From Proteus faecis (GTDB lineage Bacteria > Pseudomonadota > Gammaproteobacteria > Enterobacterales > Enterobacteriaceae): a stretch of 64,000 nucleotides of DNA. The first letter of the stretch is position 1. Each line of letters opens with the position of its first letter. Below the pieces are notes generated by a model. It did not search any database, was not told the origin of the DNA, and worked only from the letters and a program-made list of their open reading frames with translations. The DNA lies in the NCBI RefSeq assembly GCF_003144395.1, contig NZ_PENZ01000012.1:62001-126000 (forward strand), given 5' to 3'. Of the stretch, positions 1-64,000 are shown one piece after another. Made by a program: the position numbers and the translations under genes.

Positions 1-2572
1 CCTGTTTATACTGATTAAAATCAGCTTCACTCATTTTTTTCAAACGTTCGTAAGCTTGTTGATAAAATGCGTTATAGCGCTTATTTAAGTAGACAGGTGG
101 TTTGGCATTACTTTGCAGTAAAAAGCCGATCCCTGATTGTTCACCCATAGAGCTTGGGTAAGCAAATACCGCATAACCTAGCTGCTCTTCTGTTCTTAAT
201 TGATCATAAAACCAAGGTTTGATAACAGACGCTAGCACTGAAGAAATTGCTTGACCTTCAAGTCGGCTATAACCTATTGGGATATAAAGCTCACCTAATG
301 CATTATCTGTACTCTTCGATTTACTTTGGAATTCAACCGCATTTAATTTATTGAATACTAATGTTTCACCGATCCAATATTCTGTACCTTGATTACCTAA
401 TAATTCGTGTGCAGATTTAGCAATATCGCGACTTTGCTCTGGCGTTAAGTTACCAATAATCAGCGCTTGAAGTGCCGAGTTTTTAATTACTTCACGGCGA
501 TTATCAATAATATCTTGCAGTGTAATTGACTCTAATGCTTTGAGTTTGTCAGCTTCTTCATAATACGGGATCGTATTTAATCGGCGAGCCGGTAACATCG
601 CTTCTTCAAATGCTTTTAAGTTATGAGTCACATCAAGTTGTTCACGATACCAAGATTTAGCTTGATCGAGCTCTTCTTGAGTTGATTCGAAACTCATATA
701 GCTTTTCAGTGTAGCATTAACGAGTTCTGGTAAATGTTGTGTATAACCATTCATTGAAAAATCAATACCTTGTCCTGATGAGGATGAGATATTCATTCCA
801 GCAACAGAAGCTTGGTAAGATAATTCACTTAATGCTAAACCAGCAAGATAATCCGTTAAAGTTTGTGTTACTTGTTGCTTAACAGTAATGTCTGATCCCT
901 TATTCACTAAACTTAATGTCACACTGGCCTTTGGCTCATCAGAGAAATAATGTGATGGCATATAAAACAAGCGAGCGCTTTTATCTTGCCACAACAATTC
1001 TGGTTTGATGATTTTGTTATCCGCATCGATCAGAGAAAGATTATCAGGAATATAAGGATTAAGTGCTGGCAATGATAATGAAATATCATCCGATAATGTT
1101 TGCCATGTTTTTAATTGCTTATCTGTGATTCTATCAACCTGATAAGGGGCATTAACAAAGTAGGCTTGTTTATTAGAGGGCTCATTAGGGCTTATTACCC
1201 AAATACGCGCTTTCTCTGGTGTAAGAGAGTCAAGACGAGAAAGGATAGCTGAAGGCTCATACTTATCAGCAATATAACCCGCATTTAGGATATTTTTGAT
1301 TGGATAACGCAACATCATATCCGAAATACCTTCTATGTAATTCATATCTCTTACAATAGAGCCATAACGGAATGAGAGATCTAATACATTCGCAATTTCA
1401 TCAAAGTAACGTTGACTGATACCTTCCGTCTTAATTAAACGAATGTATGAAAAGATAGCGGAAATCACTTTGTCTTTTTGCGCTAAGCCTTTATCTGTCA
1501 GCGCAACATAAATCGTAAATGAGCCTTGATTCCGATCGATATAAGGCTCTGAAGATGCACTAATACTTTCAGCTAAACCTTGATCTTGTAGCCATGTTGC
1601 CAATGTACCTGCACTAAGATTACCGATTAAATAACCAATATATTCATCAGATTTACTACGAAAATCAGCAACATTGTTATCTATACCAAACTCAATTTGT
1701 AAAGTCTTTTGCGGTTGAGCGGGTACTAAATGGATCATTAACCCTTTTTCTTTATCCGTCATAGCAGGTACTGTGGTGACGGGCACATCTGCCTTTTTAT
1801 TCGGGATACGAGCGAAAGTATTTGCGGCTAATTTAGATAACTCATCGAGTGATTTATTACTATAAATAACACCATTCATTAAATTACCAGAATAGTGTTT
1901 TTGATAGAATTTAATCAATTCATCTTGAAGCTTACTATTTGGTTTATCACTTAATGTCTCTAAGTTCCCCCCCATAAAGCGAGAACTTGGATGTAATGGA
2001 TTTAACGTTTCAGCTCTGACTTGCCAAAAACGCATACCATCACGCGCACGCGCCATGGTTAATTCAGCATTAACCGCATTACGCTCACGATCTGCATTTT
2101 TAGGATCAAGTAAGGGTTCAGCTAAAGCATCAGCAAGGCGATCAACCGCTTCATCAATAGCACTATTTTCCACTTCTAAATAGAATGCAGTACGATAGGT
2201 CGTTGTACTGGCATTATGAGAGCCACCATTCTTTTGTAAGAATTCAGACATACTGCCTGATTGAGGATATTTCGCCGACCCCATTAGCACCATATGTTCT
2301 AAATAGTGAGCAAGACCTTGCTGGCTATCTGGATCTTCTAATGCGCCAACAGGTAATGCAACTGCCGTTAATGATTTAACTGCCTTTTCATCAGAAACCA
2401 GTAATACGGTCATTTCATTAGGTAGTTTAATCGCTTGATATTGCCGTGGATCACTCTCACTTTTTTCAATGCTATCAGGCAATACTTGCCAGAGTGGATC
2501 AACAGCAAAACTGTTGATGCTCAGTAGCATCAATAGCAACATAATCCATAGTTGCGAGCAGTATTTTCTCAT
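1..2572 (-). CDS. ptrA: Protease III (pitrilysin), 3' end outside window
   Basis: Periplasmic zinc metalloprotease of the M16 insulinase family that degrades small proteins and peptides. The reading frame stays open from an ATG at 2572 to the window edge, so about 857 of roughly 960 residues are present and the C-terminus is missing. The first ~23 residues form a hydrophobic signal peptide (LLLMLLSINSFA). The inverted zinc motif HYLEH (HxxEH) lies near residue 88, as in E. coli pitrilysin. It starts 15 nt after the recC stop, in the conserved order recC-ptrA-recB-recD, so recB should follow outside the window. Identity is very secure. Confidence 0.96.
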   Translation of the reverse strand, partial: MRKYCSQLWIMLLLMLLSINSFAVDPLWQVLPDSIEKSESDPRQYQAIKLPNEMTVLLVSDEKAVKSLTAVALPVGALEDPDSQQGLAHYLEHMVLMGSAKYPQSGSMSEFLQKNGGSHNASTTTYRTAFYLEVENSAIDEAVDRLADALAEPLLDPKNADRERNAVNAELTMARARDGMRFWQVRAETLNPLHPSSRFMGGNLETLSDKPNSKLQDELIKFYQKHYSGNLMNGVIYSNKSLDELSKLAANTFARIPNKKADVPVTTVPAMTDKEKGLMIHLVPAQPQKTLQIEFGIDNNVADFRSKSDEYIGYLIGNLSAGTLATWLQDQGLAESISASSEPYIDRNQGSFTIYVALTDKGLAQKDKVISAIFSYIRLIKTEGISQRYFDEIANVLDLSFRYGSIVRDMNYIEGISDMMLRYPIKNILNAGYIADKYEPSAILSRLDSLTPEKARIWVISPNEPSNKQAYFVNAPYQVDRITDKQLKTWQTLSDDISLSLPALNPYIPDNLSLIDADNKIIKPELLWQDKSARLFYMPSHYFSDEPKASVTLSLVNKGSDITVKQQVTQTLTDYLAGLALSELSYQASVAGMNISSSSGQGIDFSMNGYTQHLPELVNATLKSYMSFESTQEELDQAKSWYREQLDVTHNLKAFEEAMLPARRLNTIPYYEEADKLKALESITLQDIIDNRREVIKNSALQALIIGNLTPEQSRDIAKSAHELLGNQGTEYWIGETLVFNKLNAVEFQSKSKSTDNALGELYIPIGYSRLEGQAISSVLASVIKPWFYDQLRTEEQLGYAVFAYPSSMGEQSGIGFLLQSNAKPPVYLNKRYNAFYQQAYERLKKMSEADFNQYKQ

Positions 2573-2587
2573 CTGATATGAGCTCCC

Positions 2588-5500
2588 TTATTTTTTCAGA
2601 AATGGAATTATTGGTTTAAATATTGTTAACGCCGTCTGTTTGACTGTTTGTAAAAAAGGCTCGTCTAATTGAGAGAAGGCGCGCTGAACATACATGTCAT
2701 TCATTTCACCATCTCGATTATAGCTATCCGTTAAATGTTGCATCAGTACTAATTCTGCTTTTTCTAGAGTCTCTTCATCATCAAGTAAAAACGCTTGTGA
2801 TTTTTTATCATAGCAAGCTTGTAACCAAGCCCAGCCACTTTTCGCAAATAGCGCTAATGGGCTGTTTAACCCTTGTTTATAATCGCTGATTAAATTGTCT
2901 AATGTTGAATAGGCAAATTCAGGATCAACAGGTAATAAACACCATTGAGTCTCTTTTCTGCCGTAAAACCGACTCTCGCCAGCGCCCTCTTTTAAACAAT
3001 AAACTAAGTGCTCAATCCAAAGCTGCAATAAATCATTAGCGGTTAAGCTGGCGGGTCGCCAACGTAATAAACCATCAGCTTGTACCTCATTTAAACGGCC
3101 AATCAGTGGCATTGCACTAAAGCTTTGCTCTAATGTGACAGAATGTGTGGCTGATCGTTCACTTCTTATCTTTTCAGCTAAAGGAAGTAACTCTTCTATT
3201 TGTTGCTCCCAATAAATTTGACCAAATGCGCTCGCCGGAAGTTGTCCAGCTGCTTTGATACGCTCAAACAAAGCGTCTGTTGAGCTTTGATCAATCAATG
3301 CCTTTAATAACCATTGATTCAATAGATACCGTTGAAGCGCATTTATCACAAATGGCTCTTCTTCCGGTAATTCTGTTTCTTCAATTACAAAGTTTGTTTT
3401 TAATCTTTGTTGGAAGAAAGCACGAATAGGATGACGATAAAAACGAGCTAGCTCATCAACAGAAACTTTATCTATTGTGTCATCATCATTAAGTGCTTCC
3501 GTAAAACATTGATGAATCTCCCCCTGCCCACTGGCAGCAGGTAGCCATTCAGAAGCATAAGAGCGAAAAGAAGCATCGATTCGGAAATTTTCTTGAGCAA
3601 AAGGAACACGGCTATGTTGTGTTAATAAATGCTGATTTATGCGAATTGCACTCTCATCGACATTGAGTTCACCATCTTCCGGCAAACGGAAGTTTTGCCC
3701 AATATAATCTTGTAACTCTTTGATTAAGACGGATGGGTTACATTCTCGATCGTCCCGTATCGATTTTCCGATATAACTAATATAAAGGTATTTTTCAGCT
3801 GAACTAAGCGCTTCAAGGAACAAATAGCGGTCATCATCACGACGTTTTCTATCACCACGACGGCGTTTTTCCGCCATTAAATCAAACCCTAACGGCTGAA
3901 TATTACGAGGATAAATACCGTCGTTCATTCCTAATAGACACACTGCATTAAAGGGAATGGAGCGCATAGGCATTAATGTACAGAAATTAATGCTACCGGC
4001 TAAAAAACGCTGACTAATTTTTTCATCATCAAACCGAACTGTTAATTCATCACGAATAAGAACTAGCGGAATTTCATTTTGATATTGCGCTTTCAATCCA
4101 TTTTCAATCACTTTTTGCCATTGTTGAATAATAAGCGCTAAGACTAATTCCGTTTCCTCATCAGATTCAAAAAAGGCATCAACTAATTGTTGTCCAACTT
4201 CTAGCCATGCTTCTAATGAACGAGTTTCACTTAAACGTGTACGCCACTCACTTAATGTATAAAGAAAATCAGCGAGATATCCTGCAAGTTCAGCAACTAA
4301 GCCACTGGACTCATCATAAGGAAGCACGCCTTTCCAAGGACCATTTTCACTTTCCATCGCATAACCAAGCAACATACGCAGTAAACCAAACTCCCACGTA
4401 TTTTTACCCGTGATGGGTAATAAGAATGAAGCCACATTCTCATCATCTAATCCCCAACGTATGCCTGACTCATCGACCCAACGACGTAATAGTTTTAGTT
4501 CATTTTCAAAAATAGAGAAATGTCCAGCTAAAGCAGGAACTTCAAGCAATGCCAACACTTGTTCAGCGGTAAAACGACTTTGAGGAAGCTCTAACAACGT
4601 AATAAAAGCTTGCAATACTGGGTGTGCTTGACGAGCTTTTCTATCTGAAATTGCAAAAGGAAGATAACGTTCTGAAGGTGCATTACCAAACACAGCTTGA
4701 ATATAAGGTGTATAGCTATCGATATCCGCAACCATCACAATAATATCACGTGGTAATAATTCAGGATCTTGCTCTAACAAATGCAGTAATTGATCTTGTA
4801 ACACTTCCACTTCACGCTGTGGGCTATGGCTGGCATGAAAAGTCAGTGAGTTATCATCTGGTGAAATTACACGTTTATTTTCACTACACTCATACGTTTC
4901 AAGTGTTGTACCTAATTGCGAAAAATCTTCTAAATCAAGAATGTCAGCTTGCAATTGATGAAGTAAATTATCTCTTGGGATCTCAACAAATGCATCTAAT
5001 ACATCGGTATATTCAAGTTCAGAAAGAAAATAAAGATTATCTTTACCCAGTTTCCCCCATGACGCTAATAGCGGATTGCCAATATTTTGTTCACCCTCAT
5101 CATTAAATAACGAAGAAGCATTTTTTTCGTCTTTAAACCAAGGTGATTCATGTAATTGCTTATAATGACGTGGTTTTCTACTATTAAGACGAGAGAGAAA
5201 TTTAGGATCTTGAATATCTCCCCAATAGTAACGGCAAGGGTTGGTAAAGAGTAAATAGATCTCGGTATGACGACCTATCGCTTGTAATGCCTGCAAGTAA
5301 ACTTGAGGTAGAGCTGAAATCCCACAAATAAAAATACGGGGTGGAAAACAGTGTTGAAGCTCACCTTCTTCTGTATTATTTAATGTCGAAATAAATTGTT
5401 GATAAAGATTAGAACGGTGCCATTGAGGCTGATTAAGATCTTTTGTGTATTGCTGTAATGCTACCCACAATATTTTTTGCCAACGTTGATTTTCACTCAA

Positions 5501-5971
5501 CCCTTCTATTAACTCATCTTTTTCCCACGAAGCTAACCAATCAGAACGATAAACTAAATATTGGTCAAATAAGTCAGCTACACGCCCTGCGAGCTGGTGA
5601 AGTTTACGTTTGTCTTCATCATCATCAAGATAATGCAGTAAGGGGATAAATTCTTCATGAGGCAAAAATTCAGGAAGCAATGCCATTAATTTCCATGTCA
5701 TTGCATCTTTAGAAAAAGCGCTTTCTTTAGGTATACCTGATAATACCCGAGTAAACATTTCCCAAATAAAAGTTGCTGGTAGTGGATAACGGATATTAGC
5801 AGCAATACCCAAGTTTTCGGCAAGCTGAATTTGCAACCACTGAGACATTCCGGGGCTTTGTACAAGGATCACTTCTTGTTCAAAAGGAGAAACAAGTGGC
5901 TTGGTCTGCATAAAGTGCACCATAAGCGACTTTAGTAATGACAACTGGTTTGAGTGATATATATGAAACAT
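2588..5971 (-). CDS. recC: Exonuclease V (RecBCD) gamma subunit RecC
   Basis: RecC is the non-catalytic subunit of the RecBCD helicase-nuclease. It splits the duplex ahead of the motors and recognises Chi during double-strand-break repair. The product is 1127 residues (E. coli 1122) and begins MFHIYHSNQLSLLKSL, typical of the family. The inactive helicase-like folds contain family-typical stretches such as QSPGMSQWLQIQLAE near the N-terminus and LMPMRSIPF in the middle. A GAGGA ribosome site precedes the ATG at 5971. It sits 15 nt downstream of ppdC and 15 nt upstream of ptrA, so it is probably cotranscribed with the ppd genes. Confidence 0.97.
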   Translation of the reverse strand: MFHIYHSNQLSLLKSLMVHFMQTKPLVSPFEQEVILVQSPGMSQWLQIQLAENLGIAANIRYPLPATFIWEMFTRVLSGIPKESAFSKDAMTWKLMALLPEFLPHEEFIPLLHYLDDDEDKRKLHQLAGRVADLFDQYLVYRSDWLASWEKDELIEGLSENQRWQKILWVALQQYTKDLNQPQWHRSNLYQQFISTLNNTEEGELQHCFPPRIFICGISALPQVYLQALQAIGRHTEIYLLFTNPCRYYWGDIQDPKFLSRLNSRKPRHYKQLHESPWFKDEKNASSLFNDEGEQNIGNPLLASWGKLGKDNLYFLSELEYTDVLDAFVEIPRDNLLHQLQADILDLEDFSQLGTTLETYECSENKRVISPDDNSLTFHASHSPQREVEVLQDQLLHLLEQDPELLPRDIIVMVADIDSYTPYIQAVFGNAPSERYLPFAISDRKARQAHPVLQAFITLLELPQSRFTAEQVLALLEVPALAGHFSIFENELKLLRRWVDESGIRWGLDDENVASFLLPITGKNTWEFGLLRMLLGYAMESENGPWKGVLPYDESSGLVAELAGYLADFLYTLSEWRTRLSETRSLEAWLEVGQQLVDAFFESDEETELVLALIIQQWQKVIENGLKAQYQNEIPLVLIRDELTVRFDDEKISQRFLAGSINFCTLMPMRSIPFNAVCLLGMNDGIYPRNIQPLGFDLMAEKRRRGDRKRRDDDRYLFLEALSSAEKYLYISYIGKSIRDDRECNPSVLIKELQDYIGQNFRLPEDGELNVDESAIRINQHLLTQHSRVPFAQENFRIDASFRSYASEWLPAASGQGEIHQCFTEALNDDDTIDKVSVDELARFYRHPIRAFFQQRLKTNFVIEETELPEEEPFVINALQRYLLNQWLLKALIDQSSTDALFERIKAAGQLPASAFGQIYWEQQIEELLPLAEKIRSERSATHSVTLEQSFSAMPLIGRLNEVQADGLLRWRPASLTANDLLQLWIEHLVYCLKEGAGESRFYGRKETQWCLLPVDPEFAYSTLDNLISDYKQGLNSPLALFAKSGWAWLQACYDKKSQAFLLDDEETLEKAELVLMQHLTDSYNRDGEMNDMYVQRAFSQLDEPFLQTVKQTALTIFKPIIPFLKK

Positions 5972-5986
5972 CAGATCCTCATCTTA

Positions 5987-6328
5987 TTAATAGCATGACC
6001 AGTAATACAGCCTTATTTCGGGTAATAAATTATTAGCAACATAACCCTCTATTTGCTGGCAACCTTCAGACTGAAAAAGTGTGCGTATCATTATTTTGGG
6101 GTTAGCTACGAAATAGTCAGGTGATTTAGCAGACATTTGTTCAAATAAAACAAAAAGTTCCTGCCCTGCCTGCTGCATTTGAATTAATTGCTGAAAGTCA
6201 GCTTTTAATGATTGACTATACCCTATAATAGCGACAAAACTAATATTAAAAAACAGCAATATAAACATTGTATTAAGTAAAATAGAGCCACTTTCTGATT
6301 TATTTTGAATGTTATCTATAACACACAC
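5987..6328 (-). CDS. ppdC: Prepilin peptidase-dependent protein C (minor pseudopilin-like)
   Basis: A 113-residue inner-membrane protein with a type IV prepilin-like N-terminus: a short leader, then SESGSILLN and a hydrophobic helix. Family members are minor pseudopilins cleaved by a prepilin peptidase. The usual Glu at mature position 5 is replaced by Asn, so the signal is weaker than canonical. The C-terminus keeps a Cys pair (SEGC...YWSC), as in E. coli PpdC. It overlaps ygdB by 13 nt and lies 15 nt before recC. The name rests mainly on position in the ppdA-ppdB-ygdB-ppdC-recC block; sequence similarity to E. coli is low. Confidence 0.8.
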   Translation of the reverse strand: MCVIDNIQNKSESGSILLNTMFILLFFNISFVAIIGYSQSLKADFQQLIQMQQAGQELFVLFEQMSAKSPDYFVANPKIMIRTLFQSEGCQQIEGYVANNLLPEIRLYYWSCY

Positions 6329-6777
6329 TCCTTATGCACTAATGGGCAATAATCTAGCCATCCATTTGGATGTGCAACAATGGATTTATTTTTGTCCTGC
6401 AAAAAATCAACCCATTGATAATGATATATTTTATAACCATTTAAGCTTTCTGCTTGTCCTTGCAATAAACCTTTTTCTAAAGAAATCAATAATAAACAGC
6501 TTATTATTTTAGGGTTTGCATGAAAATGACGACATTGCCATTTATTTAACTGTGACGATAAAATTTCCCAATTCTGTTTTATTCCCCACGCTAATGCAGA
6601 TTCAGCAAATAAAAAAGCCTGTCGTGCTTGTAATTCTTGCATCACTATTTGTTGAGACTGCCTGTAATAATAAGCAAAATTCCCAAGCACCGATAAGCTC
6701 ATAACAATAAACCCCATAACGACAAGTAAACTTGCAAATCCTTGCTCACTTTTATTGTAGATTGAATCAATACTCAT
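6316..6777 (-). CDS. ygdB: YgdB, DUF2509 pseudopilin-like protein
   Basis: A 153-residue protein with an N-terminal leader ending SEQG, followed by a hydrophobic helix (FASLLVVMGFIVMSLSVLG) resembling a prepilin signal without the Glu at position 5. E. coli YgdB also lacks that residue. The segment FAESALAWG and the C-terminal GWLDYCPL match the E. coli family (SALAWG, GWSDFCPL). It overlaps ppdB by 4 nt and ppdC by 13 nt, so translation is probably coupled. The role is unproven; it is presumed to belong to a pseudopilus tip complex with PpdA, PpdB and PpdC. Confidence 0.85.
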   Translation of the reverse strand: MSIDSIYNKSEQGFASLLVVMGFIVMSLSVLGNFAYYYRQSQQIVMQELQARQAFLFAESALAWGIKQNWEILSSQLNKWQCRHFHANPKIISCLLLISLEKGLLQGQAESLNGYKIYHYQWVDFLQDKNKSIVAHPNGWLDYCPLVHKECVL

Positions 6778-7418
6778 AACGTAGTCACATTCCTTAACCG
6801 AATGTCATTTTCATAATGCAATTTCACCGTAGGATTTTGTTTTAAATAAGCTTTTAAAGAAACTGAGAGATAGAAAAATGGTTTCTTTTTGGTAAGATGT
6901 TGCCTTGAATAAGGACGTAAAATAAACTCCGTCACTTCAATTTCATGACTTTCAAAAAATCGTTGCCATCCTGAAGAAGTGCAATCTTGTACGCCTCTTA
7001 ATTGTTCTAGTTGCCCATTTTTAAGCCGATAACCAAAATAATCACTCTCTTTTGAAGAGGGCGCATCCCATCGACCATTGCCATTTACGTCATAAGCGAA
7101 AATAACACAGGTGTTTTTTTCTTGATAAGAATACTGCCCCATTTTTAATGGTGATATGTGCAATTCCTTTGACTGCAATACATGAGCACAATCACCCTGA
7201 CAATATCCAGTACGCCTTAATTGTGTTTCTAGTACTAATAACCTTTCCTTTAAAAAAATATCTAACTGATATTTCTGGTAAGAATGGAGCAGTGTGTTCA
7301 TGACTTGAGGATAAGCCCGACTAATACAAAGAAATAGAACACCACTCATTGCCATGGCAAAAAGACATTCCATCAACATCATGCCAGATGAAAATGAAAA
7401 TATTGATCGCTTTAGCAT
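6774..7418 (-). CDS. ppdB: Prepilin peptidase-dependent protein B (minor pseudopilin)
   Basis: A 214-residue minor pseudopilin of the PilW/PpdB type. The leader ends SSG, followed by MMLMECLFAMAMSGVLFL with Glu at mature position 5, the canonical prepilin signature. The body contains CxxxC-like pairs (GYCQGDC) and a VQDCTSSGWQRFFE segment. It overlaps ppdA by 7 nt and ygdB by 4 nt. Family knowledge: such proteins prime assembly of type IV or type II pseudopili. No major pilin or assembly ATPase gene is present in this window, so its partners are elsewhere or absent. Confidence 0.87.
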   Translation of the reverse strand: MLKRSIFSFSSGMMLMECLFAMAMSGVLFLCISRAYPQVMNTLLHSYQKYQLDIFLKERLLVLETQLRRTGYCQGDCAHVLQSKELHISPLKMGQYSYQEKNTCVIFAYDVNGNGRWDAPSSKESDYFGYRLKNGQLEQLRGVQDCTSSGWQRFFESHEIEVTEFILRPYSRQHLTKKKPFFYLSVSLKAYLKQNPTVKLHYENDIRLRNVTTL

Positions 7419-7921
7419 GGTGAAAACACCTTAATTTTCTGACTACATGCTCTTATTCTGCCTAAAGATGAAATAACAATTTTTACTTCACTTTCTGAAC
7501 GTTGAAGCACAAAACTCATTGGTCTTAAGGTTTGACGGATCCCCCCAAACGTAAAATTTGAAACTGTTGATTGTTTAAGTTGAATGCCAGAAGCTAATCG
7601 AAAAATTGTTTGTTTTTCAGTTGAGTACCGCAGAGGAAAAGGCATAGCGACAACTTTATTACTGGGTGATAAATGAAGTGATATTTTAATTTTTATATTA
7701 AACAGTAGCGCTTGTTGTCGTTGATATGAAAGAAATGCAATGGTTTCTCGCACACTATGTATCAATTGACGTTGGTGAGTGTATTGCTGATAGGTGGTGA
7801 TTGATAAATAACTTAAAATCGAGGTGATCATCATGACAATCAGCATTTCAAGTAGGCTTATCCCCAATTCACTCTCTTGTTCAAGTTTACTTTTTAGGCT
7901 TATTTCCATATTACTGTTCAT
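7412..7921 (-). CDS. ppdA: Prepilin peptidase-dependent protein A (minor pseudopilin)
   Basis: A 169-residue GspH/FimT-like minor pseudopilin. The prepilin site is ELG followed by ISLLEMLIVMMITSIL, with Glu at position 5. I place the start at the ATG at 7921, preceded by AAGGAG six bases upstream, rather than at an in-frame TTG seven codons earlier. It heads the ppdA-ppdB-ygdB-ppdC-recC cluster, in which successive genes overlap. The thyA terminator lies upstream, so this cluster needs its own promoter in about 170 bp of A+T-rich DNA; I cannot place it confidently. Confidence 0.88.
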   Translation of the reverse strand: MNSNMEISLKSKLEQESELGISLLEMLIVMMITSILSYLSITTYQQYTHQRQLIHSVRETIAFLSYQRQQALLFNIKIKISLHLSPSNKVVAMPFPLRYSTEKQTIFRLASGIQLKQSTVSNFTFGGIRQTLRPMSFVLQRSESEVKIVISSLGRIRACSQKIKVFSPC

Positions 7922-8090
7922 TTTGCTCTCCTTTATAGCCAATAAAAGGATGCAGCTAACCCTTTATAAGGTAAATAAAAGAGAGTGTTTTTTTCGAACA
8001 ATAACGCAGTAACAATATTTTCAGAGCAAACACAAAAAATAGTCATCGACAAGACTAGGATTAGCCTTTAGAACCAGTCAATAAAAACAA

Positions 8091-8123
8091 AAAAGCCTCT
8101 GTTTATCACTAAACAGAGGCTTT
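8091..8123 (-). terminator. Rho-independent terminator of thyA
   Basis: A perfect 14-bp stem (AAAGCCTCTGTTTA with its complement) with a 4-nt loop at 8092-8123. On the minus strand it is followed by a T-rich run. It sits 18 nt past the thyA stop and separates thyA from ppdA. Confidence 0.9.
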
Positions 8124-8140
8124 AAAACATAAAGGAAAGA

Positions 8141-8992
8141 TCAAACCGTAAATGGATATTTTATTGCTTCATGGCATTGATAACCTTCAACAGTAAAATC
8201 ATCCGTTGTTACCCATGTTTCGATATCTTCCAATGTTTTGATTTTTGGATTGATATGTAATGTTGGTAACGGTAATGGCTCTCTTTTTAGCTGTACATCT
8301 CGCATTAATGGTAATTGATTTTCATAGATATGTGCATTGATTATCTTATGAAATGCTTTACCCGGCTTATGCCCTGTAATTTGAGCCACCAGCGCTAATA
8401 AAACAAAGCACTGTATTTGGTTGAAATTCAAACCTAATGGCACATCACAGCTACGTTGATAAGAAGTTAAGTAAAGCGTATCACCCACTAATGAAAATGT
8501 GTGTGTATGCATACAAGGACGCAAACAACCTAACTCGGTTTCACCTGGGTTATAGAATGTTACGATCTCACCACGATCATCTATACCCTTAGTCAGGTTA
8601 TCTATCACTTTGCGTAGTTGATCAAAATGGGAGCCATCAGGGCGTTGCCATTGACGTCCTTGAACACCATAAACACGCCCCATATCATCTTCACCTTTAC
8701 GATGAGGGTTGTTTAACCATGCTCCATTTTCATTAGCATTTGCATTCCATGTATTACAACCAATTTCACGAAATTGACCTGCGTTGTCGTAGCCACGTAA
8801 ATACCCCAACAGCTCTGCAATTGCTGCTTTATAGAAACTTTTACGTGTCGTTATCAGCGGAAATTGGTTATTCGCAACATCATATTCCAGATCAGCATTA
8901 ATCACCGTTAAACAGCGAGTTCCTGTTCGTTTATTATCAATCCATTGCCCTTCATCGATAATGCGTTGACACAATGCCAGATACTGCTTCAT
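8141..8992 (-). CDS. thyA: Thymidylate synthase
   Basis: Converts dUMP to dTMP using methylenetetrahydrofolate, the only de novo route to thymidylate, working with FolA (also in this window). The product is 283 residues. The catalytic Cys160 lies in GCLRPCMH and the phosphate-binding QRSCDVPLG follows at 179-187; RVYGVQGR and the C-terminal KYPFTV are also family features. The E. coli enzyme is 264 residues and has LRPCHAFFQF at the active site. This protein instead has [12 protein letters not shown] and an [13 protein letters not shown] insert, matching the longer Vibrio/Shewanella-type enzyme. It lies between lgt and ppdA as in E. coli. Start at 8992 has an AGAGA ribosome site. Confidence 0.97.
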
Positions 8993-9037
8993 GTTGTCTC
9001 TCTTGTAATTAACTAATAATAAAAAGTTTATCTCACA

Positions 9038-9928
9038 CTATTTGTGAGCTGGTGTTGGATTTTGTGGAGTCTTTTTATCTTGGCGATAGGCCCATACCAT
9101 AAAAATAATACCCAATAAAATCATTGGAATTGATAGTATTTGTCCCATGCTTACACCACCAAATAATCCTAATTGTGCGTCTGGTTGACGGAAGAATTCA
9201 ACAATAATACGGAATGCACCATAACCAATCAGGAACAAGCCTGACACACTACCTACAGGGCGACTTTTGCGCACAAAGATATTTAGGATAATAAATAGCA
9301 CTACACCTTCTAACAGCATTTCATAAAGCTGTGACGGATGGCGAGGTAAAACCCCATATTCTTGAATAATCGGTAGTAGTGTTGTTGGATCTTGAGCAAC
9401 AAGTTGGAGATCTTCAGAACGAGAGCTTGGGAATAAGAAAGCCCAAGGTGTATCTAATGTGACGCGTCCCCATAATTCACCATTAATAAAATTACCAATA
9501 CGACCTAAACCTAAACCAAATGGAATTAAAGGTGCTACAAAATCAGCCACTTGGAAAAATTTACGCTTAGTGCGTTTAGCGAACCAAATCATGGCACAAA
9601 TCACCCCAATTAAACCACCATGGAACGACATACCGCCATCCCACACTTTAAAGAGGTAAAGAGGATCATTTAAAAAGACAGGTAAGTTATAGAATAAAAC
9701 ATAACCTAAACGACCACCGATAAACACACCGACAAAACCAACATAAAGTAATGTTTCAACTTCATTTTTATTCCAACCACTATTCGGTTTTGCAGCTCGA
9801 CGATTTGCAAGCCATAAGGCAAAGACAAATCCAACTAAATACATCATACCGTACCAGTGTAATGACACAGGTCCGATAGAGAACATAACAGGATCAATCT
9901 CTGGAAATTTAAGGTAGCTTATACTCAT
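9038..9928 (-). CDS. lgt: Prolipoprotein diacylglyceryl transferase
   Basis: Inner-membrane enzyme that transfers diacylglycerol from phosphatidylglycerol to the lipobox Cys of prolipoproteins, the first step of lipoprotein maturation. The 296-residue protein (E. coli 291) has about seven hydrophobic segments, the HGGLIG motif with His103 and the signature [14 protein letters not shown] with Arg143, both at the positions known to be essential in E. coli. It is 45 nt upstream of thyA, as in many enterobacteria, and about 80 nt downstream of ptsP. Confidence 0.97.
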
Positions 9929-10007
9929 TATTCCCTACTTCACTTAATCAATAATTTCTGTGCTGGTTATTTATTACCAACATAGAAAAGGCTTATACGA
10001 AGGCCGA

Positions 10008-12254
10008 CTAAATACCCCCGCGAATTAATCCACCTAATCCTTGTCGTTCCATAAATTCAGAAGACAATTTTTTAATTTCTGTTGCCGTTTCAGCTTGCAG
10101 TATCTGTTGCATAAAAGGCTGTAACATTACAGGATCAAGATGGCGCAATAAGTATTTTACCCTAGGTAAACTACGACCACTCATGCTTAACTGCCTAAAA
10201 CCGAGCCCTATTAACAGCAATGCCCCTATTGGCGTACCCGCCATTTCGCCACAAACACTTACGGGTAACTGATAATATTGGCATTGTGTTGCAATCAAAT
10301 TCAGTGAACGCAATAAGGCAGGATGCAAATTATCATAGAGTGATGCTACATGGGTATTATTACGATCGACCGCAAGCAAGTATTGCGTCAGATCGTTTGT
10401 TCCCACAGAGATAAAATCGACCCGATTAGCTAATTGTGACAGCATAAATACCAATGAAGGTACTTCAAGCATAATACCCAGCGGAGGTGGGACACATTCA
10501 CAGTTTAGCTCTCGACTCACTTCATCACATGCTCGTAATAGCAATGTTCTTGCTTCGTCAATTTCATCAATACTTGTCACCATCGGCAACAAAATTTTCA
10601 AATTTTTAAATTCGAGGTTTGCTTTTAGCATTGCTCGTAGCTGAATAAGAAAGATTTCAGGCTGATCAAGCAATATTCTTATGCCTCTCCAACCTAAGCA
10701 GGGATTTTCCTCATTAATTGGCATATAAGGAAGTTGCTTATCAGCACCAATATCTAAAGCACGCAATACAACAGGTTTATCAGGAAAAAAAGAGAGTATT
10801 TCGCGGTAACGATTTTTCTGTTCATCTTCAGATGGAAAACCGCTTTGTAGCATAAAAGGAATTTCAGTACGATATAAACCAACGCCATCTATTCCCACAC
10901 TAATGCGTTGCTCATACTTGATATTTAATCCCGCATTCAATTGAACGCTAACTGTCTCACTATTTTTTAAAACCGCTTGCTGTTCAAGCTGCTCTTCTGC
11001 AATTTGGCTTAATACGCTCTCTTCATCAATAATTTGTTTATATTCTTGAGTAATAAAAGGTTCTGGCTCAATAAATATTTCACCACGATAACCATCAAGA
11101 ATAAGCATGCGATTGTGTAAAAGCTCTGGTTGAATATCAGCCCCCATAATCGCGGGGATCCCCATCGCTCTAACAAGAATGGCAGAATGCGAATGCGTTG
11201 CGCCATCTCGAACAATGACACCAGCAAGTTGTTGTTCTGGTAACTCCGCCAATAAACTTGCACTTAATTCATCAGCAACCAGAATAAAACGCTCTGGCCA
11301 AATATTAGTTGAACTTAGATCATCATCGAGATGAAATAATAAACGGCGCCCCAATGCTTTAAGATCAGAGGCTCGCTCACGCATATAACCATCTTTTAAG
11401 CTAGAAAATTGGGATGCCACTTTTTCAATTACGACTTTAACCGCCCACTCTGCTACATATCCCTGTGTAATGATTGCGGTCATTTTATGTTTAAGCTGTG
11501 GATCATTAAGTAAATGCGAGTAGAGATCAAAGATGGCGGCACTCTCTTTTTGCGCATTCGCCATAAATCGCTTACTAAAGCGACGACATTCTGCAGTAGC
11601 ATCTTCTAAAGCTACCGTAAGTCGATTTAACTCTGCTTTTATATCAAGCGCACTGGCTTTAAAAACATTTTCAAGAATAGGTTGAGAGACTTCTTGCCAA
11701 CCATAAGCCATAACCACGCCAGTCGAAACTGAAAGTGCTTTAATCCGACTTTGGCGATATTGCCCAAAAAGCCCTTTAGTTTGTACTTGCGATAATGTAG
11801 CACCAAGCTGTGTCGCCAGTGTCACCATAAAAGATTCTTCGCTTTCATTGAATAAGCGACGCTCTTTTTGCTGAACAACTAATACACCAAGGAGTTGGCG
11901 ACGGTAGACAATAGGAACGCCAAGGAAAGCACGGAGATCATCTTCTTTAACTTGAGGAAGGTATTTAAAGCTAGGATGTTCACGAATATCAGCGAGGTTG
12001 ATAAGCTCTGAAAGACGTCCCACTTCACCAACCACGCCTTCATTAAATGAAAGGCTAACGGCTCTCCCTCTAGGTTTTTTTAACCCTTTGGTCGCCATAA
12101 GATAAAAACAGCTACGTTGTTTATCGGCAAGATAAATAGAACACACATCCGTGTGCATTGCCTGACACGTTTCCTTGACTAAGAGTTCAAGCGCTTCTGG
12201 AAGCCCTGCTGCCATAGCCACTTTTTCTACAATTTCTCGCAAACGTGTCAGCAT
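10008..12254 (-). CDS. ptsP: PTS enzyme I-Ntr (PtsP)
   Basis: Phosphoenolpyruvate-dependent kinase that phosphorylates NPr (PtsO) in the nitrogen PTS cascade. It is 748 residues, the same as E. coli. An N-terminal GAF domain (about 1-165) precedes the enzyme I domains: phosphohistidine region THSHSAILVRAMG with likely His356, then a PEP-binding barrel with LRALDIGADKQLPYMP, GWRGIRILL and the C-terminal VCGEMAG motif. It starts 8 nt after rppH, giving a conserved rppH-ptsP pair. Confidence 0.97.
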   Translation of the reverse strand: MLTRLREIVEKVAMAAGLPEALELLVKETCQAMHTDVCSIYLADKQRSCFYLMATKGLKKPRGRAVSLSFNEGVVGEVGRLSELINLADIREHPSFKYLPQVKEDDLRAFLGVPIVYRRQLLGVLVVQQKERRLFNESEESFMVTLATQLGATLSQVQTKGLFGQYRQSRIKALSVSTGVVMAYGWQEVSQPILENVFKASALDIKAELNRLTVALEDATAECRRFSKRFMANAQKESAAIFDLYSHLLNDPQLKHKMTAIITQGYVAEWAVKVVIEKVASQFSSLKDGYMRERASDLKALGRRLLFHLDDDLSSTNIWPERFILVADELSASLLAELPEQQLAGVIVRDGATHSHSAILVRAMGIPAIMGADIQPELLHNRMLILDGYRGEIFIEPEPFITQEYKQIIDEESVLSQIAEEQLEQQAVLKNSETVSVQLNAGLNIKYEQRISVGIDGVGLYRTEIPFMLQSGFPSEDEQKNRYREILSFFPDKPVVLRALDIGADKQLPYMPINEENPCLGWRGIRILLDQPEIFLIQLRAMLKANLEFKNLKILLPMVTSIDEIDEARTLLLRACDEVSRELNCECVPPPLGIMLEVPSLVFMLSQLANRVDFISVGTNDLTQYLLAVDRNNTHVASLYDNLHPALLRSLNLIATQCQYYQLPVSVCGEMAGTPIGALLLIGLGFRQLSMSGRSLPRVKYLLRHLDPVMLQPFMQQILQAETATEIKKLSSEFMERQGLGGLIRGGI

Positions 12255-12262
12255 AGTGTTAT

Positions 12263-12793
12263 CTAATACCTTTTACGCCGATATCCATACGATGGACGTG
12301 ATAAAGACATTTGTTCTTGCAGTGGCATGACTACTGGTGCGAACTCTTTCATTACACGTCGATAAACATCGCGTTTAAAAGAGACGACTTGTCGAACAGG
12401 ATACCAATAACTCACCCAACGCCAGCCATCAAATTCTGGCGTTTTGCTTTGTTGAACATTAATGTCTTTATCATTACTTGTTAACTGCAAAAGGAACCAA
12501 CGCTGTTTTTGTCCAATACAAACAGGTTTTGTGTCCCAACGCACCAAACGCTTAGGTAACTTGTAACGTAACCAGTTACGTGTGGAGGCAAGAATTTTGA
12601 CATCCTTGCGACTTAACCCAACTTCTTCGAACAACTCTCGGTACATTGCCTGCTCTGGCGATTCTCCAGGATTAATTCCCCCTTGAGGAAACTGCCATGA
12701 ATGTTGCCCATAGCGACGAGCCCAAAGCACTTGCCCTTGCCGATTACAAATTACAATCCCTACATTCGGGCGGTAGCCATCATCATCAATCAC
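12263..12793 (-). CDS. rppH: RNA pyrophosphohydrolase
   Basis: Removes pyrophosphate from 5'-triphosphorylated transcripts, making them accessible to RNase E. The 176-residue Nudix hydrolase (E. coli NudH/RppH 176) opens [17 protein letters not shown] and carries the Nudix box at residues 38-60 (GGINPGES...RELFEEVGL). The basic tail ends [11 protein letters not shown]. It leads the rppH-ptsP operon and is divergent from the thiamine operon; the 188-bp gap contains the TPP riboswitch on the other strand. Confidence 0.97.
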
Positions 12794-12908
12794 TAGACTA
12801 CCTCAATAACCAAATTTGAAAGATAACTCATTGTTTCATACTACCCACAAACGGTAAACCTCTATCAACAGACTTTGCATGGCGCGTGTATTTATCTACA
12901 ATGGGAAA

Positions 12909-12990
12909 GTCTCAACGGGGTGCCTTTTTAGGCTGAGAAAAACTCGTGGAACCTGATCCAGCTAATACTGGCGTAGGGATTTGAGTCAGG
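12909..12990 (+). promoter_or_regulatory. TPP riboswitch (THI box) upstream of thiBPQ
   Basis: Classic thiamine pyrophosphate aptamer: GGGGTGCC at 12917, GGCTGAGA at 12931, then ACCTGATCCAGCTAATACTG and GCGTAGGGA up to 12979. The closing helix P1 pairs CTCAA (12911-12915) with TTGAG (12981-12985). The known family response is repression of thiamine synthesis or transport genes when TPP binds. The aptamer ends about 70 nt before the thiB start codon. Confidence 0.96.
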
Positions 12991-13023
12991 ATGTTGCAAT
13001 ATTCATTGGTTTGCTATCCTTAC

Positions 13024-13055
13024 TCCTCAGATCCTACCTGACTTTTACTGAGGAA
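13024..13055 (+). promoter_or_regulatory. RBS-sequestering hairpin, expression platform of the TPP riboswitch
   Basis: TCCTCAG (13024-13030) is exactly complementary to CTGAGGA (13049-13055), which contains the thiB ribosome binding site, so the hairpin would mask translation initiation. The loop holds CCTGACT (13037-13043), exactly complementary to AGTCAGG (12984-12990) directly after the aptamer P1 strand, a plausible anti-sequester. No T-tract follows, so translational rather than transcriptional control is inferred. Confidence 0.7.
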
Positions 13056-13061
13056 CTAAAC

Positions 13062-14075
13062 GTGTTAAATAAATCACTTCGCTTTACTTTCCTTCTAGGC
13101 GCACTGGGCATGATGGGCACTTATTCAACTCAAGCCTTAGCACAAAAACCCGCACTCACCGTTTACACCTATGATTCATTTACTGCAGATTGGGGGCCTG
13201 GGCCTGCAATAAAAAAAGCATTTGAACAACAATGTGATTGCGAGCTAAAACTGGTTGCTCTGTCTGATGGTGTATCTCTACTTAATCGCTTACGCATGGA
13301 AGGTGATAAAAGCAAAGCTGATATTATTTTAGGATTGGATAACAATCTGATCCATGCAGCAAAAGAAACCGGGCTTTTCGCACCAAGCAATATCGATACA
13401 TCCAAACTCGCCTTACCTGAAAAATGGACTGACGATACCTTTGTGCCCTATGACTATGGCTACTTTGCTTTTATTTATGATAAAAACCGTGTCCAGAACC
13501 CACCTAAAAGCATGGCTGAACTGCTAAACAGTCAAGAGAAATGGAAAATTCTCTATCAAGATCCTCGTACCAGTACGCCGGGTTTAGGTTTAATGTTATG
13601 GATGCAATCACTGTATCCTGAAAACACGGCGACTGAATGGAAAAAATTGTCAGAAAAAACGCTGACAGTCACTAAAGGTTGGAGTGAGTCTTATGGCTTA
13701 TTCTTAAAAGGCGAAGGTGATTTTGTGCTTAGCTACACCTCATCTCCCGGTTATCACATTTTAGCAGATAAAAAAGATAACTATGCTGCTGCGATTTTTG
13801 ATGAAGGGCACTACTTGCAAGTCGAAGTTGCTGCAAAACTTAAATCAAGTAAACAACCGGAATTAGCACAACAATTTATGCAGTTCATGTTAACCCCTGC
13901 ATTCCAAGAAACTATACCCACTACTAATTGGATGTATCCTGTTATCGATATGCCATTACCAGACGTCTACTCTTTGATGCCTAAACCCGAAAAATCATTG
14001 CAATTCGATGCAGATATTGTCGCCAAAGAGCGCCAAACATGGACTCGTAATTGGCAATCTGCGGTTAGCCGCTAA
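13062..14075 (+). CDS. thiB: Thiamine/TPP ABC transporter, periplasmic binding protein
   Basis: Periplasmic receptor of the ThiBPQ importer for thiamine, thiamine phosphate and TPP. I place the start at the GTG at 13062, which has GAGGA a few bases upstream and begins a normal signal peptide (LNKSLRFTFLLGALGMMGTYSTQALA). A longer in-frame reading from a TTG at 12981 would run through the riboswitch platform and is rejected. The 337-residue protein then shows the solute-binding family start KPALTVYTYDSFTADWGPGP, and PFVPYDYGYFAFIYDK-like segments follow in the first lobe (E. coli TbpA 327). Its stop overlaps the thiP ATG (TAATG). Confidence 0.95.
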   Translation: MLNKSLRFTFLLGALGMMGTYSTQALAQKPALTVYTYDSFTADWGPGPAIKKAFEQQCDCELKLVALSDGVSLLNRLRMEGDKSKADIILGLDNNLIHAAKETGLFAPSNIDTSKLALPEKWTDDTFVPYDYGYFAFIYDKNRVQNPPKSMAELLNSQEKWKILYQDPRTSTPGLGLMLWMQSLYPENTATEWKKLSEKTLTVTKGWSESYGLFLKGEGDFVLSYTSSPGYHILADKKDNYAAAIFDEGHYLQVEVAAKLKSSKQPELAQQFMQFMLTPAFQETIPTTNWMYPVIDMPLPDVYSLMPKPEKSLQFDADIVAKERQTWTRNWQSAVSR

Positions 14076-15655
14076 TGGGAAGATGGCTTATCCCGGGGCT
14101 ATGTGCCTCGGGCTTACTGCTAATTGTGGCGTTATTGTCATTTGGCGCACTATGGGTTAACGCACCAAGTGGTGAGCTATCCTCAATTTTTGCTGATGAA
14201 TATTTATGGCATGTCGTCCGTTTTACTTTCTGGCAAGCTTTTTTATCTGCACTATTTTCAATATTACCGGCTATTTGGCTCGCCAAAGCACTCTATCGAC
14301 GCCAATTTAAAGGGCGAACACTGTTTTTACGCCTATGTGCCATGAGTCTTGTGTTACCTGTTCTAGTTGCACTGTTTGGTATTTTAACTGTTTATGGCAG
14401 AGTAGGATGGATTGCTCAAATTTGTGAATGGATAGGTATCGATTACCAATTTACTCCTTATGGTTTGCAAGGCATTTTATTAGCTCACATCTTTTTCAAT
14501 ATGCCATTAGCAACCCGAATGTTATTGCAAGCTCTCGAAAGTATCTCGCCAGAGCAACGTCAATTAGCCTCACAATTAGGTATGAATGGCTGGCAACGTT
14601 TTCGCTTTCTTGAGTTTCCCTATTTATGGCGCCAAATACTCCCGACTGCATCACTGATTTTTATGCTCTGCTTTGCCAGCTTTGCTACTGTGTTAGCCTT
14701 AGGTGGAGGCCCTGCCGCAACAACGGTTGAACTCGCTATTTATCAAGCCTTAAGTTATGACTACGATTTGCATCGCGCTGCACTTTTAGCCTTGATCCAA
14801 CTCTTTTGTTGTTTAGGCTTGGTGCTTATCAGCCAAAAGCTAAAAGGCACCCTTTTTGTGGGAAACAGTCAAAAGCGACATTGGCGTGATCCCTATGATC
14901 CTATCTTTAGCAAAATAGCAGATAGTCTCATTATCACCCTTGCACTCCTCTTTTTAGTGCCCCCCATTTTGGCCGTAATAACTGATGGTCTTAATAGCCA
15001 ATTTCTACGTGTCATCCAACAGCCTGTACTTTGGCAAGCCTTTACAACCTCGCTGATTATTGCTGTGGGTGCGGGTATTGTTTGTGTTGTATTAACGATG
15101 ATGTTGCTATGGAGTAGCCGGGAACTTCGCTTACGCCATTTTAAAAAAGCAGGTCAGGCCATGGAAATGAGTGGTTTGATCATTCTCGCGATGCCGGGCA
15201 TTGTGTTAGCAACAGGCTTTTTTCTGTTATTAAATAATACGATTGGATTACCTGAATCACCTTATATTTTAGTGATTTTGACCAATGCTTTAATTGCCAT
15301 TCCCTATGCCTTAAAAGTACTTGAAAACCCAATGAATGATATCGCTTCACGTTATAGTCTTTTGTGTCAGTCGTTAAATTTACAAGGTATAAACCGACTC
15401 CGTTGGATAGAACTACGCGCATTAAAAAAGCCCATCTCACAAGCACTTGCCTTTGCTTGCGTCATTTCTATTGGTGACTTTGGTATTGTTGCTCTATTTG
15501 GTAATGAAACATTTAGAACGTTGCCTTTCTATCTTTATCAGCAAATTGGGGCTTATCACACACAAGATGGGGCTGTAACAGCCATGATGTTATTACTACT
15601 TTGCTTCTCTCTTTTTAGCCTAATAGAACGATTAGCTGGAAAATCTCATGATTAA
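14075..15655 (+). CDS. thiP: Thiamine/TPP ABC transporter, permease
   Basis: Inner-membrane permease of the ThiBPQ importer: 526 residues (E. coli 536) with about twelve hydrophobic segments arranged as two homologous halves. Each half has an EAA-type loop facing the ATPase, for example [23 protein letters not shown] in the first half and [19 protein letters not shown] in the second. It overlaps thiB by one base and thiQ by eight, indicating translational coupling within a TPP-riboswitch-controlled operon. Confidence 0.96.
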
Positions 15656-16349
15656 ATTAGAGCACCTAACTTACACTTATGAACACCAACATCTCTTATT
15701 TAATCTAACGGTTAATGCAGGAGAACGCATTGCCGTGTTAGGGCCAAGTGGTGCAGGTAAAAGTACATTACTCAGTTTAATCGCTGGTTTTTTACCATCG
15801 GAAAAGGGAAGCCTGTTTCTTAATGGTCAAGACCATACCAAAACAGTACCAGCAAAACGCCCTATTTCCATGTTATTTCAAGATAATAATCTATTCCCAC
15901 ATTTAACTGTAAGGCAAAATATCGGCTTAGGATTAAATCCGGGATTAAAACTGACTAGAGATCAAAAAGCGCTATTAGAGAATCGAGCTGAGCAAGTGGC
16001 ACTCAGTGAATACCTTGAACGTTTACCTTCTCAATTATCAGGCGGCCAGCGCCAACGTGTTGCTATTGCACGTTGTCTAGTTCGTGAACAACCTATTTTG
16101 TTACTTGATGAGCCATTTTCTGCACTCGACCCCGCTTTACGCATTGAGATGTTGGCACTACTCGAGCAACTTTGCCGAGAAAAAGCGTTAACCTTATTGA
16201 TGGTTTCTCATAGCTTAGAAGATGCTGCAAAAATTGCCTCAAGAGCAATTGTGATAGATAGTGGCATGATTGTGTATGATGGAAATACACAATCACTTAT
16301 AAATGGTGAAGTGGATCAATCACTTATTTTAGGTATTCCGTTTAATTAA
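15648..16349 (+). CDS. thiQ: Thiamine/TPP ABC transporter, ATPase
   Basis: Cytoplasmic ATPase that energises ThiBPQ. The 233-residue protein has Walker [10 protein letters not shown] at residues 32-40, the Q-loop [12 protein letters not shown], the ABC signature [15 protein letters not shown], Walker [13 protein letters not shown] and the switch His in [10 protein letters not shown]. It is last in the thiBPQ operon and its ATG lies inside the end of thiP (8-nt overlap). Confidence 0.97.
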
Positions 16350-16365
16350 TCTCAACCAAAATTAA

Positions 16366-16381
16366 CTGTATAAATAACCAC
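16366..16381 (+). promoter_or_regulatory. Candidate LexA (SOS) box upstream of polB
   Basis: CTGTATAAATAACCAC fits CTG-N10-CAG with one mismatch (CAC). It closely resembles, from memory, the E. coli polB/dinA operator. It overlaps the region where a -35 element would lie relative to a TATAAT at 16391-16396, the expected geometry for repression. Confidence 0.55.
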
Positions 16382-16438
16382 TATATTGACTATAATAAAT
16401 ACATCTTTAGTGAATTTTTTTGTGTTTATTGGGTGCTC

Positions 16439-18793
16439 ATGATTGGTCATACGGAACAAGGCTTTATTCTTACTCGCCACTGGAGCGACACACCAAAAGG
16501 TATTGTCGTCTCTTATTGGTTGGCGACGGATAATGGTCCACGCAAAATTACGGTTCCTATGCAACGTGCTATCGGTTTTGTAGCCCGCCAACATGAAACT
16601 GTTTTACGCTCACTCATTAATAAAAATCCTGATATTGAAATTCGCTCTCTCGATTTAAAAGATTTCGAAAGACAGCCCGTTTTTGGTGTTTATTGCAAAC
16701 AATATCGCCAACTTGTCCAACTTGAGCAACAGCTTAAAGAACATCACATCCGCCTTTATGAAGCGGATATCCGCCCGCATGAACGTTATATGATGGAGCG
16801 CTTTATCACCGCACCGGTCTGGTTTCGTTATCAACAAAATAATATTGCAACATTAAAACCCGCCCCCGATTATCGCCCTACGCTTCGAGCTGTCTCTTTG
16901 GATATTGAAACCAGTGAATTTGGTGAGCTTTACTCTATCGGGCTTGCTGGTTGTGGTGATAATGTGGTGTTTATGCTTACTGATGAATTACCCGCAGAGA
17001 GTGAAAGCCAGCAAATTCAAGGCTATCGCTTATGTTATGTCAGTAGTCGATTGCGTTTAATTGAAAAACTGAATGAGTGGATACAACATTACGATCCTGA
17101 TGCGATTATCGGTTGGAACTTAATTCAATTTGATCTGCGTATTTTATACACACATGCTCAACGGTATGGTGTCAGTTTATTATTAGGCCGTCAAAATAGC
17201 CCGTTAGAGTGGCGAGAGCATGGATTTAAAAAAGGGCATTTTTTTGCTTCAGCTCAAGGTCGTTTAATTATCGACGGAATTGATGCCTTGAAAATGGCAA
17301 CATGGAATTTTCCCTCTTTTAGCCTTGAGTCCGTTGCTCAAACTCTGCTAGGTGAAGGAAAAGTCATCGATACACCTTATGCCAGAATGGATGAAATTAA
17401 TCGACGCTTTAAAGAAGATAAGCCAGCACTAGCTTATTATAATTGGCAAGATTGTGTCTTAGTGAACCGTATCTTTGATGCAACATCACTTATGGCATTC
17501 TTATTAGAGAGAGCTTGTGTTACAGGGCTTTCCGTTGATAGAAGCGGCGGATCTGTGGCTGCGTTTACACATCTCTATCTCCCTTCAATGCATCGTATTG
17601 GATATGTTGCACCTAACCAAGGTGAAAAACCTGAAGAGCATAGCCCCGGAGGCTTTGTCATGGATTCAGCCCCCGGCTTATATGATTCTGTTGTTGTGCT
17701 TGATTACAAAAGCCTTTACCCCTCTATTATTCGTACTTTTTTAATCGATCCCGTAGGAATGATTGAAGGCATGCATCAATCTGACGAAAAATTTTCTATT
17801 TCTGGATTTCGCCAAGCACGATTTTCACGAGAACGACACTGTTTGCCGGCTATTGTGTCGCAAATTTGGCATGAAAGAGATAATGCGAAATTACATAAAA
17901 ATGCGCCACTCTCTCAAGCCCTCAAAATTATTATGAATGCTTTTTATGGTGTTTTAGGCTCTGTGGGCTGTCGTTTTTTTGATCCTCGTTTAGCGTCATC
18001 TATCACACTACGAGGTCATGAAATTATGAAAAAAACGCGAGAATTAATAGAAGCTAAAGGTTATCAAGTTATTTATGGCGATACGGATTCAACCTTTGTT
18101 TGGCTGAAATCACCTCATACAGAAAAACAAGCCCAACAGATTGGATATCAATTAGTACAAGACGTAAACCAATGGTGGAAAACACATCTCTTTGAAAAAT
18201 ACCAACTGGATTGCAAATTAGAACTAGAATACGAAACCCATTATCGTCGTTTTTTAATGCCTACTATTCGAGGTATGGAAACCGGTAGTAAAAAACGTTA
18301 CGCCGGACTGAGCAATGATAAAATGGTATTCAAAGGATTAGAAACCGTCAGAACAGATTGGACTCCTCTCGCTCAAAAATTTCAACAGGAGCTTTATACA
18401 CGCATTTTTCATCAGCAACCTTATCAGCAGTTTATTCGTGATTATGTCGCAGATACACTTGCGGGAAAATATGATGAAAGACTGGTGTATCGTAAACGGT
18501 TACGTCGAAAATTATCTGAATATCAGCACCATGTCCCCCCTCATGTCAAAGCAGCACGTAAAGCGGATGAATATAATTTATCCAAAAATAGACCTCAACA
18601 ATATCAGCAAGGCGGTTGGATTAGTTATATAATTACCCTCTTGGGGCCTGAGCCATTAGAGCACATTACCACTGCACCTGATTATGAACACTATATCAAT
18701 AAGCAGTTAATGCCGATTGCAGATGCAATCCTGCCTTTTATACAAGATGATTTTTCAACCTTGTTAAATGGACAAATGACACTCTCATTTTAA
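16439..18793 (+). CDS. polB: DNA polymerase II
   Basis: SOS-inducible family B DNA polymerase used in replication restart and some lesion bypass. From the ATG at 16439 it is 784 residues (E. coli 783); a GTG two codons upstream is possible but lies on top of the GGG that would serve as ribosome site. The Exo I motif SLDIETS is near residue 153 with Asp155. Polymerase motifs DYKSLYPSI (near 422) and YGDTDS (near 546) are intact, so both proofreading and synthesis appear functional. It follows thiBPQ by 89 bp, with its own LexA-like site and promoter-like TATAAT. Confidence 0.97.
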
Positions 18794-18977
18794 GTTGTGT
18801 CATTTTGCAGGTGACGGTTTGCTTTGCATCTATTAACATAACGCCCCTTTGGTGATAATTAGCTTTTCTTTGTTCAATGAATAAGCACTTTTTATCCCGC
18901 AGATTTTAATGACAACACCGCAATACTGCATTCATTAATAATTCCTAATTATATATTTGAGAGCTGAGTTTATATAT

Positions 18978-21881
18978 ATGCCTTTTACTCTTGGTCAACG
19001 TTGGATTAGCGATACTGAAAGCGAGCTTGGACTAGGTACTGTTGTGGCAGTTGATGCCCGCATGGTCACCTTACTTTTTCCTGCCTGTGGCGAAAACCGC
19101 CTTTACTCCCGTCATGATGCACCAATAACGCGGGTGATGTTCAATGCAGGCGATACCGTCACCAGTCACGAAGGCTGGAAGCTCGCCATCGATAACGTTG
19201 TAGAAGATAACGGCCTACTTATCTACCATGGTGTGCGTTTAGACACTGAAGAGCCTGCACAATTACGCGAAGTGTTCTTAGATAACAAACTCACATTCAA
19301 TAAGCCTCAAGATCGCCTTTTTGCCGGTCAAATTGACCGTATGGATCGCTTTGCATTACGCTACCGTGCTCGTAAATTTATGAGTGAACAGTTTAAGCAA
19401 GCACAAAGTGGTTTACGTGGTATTCGCGCCAGCCTCATTCCTCATCAGCTTTATATCGCCAATGAAGTGGGTAAACGTCATAACCCTCGCGTATTATTAG
19501 CTGATGAAGTTGGTTTAGGTAAAACGATTGAAGCCGGTATGATTATCCACCAGCAATTAATGGATGGTCGTGCTGAACGAGTGCTGATTATTGTGCCTGA
19601 AAGCTTACAACATCAATGGTTAGTTGAAATGTTACGCCGATTCAACTTACGTTTCTCACTGTTTGATGATAGCCGTTATAGCGAATCTTTATTAGATAGC
19701 GATAATCCATTTGAAACAGAACAGATGATCATCTGCTCTTTAGATTTTGTGCGTAAAAACAAGCAACGCTTTGAACACTTGGTTGAAGCAACATGGGATA
19801 TGTTAGTTGTTGATGAAGCTCATCACCTTGTTTGGAGTGAAGATGCTCCAAGCCGTGAATATCAAGTGATTGAAGAGTTAGCTGAATCTATTCCTTCTGT
19901 ATTGCTATTAACGGCAACCCCAGAGCAGTTAGGTCAAGAAAGCCACTTCGCTCGTTTACGTCTACTTGATCCAAACCGTTTCCATGACTACAACGAATTC
20001 ATTAATGAGCAACAAAAGTATCGCCCTGTTGCCGATGCTGTCTCAATTTTGCTATCAGAAGATGATTTAAATACTGAACAACAAAACATCATTAGTGAAA
20101 TGATCAGCGAGCAAGATGTTGAGCCTTTACTGAAAGCTGCGAATACTCAAGGTGAAGAACGTACTAAATCTCGCCAAGAACTTATCCATATGTTAATGGA
20201 CAGACATGGAACAGGTCGCTTGTTATTCCGTAACACACGTTCGGGTGTTAAAGGTTTCCCAAATCGCGTACTTCACGCGATAAAAATGCCACTGCCAACA
20301 CAATATCAAACTGCGATTAAAGTAGCTGAGATTATGGCAGCGAAAAAAAGCCTCGAAGTTCGTGCAAAAGAGATGCTCTACCCTGAGCGTATTTACCAAG
20401 AATTTGAAGGTGAAAACGCAACATGGTGGAACTTTGACCCTCGTGTTGAATGGCTACTGGGTTTCTTAACGGCAAATCGTAATGAAAAAGTCCTAGTGAT
20501 TTGTGCTCAAGCAGCAACAGCACTGCAACTAGAACAAGTTTTACGTGAGCGTGAAGGTATTCGTGCAGCCGTCTTCCATGAAGGCATGTCATTACTTGAA
20601 CGCGATCGCGCAGCGGCTTATTTCGCTTCTGAAGAAGAAGGCGCACAAGTTCTACTATGTTCAGAAATTGGCTCTGAAGGACGTAACTTCCAGTTTGCTA
20701 ATCAACTGGTTATGTTTGATCTTCCCTTTAACCCTGATTTACTCGAACAGCGTATTGGTCGTCTCGATCGTATTGGTCAAAATCGCGACATTGATATTAG
20801 CATTCCTTATCTTGAAGGTACGGCTCAATCTGTATTATTACGTTGGTATCACGAAGGCTTAGATGCCTTTGAACATACTTGTCCAACAGGTCGTACTATT
20901 TATGATAGCAAATATGATGCTCTCATCTCTTACCTTGCCCAACCTAATGAATTAACTGATTTTGATGAGTTTATTGTTGCTTGTCGTAAACAACATGATG
21001 AAATGAAACTCAAACTTGAACAAGGTCGCGACCGCTTATTAGAAATGCATTCTAACGGGGGGGAAGTTGGCGTTGAATTAGCCGGTGAAATAGCAGCTCA
21101 AGATAACGATCCTGAGTTAGTGAACTTTGCACTGAATTTGTTTGATATCGTCGGTATTAATCAAGAAGATCGCAGTGATAGCTTAATTATTTTAACACCA
21201 TCCGATCATATGTTAGTACCTGATTTCCCAGGGTTACCGCAAGATGGTTGCACTATCACATTTGATAGAGAACAAGCGCTATCTCGTGAAGATACTCAAT
21301 TTATCAGTTGGGAACACCCAATTATCCGTAACGGCTTAGATTTAATTTTATCTGGCGATACAGGAAGTTGTGCCGTTTCTTTATTAAAAAATAAAGCCTT
21401 GCCAGTGGGAACACTGTTAGTTGAACTCATCTATGTCGTAGAAGCTCAAGCGCCGAAACATCTTCATTTAAGCCGTTTTTTACCGGCCACACCGGTTCGC
21501 TTATTACTTGATCTGAAAGGTAATAACCTTGCATCTCAAGTCGAGTTTGAAAGCTTTAACCGTCAATTAAATGCGGTTAATCGTCATACTTCAAGCAAAC
21601 TGGTCAATGCAGTACAAAGTGAAGTTCACCATGTACTTAAAACTTCTGAACCTTTAATGGAAGTCGAAGCAAAAGAACTTATCCAAAAAGCGAAAGAAGA
21701 AGCCGATCGCGTGCTGACTCATGAATTATCACGCTTAGAAGCTTTACGTGCGGTAAACCCAAATATTCGTGATGATGAAGTCGAAGCTATTGAAAATGAA
21801 CGTGCTCATATTCTTAACCATTTAGATGAAGCAACGTGGCGTTTAGATTCAATTCGCCTCATTGTTGTTACCCACCAATAG
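18978..21881 (+). CDS. rapA: RNA polymerase-associated ATPase RapA (HepA)
   Basis: SWI2/SNF2-family ATPase that binds RNA polymerase and promotes its recycling from stalled post-termination complexes. The start is the ATG at 18978 ([12 protein letters not shown], as in E. coli), giving 967 residues (E. coli 968); an in-frame extension seven codons upstream lacks support. Two N-terminal Tudor-like domains come first, then helicase motif [13 protein letters not shown] (near 180), motif [12 protein letters not shown], and motif [13 protein letters not shown]. It is followed by a strong terminator and then rluA. Confidence 0.97.
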
Positions 21882-21893
21882 TCACCGTTAAAG

Positions 21894-21920
21894 CGGGGAG
21901 TATTTTACTCCCCGTTGTTT
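21894..21920 (+). terminator. Terminator between rapA and rluA
   Basis: A perfect 9-bp G+C-rich stem CGGGGAGTA/TACTCCCCG (21894-21902 and 21906-21914) with a TTT loop, followed by TTGTTTTG. It lies 12 nt after the rapA stop and only about 20 nt before the rluA start, so it may attenuate rluA rather than isolate it. Confidence 0.85.
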
Positions 21921-21936
21921 TGATGAGATACCCACT

Positions 21937-22590
21937 ATGATGGAAGTGTATAACCCGCCGACGGATCCTTGGTTACATGTTTTATATCAAGATGAGCATA
22001 TTATTGCCGTCAATAAACCCAGTGGATTACTGTCAGTGCCGGGCAAAGCGCCAGAGCATAACGACAGTATTATGTCGCGCATTAAAGCAGAATTTCCTAA
22101 TGCTGAATGTGTGCATCGCCTTGATATGGCAACCAGTGGCGTTATCGTTGTAGCACTAAATAAAGAAGCAGAGCGTGAATTAAAGCGTCAATTTCGTGAA
22201 CGTGAACCCAAAAAAACCTATATTGCACGTGTTTGGGGACATATTGAAAAAGAAGAAGGGTTGATTGATTTACCTTTAATTTGCGATTGGCCTAATCGGC
22301 CAAAACAAAAAGTCTGTCATGAAACAGGGAAAGCGGCGCAAACTTTTTATGAAGTGTTGGAATATGAAGAGAATGCAACAAGAGTGAAACTCTCACCAAT
22401 TACTGGGCGTTCACATCAATTGCGGGTACATATGTTAGCGTTGGGGCATCCTATTTTAGGGGATCGCTTTTATGCACACCCGCAGGCAAGAGCGATGGCA
22501 CCTCGCCTGCAGTTACATGCTCAGGAATTATTTATTACGCATCCTGCTTTTCGATCCCCGATACATTTTGAATGCCTTGCCGATTTTTAG
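21937..22590 (+). CDS. rluA: Dual-specificity pseudouridine synthase RluA
   Basis: Isomerises uridine to pseudouridine at U746 of 23S rRNA and U32 of several tRNAs. The 217-residue protein (E. coli 219) carries the RluA signature HRLDMATSG with catalytic Asp63, and the late motif GRSHQLRVHM. It has no S4 domain, as expected for RluA. It lies directly after rapA in the conserved rapA-rluA pair. The stop codon falls inside an A+T-rich inverted repeat (22585-22608). Confidence 0.96.
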   Translation: MMEVYNPPTDPWLHVLYQDEHIIAVNKPSGLLSVPGKAPEHNDSIMSRIKAEFPNAECVHRLDMATSGVIVVALNKEAERELKRQFREREPKKTYIARVWGHIEKEEGLIDLPLICDWPNRPKQKVCHETGKAAQTFYEVLEYEENATRVKLSPITGRSHQLRVHMLALGHPILGDRFYAHPQARAMAPRLQLHAQELFITHPAFRSPIHFECLADF

Positions 22591-22608
22591 TGCCTTATGA
22601 CACTAAAA
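22585..22608. terminator. Weak bidirectional terminator-like hairpin
   Basis: A perfect 8-bp inverted repeat TTTTAGTG/CACTAAAA (22585-22592 and 22601-22608) spans the convergent ends of rluA and the small minus-strand ORF. Its stem is A+T-rich, so termination efficiency is doubtful. Confidence 0.4.
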
Positions 22609-22687
22609 CAGTCACTGAACTCAATGAAGCAAGGAGCAGACAAAGCGCTAATCCCATAACCCCAACAAGAACACGGACGTTTGACAT
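22595..22687 (-). CDS. Putative 30-residue membrane peptide
   Basis: A short ORF reading MSNVRVLVGVMGLALCLLLA then SLSSVTVLVS. It starts at the ATG at 22687, preceded by AAGGAA about ten bases upstream, and ends at a TAA at 22595. Almost the whole product is one hydrophobic segment that could span the inner membrane, with a single Arg near the N-terminus. It lies 146 nt downstream of djlA on the same strand, after an 8-bp inverted repeat (CCGTGATA at 22749, TATCACGG at 22789). I do not recognise the family. The ribosome site and composition favour a real small protein, but only conservation in relatives would prove it. Confidence 0.5.
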   Translation of the reverse strand: MSNVRVLVGVMGLALCLLLASLSSVTVLVS

Positions 22688-22833
22688 GAATAGAGTTCCT
22701 TTTTTAAGAGAAGAGAGAATGAAATAATTAAATTTCACTTATATTTTACCGTGATAAATAATAAACTCAACTCAGTCTAAGTTATCTCTATCACGGAATA
22801 ATTCTCTCTTTTCTCATCTTCTTTTACAATATG

Positions 22834-23634
22834 TTAACGAAATCCTTTTTCTTTTTTTATCAAATCATAAGCAACTTGGATAGACTGTGCTTTTTGTTTT
22901 GCTATTTCCATCATTTCTGGTGGCAAACCTTTCGCTACAAGTTTATCTGGATGATGTTCTCCCATTAATTTTCTATAAGCTCTTTTTATGGTTTTAACAT
23001 CATCATTCTCATCAACACCAAGTACCTTACATGCGTCAGAGAGCGTTGGGCCTTGAGGGTGAGGCTGATAGCCCTGTCCATTTTGATAATGAAAATTCTG
23101 ACCAGCCTGCATCATTGCTAATATATGTTCAAAATGCGCACGAGAAAAACCTAGCTCATCAATAATGATAAACAGCATTTTTCTTTCATTTGGATGCAGT
23201 TGCCCATCCGCAAAAGCGGCTTGTAATTGGATTTCCAGAAACATCTGAAGTAAGTCACGGCGCCCAACACAAATTTGTCTAACTCGTTGCAATGTGGCTC
23301 TTAATGGAAAGTCGGCTGATTTACCTTCTCTAAAAGCTTGTTGTGCCGCTTGGCGACCAACACCATGCAGATTCATGCGATCCATCAATTCACTGGCAAG
23401 AGAGATATCGGTTTGAGTCACTCGCCCTTTTGATTTTGTTAAGTGCCCTAAAACTTGAAAGGTTGCAGCAAAGAAAAAAGCTTGTCTATCACGCGTATAG
23501 CGACCACCACTTCCTAATTTACTTCGTTGCATGTCATAGAGATGCCCAAGAAAAACACCAATAACAATGCCCCAAAAGCCTATTCCAGCAAAACTACCGA
23601 TGGTAAGGCCTAATAATTTTCCCCAATAGCGCAT
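22834..23634 (-). CDS. djlA: Membrane-anchored DnaJ-like co-chaperone DjlA
   Basis: Inner-membrane J-domain protein that stimulates DnaK and influences capsule and Rcs signalling in E. coli. I take the ATG at 23634 ([17 protein letters not shown]), which has a GAGGAG ribosome site and matches the family start, over an in-frame ATG 11 codons earlier. This gives 266 residues: a single N-terminal membrane helix with Gly-rich [12 protein letters not shown], a central TerB-like helical domain, and a C-terminal J domain with the HPD motif (GEHHPDKLV). It is divergent from lptD. Confidence 0.95.
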
Positions 23635-24064
23635 AGACTCCTCAAATCTTCGATGCTCTGCCTGCAATTTTGCATTATCATACTATTCATTTGCTTGCAC
23701 ACCTAACACCAAGCAACCTCTAAATAAACTTTTTCTTAAAATAAAGAGATTTGCTGTGTCTCTTTGGACAGAGGTAATGCTGTTTTCGTTTAAATTGTGT
23801 TAAAGTAAAATGAGTGACCAAACAAATAACTTTAGCGTTGTTATACAGCACGAAATACCGCATCAGCGCGGTGTTTTTTTGTTTCTAATAAGGCTATAAC
23901 GCTATTTCAACACAGAAACATCGAAAAAATGGGAATTAGACCTATTTTTCGGTTACCGTTAGAACAATGTTCAGAACGTTGGGCTGGTGTCGCATAACTC
24001 CCTGCGTTAGTTTCTAGCTGTTTATCAGCACGAAGCCACTGATGACGGAAGCACATAAATACTT
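23635..24064. other. djlA-lptD divergent intergenic region
   Basis: About 430 bp without a recognised gene. It must contain the divergent djlA and lptD promoters. On the plus strand it holds an intrinsic terminator-like hairpin (23857-23880), enclosed by a 7-bp pairing TAGCGTT (23833) with AACGCTA (23898). An ATG at 23810 opens a 29-codon frame across the hairpin but has no convincing ribosome site. The 180 bp before lptD shows no other structure I can support. Confidence 0.6.
23857..23880 (+). terminator. Terminator-like hairpin in the lptD leader region
   Basis: ACCGC (23857-23861) pairs with GCGGT (23868-23872) around a 6-nt loop, followed by G and seven T residues. It lies about 185 bp upstream of lptD with no recognised gene in front of it. 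It could end a short non-coding transcript or attenuate lptD transcription. Confidence 0.6.
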
Positions 24065-26434
24065 ATGAAAAAAAGTTATCCCACACTGCTGGCCACCCTA
24101 GTTTGGGCCACAATATATGGTCAGCCTGCTTACGCTGATCTTGCCTCCCAATGTTTACTGGGAGTTCCTGTTTATAATAAACCGTTAGTACAAGGCGATC
24201 CTAACAGCTTGCCAGTCACTATCACTGCAAATGATATGCAAGGTGAATATCCTCGCATGATCAAATATAAAGGTGATGTTGATATTAAACAGGGCAACCA
24301 AACCTTAAGTGCAGACAGTGTTGAACTAACACAAACTGAGGGAGAAACCCCATTAAGAATGGTCACAGCAACGGGAAATGTCTCTTATGATGATCCTCAA
24401 ATCATCTTAAAAGGGCCTCGCGCTTGGTCTAATCTTAACAATAAAGATACGGATATCGAACAAGGTAATTACCAAATGGTTGGCCGCCAAGGCCGTGGTT
24501 ACGCAAATAAAATGCAAATGCGTGGCGAAAACCGCTATACCATTATGGATAAAGGTATGTTCACGTCTTGTCTACCGGGAGATGATAGCTGGAGCGTTGT
24601 CGGCTCAGAGGTTATTTTAGACCGTGAAGAGCAAGTTGCTGAGATCTGGAATGCACGTTTTCGTGTAGCCAACGTGCCTATCTTTTATAGTCCTTACCTT
24701 CAATTACCGATTGGCGACAAACGCCGCTCTGGCTTCTTAATTCCTAACGGAAGCTATTCCCGTAGCTCAGGTTTTGATTTCCAGCTACCTTATTACTGGA
24801 ATATAGCTCCTAATTATGATGCGACCATTACGACTAACTATATCAGTCGTCGTGGTTTAAAATTAGACAATGAATTCCGTTATTTAACCAAGCCAGGAAG
24901 CGGTACGATTGCTGTTGATTGGATTAACCACGATAGCCAATACAATAAAGATAAAGCAGAAAATAAATCAGGCTATCTTCCTCGTGATTCTGCAACACGT
25001 TGGTTATTCTACTGGGGACATAGTGGCGTCATGAACAATGTGTGGCGATTTAATGTCGATTACACAAAAGTCAGTGATAATAAATACTTCACTGATTTCA
25101 CCTCTCAATACGGTAATACCACTGATGGCTATGCGACTCAGAAATTTAGTACCGGTTATGCACAACAGAACTGGAATGCCACATTAACGACTAAACAGTT
25201 CCAAGTTTTCTCTGATAATAAAGATGCTAGGGCTTATCGTGCAGAGCCACAGCTTGATCTCAATTATTATAAGAATGATATAGGGCCATTTGATTTCCGT
25301 ACTTACGCTCAATTTGTTCGCTTTACCAGTGTAGGAGATAACACTCCTGAAGCAAATCGTTTCCATATTGAGCCAACGCTTTCACTTCCTGCGTCTACGG
25401 GTTGGGCAAGCTTTAATAATGAATTGAAAATAATGGCAACTCATTACGATCAAGATATTCCTGATGCGTATAAACATAATAACCCTAATCAATTAGACGA
25501 TAATGTAAACCGTGTATTACCACAGTTTAAGTCTGATATGAAAATGGTTTTTGAACGCCAATATCAAACTAATGATATTACCCAAACCCTCGAACCTCGC
25601 GTGCAATATCTTTATGTCCCTTATAAAGACCAATCTAACATCAACAACTTTGACTCTGCATTATTACAGTCAAACTATAGCGGATTATTCCGCGATAGAA
25701 TGTATGGTGGTTTAGACCGTATTGCTTCTGCAAACCAATTAACAACGGGCGTTACTTCGCGTTTTTATGATAGCGAATTAGTTGAACGTTTTAACGTTTC
25801 TGTAGGTCAAATCTACTTCTTTGAGCGCCCAAGAACCGGTCCATCTTCTATTGGTGAAATAATTAACAGTAAAGATGAAAGTGGCTCTATGGTCTGGGCG
25901 GGTGATGCTTATTGGCGTATTACTGATACCGTAGGTATGCGCGGAGGTTTACAGTATGACCGTCGCTTAGGTAGCGTTTCAATGGGTGATGCTATAATGG
26001 AATATCGTGCCGATAGTGATCATCTTTTACAGTTGAGCTATCGCTATGTGGATCGCGATTATATTCAAGCAACACGCGTTCGCCCTTATGATGGAAAAAT
26101 GCAACCACTACCTGAATACCAAAAAGGTATTTCTCAAGTCGGCGTGGTCGGTAGTTGGCCATTAGCTGAACGCTGGGGTCTTGTGGGAGCTTATTACTTT
26201 GATACCAAAGAATCAGAGCCTGTTAGCCAAATGGTTGGTCTACAATACAACACGTGTTGCTGGGCTGTGAATGTAGGTTATGAACGAAAAATTGTTGGCT
26301 GGAAAGTTGACCACAGCGATATTGATAATAAATGGTCTGTCAATGTGGAACTCAGAGGCCTAAGTAACAATCATAGTTTGGGTAGCCAGAAAATGCTTGA
26401 ACGCGGTATCTTACCTTATCAAAGAGCATTCTGA
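24065..26434 (+). CDS. lptD: LPS-assembly outer-membrane protein LptD
   Basis: With lipoprotein LptE, forms the outer-membrane translocon that inserts lipopolysaccharide into the outer leaflet. It is 789 residues (E. coli 784). A signal peptide [20 protein letters not shown] ends at AYA; a periplasmic OstA/LptA-like domain follows, then a large beta-barrel of alternating aromatic strands. The four cysteines used for the two essential interdomain disulfides are present at 30, 169, 731 and 732. It leads lptD-surA-pdxA-rsmA-apaGH, the same order as in E. coli. Confidence 0.97.
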
Positions 26435-26511
26435 TTTAATCAGACTACGGAATTGGCTGAATAAATATGTCATCCCGCAACAAGATGCGGAAAACACATA
26501 ACGGGAAACTT

Positions 26512-27822
26512 ATGAAAAATTGGAAAACGCTGTTTATCGGCTTAATGATCACGGTCGGTGCAGCTACCAGCTCAACAACATTTGCTGCACAAGAATTAAA
26601 CCGTGTATCGGCTATCGTCAATAACGGTGTCGTTCTAGAAAGTGACGTCAATAGAATGCTACAGACTGTCAAAATGAACGCAAAAAATGCGGGTCAAGAA
26701 ATGCCAGATGAGCAAGTTCTTCGCCAACAAATTCTAGAGCGTTTGGTAATGGATAACATCATTTTGCAAATGGCACAACAAATGCAAATTGATATCCCTG
26801 ATGCCGCAGTAGAATCTACAATTCAGGGTATTGCTGCTGAAAATAAAATTTCACTTGATCAACTGAAAAAGCGTCTTGCTGCGGATGGTATTTCTTACAA
26901 CGATTATCGCCAAGATATTCGTAAAGAGATGATGCTAGCCGAAGTTCGTAACAATGAAGTGCGTCGCCGTATTACTATTTTACCTCAAGAAGTTGATTCT
27001 CTTGCTAAGCAAATTGAAGGCCAAGCAAGCCAAAGTGTTGATTTAAACCTGAGCCACATCTTAGTTCCATTATCAGAAAATCCAGCACCAGCTGAAATAG
27101 AAAAAGCCCAGCAAGTCATTAAACGTATTATGAATCAGCTAAAAAATGGTGCAGATTTTGGTAAATTAGCTGCCACTTATTCTGCTGATCCGCAAGCTTT
27201 AAATGGCGGTAATATGGGTTGGGCATCTATTGATGAATTACCAACGCTATTTGCGAAAGAGTTAACAAATGCGCAAAAAGGCCAAATCGTAGGACCTATT
27301 CACTCTGGTGTTGGCTTACACATTATCAAAGTGAACGATATTCGTGGTGGTTCTAATACCCTTTCTGTTACGGAAGTTAAAAGCCGTCATATTCTGCTAA
27401 AAAGCTCACCAATCATGAGTGACGAGCAAGCCTATGCTAAGTTACAGCAGATCTCTGCCGATATTCGCAGTGGTAAAACGACGTTTGCTGATGCTGCAAA
27501 AGAGTACTCTGAAGATCCAGGTTCAGCATTACGTGGTGGTGAGTTAGGATGGTCAATGCCTGATGTTTACGATCCGGCATTCCGTGATGCGTTAATGCGC
27601 TTAAATAAAAATGAATTAAGCCAACCTGTTCGCTCTAATTTTGGCTGGCATTTAATTGAATTAGAAGACACTCGTAGTGTTGATAAAACAGATGCCGCCA
27701 ATAAAGAACAAGCATACCGTTTACTCTTCAACCGTAAATTTAATGAAGAAGTACAAAACTGGATGCAAGAGCTACGAGTAGGGGCTTATGTGAAAATAAT
27801 GAACGAGAATAATGCAAACTAA
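26512..27822 (+). CDS. surA: Periplasmic chaperone / peptidyl-prolyl isomerase SurA
   Basis: Main periplasmic chaperone for outer-membrane proteins, including LptD, whose gene is immediately upstream. I take the ATG at 26512 ([17 protein letters not shown]), preceded by GGGA, because it starts directly at a signal peptide ending TTFAA. An ATG 15 codons earlier adds a charged extension and has no ribosome site. The 436-residue protein has an N-terminal chaperone domain ([19 protein letters not shown]), two parvulin domains ([10 protein letters not shown] and [11 protein letters not shown], each ending in GWH/GLH-type motifs), and a C-terminal helix. Confidence 0.97.
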
Positions 27823-28810
27823 GCAAATAAAACCACTTGTTATCACCCCCGGCGAACCAGCCGGGGTTGGTCCTGACCTAATTATCTCATTAGCACAAAT
27901 GAGTTGGGATTTACCTTGGGTTGTTTGTGCTGATCCTCAGTTACTTAAAACAAGAGCAGAATTGTTAAACCTGCCTCTTACATTAGTTGAATACGATCCT
28001 GCCACGCCACCTCAAATACACACACCAAGCCAAATTTGTGTACTCCCAATCACACTTCACGCTAATGTCATTCCAAGTACATTAGATGCGCGCAATGGAT
28101 TATACGTTGTAGAAACATTAGCGCGTGCTTGTGACGGTTGCCTAAGTGGTGAGTTTGCAGCACTCGTGACAGGGCCGGTTCATAAAGGCATTATCAATGA
28201 CGCAGGTGTGCATTTTACAGGACACACCGAGTTTTTTGCTGATCGTAGCCACTGTGAACGCGTTGTTATGATGCTCGCAACAGATACATTAAGAGTTGCA
28301 TTAGCAACCACACATTTACCATTACGAAATGTGGCGGATGCAATTACAGGCGAACTTCTGCATGAAATTATCACTATTTTAAACCATGATTTAAAAACCA
28401 AATTTGGTATAGCAGAACCTCAAATTTACGTTTGTGGCCTTAATCCTCACGCAGGAGAAAGCGGTCATATGGGACGTGAAGAAATTGATATTATTGAGCC
28501 TGCATTAGCACAATTACGTCAGCAAGGCGTTCATCTTCATGGCCCTTATCCTGCTGATACGTTATTTCAACCAAAATATTTAACACATGCTGATGCGGTA
28601 CTAGCGATGTATCACGATCAGGGATTACCTGTGCTAAAATATGAAGGTTTCGGTCGTGCCGTAAATATCACTCTCGGTCTTCCTTTTATCCGTACTTCTG
28701 TTGATCATGGCACCGCCCTTGAGCTTGCAGGTACGAAAAGCGCAGATGCTGGCAGTTTTTGCACCGCATTAAATTTAGCCATTAATATGATACAAAATTG
28801 TAATGAATAA
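27812..28810 (+). CDS. pdxA: 4-hydroxythreonine-4-phosphate dehydrogenase
   Basis: NAD-dependent enzyme of pyridoxal 5'-phosphate synthesis that oxidises 4-phosphohydroxy-L-threonine. The 332-residue protein (E. coli 329) shows the family start [13 protein letters not shown], the metal-binding [22 protein letters not shown] and the C-terminal [15 protein letters not shown] with its metal His. It overlaps surA by 11 nt and rsmA by 8 nt, consistent with translational coupling in this operon. Confidence 0.97.
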
Positions 28811-29621
28811 TAGAGTCCATCAGGGGCACTTTGCCCGCAAACGCTTCGGGCAGAACTTTTTAACAGACAGCTATATTATTGAAAGTATTGTTGAATCCAT
28901 TTATCCTCAACCAGGTGAAGCCATCGTTGAAATTGGTCCTGGTTTAGGTGCAATTACAGAACCAGTAGGCGCAAGAATGGATAAAATGACGGTTGTAGAA
29001 ATTGACCGTGATTTAGCCGCTCGTTTAGAAGTTCATCCTACATTAAAAGACAAGCTGACCATTATTCAGCAAGATGCAATGACGATTGATTTTGCACAAT
29101 TAGCAAAAGAGCGTCAGCAACCTTTGCGTGTTTTTGGTAACTTGCCTTATAACATTTCTACACCACTTATGTTCCACTTATTCAGTTTTGCTGATGCAAT
29201 TTCTGATATGACATTTATGCTCCAAAAAGAAGTGGTTAATCGTCTTGTTGCAGGTCACGGTAGCAAAACTTATGGTCGCTTAAGTGTGATGGCGCAATAT
29301 TATTGCCAAATCATCCCAGTACTTGAAGTACCACCGACTTCATTTAAACCGGCACCTAAAGTTGATTCAGCGGTTGTTCGTTTGATCCCTTACAAAGAAA
29401 AGCCATACCCAGTAACGGATATTGCCATGCTTAGTCGTATTACCGCCCAAGCATTCAATCAACGCCGTAAAACACTACGCAATAGCTTAGGTGGATTACT
29501 TACAGCAGAAGATATGATAGCACTTGATATCGATCCAACGGCAAGAGCAGAAAATATCTCTGTTGAGCAATACTGCAAAGTGGCAAACTGGTTATCTCAA
29601 AAGCAAGACTCACAAGCATAA
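28803..29621 (+). CDS. rsmA: 16S rRNA dimethyladenosine transferase
   Basis: KsgA; dimethylates A1518 and A1519 near the 3' end of 16S rRNA, a late quality-control step of 30S assembly. The 272-residue protein (E. coli 273) has KRFGQNFL, the SAM-binding motif [11 protein letters not shown], acidic motif VVEIDRDLA, and the catalytic NLPYNIS. The C-terminal [14 protein letters not shown] is also diagnostic. It starts inside the end of pdxA and is followed by apaG after 25 nt. Confidence 0.97.
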
Positions 29622-29646
29622 GATAAAGCCAGAGACAGGAGGCACT

Positions 29647-30024
29647 ATGTTCACCTCATCAAAAGTGGCGATACAGGTACAAAGCGTTTACATTGAAAGC
29701 CAATCTTCCCCTGAAGATGAGCGATATGTTTTTGCTTATACCATATCAATTCATAATTTGAATAAATGTGCAATTCGCCTCCTGCGTCGCTATTGGTTGA
29801 TCACCAATGCACAAGGTAATACCACTGAAGTTCGAGGTGAAGGTGTTGTCGGCGAACAGCCGCTTATCGAGCCTGGCACACAATACCGCTATACCAGTGG
29901 TGCCGTTCTTGAAACACCAATGGGAACAATGGAAGGTCATTATGAAATGATAGACACTGATGGTCGATTATTTCAAATAGAGATCCCTGTTTTCCGCCTT
30001 GCACTTCCAACATTGATAAACTAA
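29647..30024 (+). CDS. apaG: ApaG
   Basis: A 125-residue fibronectin-III-like beta-sandwich protein of uncertain biochemical function, the same length as E. coli ApaG. The start is the ATG at 29647 with the strong ribosome site CAGGAGG; a longer in-frame reading would overlap rsmA and is rejected. Diagnostic strings are [33 protein letters not shown] and GTMEGHYEM. It is 2 nt upstream of apaH, in the conserved rsmA-apaG-apaH order. Confidence 0.96.
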
Positions 30025-30026
30025 CT

Positions 30027-30848
30027 ATGGCAACTTATTTAATTGGTGATATTCATGGCTGTTACCATGAACTGCGCCACCTTCTTGATAAAGTCAGCTT
30101 TGATCCTGCGCAAGACACATTATGGCTAACGGGGGATCTTGTTGCACGAGGCCCTGACTCGCTTGAAGTACTTCGTTTTGTAAAAAGCTTAGGCCATTCA
30201 CTAAAGCTCGTCTTGGGCAATCACGATCTTCATCTTTTAGGTGTCTTTGCAAAAATTAGTCGCAATAAACCAAGAGATAAGCTGAATAATTTACTTAATG
30301 CGCCTGATGCAGATGAATTAATTAATTGGCTAAGACGCCAACCTGTATTGCAAGTTGATGAAGACAAGAAAATCATCATGGCTCACGCAGGGATCACGCC
30401 ACAATGGGATTTAGAAACAGCCAAAATGTGTGCTCGTGAAGTTGAAGCTATTTTAAGTAGTGATAGCTACCCTTTATTTATTAACTCAATGTATGGCGAT
30501 TTACCAAACAATTGGTCACCAGAACTTTCGGGGCTAGCACGATTACGCTTCAGTACTAATGCACTCACACGTATGCGTTACTGCTTTCCCAATGGCCAGC
30601 TTGATATGATTTGTAAAGATAAACCACAAGACGCTCCTGCACCATTAAAGCCTTGGTTCGATTTACCAAGCCAGTTACCTGAAGGTTATAGCATTGTATT
30701 TGGGCATTGGGCCTCTCTTGAAGGAAAAGGCACTCCTGATAATGTTTATGCATTAGATACGGGATGTTGCTGGGGTGGAAATCTCACTTGTTTACGTTGG
30801 GAAGACAAACAATACTTCACTCAATCTAGCCTATCAGCCCCCAAATAA
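30027..30848 (+). CDS. apaH: Diadenosine tetraphosphatase
   Basis: Symmetrical Ap4A hydrolase that splits Np4N nucleotides and also removes Np4 caps from RNA, complementing RppH. The 273-residue metallophosphoesterase (E. coli 280) shows [35 protein letters not shown] and a C-terminal FGHWASLEG. It is the last gene of the lptD operon; a hairpin follows 28 nt downstream and folA is convergent. Confidence 0.97.
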
Positions 30849-30876
30849 CGCACTTATTATCCCTTTACTTCTTCTT

Positions 30877-30905
30877 GCGCAAAATGGCGACATTGCCTTT
30901 TGCGC
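30877..30905 (+). terminator. Hairpin after apaH
   Basis: GCGCAAAA (30877-30884) pairs with TTTTGCGC (30898-30905), extended by GGC/GCC inside. No strong T-tract follows (GATATGGGTTTT), so it is a likely but not classic terminator of the lptD-apaH operon. Confidence 0.55.
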
Positions 30906-31242
30906 GATATGGGTTTTACCCTCATATATTACCTAAATGACTCTTTTTTATTCTAAAGAGAACGTTTTACATACAAAAACGAACACCTTAAGAAATTTAT
31001 AAATTTAATCATTAACAATCAATAAGTTATTTTTTTTCATAGAAAAATAAGTACGAAAAAACACAATATTGAGAATAAAAAATCTCTATATCGATTAATA
31101 TCTCATATATTATTCTTATAAAATGAATTTATTAAAATATAAATAATGATTAGCTTAAAATAAATCTCTTTTTATAAAAATATTTAAGTAGAATAATAAA
31201 TTTTACTTCTTATTATTTTTATAGGAATAAAATAGGAATAAT

Positions 31243-31271
31243 AAAAAGGGAGATATTAAATCTCCCTTTTT
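31243..31271 (-). terminator. Terminator of folA (bidirectional)
   Basis: A perfect 12-bp stem AAAAAGGGAGAT/ATCTCCCTTTTT (31243-31254 and 31260-31271) with A and T runs on both sides, 13 nt past the folA stop. It can work in either direction. Confidence 0.88.
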
Positions 31272-31283
31272 ATTTAATTCTTG

Positions 31284-31769
31284 TTATTTTCTTCTTTTTA
31301 ATATTTCAAAGCAGTAGTTATGTGAGTTATTTTCATCTGCTTCATGGTATTCCATAAAAGTAGAATCCCACTCATCAGGTTCATAATCTGGGAATGTTGT
31401 ATCACCGATAACTTCAGCATCGATGTGTGTTAGATAAAGTGTATTTGCCATAGGCAGAAATTGCTCGTACACTTTACCGCCGCCTATAACCATGATTTCT
31501 TCATGATTTTCAGCGGCTTGTAAAGCTTCCTCTACAGATTTAACCCAAATAACATCGCTATCTGTTCCAGGCTGACTACTCAAAACAATATTAAGACGAT
31601 TTGGTAAAGGACGTCCAATAGACTCATAAGTCACCCGCCCCATAATAACGGGTTTATTTAGCGTATTTTTTTTAAACCATGCGAGGTCACCCGGTAATGT
31701 CCAAGGCATTGCCTTTTCCATACCAATAATGCGATCCATCGCTAATGCTGCGATTAAACTAATATTCAT
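31284..31769 (-). CDS. folA: Dihydrofolate reductase
   Basis: NADPH-dependent reduction of dihydrofolate to tetrahydrofolate; replenishes the cofactor consumed by ThyA and is the trimethoprim target. The 161-residue chromosomal enzyme (E. coli 159) shows [29 protein letters not shown] with the catalytic Asp, [19 protein letters not shown], and [16 protein letters not shown]. It follows the apaH operon in convergent orientation. Nothing suggests an acquired resistant dfr gene. Confidence 0.97.
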
Positions 31770-31943
31770 TTACACACCTACGGGTAAAGATGGGAAAAAA
31801 CTGTTCACACTATACGTAAAGCTAAAACCTGAGTCGATACAAATTATGCTTCCTTGATAATAAATAATTGCTTTATACTCGAAGTGTTAACTTAATCATA
31901 TAAGATTCAATCATTATAATATTGTTATATACAAGGCGCTATT

Positions 31944-32558
31944 ATGCTTGAAACTTCTTTAGTTGTTTTTACAATTGCTTTACTCGGTATGATCTCACCA
32001 GGTCCTGACTTTTTTCTCGTTGTAAAAAATGCAGCACGTTATCAACGATCTGCAGCAATGATGACTGCAATGGGAATTGTGGCTGCATTACTTGTGCATA
32101 TGTCATATTGTGTTGCCGGCATTGCTGTTCTTATCACAACAACACCTTGGCTTTTTTCCATTTTAAAATATGCAGGTGCTGTTTATTTGCTATGGATTGG
32201 CTTTCAGAGTTTGCTCTCAAAATCTAATCATTCGATTGATGAAAAAGCCACACAACATTCACAAATCAGCTTTAAGAAAGCTTTTATGCAGGGTTTTCTC
32301 TGTAATTTACTCAACCCTAAAGCCACTTTGTTCTTTCTTGCCGTTTTCACTCAAGTATTAAGTGTTGATTCAAGCATCGGTGAAAAATTATGGTATGCCT
32401 TTATTATTTGGGGCTTAGCCGTAGTTTACTGGCCTTTATTGGTTTTATTAATTCAAAGTGCGCCTGTCAGAAAAGTGCTTAATAAAGTCCAAAAAGGGAT
32501 TGATAAAGTATTAGGTGTAGTACTGATTGGTTTAGGTATTAAAGTCGCGTTAAGTTAA
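31944..32558 (+). CDS. LysE/RhtB-family amino acid exporter
   Basis: A 204-residue inner-membrane protein with about six hydrophobic segments. The family signature GMISPGPDFFLVVKNA is near the N-terminus (GxxSPGPD), and NLLNPKATLFFLAVF is in the middle. Such proteins export amino acids such as threonine, homoserine lactone or lysine; length and motif are closest to the RhtC type, but the substrate cannot be read from sequence. It stands alone between folA and an A+T-rich orphan gene, ends at a strong hairpin, and is divergent from folA. Confidence 0.88.
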   Translation: MLETSLVVFTIALLGMISPGPDFFLVVKNAARYQRSAAMMTAMGIVAALLVHMSYCVAGIAVLITTTPWLFSILKYAGAVYLLWIGFQSLLSKSNHSIDEKATQHSQISFKKAFMQGFLCNLLNPKATLFFLAVFTQVLSVDSSIGEKLWYAFIIWGLAVVYWPLLVLLIQSAPVRKVLNKVQKGIDKVLGVVLIGLGIKVALS

Positions 32559-32566
32559 AAAATAAA

Positions 32567-32600
32567 ATATCATATAGTCGCAAGCTATATGATATATTTT
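32567..32600. terminator. Bidirectional terminator after the LysE-family gene
   Basis: A perfect 11-bp stem ATATCATATAG/CTATATGATAT (32567-32577 and 32585-32595) with flanking A and T runs. It lies between the convergent exporter and orphan gene and probably serves both. Confidence 0.75.
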
Positions 32601-33711
32601 ATTTCAAATAAAGTAATAAATCATTTAATAATTTTTTATTAAACTGTAGATAGTTATTAATATCATAAAGCTCTAACTTATCGATAATATTTTTAATGTA
32701 TGATGTTTTTTGTCTATTATTCATTTTGTACTCATCAAAAATTAATTTTATTTTATCTTTATATATATCATTACTGTTATCAAATTTTTCATACACCTCA
32801 AAATCAAAATTAATTAATTTATTATTATTCATCATTGCTTCTTGCATATAGGATGGCAATAATGCTTTCAAATTATCACCAACAATCTGTATATTTTTAT
32901 TATCTCTAAAAGAATCAAGAGCCATTTTTATATTTTTCAATGTGTTTTCTAATTTTAATAGAAATAATTCATTCCTCATCTCTTTTTCTTTTAAATGATG
33001 AATAAATTTAATTAGATTGTTAATATGAACTTCTTTATTTGTTGTATTAATTTTTTTTAAATTATTTATATTTTTTATTTTTATAATTTCATTCGCTTCA
33101 CTCTCTCCATCTCCATAAATAGAGTCTAGCAGATTAAAAATACTCTCTTTATAAAAAAGGTCATTTCTTGATATAAATTTAAAACATCCCTCACCGTCAG
33201 TTTGTTTTAATCTGCTTTCATTCTTTTTATTTTCTATTGAACTCATCAATTTATTTAGAGTTGAATATAGCAATAAGAAGTCACCCTTCGTTTTTACATT
33301 ATTTTTCAGATAGATATTAATATATTCTCTTTCATCCACACCATTTTTCATTTTCCGTTGTAAAAACGAGGAAATTTTATTATTAAGATTATAATAGTCT
33401 ATTGTAATTCTATCAGAATTAATAACCTCATTATTTTTCAATGATTTTAAAAAATAAAATTCATTTATTTTATCATACTTATCACAATTCAAAATAAAAT
33501 CACAATTTATTTTAACATTCATTATTTCTTTTATAAAATCAAAGACTTTTTGAAAAAAACCTCTCTTGTTATATGAGAAAATAAAACTCCTATTTATATT
33601 TTCGATTTTATCAATTAAATCCTTTATACCATAATTACCATTACTCATTCCTCCTTTATAATGAATAATATATTTTATATCTTTTAAAGTAGCATCATTA
33701 ATAATAGTCAT
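32599..33711 (-). CDS. Hypothetical protein, A+T-rich orphan beside pta
   Basis: I do not recognise this gene. The start chosen is the ATG at 33711 (MTIINDATLKDIKYI), with AGGAAGGG a few bases upstream; an ATG seven codons earlier lacks a ribosome site. The 370-residue product is rich in Lys, Asn and Ile, appears largely helical, has no signal peptide or membrane segment, and has only a few cysteines (INCDFILNC, GEGCF). Base composition is extreme: sampled 60-nt rows at 32641 and 33061 contain 12 and 13 G+C. That suggests recent horizontal acquisition. It lies downstream of pta but behind pta's terminator. A secreted or toxin-associated role is only a guess from context. Confidence 0.75.
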   Translation of the reverse strand: MTIINDATLKDIKYIIHYKGGMSNGNYGIKDLIDKIENINRSFIFSYNKRGFFQKVFDFIKEIMNVKINCDFILNCDKYDKINEFYFLKSLKNNEVINSDRITIDYYNLNNKISSFLQRKMKNGVDEREYINIYLKNNVKTKGDFLLLYSTLNKLMSSIENKKNESRLKQTDGEGCFKFISRNDLFYKESIFNLLDSIYGDGESEANEIIKIKNINNLKKINTTNKEVHINNLIKFIHHLKEKEMRNELFLLKLENTLKNIKMALDSFRDNKNIQIVGDNLKALLPSYMQEAMMNNNKLINFDFEVYEKFDNSNDIYKDKIKLIFDEYKMNNRQKTSYIKNIIDKLELYDINNYLQFNKKLLNDLLLYLK

Positions 33712-33770
33712 AGTCCCTTCCTCTCTTGTCATTTAAAAATAAAATATTAATATTAACTTTAATACAAAAA

Positions 33771-33794
33771 AAAGCCCTTATTACTAAGGGCTTT
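33771..33794 (-). terminator. Terminator of pta
   Basis: A perfect 10-bp stem AAAGCCCTTA/TAAGGGCTTT (33771-33780 and 33785-33794) with a TTAC loop. On the minus strand it is followed by eight T residues. It separates pta from the orphan gene downstream. Confidence 0.9.
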
Positions 33795-33821
33795 CAATAT
33801 CAAAAAAATAACAAATAAGAT

Positions 33822-36800
33822 TTAGAAATTAACTTTCAGTGTTGCATTAATACCACTTGAGCTTACATCACTATTATATTGACCTTGGTAAGAAATACCG
33901 AAAGTTGTTGATTTGCTTAATTGCGCATCAACACCAAAGCCAACACCAAATAGATTATCCAGTTTACCACCACGTAATGTTGCATCACCGGAATTTGATA
34001 AGAATAGGCGTGATTCAGGGCGATTATCACCAAATAAATGACTTGCAGAAATATCGCCTTTTAAAGCCATATTAACGTTGCCAGCTATAAATGGATATCC
34101 ACCACGTAAACCAATAGTACCGACTTGAATATCTTGTGAATCAGTCTTAGTGGTAAATTTCATATTACCGACATTTTCATTGATATCATCAGTTGATACA
34201 CGCAACCAGCTAAATCCTGCATATGGCTCAATAGCATATTGATTAGTATTAAATTGAGTATAAGCACCTTCTAAGAAGATTTGAGTAATTTTTGCATCAT
34301 AACTTGTAGAGTTATAACCTGCATTTTGTCCTACCCAAAGTGTTCTTTTTGCATCTCTATCTTGGTTAGTATGTGTGAAACCATAATTTAATGAAGCCAC
34401 ATCATACAAATTAGACACCCCATAAGCACCAATATGGATATCATTGCTGTCTATTTTACCGTGTTCATTACCTTTATATTTGGTTGAACCTGCACCAAAG
34501 AAGAGACCCGCTTTCGTATTTTCAGTCACATCAATTTCTGCGCCTAATAACCCTGCATAGAAATCAACATCCATATTGCTATGACCATAATCAGTATTAC
34601 CCCATTGGCCAATACCTGTCATCCAAATACGTGCGTTACTGCTATCCAATGTAGCATAGCGACCTTGACCAATACCCATAGCTTGATCTTTCACTGTACG
34701 AGTTAACCCTAAAACATTTACGACACTCGCACTGTTTGCATTAAGGTACATATCGCTCCCCAATGAATTATAAGTCTTGCTCAGATCTCTTTCATTCATT
34801 GGTAATACTGCATTGAATAAATCGCCACGACCTGTGCTATTCAATGTATTCGCAATAGAGCGACCATTTTCATTGTTAGCAAAAGTGGCTAAAGAGGTAT
34901 TTTCTTTTTTACTTAATGTACCTGTAATTGTGTTGTCTTTTACAGAAACATTTTTATCAAATAACGCATAGTCACTATTTGCAACCACGCTATTATTCGC
35001 TAACATTTTTGTTTTAGTACGATTATCAACTAAATTGTCTGCATTAACGGAACCTGTCGCAACAGTATTGTTCAGATAAATATCTTTTAACTGACCTTCA
35101 TTATCTGCACCAACATCTAAATTTGCCCCTTTATTTAAGGACATATCGCCGACATTAACATCATGCCCAACGGTCACCAAATATGTACCTTTATCATTAA
35201 TATTAATATTAGCTTTATGACTCTCATTTGATGCCAATTGGCCTTGTTGTGTAAAGGTATCGTTATAGCGATCAATAACACTTAATTTACCGCCATTAAC
35301 ATTAACAGCTTCAGTGCCAAACGATTCGGTAAAGCCATATAACGTTCCTTGCTCGACTGTTGTACCGCCACGATAAGTATTATCGCCAGTCATCACCAAT
35401 GTGCCTTCACCTTTCTTAACTAACGCACCATCATATAAACCGGCGTCAATTTTAGCTTGAATAGCATCAGCACGTTTTTGGTAATACTCTTTACGCCATT
35501 TTTCAGCATCTTCTTTACTTACAATATGCGAGGTTGGATCTGGATTACCATCATTGATAACAAAATCCGTTCCTAGATTATAATCACCACCAGCAGCAAT
35601 GCCTTTATCTGTATATTCCTTCAGCCATGCGAGATCTTCTTGTTCACGTAAATCTAATGCGGTTTGTGAAATATCATTTGTCCAGACATCAAGCGGTGTC
35701 ATGCTTAAGTTATATTCAAATTTACCTAAGAATTGCCCCGGACCATACATCCCTTTATCTAAATCTGGTGTACCCCAACCATAACGCACATCCGGCGTAC
35801 CTTCAGCCGCAGTCCAGCTATCATATAAAGATCCATCTGGGTTATGATGGTTGGCCGTTGTAAACATCACATCACGCACTTGCATCGCATTCATAGAGCC
35901 GTAACGAGACATTAATACGCCCATTGCACCAGTCACATGAGGTGCAGCCATGGATGTACCACTAAAGGTATCCCAACCTGCATTTCCCTCTTCATCAACA
36001 ACTGACGAATAAATGTAACGACCCGGAGCAACCACCGTCCACCATTTCGCATTCCCTGCTTCATTAAAGATTTTTTCTAATTCATAACCTGACTTGTCGG
36101 CATTCTGTTTAAGACCGGCAACAGCGATCCAATGTTTTTCTGCTTCAGGATTAAAATAAGGATAAAGAGGACGATAATAAGGCTGGGCAAAATCGCGATT
36201 ACCGGTTGTAAAGACTTGAACAACATTTGTGCCTTTTACTGCATCATAAGCGGCATCAACAAAGGATGGTTTATCACCATAGACTTTTTTAAAGTAGAAA
36301 TATTCGTATTCTGTTTGTGCAGTAGTATCTACAGGCATATGTTCGGTGGTATTACCACCATCTGGGCCTTTCGTCGGAACTGTATTAATAATTCGAGGGT
36401 TAGTACCCCAGCTATTATTAATCACCTGAGCGCCTGCATCAACCATCGCTTTCCAACCAGTATAGAAATAGGTGTAATCTTGATAAGGGCCGTAGTTATT
36501 GCTATCTGTTGCCCCCGTATTTCCTAAATAAACATCAGCACCCCATGCAACCCCATGCATGCCATTACCGTCACGGCTTGCGCCTACCGTGCCTGTCACG
36601 TGTGTTCCGTGTGTATCATTCACACCTTTGATCCAGCCTCCATCAACATCAAAGGCTTGACCTTTTTCATAATGCCCGCCCAATTTTTGAGGATAGCGCA
36701 TACCTGTTGAACCATATTGGCCTTTGGCTTTAACAGCATGGAAACGCGCATCATTTAATTCAGGATGTGATAATAATGCACCTGAGTCCATCACACCGAT

Positions 36801-37052
36801 TTTGGCACCTTGCCCATGAAAACCAAGCGCATAAGCACTAGAGGCATTCATCGCAGCAAGTCCCCAGTCTTTTTGATACTCTTGGCTTTCCCAACTTTTT
36901 GTATCACCTATTTGCCCAGCTTCTGAATATGCCACAGAATATCCAGAAAAAAGCAACGCTGATGCAACAAGAGAAAGTTGGAATACATTTTTATTTATTT
37001 TATTTTTTTTATTCATTTTGTGATGATGACTTAAAGCTATTTCTTTGTTCAT
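33822..37052 (-). CDS. pta: Subtilisin-like autotransporter, Proteus toxic agglutinin type
   Basis: A 1076-residue type Va autotransporter: long signal peptide (to about residue 42), S8 protease passenger, and C-terminal beta-barrel (about 800-1076, ending LKVNF). The catalytic triad is visible as Asp89 (VMDSG), His148 (DTHGTH) and Ser367 (SGTSMAAPH). An autotransporter-associated repeat, LVKKGEGTLVMTGDNTYRGG, is near 545. AAGG precedes the ATG at 37052. Domain order, length and triad fit Proteus toxic agglutinin, a P. mirabilis protease that autoaggregates bacteria and damages host cells. The symbol is unrelated to phosphate acetyltransferase. It is flanked by housekeeping genes, so acquisition is likely. 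Naming as Pta is from memory of the published protein. Confidence 0.88.
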   Translation of the reverse strand: MNKEIALSHHHKMNKKNKINKNVFQLSLVASALLFSGYSVAYSEAGQIGDTKSWESQEYQKDWGLAAMNASSAYALGFHGQGAKIGVMDSGALLSHPELNDARFHAVKAKGQYGSTGMRYPQKLGGHYEKGQAFDVDGGWIKGVNDTHGTHVTGTVGASRDGNGMHGVAWGADVYLGNTGATDSNNYGPYQDYTYFYTGWKAMVDAGAQVINNSWGTNPRIINTVPTKGPDGGNTTEHMPVDTTAQTEYEYFYFKKVYGDKPSFVDAAYDAVKGTNVVQVFTTGNRDFAQPYYRPLYPYFNPEAEKHWIAVAGLKQNADKSGYELEKIFNEAGNAKWWTVVAPGRYIYSSVVDEEGNAGWDTFSGTSMAAPHVTGAMGVLMSRYGSMNAMQVRDVMFTTANHHNPDGSLYDSWTAAEGTPDVRYGWGTPDLDKGMYGPGQFLGKFEYNLSMTPLDVWTNDISQTALDLREQEDLAWLKEYTDKGIAAGGDYNLGTDFVINDGNPDPTSHIVSKEDAEKWRKEYYQKRADAIQAKIDAGLYDGALVKKGEGTLVMTGDNTYRGGTTVEQGTLYGFTESFGTEAVNVNGGKLSVIDRYNDTFTQQGQLASNESHKANININDKGTYLVTVGHDVNVGDMSLNKGANLDVGADNEGQLKDIYLNNTVATGSVNADNLVDNRTKTKMLANNSVVANSDYALFDKNVSVKDNTITGTLSKKENTSLATFANNENGRSIANTLNSTGRGDLFNAVLPMNERDLSKTYNSLGSDMYLNANSASVVNVLGLTRTVKDQAMGIGQGRYATLDSSNARIWMTGIGQWGNTDYGHSNMDVDFYAGLLGAEIDVTENTKAGLFFGAGSTKYKGNEHGKIDSNDIHIGAYGVSNLYDVASLNYGFTHTNQDRDAKRTLWVGQNAGYNSTSYDAKITQIFLEGAYTQFNTNQYAIEPYAGFSWLRVSTDDINENVGNMKFTTKTDSQDIQVGTIGLRGGYPFIAGNVNMALKGDISASHLFGDNRPESRLFLSNSGDATLRGGKLDNLFGVGFGVDAQLSKSTTFGISYQGQYNSDVSSSGINATLKVNF

Positions 37053-37502
37053 TCTGTACCTTCAGTTATATTAAAATTTAATAACATTAATTAAGGATCA
37101 AAAATAAAAGACGTGAAGATTCTCTAGTTTCTAGAAAAATAATTACTTGAAGGGCATCTCAAAAATATGATTTAACACCATAAAAATAGATAGATTGACT
37201 ACATAATCACAAATTAATAGATAGATTAAACAAGAACAGAACACTTTTTATTATATTACAAACAAGCAAAATTAACCTATTTCAATATTAGCCTCATTAA
37301 TGACAATATTTAAGTCAACTAAACAAAGAGAACTTAAATAAATAAACAAAATATCAAATTGATTAACAATTTGTTTTTAAGAATACTTACCTCTATTTAA
37401 CTTTAGTCTAAAAAAACAATCTAGATTATTTTTAATATAAAAAAACAGTATCTTTATTTTAAAAATACTGTTTTTCTTTTAATTGAATGTTACTACTGTT
37501 CT
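37053..37502. other. pta upstream region
   Basis: 450 bp of very A+T-rich DNA between the pta start and the ftsP stop. It contains the ftsP terminator at the right edge and a small inverted repeat CAAATTG/CAATTTG (37355-37361, 37367-37373) that could be an operator. The pta promoter must be here; I cannot assign -35/-10 elements reliably. No gene seen. Confidence 0.55.
37441..37475 (-). terminator. Terminator of ftsP
   Basis: AAAAACAGTAT (37441-37451) pairs with ATACTGTTTTT (37465-37475), an 11-bp stem with A and T runs, 28 nt past the ftsP stop. It works in either orientation and isolates pta from ftsP. Confidence 0.75.
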
Positions 37503-38921
37503 TTATTCTAAAGGCGTGACTTCCATTTGACCTACCATACCTTTATCTGCATTTTCTAATAACTGGCTATAATACAGGAAAGGGAAATGCGAATAAGAAG
37601 GCTGTTTTAGTTCCACTAGCAATTCACTTTGATTCTCAATCCAAACAGTATCTTTCCAACCAAAATCGGCGGGTGCAGGTTTCTGACCATTATGATTAAT
37701 CACTTTAAAACGGGCACCTTCAATATGGAATGGTTGCGGTGTCGGTACTGTTACAAGCCAACGCTCCCAGCCATTTTGCTTACCCACTAAATCAATTCTT
37801 GAAAGTTCCCAACGAGCATTATTTATTCCCGGTGGACTGTTATGCAGTTGAATAGTTCTAGGCTGAATAGAGGTAGTAATTTGTGTATCATCTACCGCTA
37901 ATTGCGTAGGAACTTTGTCTGTCATTAATGACATTAATCCGGTTGGTTTAATAGTTAGTATATTGGTATTACGTAATAAATCAGAAGGCTCAAAAATACC
38001 ACGGAGCCTATCCATAAAGCCGGCACTTTGCCCTGCGGTAATGGTGACGTCACCACCTTCAGACATATCAACCAATATTTCACGTCGCTCCCCAGGAGCC
38101 ATTGGAATTGATTTCAATTCTACAGGGGATGTTAATAACCCCTGATCAGAAGCGATAAGGTAAAGTGAACGACCATCATTTGCAGTGAGTTCATAACGAC
38201 GAGCATTAGATGCATTAACTAAACGTAAGCGGATCCAACCTCTAGAAACTTCAATATAAGGATCTTCACGTCCATTAACTAGCAATGTATCACCATAGAA
38301 GCCATCACTAGCAGCTTCTTTGTCGTATTGTGGCGTGCCAAAATTATCAATCCGTTTATCTTGAATAATGATCGGAAAATCATTCACTCCATAATGTTTT
38401 GGTAGCGGTAGGGATTTGCTCTCTTCATCTTCCACAATCCACATTCCGACCAATCCATTATAAACATGAGGAGCCATTTTAAACGGCGTATTGGCGTGAT
38501 ACCAACATGTTGTTGCTTTCTGACGAATAGGCAATACCGGCGACCAATAAGCTCCAGGTGACATTAGTCTTGCAGCCCCGCCGACTTGAGTGCCCGGAAC
38601 TAATAAGCCACTTACCGTCATTGATACCGCTTCATTAAGGCGGTTACTATAAATCAGTTTTATATCATCGCCACTTTTGACTTTGATTGTCGGTCCCGGA
38701 GTTGAGCCATTGATCCCCCAAACTTCCGCTTTTTGAGTACCATTAAACGCCCAATGCACATTTTGCAAAGTTAAGAACAGTGGCTGACCACGACGCGATT
38801 CCAACAATGGCGGTATAGGTAATTTTTTATCATTAACTGATTCAGCACGAACAGAAGATATAGAGCCCAGACATACCGCTAAGCCTGTAGCCTGAATAAA
38901 CTGGCGACGACTAAATGACAT
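37503..38921 (-). CDS. ftsP: Cell division protein FtsP (SufI)
   Basis: Periplasmic multicopper-oxidase-like protein that stabilises the divisome under stress. The 472-residue product (E. coli SufI 470) begins with a twin-arginine signal MSFSRRQFIQATGLAVCLGS. Cupredoxin segments follow (WGINGSTPGPTIKV, WYHANTPFKMAPHVYNGLVGMW). The HxH copper-ligand pairs of true oxidases are largely absent, as is normal for this structural, non-enzymatic protein. It lies downstream of plsC, as in E. coli, with an ERIC element in the gap. Confidence 0.94.
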   Translation of the reverse strand: MSFSRRQFIQATGLAVCLGSISSVRAESVNDKKLPIPPLLESRRGQPLFLTLQNVHWAFNGTQKAEVWGINGSTPGPTIKVKSGDDIKLIYSNRLNEAVSMTVSGLLVPGTQVGGAARLMSPGAYWSPVLPIRQKATTCWYHANTPFKMAPHVYNGLVGMWIVEDEESKSLPLPKHYGVNDFPIIIQDKRIDNFGTPQYDKEAASDGFYGDTLLVNGREDPYIEVSRGWIRLRLVNASNARRYELTANDGRSLYLIASDQGLLTSPVELKSIPMAPGERREILVDMSEGGDVTITAGQSAGFMDRLRGIFEPSDLLRNTNILTIKPTGLMSLMTDKVPTQLAVDDTQITTSIQPRTIQLHNSPPGINNARWELSRIDLVGKQNGWERWLVTVPTPQPFHIEGARFKVINHNGQKPAPADFGWKDTVWIENQSELLVELKQPSYSHFPFLYYSQLLENADKGMVGQMEVTPLE

Positions 38922-39080
38922 ACTTTCTCCGCAACAAAATACAAATATTCCTATTGCATAATCAAAATGCTGTGACAGGAAAAAAGCTGCTGTGATTTAA
39001 AGACAAAAGGACTTAAATGAAATTACGGGAGCATAATAGCGCGGATGTGACATAAATCCTAAAAATAGTTGATAACCAGC

Positions 39081-39115
39081 ACGCTAAATAATTCAAAATG
39101 CAGCTAGGCAACAAC
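39081..39115 (+). repeat. Partial ERIC-like left end
   Basis: CTAAATAATTCAAAATGCAG followed by CTAGGCAACAAC matches the left arm of the adjacent ERIC element (CTAAATAATTTAAGGTGCAA, CTAGGCGACAAG) about 57 bp away. It lacks the core and right arm, so it looks like a truncated copy. Confidence 0.6.
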
Positions 39116-39130
39116 TGGAATACATAAAAA

Positions 39131-39259
39131 TATATACTCTAAATAATTTAAGGTGCAACTAGGCGACAAGTGAGTGAGTCGCTAGTCACATACATAAGTG
39201 TGTGACTAGTGCAAATGAGCTTAGTCAACAACGTTGCACCTTAAAGTATGACGAATATA
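39131..39259 (+). repeat. ERIC (intergenic repeat unit) element
   Basis: About 129 bp with the ERIC layout: left arm TACTCTAAATAATTTAAGGT, GCAACTAGGCGACAAGTGAG, a central palindrome, and right arm GTTGCACCTTAAAGTATGAC. The arms are inverted complements, so the transcript folds into a long hairpin. The central ERIC core is diverged (CTAGTCACA/TGTGACTAG in place of the usual CCCC/GGGG pair) but base-pairing is kept by matched changes. ERIC elements are non-autonomous repeats of enterobacteria. Confidence 0.85.
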
Positions 39260-39306
39260 TGAAGATCAGGCTTATATTCGTACTAACAAAGAAACTAAAA
39301 GAAGTA

Positions 39307-40056
39307 TTAATTTAACTTACCGGGAAAATCACGTTTATTCATTTCTTCAACTTCTCTGTCTAGCTCTTCAATTTTCGCTTTCATAATTTGACGACAATCT
39401 TCTGCTAATTCTCGAACTTGATCTTTGGTGTATTTTGAAACATCAATTGGAGGTAACATTTCAACAATAACATAGCCATTATTCCAACGGTTTAGCTTGA
39501 TTTTACCCTGCGTTGTTGAAACACAAACAGGAATAATCGGTACCCCCGCTTGAATGGCAGCATGGAATGCCCCCGTTTTAAACGGTAATAATCCACGGCC
39601 ACGGCTACGAGTTCCTTCTGGGAACATCCAAACAGAAATCTTCTTCGATTTAATTTGATCAGCAACTTGTGAAATAGTGCCATGCGCTTTAGAGCGATTT
39701 GCTCTATCAATTAAAATATTCCCCGTGATCCAATACAATTGACCAAAAAAAGGAATAAAAATTAAGCTTTTTTTACCTACTGTAACGGTATTAGGTTGAA
39801 CCGCATTTGACATCGTTACCATATCAAAATTATTTTGATGATTTCCGATATAAATACTTGGACCATAACTTTTTGCTTCTTTTGGAAAGCGCTCAACGAG
39901 TTTGATACCAAAAATAGTAGATAACTTGCCGAATAAGCGTCCATAAGTCATTACATGCTTAGGATTTCTTGGTGAAAACATGCAATAAATCATCCCAAAC
40001 GTCACCACAATAATGGTGTAAAGAATGACAATGATGCCTCGAATAATGGCTAACAT
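39307..40056 (-). CDS. plsC: 1-acyl-sn-glycerol-3-phosphate acyltransferase
   Basis: Inner-membrane enzyme that acylates lysophosphatidic acid to phosphatidic acid. From the ATG at 40056 (MLAIIRGIIVILYTI, matching the family start) it is 249 residues (E. coli 245); an ATG 14 codons earlier is less likely. Acyltransferase motif I NHQNNFD (HX4D) and motif III FPEGTRSRG are intact. An N-terminal hydrophobic helix anchors it. It follows parC by about 65 bp, as in E. coli. Confidence 0.96.
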   Translation of the reverse strand: MLAIIRGIIVILYTIIVVTFGMIYCMFSPRNPKHVMTYGRLFGKLSTIFGIKLVERFPKEAKSYGPSIYIGNHQNNFDMVTMSNAVQPNTVTVGKKSLIFIPFFGQLYWITGNILIDRANRSKAHGTISQVADQIKSKKISVWMFPEGTRSRGRGLLPFKTGAFHAAIQAGVPIIPVCVSTTQGKIKLNRWNNGYVIVEMLPPIDVSKYTKDQVRELAEDCRQIMKAKIEELDREVEEMNKRDFPGKLN

Positions 40057-40078
40057 AAGTTTTAGCGTCCTAAATAGA

Positions 40079-40099
40079 AGTGGGTCAACCAGACCCACT
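40079..40099 (-). terminator. Hairpin between parC and plsC
   Basis: A perfect 8-bp stem AGTGGGTC/GACCCACT (40079-40086 and 40092-40099) lies in the 65-bp parC-plsC gap. The T-tract on the minus strand is poor, so it may be a partial terminator or attenuator. Confidence 0.4.
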
Positions 40100-40121
40100 C
40101 AATATCAATTAAGTATTAGAT

Positions 40122-43079
40122 TTAATTTGTTTCAATATCAATATGATCGATAACTTGAGCACCACGAGGTAAAGAGGTTCCTCGACGTCCACGTTTTGCT
40201 TTAAAGCTAACTAGCTCATTCATCGACATGGTTATTTTACGTTTACCAAAATGCAGTGTAACAGAGGCATTTTCAGGTAATACACGTAACCAAGCGACAT
40301 TATCTTCACCACTTGTGGCTTGTGACGCCGGAATAGAAACCATTTGATTTCCTTTTCCTTTTACCATCGTTGGTAATTCCGATGCTTCAAAAATCAGCAT
40401 TCTACCGCCTTTAGTAATGATCATAATGAGATCAGTGAGCTCATTGTTCAAGCGTTGTGGTGGTAATGGTAATGCATTTTCAGGTAAAGTCAGTAATGAT
40501 TTTCCTGCTTTATTTTTAGAAGTTAAATCATCAACCTGACAGATAAAACCATAACCAGCATCAGATGCCATTACGATCTTATCCGTATTTTCGCCCATAA
40601 TAACATGACGTAATTGTGCACCTTTCTGGACTTTTAATCGCTCAGTTAGCGCATCACCTTTGCTACGTCCCGAAGGTAATGCATCAACATCAACGGTGTA
40701 GCTTTGACCTGTGGTGTCAATTAAGTGTACTGGTTGATTACTCATCCCTTCAACAGCATCAAAATAATCATCACCGGATTTAAAACCAACCGATTTAGCA
40801 TCGATACTATGTCCTTTTTGACAACGAATAAGTCCTTTTTCAGACATAATGACGGTAACTGCTTCAGGATGTAGATGTTTTAACGGAATAGGTTCATCAC
40901 CCGCATTACCGCTAAAATAGTTGATCTCTTCTGCTTTAAGCACTTCTTGCTGACCATCAACAGTAAAGATTAATGCTTCATCTTTAGGTGCAAACAGCAT
41001 TTGTTCAATCACATCACCTTGTTCTTTTCCTAAAGCAACAAGACGTGTACCACGTCCTTTTTTATTCATTTCATTCAGTTGTTCGGCTGAAATGGCTAAA
41101 ATACGTGTTTTATCAGTGATGATAATAAACCAGTGTTGCTCATTTTTCTTTTGAGGATCAACTAAGAGTGGTGCTAATAATTCAGTCTCTTCAGAAACGG
41201 TTAGTAGCCCTTTACCTGTTTTATTCTTCGTTTCCATCTCATCGTAGGAAAGAACTGAGCCATAACCTTCTTTTGTTGCCAGTAAATATTCTTGTCCCGC
41301 ACTTCCCGCTAACATGTATTTCACACTGGCTTCAGGTGGGAAAGTTAACTTACCGGTTAATGGTTCGCCTTGGCTACGTCCTGAAGGCATATCATTTGGA
41401 CTCAAGGTATAGCTTCGTCCGGTGGAATCAAGGAACAGAACAGGCTGATTACTCATACCTCGTACGGCACTGTGATAACTATCCCCAGCGCGATAACTCA
41501 TGCCTCTAGGATCAATATCATGTCCTTTTGCATTACGTACCCAGCCCATTTCAGAAAGTACAATGGTGACAGGCTCTGATGGCAACATATCTTGCTCATT
41601 CACTACTTTCGCCTCTTCTTGAGGGCGGATAGGTGAACGACGATCATCACCAAATTCTTTTGCGTCGGCTTCAATTTCTTTTTTCAGTAAAGTATTTAAA
41701 CGACGTGGTGAGCTTAATAATTTCTCAATACTATCGCGTTCTTTTTCAAGCTCATCACTTTCGCCTTTTAGTTTCATCTCTTCCAGTTTGGCTAAATGAC
41801 GTAAACGTAATTCTAAAATAGCTTCAGCTTGAATATCAGATAACTCAAAACGACGCATTAATTCTGCTTTTGGCTCATCTTCATGACGAATAATTTCAAT
41901 CACTTCATCAATATTGAGATAAGCAATTAATAAACCTTTGAGGATCTCTAAGCGACGTAAAACTTTTTCTAAACGATGATTTAATCGGTTTGTCACTGTT
42001 TGGCGACGATAAACTAACCATTCGTTTAAAATAGTCAGTAACCCTTTTACTGCTGGGCGGTTATCTAACCCAATCATATTTAGGTTAATGCGATAACTTT
42101 TCTCTAAATCAGTATTCACAAACAAGTAGTACATCACTTGTTCTAAATCGACGCGATTACTACGAGGAACAATAACAAGTCTAGTAGGATTTTCATGATC
42201 AGATTCATCACGTAAATCTTCAACTAAAGGCAGTTTTTTTGCTCGCATCAATGCAGCGATTTGCTCAAGTACTTTGGCACCAGAAACTTGATGAGGTAAT
42301 GCCGTGATCACCGCACATCCTTCTTCTTTCTGCCACACTGCTCTCATTCTGACAGAGCCACGTCCTGTTTTATAAATCTTTTTGATATCGTCTTGAGCAG
42401 TAATAATTTCAGCTTCAGTCGGATAATCAGGGCCTTGAACATATTGCATCACGTCAGATAACCCTGCATCAGGGTTATCTAAAAGCATGACTAAAGCTTG
42501 CCCTATTTCACGCGCATTGTGCGGTGGAATGTCCGTTGCCATCCCAACAGCAATACCCGTTGTGCCATTAAGCACAATATTAGGTAAGCGTGCTGGCAAC
42601 ATTTTCGGCTCTTGCATCGTGCCGTCAAAGTTAGGGATCCAATCTACCGTACCATGACCTAATTCACTCAATAATGTTTGTGAATATTTAGAAAGGCGTG
42701 ACTCGGTATAACGCATCGCAGCGAAAGATTTTGGATCATCCGGTGCCCCCCAGTTACCTTGTCCATCAATTAACGGATAACGGTAAGAGAACGGTTGAGC
42801 CATCAGTACCATTGCTTCATAACATGCACTATCACCATGCGGATGATATTTACCTAGCACGTCACCAACAGTACGGGCTGATTTTTTAAATTTAGCGGTA
42901 TTACTTAAACCAAGCTCTGACATCGCATAAACGATGCGACGTTGCACAGGTTTTAGCCCATCTCCAATAAAAGGTAATGCACGATCCATAATGACGTACA
43001 TGGAGTAGTTGAGATAAGCATTTTCTGTAAATAAGTGGAGCGGTTGGCGCTCTACACCATCATGAGTCAATTCACTCAT
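40122..43079 (-). CDS. parC: Topoisomerase IV subunit A with duplicated C-terminal domain
   Basis: ParC cleaves and rejoins DNA in the ParC2ParE2 decatenase. The N-terminal 500 residues are standard: [15 protein letters not shown] with Ser84 and Glu88, the quinolone-determining residues in susceptible form, and catalytic Tyr124 in AAMRYTES. The protein is 985 residues, about 230 more than E. coli ParC (752). The excess is an in-frame tandem repeat of the beta-pinwheel domain: [12 protein letters not shown] at 502 recurs as [12 protein letters not shown] at 739, GMSNQPV at 541 and 778, and [11 protein letters not shown] as [11 protein letters not shown], all offset by 237. The second copy carries the usual C-terminal GKRKIT and KRGRRGTS segments. 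No frameshift interrupts it. It follows parE by 31 nt. Confidence 0.96.
40125..41576 (-). repeat. Tandem duplication of the ParC C-terminal domain coding region
   Basis: Copy 1 encodes residues about 502-738 (40866-41576) and copy 2 residues 739-985 (40125-40865). Landmark motifs recur with a constant 237-residue offset. The copies have diverged substantially in protein sequence, so the duplication is old rather than an assembly error. Confidence 0.85.
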
Positions 43080-43110
43080 TCAATTTTTCCTCAGACTCTT
43101 GTGGTATCCA

Positions 43111-45006
43111 TTACACTTCGATGTCAACTTCATCGCCCTTCTCTTGTAACCAATTTCGGCGATCTTCAGAGCGTTTCTTCGCTAACAACATATCCATCAT
43201 GCCTAAGGTTTCTTGATAATTTTCATCATCAATCACCAATTGCACTAAACGACGCGTATTAGGATCAAGCGTTGTTTCACGCAGTTGAAGAGGATTCATC
43301 TCCCCCAAACCTTTAAAGCGCTGTACGTTAGGCTTTCCTTTTTTACGACTTAAACGTTGTAAAATGGCATTTTTTTCTGATTCATCAAGGGCATAATGAA
43401 CTTCTTTACCTAAGTCGATACGGTAAAGTGGTGGCATCGCCATATAAACATGCCCTTCCTTAACAAGAGCCGGGAAATGGCGCACAAATAAAGCACACAA
43501 TAAAGTTGCGATATGTAAACCATCCGAGTCCGCATCCGCAAGAATACAAATTTTACCGTAACGCAGTTGGCTTAAATCATCGCTATCAGGATCCATACCA
43601 ATTGCTACCGAAATATCATGGACTTCTTGTGACGCTAACACTTCATCTGAAGAGACTTCCCATGTATTTAGGATCTTACCGCGCAAAGGCATAATCGCTT
43701 GATATTCACGATCTCGAGCTTGTTTAGCAGAGCCTCCTGCAGAGTCCCCTTCAACCAAAAATAGCTCGGTGTAACGTAAATCTTGAGAAGTACAATCAGC
43801 CAATTTACCCGGCAATGCTGGCCCTGAAGTGAGTTTCTTTCTCACCACTTTTTTAGCTGCTCGCATACGACGTTGAGCGCTACTAATTGCCATTTCAGCA
43901 AGTAATTCACCGACTTGAACGTTTTGATTTAGCCATAAGCTAAAAGCATTTTTTACTGCATTTGCAACAAACGCACTCGTCTGTCTTGAAGAGAGTCGCT
44001 CTTTGGTTTGCCCTGCAAATTGGGGATCTTGCATTTTCACTGATAATACATAAGCACAACGCTCCCATGTATCATCAGCGGTTAACTTAAGGCCTCTTGG
44101 TAGTAAATTACGGAATTCACAAAATTCACGCATTGCATCTAACACACCTTGGCGTAAACCATTTACGTGTGTACCACCTTGAACTGTCGGAATTAAGTTA
44201 ACATAGCTTTCAGTAAGTAGATCGCCACCTTCAGGTAGCCATAACATAGACCATTCAACGGCTTCATTATCTCCTTCAAATTTACCTGTAAAAGGCTCTT
44301 CAGGAAGGCGAACAAATTCAGCAACAGCTTCACTTAAATAATCGGTTAAACCATCAGCGTAACACCAATTTTCTTGGGTGTTGTTTACTTTATCGACAAA
44401 AGAAACATTCACGCCCGGGCACAATACCGCTTTAGCTTTTAATACATGAGATAAGCTTTTAGAAGAAAAACGAGGAACATCAAAATAAGTCCCATCAGGC
44501 CAAAAATGCACACTCGTTCCTGTGTCTCGTTTTGCACAGGTGCCAATCTCATGCAACTCTTCAACTTTATCGCCATTTTCAAAGGCTATTTGGTAAATTT
44601 TACCATCACGACGAACAGTTACTTCAATACGTTTTGAGAGGGCGTTAACAACCGAGATCCCCACACCATGCAACCCGCCAGAAAATTGATAGTTTTTATT
44701 AGAGAATTTTCCTCCGGCGTGGAGGTGAGCAAGGATTAACTCGATAGCTGAAACCTTAAGTTCCGGGTGAATATCGACAGGCATTCCTCGCCCATTATCG
44801 ATAACTTCGATAGATTGATCTGCATATAAAATGACATCGACCTTCGATGCGTGTCCCGCAAGCGCCTCGTCCACGCTATTATCTATCACTTCCTGTGCCA
44901 AATGGTTCGGTCTTGTTGTATCTGTATACATCCCTGGACGGCGACGTACAGGCTCTAGACCATTAAGAACCTCAATATCCTTTGCGTTATAACTTGATTG
45001 AGTCAT
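43111..45006 (-). CDS. parE: Topoisomerase IV subunit B
   Basis: ATPase subunit of topoisomerase IV; separates daughter chromosomes. The 631-residue protein (E. coli 630) shows the GHKL ATPase motifs EVIDNSVDEA, VIDNGRGMPVD and GGLHGVGISVVNALS, and TOPRIM motifs LVEGDSAGGSAKQ and ADADSDGLHI. PLRGKILN and RFKGLGEMNP are also diagnostic. Unlike E. coli, where parC and parE are separated, here parE lies 31 nt upstream of parC, so the two subunits are probably made from one transcript. Confidence 0.97.
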   Translation of the reverse strand: MTQSSYNAKDIEVLNGLEPVRRRPGMYTDTTRPNHLAQEVIDNSVDEALAGHASKVDVILYADQSIEVIDNGRGMPVDIHPELKVSAIELILAHLHAGGKFSNKNYQFSGGLHGVGISVVNALSKRIEVTVRRDGKIYQIAFENGDKVEELHEIGTCAKRDTGTSVHFWPDGTYFDVPRFSSKSLSHVLKAKAVLCPGVNVSFVDKVNNTQENWCYADGLTDYLSEAVAEFVRLPEEPFTGKFEGDNEAVEWSMLWLPEGGDLLTESYVNLIPTVQGGTHVNGLRQGVLDAMREFCEFRNLLPRGLKLTADDTWERCAYVLSVKMQDPQFAGQTKERLSSRQTSAFVANAVKNAFSLWLNQNVQVGELLAEMAISSAQRRMRAAKKVVRKKLTSGPALPGKLADCTSQDLRYTELFLVEGDSAGGSAKQARDREYQAIMPLRGKILNTWEVSSDEVLASQEVHDISVAIGMDPDSDDLSQLRYGKICILADADSDGLHIATLLCALFVRHFPALVKEGHVYMAMPPLYRIDLGKEVHYALDESEKNAILQRLSRKKGKPNVQRFKGLGEMNPLQLRETTLDPNTRRLVQLVIDDENYQETLGMMDMLLAKKRSEDRRNWLQEKGDEVDIEV

Positions 45007-45130
45007 TGTTTTAATCTGCGGTTCGCTGTTAGAAAAATACTGTTTATAATAACAGGTGTTGGCGGCAATATGATATTAATTTTCGGATAGATACATCAAC
45101 CTACGTTTTACAGGTTAATCAACCGAAAGG

Positions 45131-45706
45131 CTAAATTATCTTTAAAAATTGAATAATTTTCGGAAAAAAACGTTCAAAACCCACAAAAGCATGGTTTCCA
45201 TCCGATTCTATGGTTTGCCTACACGCGCCAAGATATGAGACAGCTTGGCGATAATCAAGTATTTCATCTCCAGTTTGTTGAAGCAACCAAATAAGTTCTG
45301 GTGATGTGATTGTGGGAATACGCAAAGCAAGTAACTCATCCATATGATGAGGTTCTAGTTTATATCTTTGATGTGTATACGGATTTTCGTTCTCACCCAA
45401 GAAATTTTGCAAAAGATCGAAAGGGCGTATCGCAGGATTAACAACCACAGCGGGTAAATGAAAACGTTGAGATAACCAAATAGATAAATAGCCACCTAAT
45501 GATGAGCCAATTAATCCAAGCTTGTCATCAGCTCTCTCTTTAGCTAACGATTCAATTAGCTGAGCAGCTTCTTGAGGATAAGGTGGCAATTGAGGTACTA
45601 ACAATTCAATTTCAGGATGTGTTGTTTCAAGCCATTGGCGAAAAGCCTGTGCTTTTGCTGATTTAGGTGAGCTATTAAAACCATGTAAATAAAGAATACG
45701 AGGCAT
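45131..45706 (-). CDS. yqiA: Esterase YqiA
   Basis: Small alpha/beta-hydrolase with esterase activity on palmitoyl-CoA and p-nitrophenyl esters in E. coli. The 191-residue protein (E. coli 193) begins MPRILYLHGFNSSPKSAKA, has the nucleophile elbow GSSLGGY and a late catalytic His in DGNHAFVGFE. It starts 3 nt after cpdA and is followed by parE after 124 bp, in the conserved cpdA-yqiA-parE order. Confidence 0.94.
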   Translation of the reverse strand: MPRILYLHGFNSSPKSAKAQAFRQWLETTHPEIELLVPQLPPYPQEAAQLIESLAKERADDKLGLIGSSLGGYLSIWLSQRFHLPAVVVNPAIRPFDLLQNFLGENENPYTHQRYKLEPHHMDELLALRIPTITSPELIWLLQQTGDEILDYRQAVSYLGACRQTIESDGNHAFVGFERFFPKIIQFLKII

Positions 45707-45709
45707 AAC

Positions 45710-46573
45710 TTAATAGCCATCCGCATCAAGATCAGGACAAAATTCAGTACCCGCTAAACGGTAAACTTGTGTTTCAATTTTGCCCTTCTCATCAGATGAA
45801 AGTGACATTTCCAAATAGCGCCAACCCGGAGAAACAGTATCTAATGTAAAATTTGTACAATGAGGACGAAACTGAATGCACGTAGAAGGCGTCGCCAATA
45901 AACGAATACCATTCCACATCTCATCCATTTCTTGATGAATGTGCCCACAAAGCATCATTTTTACTTGAGAGTGCTCTCTTAAACGCTCAGCCAATTCTTG
46001 AGAATTTCTTAAACTGTGTTGATCTAACCATGTGCACCCTGAAGGCATAGGATGATGATGCAACAAGATAACCGTATCTCTGTGTTTTTGACTTTCGAGA
46101 CAACGTGTTAGCCAATCTAACTGACAATCTGATAACTCACCATGAGGAACGCCTTGAATTTGGCTATCTAGTAACAGCATTTGCCAATTATTACCAATCA
46201 ACACTTGTTTAGCTGACAAAATTCCTGCCTGATTTAAAGCATCAATCATCGCAGGTTGATAGTCATGATTACCTGGCAACCAAACACAAGGAGGTGTTAG
46301 TGTCGCAACGCCATCAACAAAATGCTGATAAGCTTCAACGGTTTGATCTTGAACTAAATCACCTGTCGCAACAATCAAGTCAACATCAAGCCCTTGCTCT
46401 CTGATCGCATTTAATACCGCATGGTAGCTACGATAGGTATTTATACCCAGCAAAGTGTCTTCCACATTAGCAAAGAGGTGGGTGTCTGTAATTTGTAATA
46501 TTCTTACGGTGCTTTTGTGTTTCACCGATAATTCAAGCTGGCTTTCCAAAAGGTTTCCTTGTTTCACTCTCAT
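45710..46573 (-). CDS. cpdA: 3',5'-cyclic AMP phosphodiesterase
   Basis: Hydrolyses cAMP to AMP and so dampens CRP signalling. The 287-residue class III metallophosphodiesterase (E. coli 275) shows QITDTHLFA, VATGDLVQDQ, WLPGNHDYQPAM, LLHHHPMPSGCTWLDQHSL and LCGHIHQE. In E. coli yqiB separates cpdA from nudF; here the 202-bp gap upstream contains no such gene. Confidence 0.96.
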   Translation of the reverse strand: MRVKQGNLLESQLELSVKHKSTVRILQITDTHLFANVEDTLLGINTYRSYHAVLNAIREQGLDVDLIVATGDLVQDQTVEAYQHFVDGVATLTPPCVWLPGNHDYQPAMIDALNQAGILSAKQVLIGNNWQMLLLDSQIQGVPHGELSDCQLDWLTRCLESQKHRDTVILLHHHPMPSGCTWLDQHSLRNSQELAERLREHSQVKMMLCGHIHQEMDEMWNGIRLLATPSTCIQFRPHCTNFTLDTVSPGWRYLEMSLSSDEKGKIETQVYRLAGTEFCPDLDADGY

Positions 46574-46775
46574 TAGCCGTTATGTTAACGTATTTTTGTA
46601 GTAAAGATCTGCCAACCAATACACATTTCAAAAGATTAGTGAGAAATATTCTCGCTTTCAATCACGTTTTTTTCACTTCTTTTTACAATTTAATTCATTT
46701 GATATCGTATACTTAGAGATAGTTACTCTACTTGATAATATTATTAAAAACACCCTTTAAAGATTGATTAATATC

Positions 46776-47411
46776 TTAAATTACTGACCAACGCTTTCTT
46801 AACTCAAGGTGATGAAGTTGTAACCATTGAAGTGCAATAACAGATGCAGCATTGTCAATAATGCCCTCTTCAACCCAACGATAAGCTTGTTCTCTGCTAA
46901 CAACATGAACACGAATATCTTCATTTTCACACGCTAACCCATGAATACCTTTTGCGGTTGTTGCATCAACTTCACCGACATAAACATACATTCTTTCGCT
47001 CGTGCCACCGGGGCTAGAAAGATAACTCACAATAGGTTCACATCGCCCAACAATCACACCAGCTTCTTCTTGGGCTTCACGTCTAACAACATCTTCTGGA
47101 CTTTCTCCGTGTTCAACCATACCTGCAACCACTTCTAACAACCATGGTGTCTCGCTGGTTTCATACGCAGGAATACGAATTTGCTCAATTAATACCACTT
47201 CATCACGTTTGGGATCGTAAGCAAGCAAAACACCCGCATTGCCTCGTTCAAAAACCTCACGTTTAACCTCTTCACTCCATCCACCTTCAAAAAGGCGATG
47301 TTTAAAGCGATATTCGGTCATGCGAAAAAAGCCTTTGTATAGATCTTTTTGATTGAGCAATTTCACATCTTCACGACCATATAAAAATGGTGTATTTTCC
47401 CTTTTCTTCAT
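46776..47411 (-). CDS. nudF: ADP-ribose pyrophosphatase
   Basis: Nudix hydrolase that splits ADP-ribose to AMP and ribose 5-phosphate, limiting non-enzymatic ADP-ribosylation. The 211-residue protein (E. coli 209) has the Nudix box in GMVEHGESPEDVV...EEAG and the family sequence EQIRIPAYETSETPWLLEVVAG. It is divergent from tolC, as in E. coli. A Met-rich start at 47411 is preceded by AGGAAC. Confidence 0.95.
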   Translation of the reverse strand: MKKRENTPFLYGREDVKLLNQKDLYKGFFRMTEYRFKHRLFEGGWSEEVKREVFERGNAGVLLAYDPKRDEVVLIEQIRIPAYETSETPWLLEVVAGMVEHGESPEDVVRREAQEEAGVIVGRCEPIVSYLSSPGGTSERMYVYVGEVDATTAKGIHGLACENEDIRVHVVSREQAYRWVEEGIIDNAASVIALQWLQLHHLELRKRWSVI

Positions 47412-47624
47412 ACAATGTTCCTTAAGTTACATTTAAGAGTCTTTTTATTGCTTACGTTTAATACAGATTTAAAGATATTTGCCAACAATTCATGTAAAGT
47501 TAATCTAAAATAAAAGGATATGGCACAAATGGCTACCCCTACTTAGGGAAACAATCTGCTAGAATTATCCCCAATCAAGATTAACAGAGGCAACTCAGCG
47601 AAACTGTTGCAACAAGGAATTAAA

Positions 47625-49022
47625 ATGAAAAAACTGCTCTCTCTTTTGATCACGATGAGTTTGGCAGGATTCAGCACTGCAAGTCAGGCTGAGGATCTGC
47701 TTCAAGTTTATCAAAAAGCAAAGGACAGTAACCCTGAGTTACGCAAGTCATTAGCTGAACGAAATCAAGCTTTTGAAAAAATTAATGAAGCTCGTGGCTC
47801 ATTATTACCACAATTAGGATTAGGTGCGTCGGCAGATTATAAAAGCGGCTATCGTGATGCAAGAGATACCGAATCCAACTCTATTGGTGCAAATTTAACG
47901 CTGACTCAAAGTGTGTTTAACATGGCTTTATGGCGCCAATTAAACATTCAAGAAAAAACTGCGGGTATGAGCGATGTAACCTACCAAACAAGTCAGCAAA
48001 AGCTGATTTTAGACACCGCGACCGCTTACTTTGACGTTTTGCGTGCGATCGATTCATTATCATTTATTGAAGCGCAAAAAGAACAAGTTTACCGTCAATT
48101 AGATCAAACAACTCAACGTTTTAACGTAGGTTTAGTGGCTATTACTGACGTACAAAATGCGCGGGCAAATTACGATAGCGTACTGGCACAAGAAGTCGCT
48201 GGCCGTAACCAATTAGATAACGCATTAGAAAAACTGCGCCAAGTAAGTGGTATCTATTACATTAATCTTGCCTCACTAAACATTGGTCGTTTTTCAACCA
48301 CTTCACCAGACTCTATTGAGAAACTGCTAAAAGATGCTGAAGAGCGTAACTTAAGTTTATTAAGTGCACGTTTGGGCCAAGATTTAGCGCGCGAGAATAT
48401 CCGTTTAGCACAATCTGGTCACTTACCAACCGTAGATTTAAATGCATCAACTGGTGTATCCAATAGCCATAGTCACGGTAGCGCATTACCTCCAGCAACA
48501 GCAGGTAATAGTCGTAATAGTTACAGTGGCCAAAATAGTATTGGTCTGTCTGTTAGTATTCCTCTATATACAGGTGGCAGAACAAGCTCACAAGTTGAAC
48601 AAGCACAATATGGTTTTACTAGTGCAAGCGAACAATTAGAATCGGTTTATCGTTCTATTGTCCAAATTGCCCGCTCTTCTTATAACAATATCTCTGCATC
48701 AATCAGCAGCATTAAAGCGTATCAACAAGTTGTGGTTTCTGCACAAAGTTCATTAGATGCAACAGAAGCGGGTTATCAAGTGGGTACTCGTACTATTGTT
48801 GATGTGTTAAACGCCACAACAACACTTTATGATGCAAAACAAAAATTATCCAACGCGCGTTATGACTATTTAATTAACCAATTAAATATTGAATATGCCC
48901 GTGGCACATTAAACGAAAATGACTTAATTAAGTTAAATAATACACTGGGCGCAGAAGTTTCTACTTCACCAGATAGTATTATTCGCCCGTTAACAAGCCC
49001 TTCTCTTAACGTTGCGCCGTGA
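47625..49022 (+). CDS. tolC: Outer-membrane channel TolC
   Basis: Trimeric outer-membrane exit duct for tripartite efflux pumps and type I secretion. The start is the ATG at 47625 with AAGGAA eight bases upstream; an in-frame codon 18 nt earlier is rejected. The 465-residue protein opens with a signal peptide MKKLLSLLITMSLAGFSTAS ending QA. Two homologous repeats of coiled-coil and beta strands follow (ANLTLTQSVFNMALWRQL and LSVSIPLYTGGRTSSQV), then VGTRTIVDVLNATTTLYDAK. It is shorter than E. coli TolC (493), mostly at the tail. A terminator follows. Confidence 0.97.
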   Translation: MKKLLSLLITMSLAGFSTASQAEDLLQVYQKAKDSNPELRKSLAERNQAFEKINEARGSLLPQLGLGASADYKSGYRDARDTESNSIGANLTLTQSVFNMALWRQLNIQEKTAGMSDVTYQTSQQKLILDTATAYFDVLRAIDSLSFIEAQKEQVYRQLDQTTQRFNVGLVAITDVQNARANYDSVLAQEVAGRNQLDNALEKLRQVSGIYYINLASLNIGRFSTTSPDSIEKLLKDAEERNLSLLSARLGQDLARENIRLAQSGHLPTVDLNASTGVSNSHSHGSALPPATAGNSRNSYSGQNSIGLSVSIPLYTGGRTSSQVEQAQYGFTSASEQLESVYRSIVQIARSSYNNISASISSIKAYQQVVVSAQSSLDATEAGYQVGTRTIVDVLNATTTLYDAKQKLSNARYDYLINQLNIEYARGTLNENDLIKLNNTLGAEVSTSPDSIIRPLTSPSLNVAP

Positions 49023-49051
49023 TCGTGAATTAAGCATTAAGTCACTTATAA

Positions 49052-49090
49052 AAAACCGCTTTCAGCGATAAACTGATAAGCGGTTTTTTT
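49052..49090 (+). terminator. Terminator of tolC
   Basis: AAAACCGCTTTCAG pairs with CTGATAAGCGGTTTT (about 49052-49088), followed by T residues, 30 nt after the tolC stop. Confidence 0.88.
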
Positions 49091-49351
49091 TATGCTTCTT
49101 CTTCACATAAAATATTATGTTATGGCTTAAATTAAGATCTTAACAATATTTATATTCTTGTATTAACAAATAGCTTAATCACAATTAGGTTAAAAAAAGA
49201 AGATTCACCTAATTTCATTACACTTAACCTTATAAAGATCACAAATTTCTGGTTATCCCTGATGATTAGGCGTTTCTTATTTATTTTCTAGACTATTTAA
49301 CCTATCCTAGCTTTTATTTTGAACGTTTTACTTTTTATGGATCTTATCAAT
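49091..49351. other. tolC-ygiB intergenic region
   Basis: About 260 bp of A+T-rich DNA after the tolC terminator and before ygiB. The ygiBC promoter is expected here. I see no further gene or repeat. Confidence 0.5.
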
Positions 49352-50080
49352 ATGCCAATGAAACGTACCAAATCGATTAATCGAGATGCTTTCCGTAAAG
49401 CATTTCGTCCTTATCGTCTGGCGCCTGTTGCAATCGCCATCACTGCTGTATTCGCGCTTTCAGGATGTGAAGAGAGCGATGAGACAGTTTCACTGTATAT
49501 GAATGCACAAGAATGTGCTCAAGCGAATCCTTCACAAGCGGCACAGTGCGAGGACTCTTATCGCACAGCATTGCAAGAAGCACAGCGTACAGCCCCTAAA
49601 TACGCAACATTAGAAGACTGTGTAGCTGAATTCGGTGATGCACAATGTACACAAACAGCATCGATTGATGGACAAGCTGTGAGTACTGAAAATGCCAATA
49701 ATTTAAACCCAGACAGCTCACAAATGGCTCAAGCTAACTCCGGTGGTAGCTTTTTTATGCCATTAATGGCGGGTTATATGATGGGTCGCCTAATGGGTGG
49801 CGGTGCACCAGCACAACCGCTATTTAGTTCACGTAATCCAACAAGCCCTGCAAATGGTAAATTTGTAGATGCAACAGGCCGTAACTATGGTCCTGCGGTT
49901 GGTGGGCGTCAAATGAACGTACCAAAAACAGCCATGACACCAAAACCATCAACAACCTCAACAATAACACGTGGTGGCTTTGGTAATACGGTGTCAAGAC
50001 AAGCAGCCGCTCAACGTACCAATGCTACAAATAATAACCGTAGCTCAACCGGTTCATCTTCTTATCGTTCAGGTGGTTAA
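49352..50080 (+). CDS. ygiB: YgiB, DUF1190 lipoprotein-like protein
   Basis: A 242-residue protein of unknown function. I start at the ATG at 49352 ([12 protein letters not shown]); the family usually begins MKRTKS, so the ATG two codons later (49358) is equally possible. A hydrophobic segment ends in a lipobox-like LSGC, followed by [16 protein letters not shown]. It then has conserved [33 protein letters not shown] and PLFSSRNP segments, and a low-complexity Ser/Thr/Asn-rich tail. It forms the ygiB-ygiC pair (8-nt gap) downstream of tolC, as in E. coli. Confidence 0.93.
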
Positions 50081-50088
50081 TTAAAACC

Positions 50089-51252
50089 ATGAAACGCGAA
50101 AATATCATTGAACGCCCGGATTGGCGTGAAAAAGCAACTGAATTTGGCTTTAACTTTCATACAATGTATGGCGAGCCTTATTGGTCTGAAGATGCTTATT
50201 ATCAATTCTCAATGGAAGAGGTTGAAACGTTAGAAGAAACGACAGAAGAGTTGCATCAGATGTGCTTACAAGTCGCTGATAAAGTGGCTAATAGCGAAGA
50301 GTTGCTGACTCGTTTTCAAATCCCACGTCACTGTTGGGATTTTGTCCGTGATTCATGGAAATCGTCTCAACCTTCACTCTATTCACGTCTTGATTTAGCC
50401 TATGACGGTAAAAGTCCGGCAAAACTGTTAGAAAATAATGCAGATACGCCAACTTCACTGTATGAATCTGCTTTTTTTCAATGGATCTGGCTTGAAGATC
50501 AAGTCAATGCTGGTCGTTTACCACAAAATGCCGATCAATTTAATAGCATTCAAGAGAAGTTAATTGATCGATTCGCAGAACTTCGTGATCAATACGGAAT
50601 GCGTTATCTGCATATGTCTTGTTGCCAAGATACCGAAGAAGATCGTGGTACCGTTCAATATTTACAAGATTGTGCTGAAGAAGCAGAAGTCACAACTGAC
50701 TTTGTCTTTATTGAAGATCTGGGTTTAGGTGAACGTGGTGAGTTAACTGATCTGCAAGATCAGATAATCAGCAATATGTTTAAACTTTATCCTTGGGAAT
50801 TTATGTTCCGCGAAGACTTCTCAACTAAACTGGCTGATGCGGGCATTCGTTGGTTAGAACCTTCTTGGAAGAGCATTATCTCGAATAAAGCATTACTGCC
50901 AATGCTTTGGGAGATGTTCCCTAACCACCCAAATCTGCTACCTGCTTATTTTTATGATGGTAAAGCGCCTGATTCATTATCACGTTATGTTATCAAGCCA
51001 CTGTTTTCACGCGAAGGTGCAAATATTCGCATTGTTGAAAATGGCAAAGATATTGCTGTTGCAGATGGGCCTTACGGTGAAGAAGGCTTTATTGTTCAAG
51101 ATTTCCATCCACTACCAAAATTCGGTGATAGCTATACATTAATTGGTAGCTGGTTGGTTAACGACCAATCCGCAGGTATTTGCATTAGAGAAGATAGAGA
51201 GCTTATCACTCAAGATCTCTCCCGCTTCTATCCACATATTATTTTAGATTAA
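50089..51252 (+). CDS. ygiC: YgiC, glutathionylspermidine synthase-like ATP-grasp protein
   Basis: A 387-residue ATP-grasp protein (E. coli YgiC 386) homologous to the synthetase domain of glutathionylspermidine synthase; its physiological substrate is not established. Family features include [18 protein letters not shown], the central [19 protein letters not shown] and the ATP-binding [11 protein letters not shown] near the C-terminus. It is 8 nt downstream of ygiB and ends at a clear terminator. Confidence 0.94.
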
Positions 51253-51276
51253 TAAAAATCTTAAAATTATATTGAG

Positions 51277-51310
51277 CACCTTATTGTTTATAAGCAATAA
51301 GGTGTTTTTT
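51277..51310 (+). terminator. Terminator of ygiBC
   Basis: A perfect 10-bp stem CACCTTATTG/CAATAAGGTG (51277-51286 and 51295-51304) followed by six T residues, 24 nt after the ygiC stop. Confidence 0.92.
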
Positions 51311-51694
51311 ATTGCAAAAATCTGCTCATTTTATGATTTCAATATATGGCTATATTCCAGAAATAATCATATCCATAGCAGATACAATCGCAGTATGGAT
51401 CTCAGATTTAACACACACGATAGATATCAACTGTTCTTAACTTATTCTTTGCTACAACGGTTATAGATTTCGTCATAACAACATATTTCTGATTATCTAT
51501 TTCAATATCGATTTATTTAATGAAATATAAAAAGTATTCATTGAATAGTAATGAAGCTTATCAGAGATTTATTTAAATAAAAATAAAATCAATATAAACA
51601 AAAGGTTAAATGTATTTATTATATCTATATAAAAAATTGGAAAGAACAACAATAAGGGAAATATAATGTGTCGATACGTTATATTTAATATAAA

Positions 51695-51729
51695 AAAGGT
51701 CAAATTCTATAAAAACGAATTTGACCTTT
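51695..51729 (-). terminator. Terminator of ygiD
   Basis: A perfect 13-bp stem AAAGGTCAAATTC/GAATTTGACCTTT (51695-51707 and 51717-51729); on the minus strand a T-run follows. It lies 31 nt past the ygiD stop. Confidence 0.9.
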
Positions 51730-51760
51730 AGATTTTATAAACTGGTTTTATTGGATGATT

Positions 51761-52546
51761 TTATCCAATTTGAAATGTCATCATGCTGAGCGATTTATTG
51801 ACAATATCATTATTCAGTAATGTCACTTTTTCACCTTCTTGTTTTAAACCTAATAGGTATAACGCAGGTAAAAAATGCTCTGCGGTTGGATGGGACAATC
51901 GCCCTTCTTCCGTTGATAAAATCGTAAATAAATCAGTTGGCTCTTTGTCACTTTGCAAACTACTTTCTATTGCTTCACTAAACGAAAGTGCCCAAGGATA
52001 AGGCGCTGCATCGCTATTTTGCCAATCCATCATTCTTAAGTTATGAACAATATTACCGCTACCAATAATTAAGACACCTTCTTTACGCAATTCAACCAGC
52101 TTTTGCCCTAATTTATAGTGCCATTGTGCCGATTGACGTGCATCAATGCTTAACTGAACAACTGGAATATTTGCGTTGGGATACATTTTTTCAAGTATTC
52201 CCCAACTGCCATGATCTAATCCCCATTGATCCATATCGAGTTTTAATTTAATCGGATCAATCAGATCTTCAATCAGCGCAGCTAAACTTATCGAGCCTCG
52301 AGCTGGGTATTCTATTGCATACAATTCTGGTGGAAACCCGTAAAAATCATGAATTGTCTTTGGTTGCGACATTGCCGTTACATAAGTTCCATCAGTATAC
52401 CAATGGGCTGAAATCACTAAAATCGCTTTAGGTTGAGGAAGCGTTTCCCCCAATTCTGACCAGAGGCGAGTATATGTATTATCTTCTAATACATTCATTG
52501 GACTACCATGCCCAATAAACAGTGCTGGCATCATTTTTGTTTCCAT
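51761..52546 (-). CDS. ygiD: 4,5-DOPA-extradiol-dioxygenase-like protein YgiD
   Basis: Member of the LigB/DODA class III extradiol ring-cleavage family; E. coli YgiD opens L-DOPA in vitro, but the natural substrate is unclear. The start is the ATG at 52546 with GAGGTGG six bases upstream, giving 261 residues; an in-frame ATG 22 codons earlier is rejected. Metal-binding histidines are visible in LFIGHGSPMN, VISAHWYT, TIHDFYGFP and GSGNIVHNLR. It is convergent with ygiC and upstream of the ribB terminator. Confidence 0.93.
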   Translation of the reverse strand: METKMMPALFIGHGSPMNVLEDNTYTRLWSELGETLPQPKAILVISAHWYTDGTYVTAMSQPKTIHDFYGFPPELYAIEYPARGSISLAALIEDLIDPIKLKLDMDQWGLDHGSWGILEKMYPNANIPVVQLSIDARQSAQWHYKLGQKLVELRKEGVLIIGSGNIVHNLRMMDWQNSDAAPYPWALSFSEAIESSLQSDKEPTDLFTILSTEEGRLSHPTAEHFLPALYLLGLKQEGEKVTLLNNDIVNKSLSMMTFQIG

Positions 52547-52640
52547 AACCACCTCTATGGCAAGTGTTCTTATCATATAAGCATACTGCCTTCTTACTTG
52601 AAATATAGTCAAAGAAGTATGAAATAGTTATTCAAAAAAT

Positions 52641-52675
52641 ATGAAAAAAGCCACCTAAGTTTCCTTAAGTGGCTT
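52641..52675 (-). terminator. Terminator of ribB
   Basis: AAGCCACCTAAG (52648-52659) pairs with CTTAAGTGGCTT (52664-52675) with one mismatch; on the minus strand TTTTTT follows. It lies about 46 nt past the ribB stop. Confidence 0.85.
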
Positions 52676-52720
52676 GATATAAGTGTGTGTGTTTTCAGTG
52701 TCGCTTATAACATGTTAATT

Positions 52721-53374
52721 TCAGCCAGCTTTTTTCTCCTTACGAAGACGATAAGCCACTAAATCTTCAATCGTTAATACCGGCATATTGTGCTTTTTAG
52801 CAAAAGTGATCACTTCTGGTGCTCTTGCCATTGTGCCATCATCATTTGTTAATTCACATAACACTGCAACAGGTTTAAAACCGGCTAAAGTTGCCAAATC
52901 AATCGACGCCTCAGTGTGTCCACCTCGCGTTAACACACCACCAGGCTGCGCTCGTAATGGAAATACGTGACCAGGGCGATTTAAATCACTTGGTTTTGCA
53001 TTGTCAGCCGCAGCCGCACGTACCGTAGTTAAACGATCAGATGCTGAAACACCTGTTGTTACACCTTGTGCTGCTTCAATTGTTACTGTAAATGCCGTAT
53101 GGAAATGACTGGTGTTATTTTCCACCATCATAGGCAAATCAAGTTGTTGGCGACGTTCTTCTGTAATGCATAAACAAACAATACCACTACCATGACGAAT
53201 AGACATCGCCATTTGTTCTGTAGTCATCGTTTCTGCGGCGAAAACCATATCGCCTTCATTCTCGCGATCCTCGTCGTCGAGCACCATCACGCCTTTACCC
53301 GCACGCAGGGCTTCTAGAGCAAGTTCAACACGCTCAAATGGATTACCGAATTCGGAAAGTAGCGTCTGATTCAT
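52721..53374 (-). CDS. ribB: 3,4-dihydroxy-2-butanone 4-phosphate synthase
   Basis: Converts ribulose 5-phosphate to dihydroxybutanone phosphate and formate in riboflavin synthesis. The 217-residue protein (same length as E. coli) shows [21 protein letters not shown] with its acidic metal ligands, the RHGSGIVC segment, and [25 protein letters not shown]. It stands alone without a fused RibA domain. Translation begins at 53374 after a GAGG ribosome site; the 130-nt leader to the FMN riboswitch contains the expression platform. Confidence 0.97.
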
Positions 53375-53436
53375 GGTAAAAAAACCTCAATAATTAATGA
53401 AAGTTACCAGAATCAGGGCAGTCTTAGGAGTGGATC

Positions 53437-53461
53437 TCTGCTTAGTAAAAACACAAGCAGA
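53437..53461 (-). promoter_or_regulatory. Hairpin in the ribB leader (FMN riboswitch expression platform)
   Basis: A 7-bp inverted repeat TCTGCTT (53437-53443)/AAGCAGA (53455-53461) lies between the FMN aptamer and the ribB start. It has no T-tract, so its role as part of the expression platform is inferred from position only. Confidence 0.4.
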
Positions 53462-53503
53462 AACAACAGGAATGGATACAATGATCCTACTGATGCTATT
53501 TTA

Positions 53504-53652
53504 TTCTCTCCCATCCAGACTTTAACTGTCGGCTCCAGAATTACACTGGATCTGCTGACCTTTGCACTACAATAGCAATACAAAGCGCTCGCGGGCTTTA
53601 CCTAACTATTTAGGTATCTACCGCCGGTGGGGACTTTCACCCCGCCCTGAGA
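53504..53652 (-). promoter_or_regulatory. FMN riboswitch (RFN element) upstream of ribB
   Basis: Read on the minus strand, the conserved RFN blocks appear in order: CAGGGCGGGGTGAAAGTCCC, ACCGGCGGTAGAT, AGCCCGCGAGCG, AAGGTCAGCAGATCC, TGGAGCCGACAGTTAAAGTC and TGGATGGGAGAGAAT. This is a complete FMN aptamer of about 149 nt placed 130 nt upstream of ribB. Family knowledge: FMN binding lowers ribB expression. Confidence 0.97.
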
Positions 53653-53859
53653 TTAACGGTGAAACTATACGCTTTAAAATTATAAGAGGCAATCATCAAT
53701 CGGTGACAATCTTTGTTTCATCACATAATCATTTTATGACATACGGTTATTTAACGATTTATAATAAAAAATAACAATAATCTTGATATCTGGTTTTATT
53801 CCCTCTGTCCTCATATTACACTTAGCCTCAGCTTTCTATTTTATTTGTGAGGATTTCCC
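53653..53859. other. ribB-ubiK divergent promoter region
   Basis: 207 bp between the distal end of the FMN aptamer and the ubiK start. It should hold divergent promoters for ribB and ubiK; the sequence is A+T-rich and I cannot assign them. No gene seen. Confidence 0.5.
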
Positions 53860-54180
53860 ATGTTGGACCCGAAAAAACTTGAACAAGTTGCGCGCCAAAT
53901 CCAAAACGTACTGCCACAAGGCATTAAAGATTTTGGTGATGATATCGATAAAAAAATCCGCACTGTTCTGCAATCTCAATTAAACAAATTGGATTTAGTC
54001 AATCGCGAAGAGTTTGATGTACAAACTCAAGTCTTATTGCGTACTCGTGAAAAACTTAATCGTTTAGAACAACGTTTAAATGAGCTAGAAGCGGGTCTGC
54101 AAGCAAAACCTCAAGCTAAAGTTAGCCAAATTGAAGACGTTGAAATTGTGGTAGAAACTCAAACAGAAAATAAAGCTTAA
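53860..54180 (+). CDS. ubiK: Ubiquinone biosynthesis accessory factor UbiK
   Basis: YqiC/UbiK assists the soluble Ubi metabolon, binding UbiJ, for aerobic ubiquinone synthesis, and forms trimers through its coiled coil. The 106-residue protein begins [20 protein letters not shown], has an amphipathic N-terminal helix and a C-terminal coiled coil ([18 protein letters not shown]). The ATG at 53860 is preceded by GAGGA. It is divergent from ribB, as in E. coli, and followed by a terminator. Confidence 0.95.
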
Positions 54181-54217
54181 TCTATTAATTTATTGCTTAT
54201 TTAAGTCATAAAGCAAA

Positions 54218-54252
54218 AACCCTGTATCTCACAAAGACACAGGGTTATTTTT
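54218..54252 (+). terminator. Terminator of ubiK
   Basis: AACCCTGT (54218-54225) pairs with ACAGGGTT (54239-54246), extended by TCT/AGA inside, followed by ATTTTTTAT. It lies about 40 nt after ubiK and between convergent genes. Confidence 0.85.
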
Positions 54253-54278
54253 TATCTACTCACTATACTTATTAGCAA

Positions 54279-57229
<2,951 letters not shown>

Positions 57230-57530
57230 AAAAATATCCTCTTATTTACTGCTACTGAGATAACATGCTATTTAATTTATTTTTATTCTGTAAATTTAGA
57301 TTAGATTCTTTTCTCTTTATTCTCTCACTAGAAATGAGGTATTCGTGATCTGATTCATATTAATCTTTTAAGCAAAGTGATCTATCTTTTAGTAAAAAAG
57401 CAGATCACTTTTTATTTCTTGATAACGTTCACATTTTCAACCTATAAATTATTTTTCTATATATCAAAAGATTAGACTCAGATATTCTAAATATAGAAAG
57501 CCGTTTTTTAGAATAAAAAGAGGTATAAAA
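57230..57530. other. Sugar operon-regulator divergent control region
   Basis: 301 bp that must carry both promoters. It contains repeated GTGATCT half-sites: an inverted pair AAAGTGATCT (57374-57383) and AGATCACTTT (57402-57411), another GTGATCTGAT at 57345, and a further AAAGTGATCTAT at 57528-57539 on the regulator's own start codon. These are the best operator candidates. Confidence 0.6.
57374..57411. promoter_or_regulatory. Candidate operator, inverted GTGATCT repeat
   Basis: AAAGTGATCT and its exact complement AGATCACTTT are separated by 18 nt, about three helical turns from centre to centre. Position between the divergent genes fits a GntR-type operator; the assignment is inferred. Confidence 0.5.
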
Positions 57531-57539
57531 GTGATCTAT
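57528..57539 (+). promoter_or_regulatory. Candidate autoregulatory site on the regulator start codon
   Basis: AAAGTGATCTAT is a 12-base exact repeat of 57374-57385, and its GTG is the start codon of the GntR-type regulator. A regulator bound here would block its own expression. Confidence 0.4.
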
Positions 57540-58235
57540 AAAGACATTGCAAAAAGCCTAAGAATTCAAATAAATTCGGCTGGATATCAAATTGGTGACA
57601 CATTACCGTCTGAAAAGTTATTAGCAGAACAATATGATGTTTCAAGAATGACTATCCGTAAAGCAATAGACTTACTGGTTATCGCAGGTTTATTAGAACG
57701 AAAACAAGGCTCAGGAACTTATATTAAAGAGAAAGATGTTCATCATGAAAATGCAAGCTTAAAAGGTTTTGTCGAATTAATGGCAAATACAGGCCACAAT
57801 GTAAGAAGTGAAGTTATAGAGTTTAGTGTTATTCCCTGTCCTTTATCTATCGCCAGTAAACTACGAATTAATTCAAATGAACGTATTTTTTATTCAAGGC
57901 GAATACGTTACGTTGATAATAAACCACTTATTGTTGAAGATAGTTATATGCCTGTTAAATATTTTGGTAATTTAACATTAACACATTTAGAAGGTTCTAA
58001 ATTTGATTTTATTGAAAATATTTGCCAAATAAAAATAGCAGGAAGTTACGAGACATTTCATCCTATAATGCCAGAAAACAATATTTGTCAATTATTAAAA
58101 ATAGAGAATAACATACCAATATTAAGACTCAGCACATTATCATACAGCACCCATGGTGATTATATAAACTATTCAATAATGTATAGAAATACCCAAGATT
58201 ATATTGTTGAGTATCATTTAAAACGAGAGCAATAG
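57531..58235 (+). CDS. GntR/HutC-family regulator of the phospho-alpha-glucoside operon
   Basis: A 234-residue transcription factor. The N-terminal winged helix-turn-helix (about 1-70) has the GntR pattern GDTLPSEKLLAEQYDVSRMT followed by VRKAIDLL-like residues and RKQGSGTYI. The C-terminal UTRA effector domain has FYSRRIRYVDNKPLIVEDSY. The start is GTG at 57531 with GAGG eight bases upstream. It is divergent from the EIICB-glucosidase pair, so it probably represses it and responds to a sugar phosphate. It ends at a shared terminator opposite hldE. Confidence 0.88.
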   Translation: MIYKDIAKSLRIQINSAGYQIGDTLPSEKLLAEQYDVSRMTIRKAIDLLVIAGLLERKQGSGTYIKEKDVHHENASLKGFVELMANTGHNVRSEVIEFSVIPCPLSIASKLRINSNERIFYSRRIRYVDNKPLIVEDSYMPVKYFGNLTLTHLEGSKFDFIENICQIKIAGSYETFHPIMPENNICQLLKIENNIPILRLSTLSYSTHGDYINYSIMYRNTQDYIVEYHLKREQ

Positions 58236-58280
58236 TTATTAATAAATAATATTAAAAAATAACAAATAATCACCATAGCA

Positions 58281-58306
58281 AAAAAGCACCCCGTAGAGTG
58301 CTTTTT
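58281..58306. terminator. Bidirectional terminator between the regulator gene and hldE
   Basis: AAAAAGCAC (58281-58289) pairs with GTGCTTTTT (58298-58306) around an 8-nt loop; A and T runs on both sides suit termination from either convergent gene. Confidence 0.8.
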
Positions 58307-58327
58307 AAACTTAATAAAGGCGCTTAA

Positions 58328-59752
58328 TTATTTCTTTTTAATCGCATTAATAATATTTGTTGTAGAAATGCCGTCTTCAAAATTCAGCACTTTTACTTCA
58401 CCACCTGCGGCCCAAACTTCTTTGCTACCAGCAATATCTTCAGGCTTATAATCACCACCTTTAACTAAGATATCTGGTAATACAGAAGCAATTAAACGCT
58501 GCGGGGTATCTTCTTCAAATGCAACAACCCAGTCTACTGCACCTAAAGCGCCGAGCACGGTCATACGTTGCTCTAATGGATTAACAGGACGAGTTTCACC
58601 TTTTAAACGCTTCGTTGAAGCGTCGCTATTTACAGCAACAATCAAACGATCACCTAATTTGCGTGCATTTGCTAAATAGCTAACATGACCAGCATGCAGA
58701 ATATCAAAACAACCATTCGTCATAACAATACGCTCACCGCGCTGACGCGCTAATTCGACGGCTTGTTTTAATTGCTCTTCTTCCATGATACCAAAACCGT
58801 TGTCAGAACGGCCACGAATAGCATTTTCAAGCTCAATAGGTGACACTGTTGATGTTCCTAATTTACCGACAACAACGCCAGCTGCTGCGTTAGCAAGGAA
58901 ACAGGCTTCACTTAAAGGTTTGCCAGCAGCTAAAGAGGTTGCCAATACACCAATTACCGTATCACCAGCCCCAGTAACGTCATAGACTTCTTGTGCTTGA
59001 GTTGGTAAATGCAATGGTGCTTCATTTGCTCGAAGTAAACTCATTCCGCGTTCTGAACGAGTGATCAACAACGCTTCAAGATCTAAATCTCGAACTAATT
59101 GAGTTCCTTTTTCTACCAGCTCTTCATCGGTTTTACAGGCACCAACCACTTGTTCAAATTCAGACATATTTGGCGTTAATAGTGTCGCACCACGATAACG
59201 CTCAAAATCTGATCCCTTAGGATCGATTAATACAGGTACACCCGCTTTTTTCGCCAGTTGGATCATCTCTTGAACATGAGAAAGCGCCCCTTTGGCATAA
59301 TCTGATAAAACCAATGCGCCAATAGAAGGTAATGCTTGCTGAATACGTTCATAAATAGGTTGAGGATCAACGTTGCTAAACCCTTCTTCAAAATCAAGAC
59401 GAATTAATTGCTGATTACGAGAAAGAACACGTAATTTTGTGATTGTTGGGTGTGTCGCAACAGAGACAAAATCACAACGCACATTGACCTGATTTAATGT
59501 ATTACTCAATGCTTTTGCGGCTTCATCAATACCTGTTAAACCCACTAAACGCGAATTAGCACCAAGAGACGCAATATTCATTGCAACGTTTGCTGCACCA
59601 CCTGGTCGCTCTTCTGTGGTATCGACCTTAACCACTGGCACTGGGGCTTCTGGTGAAATTCGACTTGTTGGTCCATACCAATAGCGATCTAACATGACGT
59701 CACCGACAACCAACACATTGGCCTTATTAAAATCCGGCAGCGTTACTTTCAT
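58328..59752 (-). CDS. hldE: Bifunctional heptose 7-phosphate kinase / heptose 1-phosphate adenylyltransferase
   Basis: Makes ADP-heptose for the inner core of lipopolysaccharide and complements LptD in envelope biogenesis. I take the ATG at 59752 ([18 protein letters not shown]), preceded by GGAG, matching the family start; an in-frame ATG 15 codons upstream is rejected. It is 474 residues (E. coli 477). The N-terminal ribokinase-type domain (to about 320) has [11 protein letters not shown] and [14 protein letters not shown]. The C-terminal cytidylyltransferase-like domain has [16 protein letters not shown] and [10 protein letters not shown]. It leads toward the ygiF-glnE-hldE arrangement conserved in E. 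coli. Confidence 0.97.
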
Positions 59753-59848
59753 CCCATACTCCACATTTATTTTCAAAATAAGCCGAAATAATACCATAAC
59801 TTGTTAGGCAAAAAGAGATACACATAAAGACTTCATGCCAACAAACTA

Positions 59849-62689
59849 TTACTCTTGTTCACCAAGCCACTTCAGTTTGCTTTTTAATACACACTCTCGC
59901 TCTGCGATAAAACAATGATTATCCACAATGGCAGGCAATGCTTGTAACGCCAGATGATGCAATTCATTACGCAATGTGACATAAGCATGTGTTAAAGCGA
60001 GAGCTTCATCTTCATCCATCACTTGATGCTTTGCCATTAGCTCAAAAATACGCACATTATCAGACCAACGAGTTAAAACAGGGTATTGATGAGAAAAACG
60101 CAATACTAAATATTGCGCGATAAATTCAATATCGGTAATACCACCAGATGAGGTTTTTAAATCAAACTTGTCCGCTTGTGTTGGTGCAAGGTGTTGCACC
60201 ATTTTTTTACGCATATCGCGGACTTCATTTTGTAATACAGTAGCATCACGAGAAAGACACAGCGTTTCATGACGAATACGTGAAAACATCTGTTGTAATT
60301 CATCATCACCATAAATCATTCGAGCGCGAATTAAAGCTTGATGCTCCCAAGTCCAAGCTTCATTTTTCTGATATTCATCAAAAGCTTGAATAGTACTCAC
60401 CAACATACCCGACTCACCCGAAGGGCGTAAACGCGCATCGACTTCATACAACACGCCAGAAGATGTTCTGGTACTAAACAAATGGATAATACGCTGTGCT
60501 AAACGCAGATAAAATTGGCGAGCATCGATCTGTTTTGCCCCAGTTGTGAGCGTATTTATTGGACAATCCAATAAAAAAACCAAGTCCAAATCAGAGCTAT
60601 ATCCTAACTCCCATCCTCCCAATTTACCGTATCCAATCACCGCAAAGCCCAATCCATCACGATGAGCTAAATGTTCAGGCTCACCATAACGTTTCACCAT
60701 ATATGACCAAGCCTGATGAACAACAGCATGAATAATAGCTTCAGCTAAATAGGTTAAGTGATCGCTAACCTTCATCACTGGCAATACCCCAGTAATATCT
60801 TCAGCGGCGATACGCAGTAATTGAGCTTGCTTAAACTGGCGTAATGCTTCTAATCGCTGTTCTTCATCTTCTTCTGGTACACGTAATAAATATTGACGTA
60901 ATTCATCACGATAAGCATCTAACGGTAGCGGTTGATAGAGTGAACTAGGATCGAGTAATTCATCTAATAACAAAGGGTGAAGTGCTAATTGTTCCGCGAT
61001 CATCGGAGATGCTGCACAGAGTCGTATAACATGGGTTAAAACTTCATCCGACTCTTGCATCAACTCCAAATACGTTGTGCGACTTACAATGCTTAATAGC
61101 AACGGAGTGATCCGTTTTAACGTGACTAATGTTTGAGGTTGCTGACAAATTTTAGCCAATAGTTTTGGCATTAAGGCATCAAGAACATCGCGTCCTCTCG
61201 GTCCTATTGTTCGCTTGCCAATATCTTGGCGAAAATTCTGCAACGTCTGATTTATTGCCTCAAGCACCTCAATGGTTAATGTTTCATGAAATAATGACGA
61301 CGTTTCAGGTAAGCGTCCAAGTAACCAAAGACGCTTAAATTCAGAGATATCATCTTCATCATCATTTTCATCTTCTTCACCAATTAATTGCGTGAAAATC
61401 ACAGAAACAGCCTGCATCTTGTGATTAATTTCTTGATAAAGCGTTTCCCAATCCTCAAATCCCATTGCAAAAGTTAACCGTGCTTTATCTTCTTCATTTT
61501 CAGGTAAGGTTTGAGTTTGTTGATCGTCAATAGATTGCAGTAAATTTTCTAATCGACGAAGGAAAAGATAACTTTCAGAGAGTTGAGCCGTTTCTTGTGA
61601 CGTTAATAACTCAAGTTTAGTGATGACATTGAGTACTGTTAACAATGAATTACTTTGTAACTCAGGCTCTCTTCCCCCACGAATTAGCTGGAACACCTGA
61701 GTAATAAATTCAATTTCACGAATACCACCAGAGCCTAATTTTATATTATCAATCATGCCACGACGACGAACTTCTCGACTTATCATGGATTTCATATTTC
61801 TAAGTGATTGAATAACACTAAAATCAATATAACGACGGTAAACAAAAGGACGCAACATTTGTCGTAAAACTTGGCAATACTCTTTCTTCTCTGCACCTAA
61901 AACACGCGCTTTGATCATCGCATAGCGTTCCCAATCACGCCCTTGCTCTTGATAGTAATCTTCCAGAGCGGCAAAGCTCATGACCAAAGGCCCACTTTCG
62001 CCAAAAGGGCGTAGTCGCATATCTACACGATAGACAAAACCATCAATGGTGTGCTGATCCAAAGCCTTAATAAGCTTTTGGCCTAAGCGAGTAAAAAACT
62101 GTGCATTATCTAATTCTCGGCGTCCACCCTGTGTAAATCCATTTTCAGGATAGGCAAAAATCAAATCGATATCAGAAGAAAAGTTAAGTTCAAATCCACC
62201 TAATTTTCCCATTCCTAAAATCAGTAATGGCTGGGGTTTTCCCTCATTATCACAAGGTGTACCCCATTGTTGGCAACACTGCTGATAAAGCGTATCTTTA
62301 GCGACACAAATTAATGTTTCAGCCAATATGCTCAAATGTTTTAGCACACAAGGAATATCGCCTAATTGAAAAAATTGTAGCCATGCAATACGCACTAATT
62401 GTTGATGACGAAATTGGCGTAAAATCCTCATCACATCATCTTCATTATCAATATTGGCTAATTTTGCCGTTAATTGAGACTCGTAACTCTGCCATTCAAT
62501 ACAGGTTGGTGGATTTTGCCTGATATCAATCAACCATTGAGGATTAACACGTAAATGCTCTGTTGCAAAAGGGCTAAAAGCAAAAAACTGTTGCTCTTGT
62601 TGATTAAAAGGCGCTAGCGCATTTAATTGAGAAGAGAACCCGCACTGTGCTTTATTCCACAATTGTTGAAATACACCGATAACAGACAT
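59849..62689 (-). CDS. glnE: Glutamine synthetase adenylyltransferase/deadenylylase
   Basis: Bifunctional regulator that adenylylates or deadenylylates glutamine synthetase in response to PII and glutamine. It is 946 residues, identical in length to E. coli. Two nucleotidyltransferase domains are evident: N-terminal deadenylylase with [18 protein letters not shown] and C-terminal adenylyltransferase with [18 protein letters not shown]. Both retain the SSDxD metal motif. [13 protein letters not shown] marks the linker. It lies 26 nt after ygiF and about 100 nt before hldE. Confidence 0.97.
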
Positions 62690-62715
62690 AAATAGACTCT
62701 CAAGTTGTCAGGAAA

Positions 62716-63639
62716 TTAAGCAATAGATAGTAACCACGCCATAGAAGATAACTTAAAGTTCAACCATAAAACATGATAATAGTCGGTTGCTGTTGTAAAT
62801 GTTAACGGCGAAATGCCATTGAGCGACTGTTGCATAGATTCAGGTAAATCAGACTGTTTTTTACACCAATCTGAAAATAACGCCAACATTGCAGGCATAG
62901 TAATTGTCGGTGGTGTTGGGTTAGCAAAGATAGCTTCTTCTAATGCTTGTATTGCACTTAACCATTTTGTGAGTTGCTGAGCGGTTGTGTCACTCGGAGA
63001 AAGATTTACCACACTTAACGATAAATCTGGTTTATCTTTCGCCAGATAATAACCTCTAGCCGCTTTACTGCGAGAAGCAAGACGTAATCCACCCTTTTCC
63101 CCCAAATAAGCCGCTAATGCGATAACATCTGATACATGACCTTTTTTAAGTTCTAACTCGAACTCTTCAATCGGCAACTCATATTGATGAGTGCGAATAG
63201 CACCTTTATCTAACACCACTTCAATTTGGCTATCTTGAAAATCCACCAGCCAGATTTCGCGATAAAAATCAGTATTAAACAGCACATCAAGTTGCGTTTC
63301 TAATTGAGCAAGATCGATATTTTCAGGCCAGATTTCTGCAGGAAAGCGGGCCAGCTCTAGTTTGGGCTGTGCTAATTCCACGTTATATTCTGGACGTTGA
63401 TGCAAACCTGCAACGACTTTACCCGCTGTTTTAATTGTCATTTCATAACGTTCATCAACACCACGAATACGCAGCCCCATATTCCAACGACGAATTTGAT
63501 TATCTGTCGTCTCAAAGTAAAGATTAGTCAGCTTTTTGGGTGCAGAGTGCTGATGAGGTAGGCTCAGAATGCGCTGAATAATATGAGGAATAGCGGCAGG
63601 TATGGCACTCATTTTGAGTTCAGTTTCTAATTGGCTCAT
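62716..63639 (-). CDS. ygiF: CYTH-domain inorganic triphosphatase YgiF, shortened
   Basis: E. coli YgiF (433 residues) hydrolyses inorganic tripolyphosphate and has an N-terminal CYTH domain plus a C-terminal CHAD domain. Here the product is 307 residues. The CYTH domain (about 1-200) looks intact: ETELKM (ExExK), NLYFETTDNQIRRWNMGLRIRG, YEMTIKTAG, HQRPEYNV and SRSKAARGYYLA. After about residue 205 only ~100 residues remain, and I cannot see the His-rich CHAD helices. The stop is followed by glnE after 26 nt, so this looks like a stable shortened form rather than a recent break. It is divergent from ygiM. Confidence 0.9.
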   Translation of the reverse strand: MSQLETELKMSAIPAAIPHIIQRILSLPHQHSAPKKLTNLYFETTDNQIRRWNMGLRIRGVDERYEMTIKTAGKVVAGLHQRPEYNVELAQPKLELARFPAEIWPENIDLAQLETQLDVLFNTDFYREIWLVDFQDSQIEVVLDKGAIRTHQYELPIEEFELELKKGHVSDVIALAAYLGEKGGLRLASRSKAARGYYLAKDKPDLSLSVVNLSPSDTTAQQLTKWLSAIQALEEAIFANPTPPTITMPAMLALFSDWCKKQSDLPESMQQSLNGISPLTFTTATDYYHVLWLNFKLSSMAWLLSIA

Positions 63640-63858
63640 TCTATTTCCCTTAAGTAAATCAATTGATTAGTAAAATATTTGACGCATTTTCATTTTGCAA
63701 GTGATAGCCTAATAACAATAATGAATAAAAGGCAGATTATCCCTATATTCTACCAGTTAAGAGTGTTCTCATTCTGGTTTACTATTTGCTTACGCAAACT
63801 TTACTCTTTAGTATCAGTAAAAATATTCTCTTGTATAGATAAAAAAGTTGAAAACATA
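63640..63858. other. ygiF-ygiM divergent promoter region
   Basis: 219 bp between divergent genes; both promoters should lie here. A+T-rich; no repeat or RNA gene recognised. Confidence 0.5.
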
Positions 63859-64000
63859 ATGCGAAAATTACCCTTACTTTTTCTTTCCTTACTTGGCTTA
63901 GGCGTTTCTCTGAGCTCACACGCAGAAACTCGTTATGTTTCCGATGAATTATCCACTTATGTACACAGTGGACCTGGAAATCAGTATCGAATTGTTGGCT
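63859..64000 (+). CDS. ygiM: YgiM, SH3-domain envelope protein, 5' part only
   Basis: The first 47 codons are present; the gene runs off the window. It begins with a signal peptide MRKLPLLFLSLLGLGVSLSS ending HA, followed by ETRYVSDELSTYVHSGPGNQ, the start of a bacterial SH3 domain typical of YgiM (E. coli ETRYVSDELNTWVRSGPG, from memory). Family members also have a coiled coil and a C-terminal membrane helix, outside this window. The divergent ygiF-ygiM order matches E. coli; cca is expected next. Confidence 0.92.
   Translation, partial: MRKLPLLFLSLLGLGVSLSSHAETRYVSDELSTYVHSGPGNQYRIVG

What the first reader, a model, noticed from the sequence alone, without database searches (positions are those of the whole stretch)
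40122..43079. ParC with a tandemly duplicated C-terminal beta-pinwheel
ParC here is 985 residues against about 752 in E. coli. Residues 502-738 and 739-985 are homologous: [31 protein letters not shown] twice, [22 protein letters not shown] and [20 protein letters not shown] all recur at exactly 237 residues. Copy 1 is closest to E. coli ParC in its first part and copy 2 in its C-terminal part ([14 protein letters not shown]). The pinwheel governs DNA wrapping and preference for positive supercoils, so a double pinwheel could change topoisomerase IV specificity or its contacts with MukB.
Basis: partly seen in the sequence, partly recalled or inferred. Interest (0 to 1): 0.72.

Follow-up and report, generated by a model that had tools for sequence, protein, structure and literature searches.

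The report
Proteus topoisomerase IV with two pinwheels
In the bacterial genus Proteus, the essential enzyme that untangles newly copied chromosomes carries its DNA-gripping tail domain twice in a row, and the two copies keep different parts of the ancestral tail, offering a natural test of what that tail does.

Summary
The ORF at 40122-43079 (-) encodes a 985-residue ParC whose C-terminal beta-pinwheel occurs twice (residues 502-738 and 739-985; 33% identical). It is not an assembly error: all 20 Proteus genomes searched hold both copies, 19 in an intact frame, one frameshifted in copy 2 and also in parE; so do ten named Proteus records. In a family draw, 139 of 140 matches outside Proteus have frames of 746-810 aa, one is degraded. 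The duplication arose once on the Proteus stem, diverged fast, then came under purifying selection. Conservation is reciprocal: copy 1 keeps ancestral repeats 1-2 (34 of 36 invariant columns) but not 3-5 (16 of 46); copy 2 keeps 22 of 36 and 39 of 46. The two arginines needed for MukB binding in E. coli survive only in copy 2; Proteus MukB keeps the matching acidic residues. Best reading: an inner pinwheel for docking and DNA, an outer one for MukB. That split is inferred; the joint 3D arrangement could not be modelled. Reported ParC tails have three to eight blades; this has ten repeats.

The parts
40122..43079 (-). parC, 985-codon topoisomerase IV subunit A with two C-terminal pinwheels
41610..43079 (-). 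ParC N-terminal breakage-reunion part, residues 1-490; Y124 (42708-42710) is equivalent to E. coli Y120
   Evidence: PF00521 33-469; alignment to 1zvu; position. That Y120 is the catalytic tyrosine is recalled
40866..41576 (-). Copy 1 of the pinwheel, residues 502-738
   Evidence: predicted fold matches 1zvt_B, E=1e-15, TM 0.68
41334..41576 (-). Copy 1 repeats 1-2, residues 502-582: ancestral-like (34 of 36 columns invariant in single-pinwheel relatives kept)
40866..41333 (-). Copy 1 repeats 3-5, residues 583-738: diverged (16 of 46 kept); positions equivalent to E. coli R705 and R729 are Q711 and K734
40125..40865 (-). Copy 2 of the pinwheel, residues 739-985
40623..40865 (-). Copy 2 repeats 1-2, residues 739-819: more diverged (22 of 36 kept)
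40125..40622 (-). Copy 2 repeats 3-5, residues 820-985: ancestral-like (39 of 46 kept); keeps R947 (E. coli R705) and R972 (E. coli R729)
43111..45006 (-). parE, topoisomerase IV subunit B, 631 aa, 31 bases upstream of parC
   Evidence: TIGR01055 1151 bits, cut-off 723.35
39307..40098 (-). plsC-like acyltransferase gene directly downstream; parC-plsC is also the E. coli order
   Evidence: TIGR00530 158.6 bits, cut-off 102.95; the PlsC equivalog NF011593 is matched at 409.8 bits, below its cut-off of 501; E. coli order

Best explanation
This is the genuine ParC of Proteus, in which one ancestral tandem duplication doubled the whole five-repeat C-terminal pinwheel, giving ten repeats. Shown: both copies are present throughout the genus as sampled, both are conserved there, copy 1 by itself is predicted as a pinwheel, and ancestral features are divided between the copies. 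Inferred: the two copies form two pinwheels in a row on each ParC arm. The inner one (copy 1) keeps the repeats next to the core and most of the basic residues of repeats 1-4, so it docks on the core and bends DNA, but it has lost the basic last repeat and with it the MukB site. The outer one (copy 2) keeps that last repeat and binds the MukB hinge. In E. coli one and the same last blade is reported to serve MukB and perhaps transfer-segment DNA, so that they interfere; in Proteus the duplication would let topoisomerase IV stay tethered to MukB through the outer pinwheel while the inner one handles DNA, and would place the MukB site farther out on a longer arm.
For: Genus: 20 of 20 genomes match, 19 over residues 1-984/985 in frames of 985-989 aa; in the twentieth (G213/L050) the frame ends after 770 codons, but residues 773-985 are encoded in another frame at 93% identity and parE is split into three pieces too, so sequencing error is likely. 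Single origin: the NTD tree puts the double form on one branch (support 100, stem 0.30); in the tail tree copies 1 and 2 each form one group (support 100), copy 2 with a stem of 2.44 and copy 1 on a branch of 3.45 plus 0.83 either side of the midpoint root. Change point between the copies after E. coli residue 578 (bootstrap 569-587; statistic 24.6 against a maximum of 16.2 in 2000 permutations). E. coli R705 and R729: R/R in 35 of 35 single-tail rows (E. coli and 34 of the best-matching relatives held) and 29 of 29 copy-2 rows, Q/K in 29 of 29 copy-1 rows (19 distinct proteins; frameshifted L050 left out). ParC R705E R729A does not bind MukB, nor MukB D697K D745K E753K bind ParC (passages of PMC8523169 and PMC8934648); the window genome's MukB keeps D697, D745 and E753. 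Of 25 positions basic in at least 90% of singles, repeats 1-4 keep 14 of 16 in copy 1 and 12 of 16 in copy 2; repeat 5 keeps 2 of 9 in copy 1 and 7 of 9 in copy 2. dN/dS among six Proteus genomes 0.02-0.09 in every segment. The passages of PMC8934648 say that MukB suppresses crossover capture by topoisomerase IV, and a section of PMC8523169 that hinge binding impairs tail-DNA contact.
Against: No biochemical or expression data. The double domain was not modelled with confidence (pLDDT 47, pTM 0.36). The copy-1 model has pLDDT under 50 over its first 54 residues (the linker and repeat 1) and at 76-87, and its alignment included copy-2 rows, so its likeness to the E. coli tail is not independent of copy 2. 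Copy 1 repeats 3-5 carry a net charge of -8 against +2 to +6 for about the same part of six single-tail proteins, which speaks against strong DNA binding by copy 1 as a whole. Taken alone, copy 2 has no significant change point. The common switch point is explained at least as well by a nested arrangement (first rival). dS is 0.8-1.7, near saturation. MukB was examined in the window's genome only.
Confidence: 0.45

Rival explanations
1. Nested domains. Repeats 1-2 of copy 1 and repeats 3-5 of copy 2 come together as the ancestral pinwheel, docked on the core and carrying the MukB site, while residues ~583-819 (repeats 3-5 of copy 1, then repeats 1-2 of copy 2) bulge out as a second, circularly permuted pinwheel that is free to diverge.
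For: The two halves of the putative ancestral pinwheel are the better conserved halves, and the difference between the copies switches at the repeat 2/3 boundary. A profile of 35 single-pinwheel tails scores copy-1 repeats 1-2 plus copy-2 repeats 3-5 at 372 bits, against 313 for copy 2, 222 for copy 1 and 163 for the reciprocal combination (pieces of the window protein were joined in the script only for this score, cut at residues 592/593 and 829/830, ten residues beyond the change point computed later).
Against: The rows shown have no added residues at either crossing point, and the chain would have to cross between the two rings twice, although neighbouring pinwheel blades are interlocked by exchanged strands (PMC3797127 passages). 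The same pattern follows from plain division of labour.
Confidence: 0.22
2. One continuous ten-repeat array (open spiral), not two rings: repeat 5 of copy 1 packs directly on repeat 1 of copy 2.
For: Distances between equivalent turn positions are 42, 51, 53, 51, then 40 across the junction, then 42, 51, 50, 53; the junction keeps the repeat period. The C-terminal strand region after the last repeat is missing from copy 1; that it closes the ring is my inference. Open and spiral pinwheels exist (PMC3797127 passages).
Against: Copy 1 alone gives a model matching the E. coli ParC tail over 244 columns, although alone it could hardly show anything else.
Confidence: 0.18
3. A fixed but functionally near-neutral relic: the extra repeats fold and are tolerated but change nothing important.
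For: Functional effects are untested; both copies diverged fast on the stem.
Against: Every segment is under purifying selection among six Proteus genomes, dN/dS 0.02-0.09; 108 of 154 residues of the most diverged piece are invariant among 19 distinct proteins; none of 20 genomes has lost the extra copy, one being frameshifted in it.
Confidence: 0.12
4. Assembly error, frameshifted pseudogene or strain-specific oddity.
For: The window's assembly has 52 contigs.
Against: The same intact gene is in 18 further Proteus genomes, four of them of one contig, and in ten named records; the copies are only 33% identical, so they cannot be a misassembled repeat.
Confidence: 0.01

Closest known systems
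E. coli ParC (topoisomerase IV subunit A; PDB 1zvu, tail 1zvt, tail with MukB hinge 4mn4)
   Same: Same core, parC-plsC gene order, same pinwheel repeats, MukB-contact arginines (in copy 2).
   Different: E. coli has one five-blade pinwheel and 752 residues; Proteus has ten repeats, 985 residues, and one of the two copies lacks the MukB arginines.
ParC proteins with variable blade number (range three to eight; Corbett et al. 2005 as cited in PMC3797127 and PMC4297366, passages seen; the 2005 paper itself was not seen)
   Same: Blade number in ParC tails is known to vary between bacteria.
   Different: Ten repeats made of two whole five-repeat units lie beyond that range; outside Proteus no double tail was found in the draws inspected.
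GyrA C-terminal domain (spiral in E. coli, PDB 1zi0)
   Same: Same fold family; the copy-1 model matches it more weakly (1zi0_B E=1.5e-08).
   Different: Six blades with a GyrA box (passage); the window's genome has a separate 884-residue ParC-like frame, presumably GyrA (not tested further).

Membership tests
ParC, Gram-negative type (TIGR01062) | Score above the curated cut-off | tested here: met
   1379.8 bits against 628.9
ParC, Gram-negative type (TIGR01062) | Breakage-reunion domain with the active-site tyrosine | tested here: met
   PF00521 459 bits; RYT with Y124 aligned with E. coli Y120; the tyrosine's role is recalled
ParC, Gram-negative type (TIGR01062) | Partner ParE encoded and of normal length | tested here: met
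   TIGR01055 1151 bits, 631 aa, adjacent upstream
ParC, Gram-negative type (TIGR01062) | A single C-terminal pinwheel (not a formal criterion of the model, but the usual form) | tested here: not met
   985 residues, two copies; outside Proteus 139 of 140 family-draw matches have frames of 746-810 aa. I take this as variation within the family
Beta-pinwheel (GyrA/ParC C-terminal domain) | Copy 1 has the fold | tested here: met
   Model pLDDT 66, pTM 0.68, first repeat poorly modelled; Foldseek best hit 1zvt_B, E=1e-15, TM 0.68
Beta-pinwheel (GyrA/ParC C-terminal domain) | Copy 2 has the fold | tested here: met
   By sequence only: 820-983 aligns with 1zvu, 1zvt and 4mn4; profile of single tails 313 bits over residues 1-246 of copy 2; no model of copy 2 alone was made
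Beta-pinwheel (GyrA/ParC C-terminal domain) | Two separate rings in the whole protein | tested here: inconclusive
   Model of the double domain has pLDDT 47
MukB-binding ParC | R705 and R729 equivalents, and D697/D745/E753 in MukB | tested here: met
   Copy 2: R947 and R972; MukB residues kept in the window's genome; copy 1 fails (Q711, K734)
MukB-binding ParC | Physical binding to the MukB hinge | not testable with these tools
   -

The most novel reading that the evidence does not exclude
Proteus has separated, by duplication inside one polypeptide, two jobs that interfere on the last blade of ParC in E. coli: holding transfer-segment DNA and binding the condensin MukB. Its topoisomerase IV can hold MukB with the outer pinwheel and DNA with the inner one at once, so that condensin-coupled decatenation works without mutual inhibition; or the second pinwheel is even a circularly permuted domain nested inside the first.
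Probability: 0.3. Interest if true: 0.82.

Novelty: new variant of a known kind. Interest (0 to 1): 0.6.

Why it matters
Topoisomerase IV is essential and a fluoroquinolone target, and how its tail works with MukBEF is debated: one intact ParC dimer per hinge or two, and how tails about 190 A apart reach hinge sites about 45 A apart (section of PMC8523169). A genus whose ParC carries two pinwheels, only one with the MukB arginines, is a natural separation-of-function form for those questions. It also means that results from E. coli topoisomerase IV may not carry over to Proteus mirabilis, a common urinary pathogen.

Tried and rejected
Assembly artefact: rejected. Recent duplication or gene conversion between the copies: no matching direct DNA repeats, 33% protein identity; rejected. 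Other genera with a double tail: in the class draw three genomes other than the window's have frames over 830 aa (G645, G666, G680); all three were inspected and have one tail and a long open frame upstream; six class-draw frames are under 700 aa (incomplete genes) and say nothing. The listings are cut, so those draws do not prove absence; G431 (836 aa), G813 (827 aa) and the 822-888 aa below-cut-off rows were not inspected. Papers by Vos et al. 2013 on the ParC tail and the MukB-ParC structure were not read: the one asked for is not held, the other I know only as cited in PMC8523169. Literature searches for a duplicated ParC tail or a Proteus ParC pinwheel: 20 of 837 listed; 11; 20 of 119 listed; 7; 1; 1; 0; I saw listings, and passages of PMC4297366, PMC12324340 and PMC3797127, and found nothing on it. 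The library lacks most subscription journals.

Full report
What is there. The ORF 40122-43079 on the minus strand is a 985-codon parC scoring 1379.8 bits to parC_Gneg (cut-off 628.9). It lies 31 bases downstream of parE (631 aa) and upstream of a plsC-like gene; parC-plsC is also the E. coli order. E. coli ParC has 752 residues. Its structure sequence 1zvu aligns with residues 31-597 and then with 820-983: about 230 extra residues sit in the middle of the tail. Copies 502-738 and 739-985 are homologous (BLASTP E=1e-44, 33% identity; Smith-Waterman 346 against at most 59 in 500 shuffles). Each holds five repeats; equivalent turn positions are spaced 42, 51, 53, 51 in copy 1, 40 across the junction and 42, 51, 50, 53 in copy 2, against 42, 51, 49, 53 in E. 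coli.

How widespread. Genus search: 20 of 20 genomes match; 19 cover residues 1-984/985 in frames of 985-989 aa; in the twentieth, G213, the frame ends after 770 codons. There residues 773-985 are encoded in another frame (93% identity) and parE is split into three pieces, so sequencing error is the likely reason. A named-genome scan returned ten loci, all Proteus (penneri, terrae, cibi, vulgaris, sp. FME41, hauseri, mirabilis, myxofaciens, alimentorum, columbae), all with a 985-aa ParC; the scan used six peptide patterns, four of them from diverged parts, so it favours Proteus and is no test of absence elsewhere. Family draw: 142 of 198 genomes match at E<=1e-150; two are Proteus; of the other 140, 139 have frames of 746-810 aa and one is a degraded gene with 16 stops. 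Class draw: 123 of 143 match; besides the window, frames above 830 aa are 1063, 858 and 850, all inspected and with one tail; six frames are under 700 aa and incomplete. Order draw: 381 of 394 match, but the listing is cut; the longest listed frame besides the window is 836 aa, not inspected.

History. A tree of the N-terminal part puts the double form on one branch (18 distinct double and 34 distinct single rows; support 100; stem 0.30), among single-tail genera of the same family, which are unnamed. In a tree of the tails, copy 1 (18 distinct rows) and copy 2 (19) each form one group with support 100; the copy-2 stem is 2.44, the copy-1 branch 3.45 plus 0.83 either side of the midpoint root; copy 2 lies among the single tails. 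So one duplication on the Proteus stem, then fast change in both copies. Within the genus both are conserved (85-100% identity), with dN/dS of 0.02-0.09 in all five segments among six genomes (14-15 pairs each), dS being near saturation.

Division of features. The comparison set is 35 single tails: E. coli and 34 of the best-matching relatives held as loci, one of them from another family of the order. Against these, copy 1 is 65-72% identical in the four 25-residue bins up to E. coli residue 585 and 13-31% in the next six; copy 2 is 40-56% and 42-59%; among themselves the singles are 79-86% and 61-81%. A change-point analysis of the difference between the copies over 231 columns puts the switch after E. 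coli residue 578 (569-587), near the boundary between repeats 2 and 3. Of 36 columns invariant in singles before it, copy 1 keeps 34 and copy 2 keeps 22; of 46 after it, copy 1 keeps 16 and copy 2 keeps 39; 9 of 82 are lost in both. Taken alone, copy 1 has a significant change point at residue 580 and copy 2 has none, so the pattern is carried mainly by copy 1's collapse. Copy-1 repeats 1-2 joined to copy-2 repeats 3-5 score higher against the single-tail profile (372 bits) than either copy (222 and 313); the reciprocal pair scores 163.

MukB. In E. coli, ParC R705E R729A does not bind the MukB hinge, and MukB D697K D745K E753K does not bind ParC (passages of PMC8523169 and PMC8934648). R705 and R729 are present in 35 of 35 single tails and in 29 of 29 copy-2 rows; copy 1 has Q and K in 29 of 29 (19 distinct proteins; L050 left out). 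The window genome's MukB keeps D697, D745 and E753 (66.5% identity over 260 residues around the hinge). Of 25 positions basic in at least 90% of singles, repeats 1-4 keep 14 of 16 in copy 1 and 12 of 16 in copy 2, but repeat 5 keeps 2 of 9 in copy 1 and 7 of 9 in copy 2 (repeat limits set by me). So copy 1 lost mainly the basic last repeat. According to PMC8523169 (section read), the same C-terminal blade may hold transfer-segment DNA, hinge binding impairs tail-DNA contact, and the two E. coli tails lie about 190 A apart against about 45 A for the hinge sites.

Structure. The double domain modelled from 11 Proteus sequences is not usable (pLDDT 47). Copy 1, with both copies of eleven proteins as alignment, gives pLDDT 66 and pTM 0.68, mostly above 70 from about residue 100 of the fragment and poor before about residue 55, and matches the E. 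coli ParC tail best (1zvt_B E=1e-15, TM 0.68, rmsd 7.6 over 244 columns). How the ten repeats are arranged together is open: two rings in a row (my preference, on economy of chain path), nested rings, or one spiral.

Reading. Shown: anatomy, presence across the sampled genus, single origin, divided conservation, MukB arginines in copy 2 only. Inferred: inner pinwheel for docking and DNA, outer pinwheel for MukB, relieving an interference described in E. coli. Against it: copy-1 repeats 3-5 are acidic overall (net -8), and nothing has been measured.

Known or new. ParC tails of three to eight blades are reported (passages of PMC3797127 and PMC4297366 citing Corbett et al. 2005). Ten repeats made of two whole units, and the split of the MukB site, were not found in the searches made, of which I saw listings and some passages. 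It is a ParC, so a new variant of a known kind.

Noticed in passing
L110 (G760:C1:1214500-1221500) and 12 other rows: In one family (f179) of the phylum draw, 13 listed genomes have ParC matches in frames of 1425-1469 aa; the one inspected is a natural ParE-ParC fusion: ParE at 28-650, ParC core at 712-1213, ParC tail at 1221-1435.
   Followed up: partly
L050 (G213): A one-contig Proteus genome has frame breaks in both parC (copy 2) and parE, as expected of uncorrected sequencing errors.
   Followed up: partly
window 33822-37052 (-): Autotransporter-type subtilisin-like serine protease of 1076 aa: 467 bits to EprS (NF051851), below its cut-off of 1700; autotransporter repeat TIGR02601 above its cut-off.
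   Followed up: no
window 37503-38921 (-): FtsP, a cell division protein related to multicopper oxidases (NF008135, 811.8 bits, cut-off 581).
   Followed up: no
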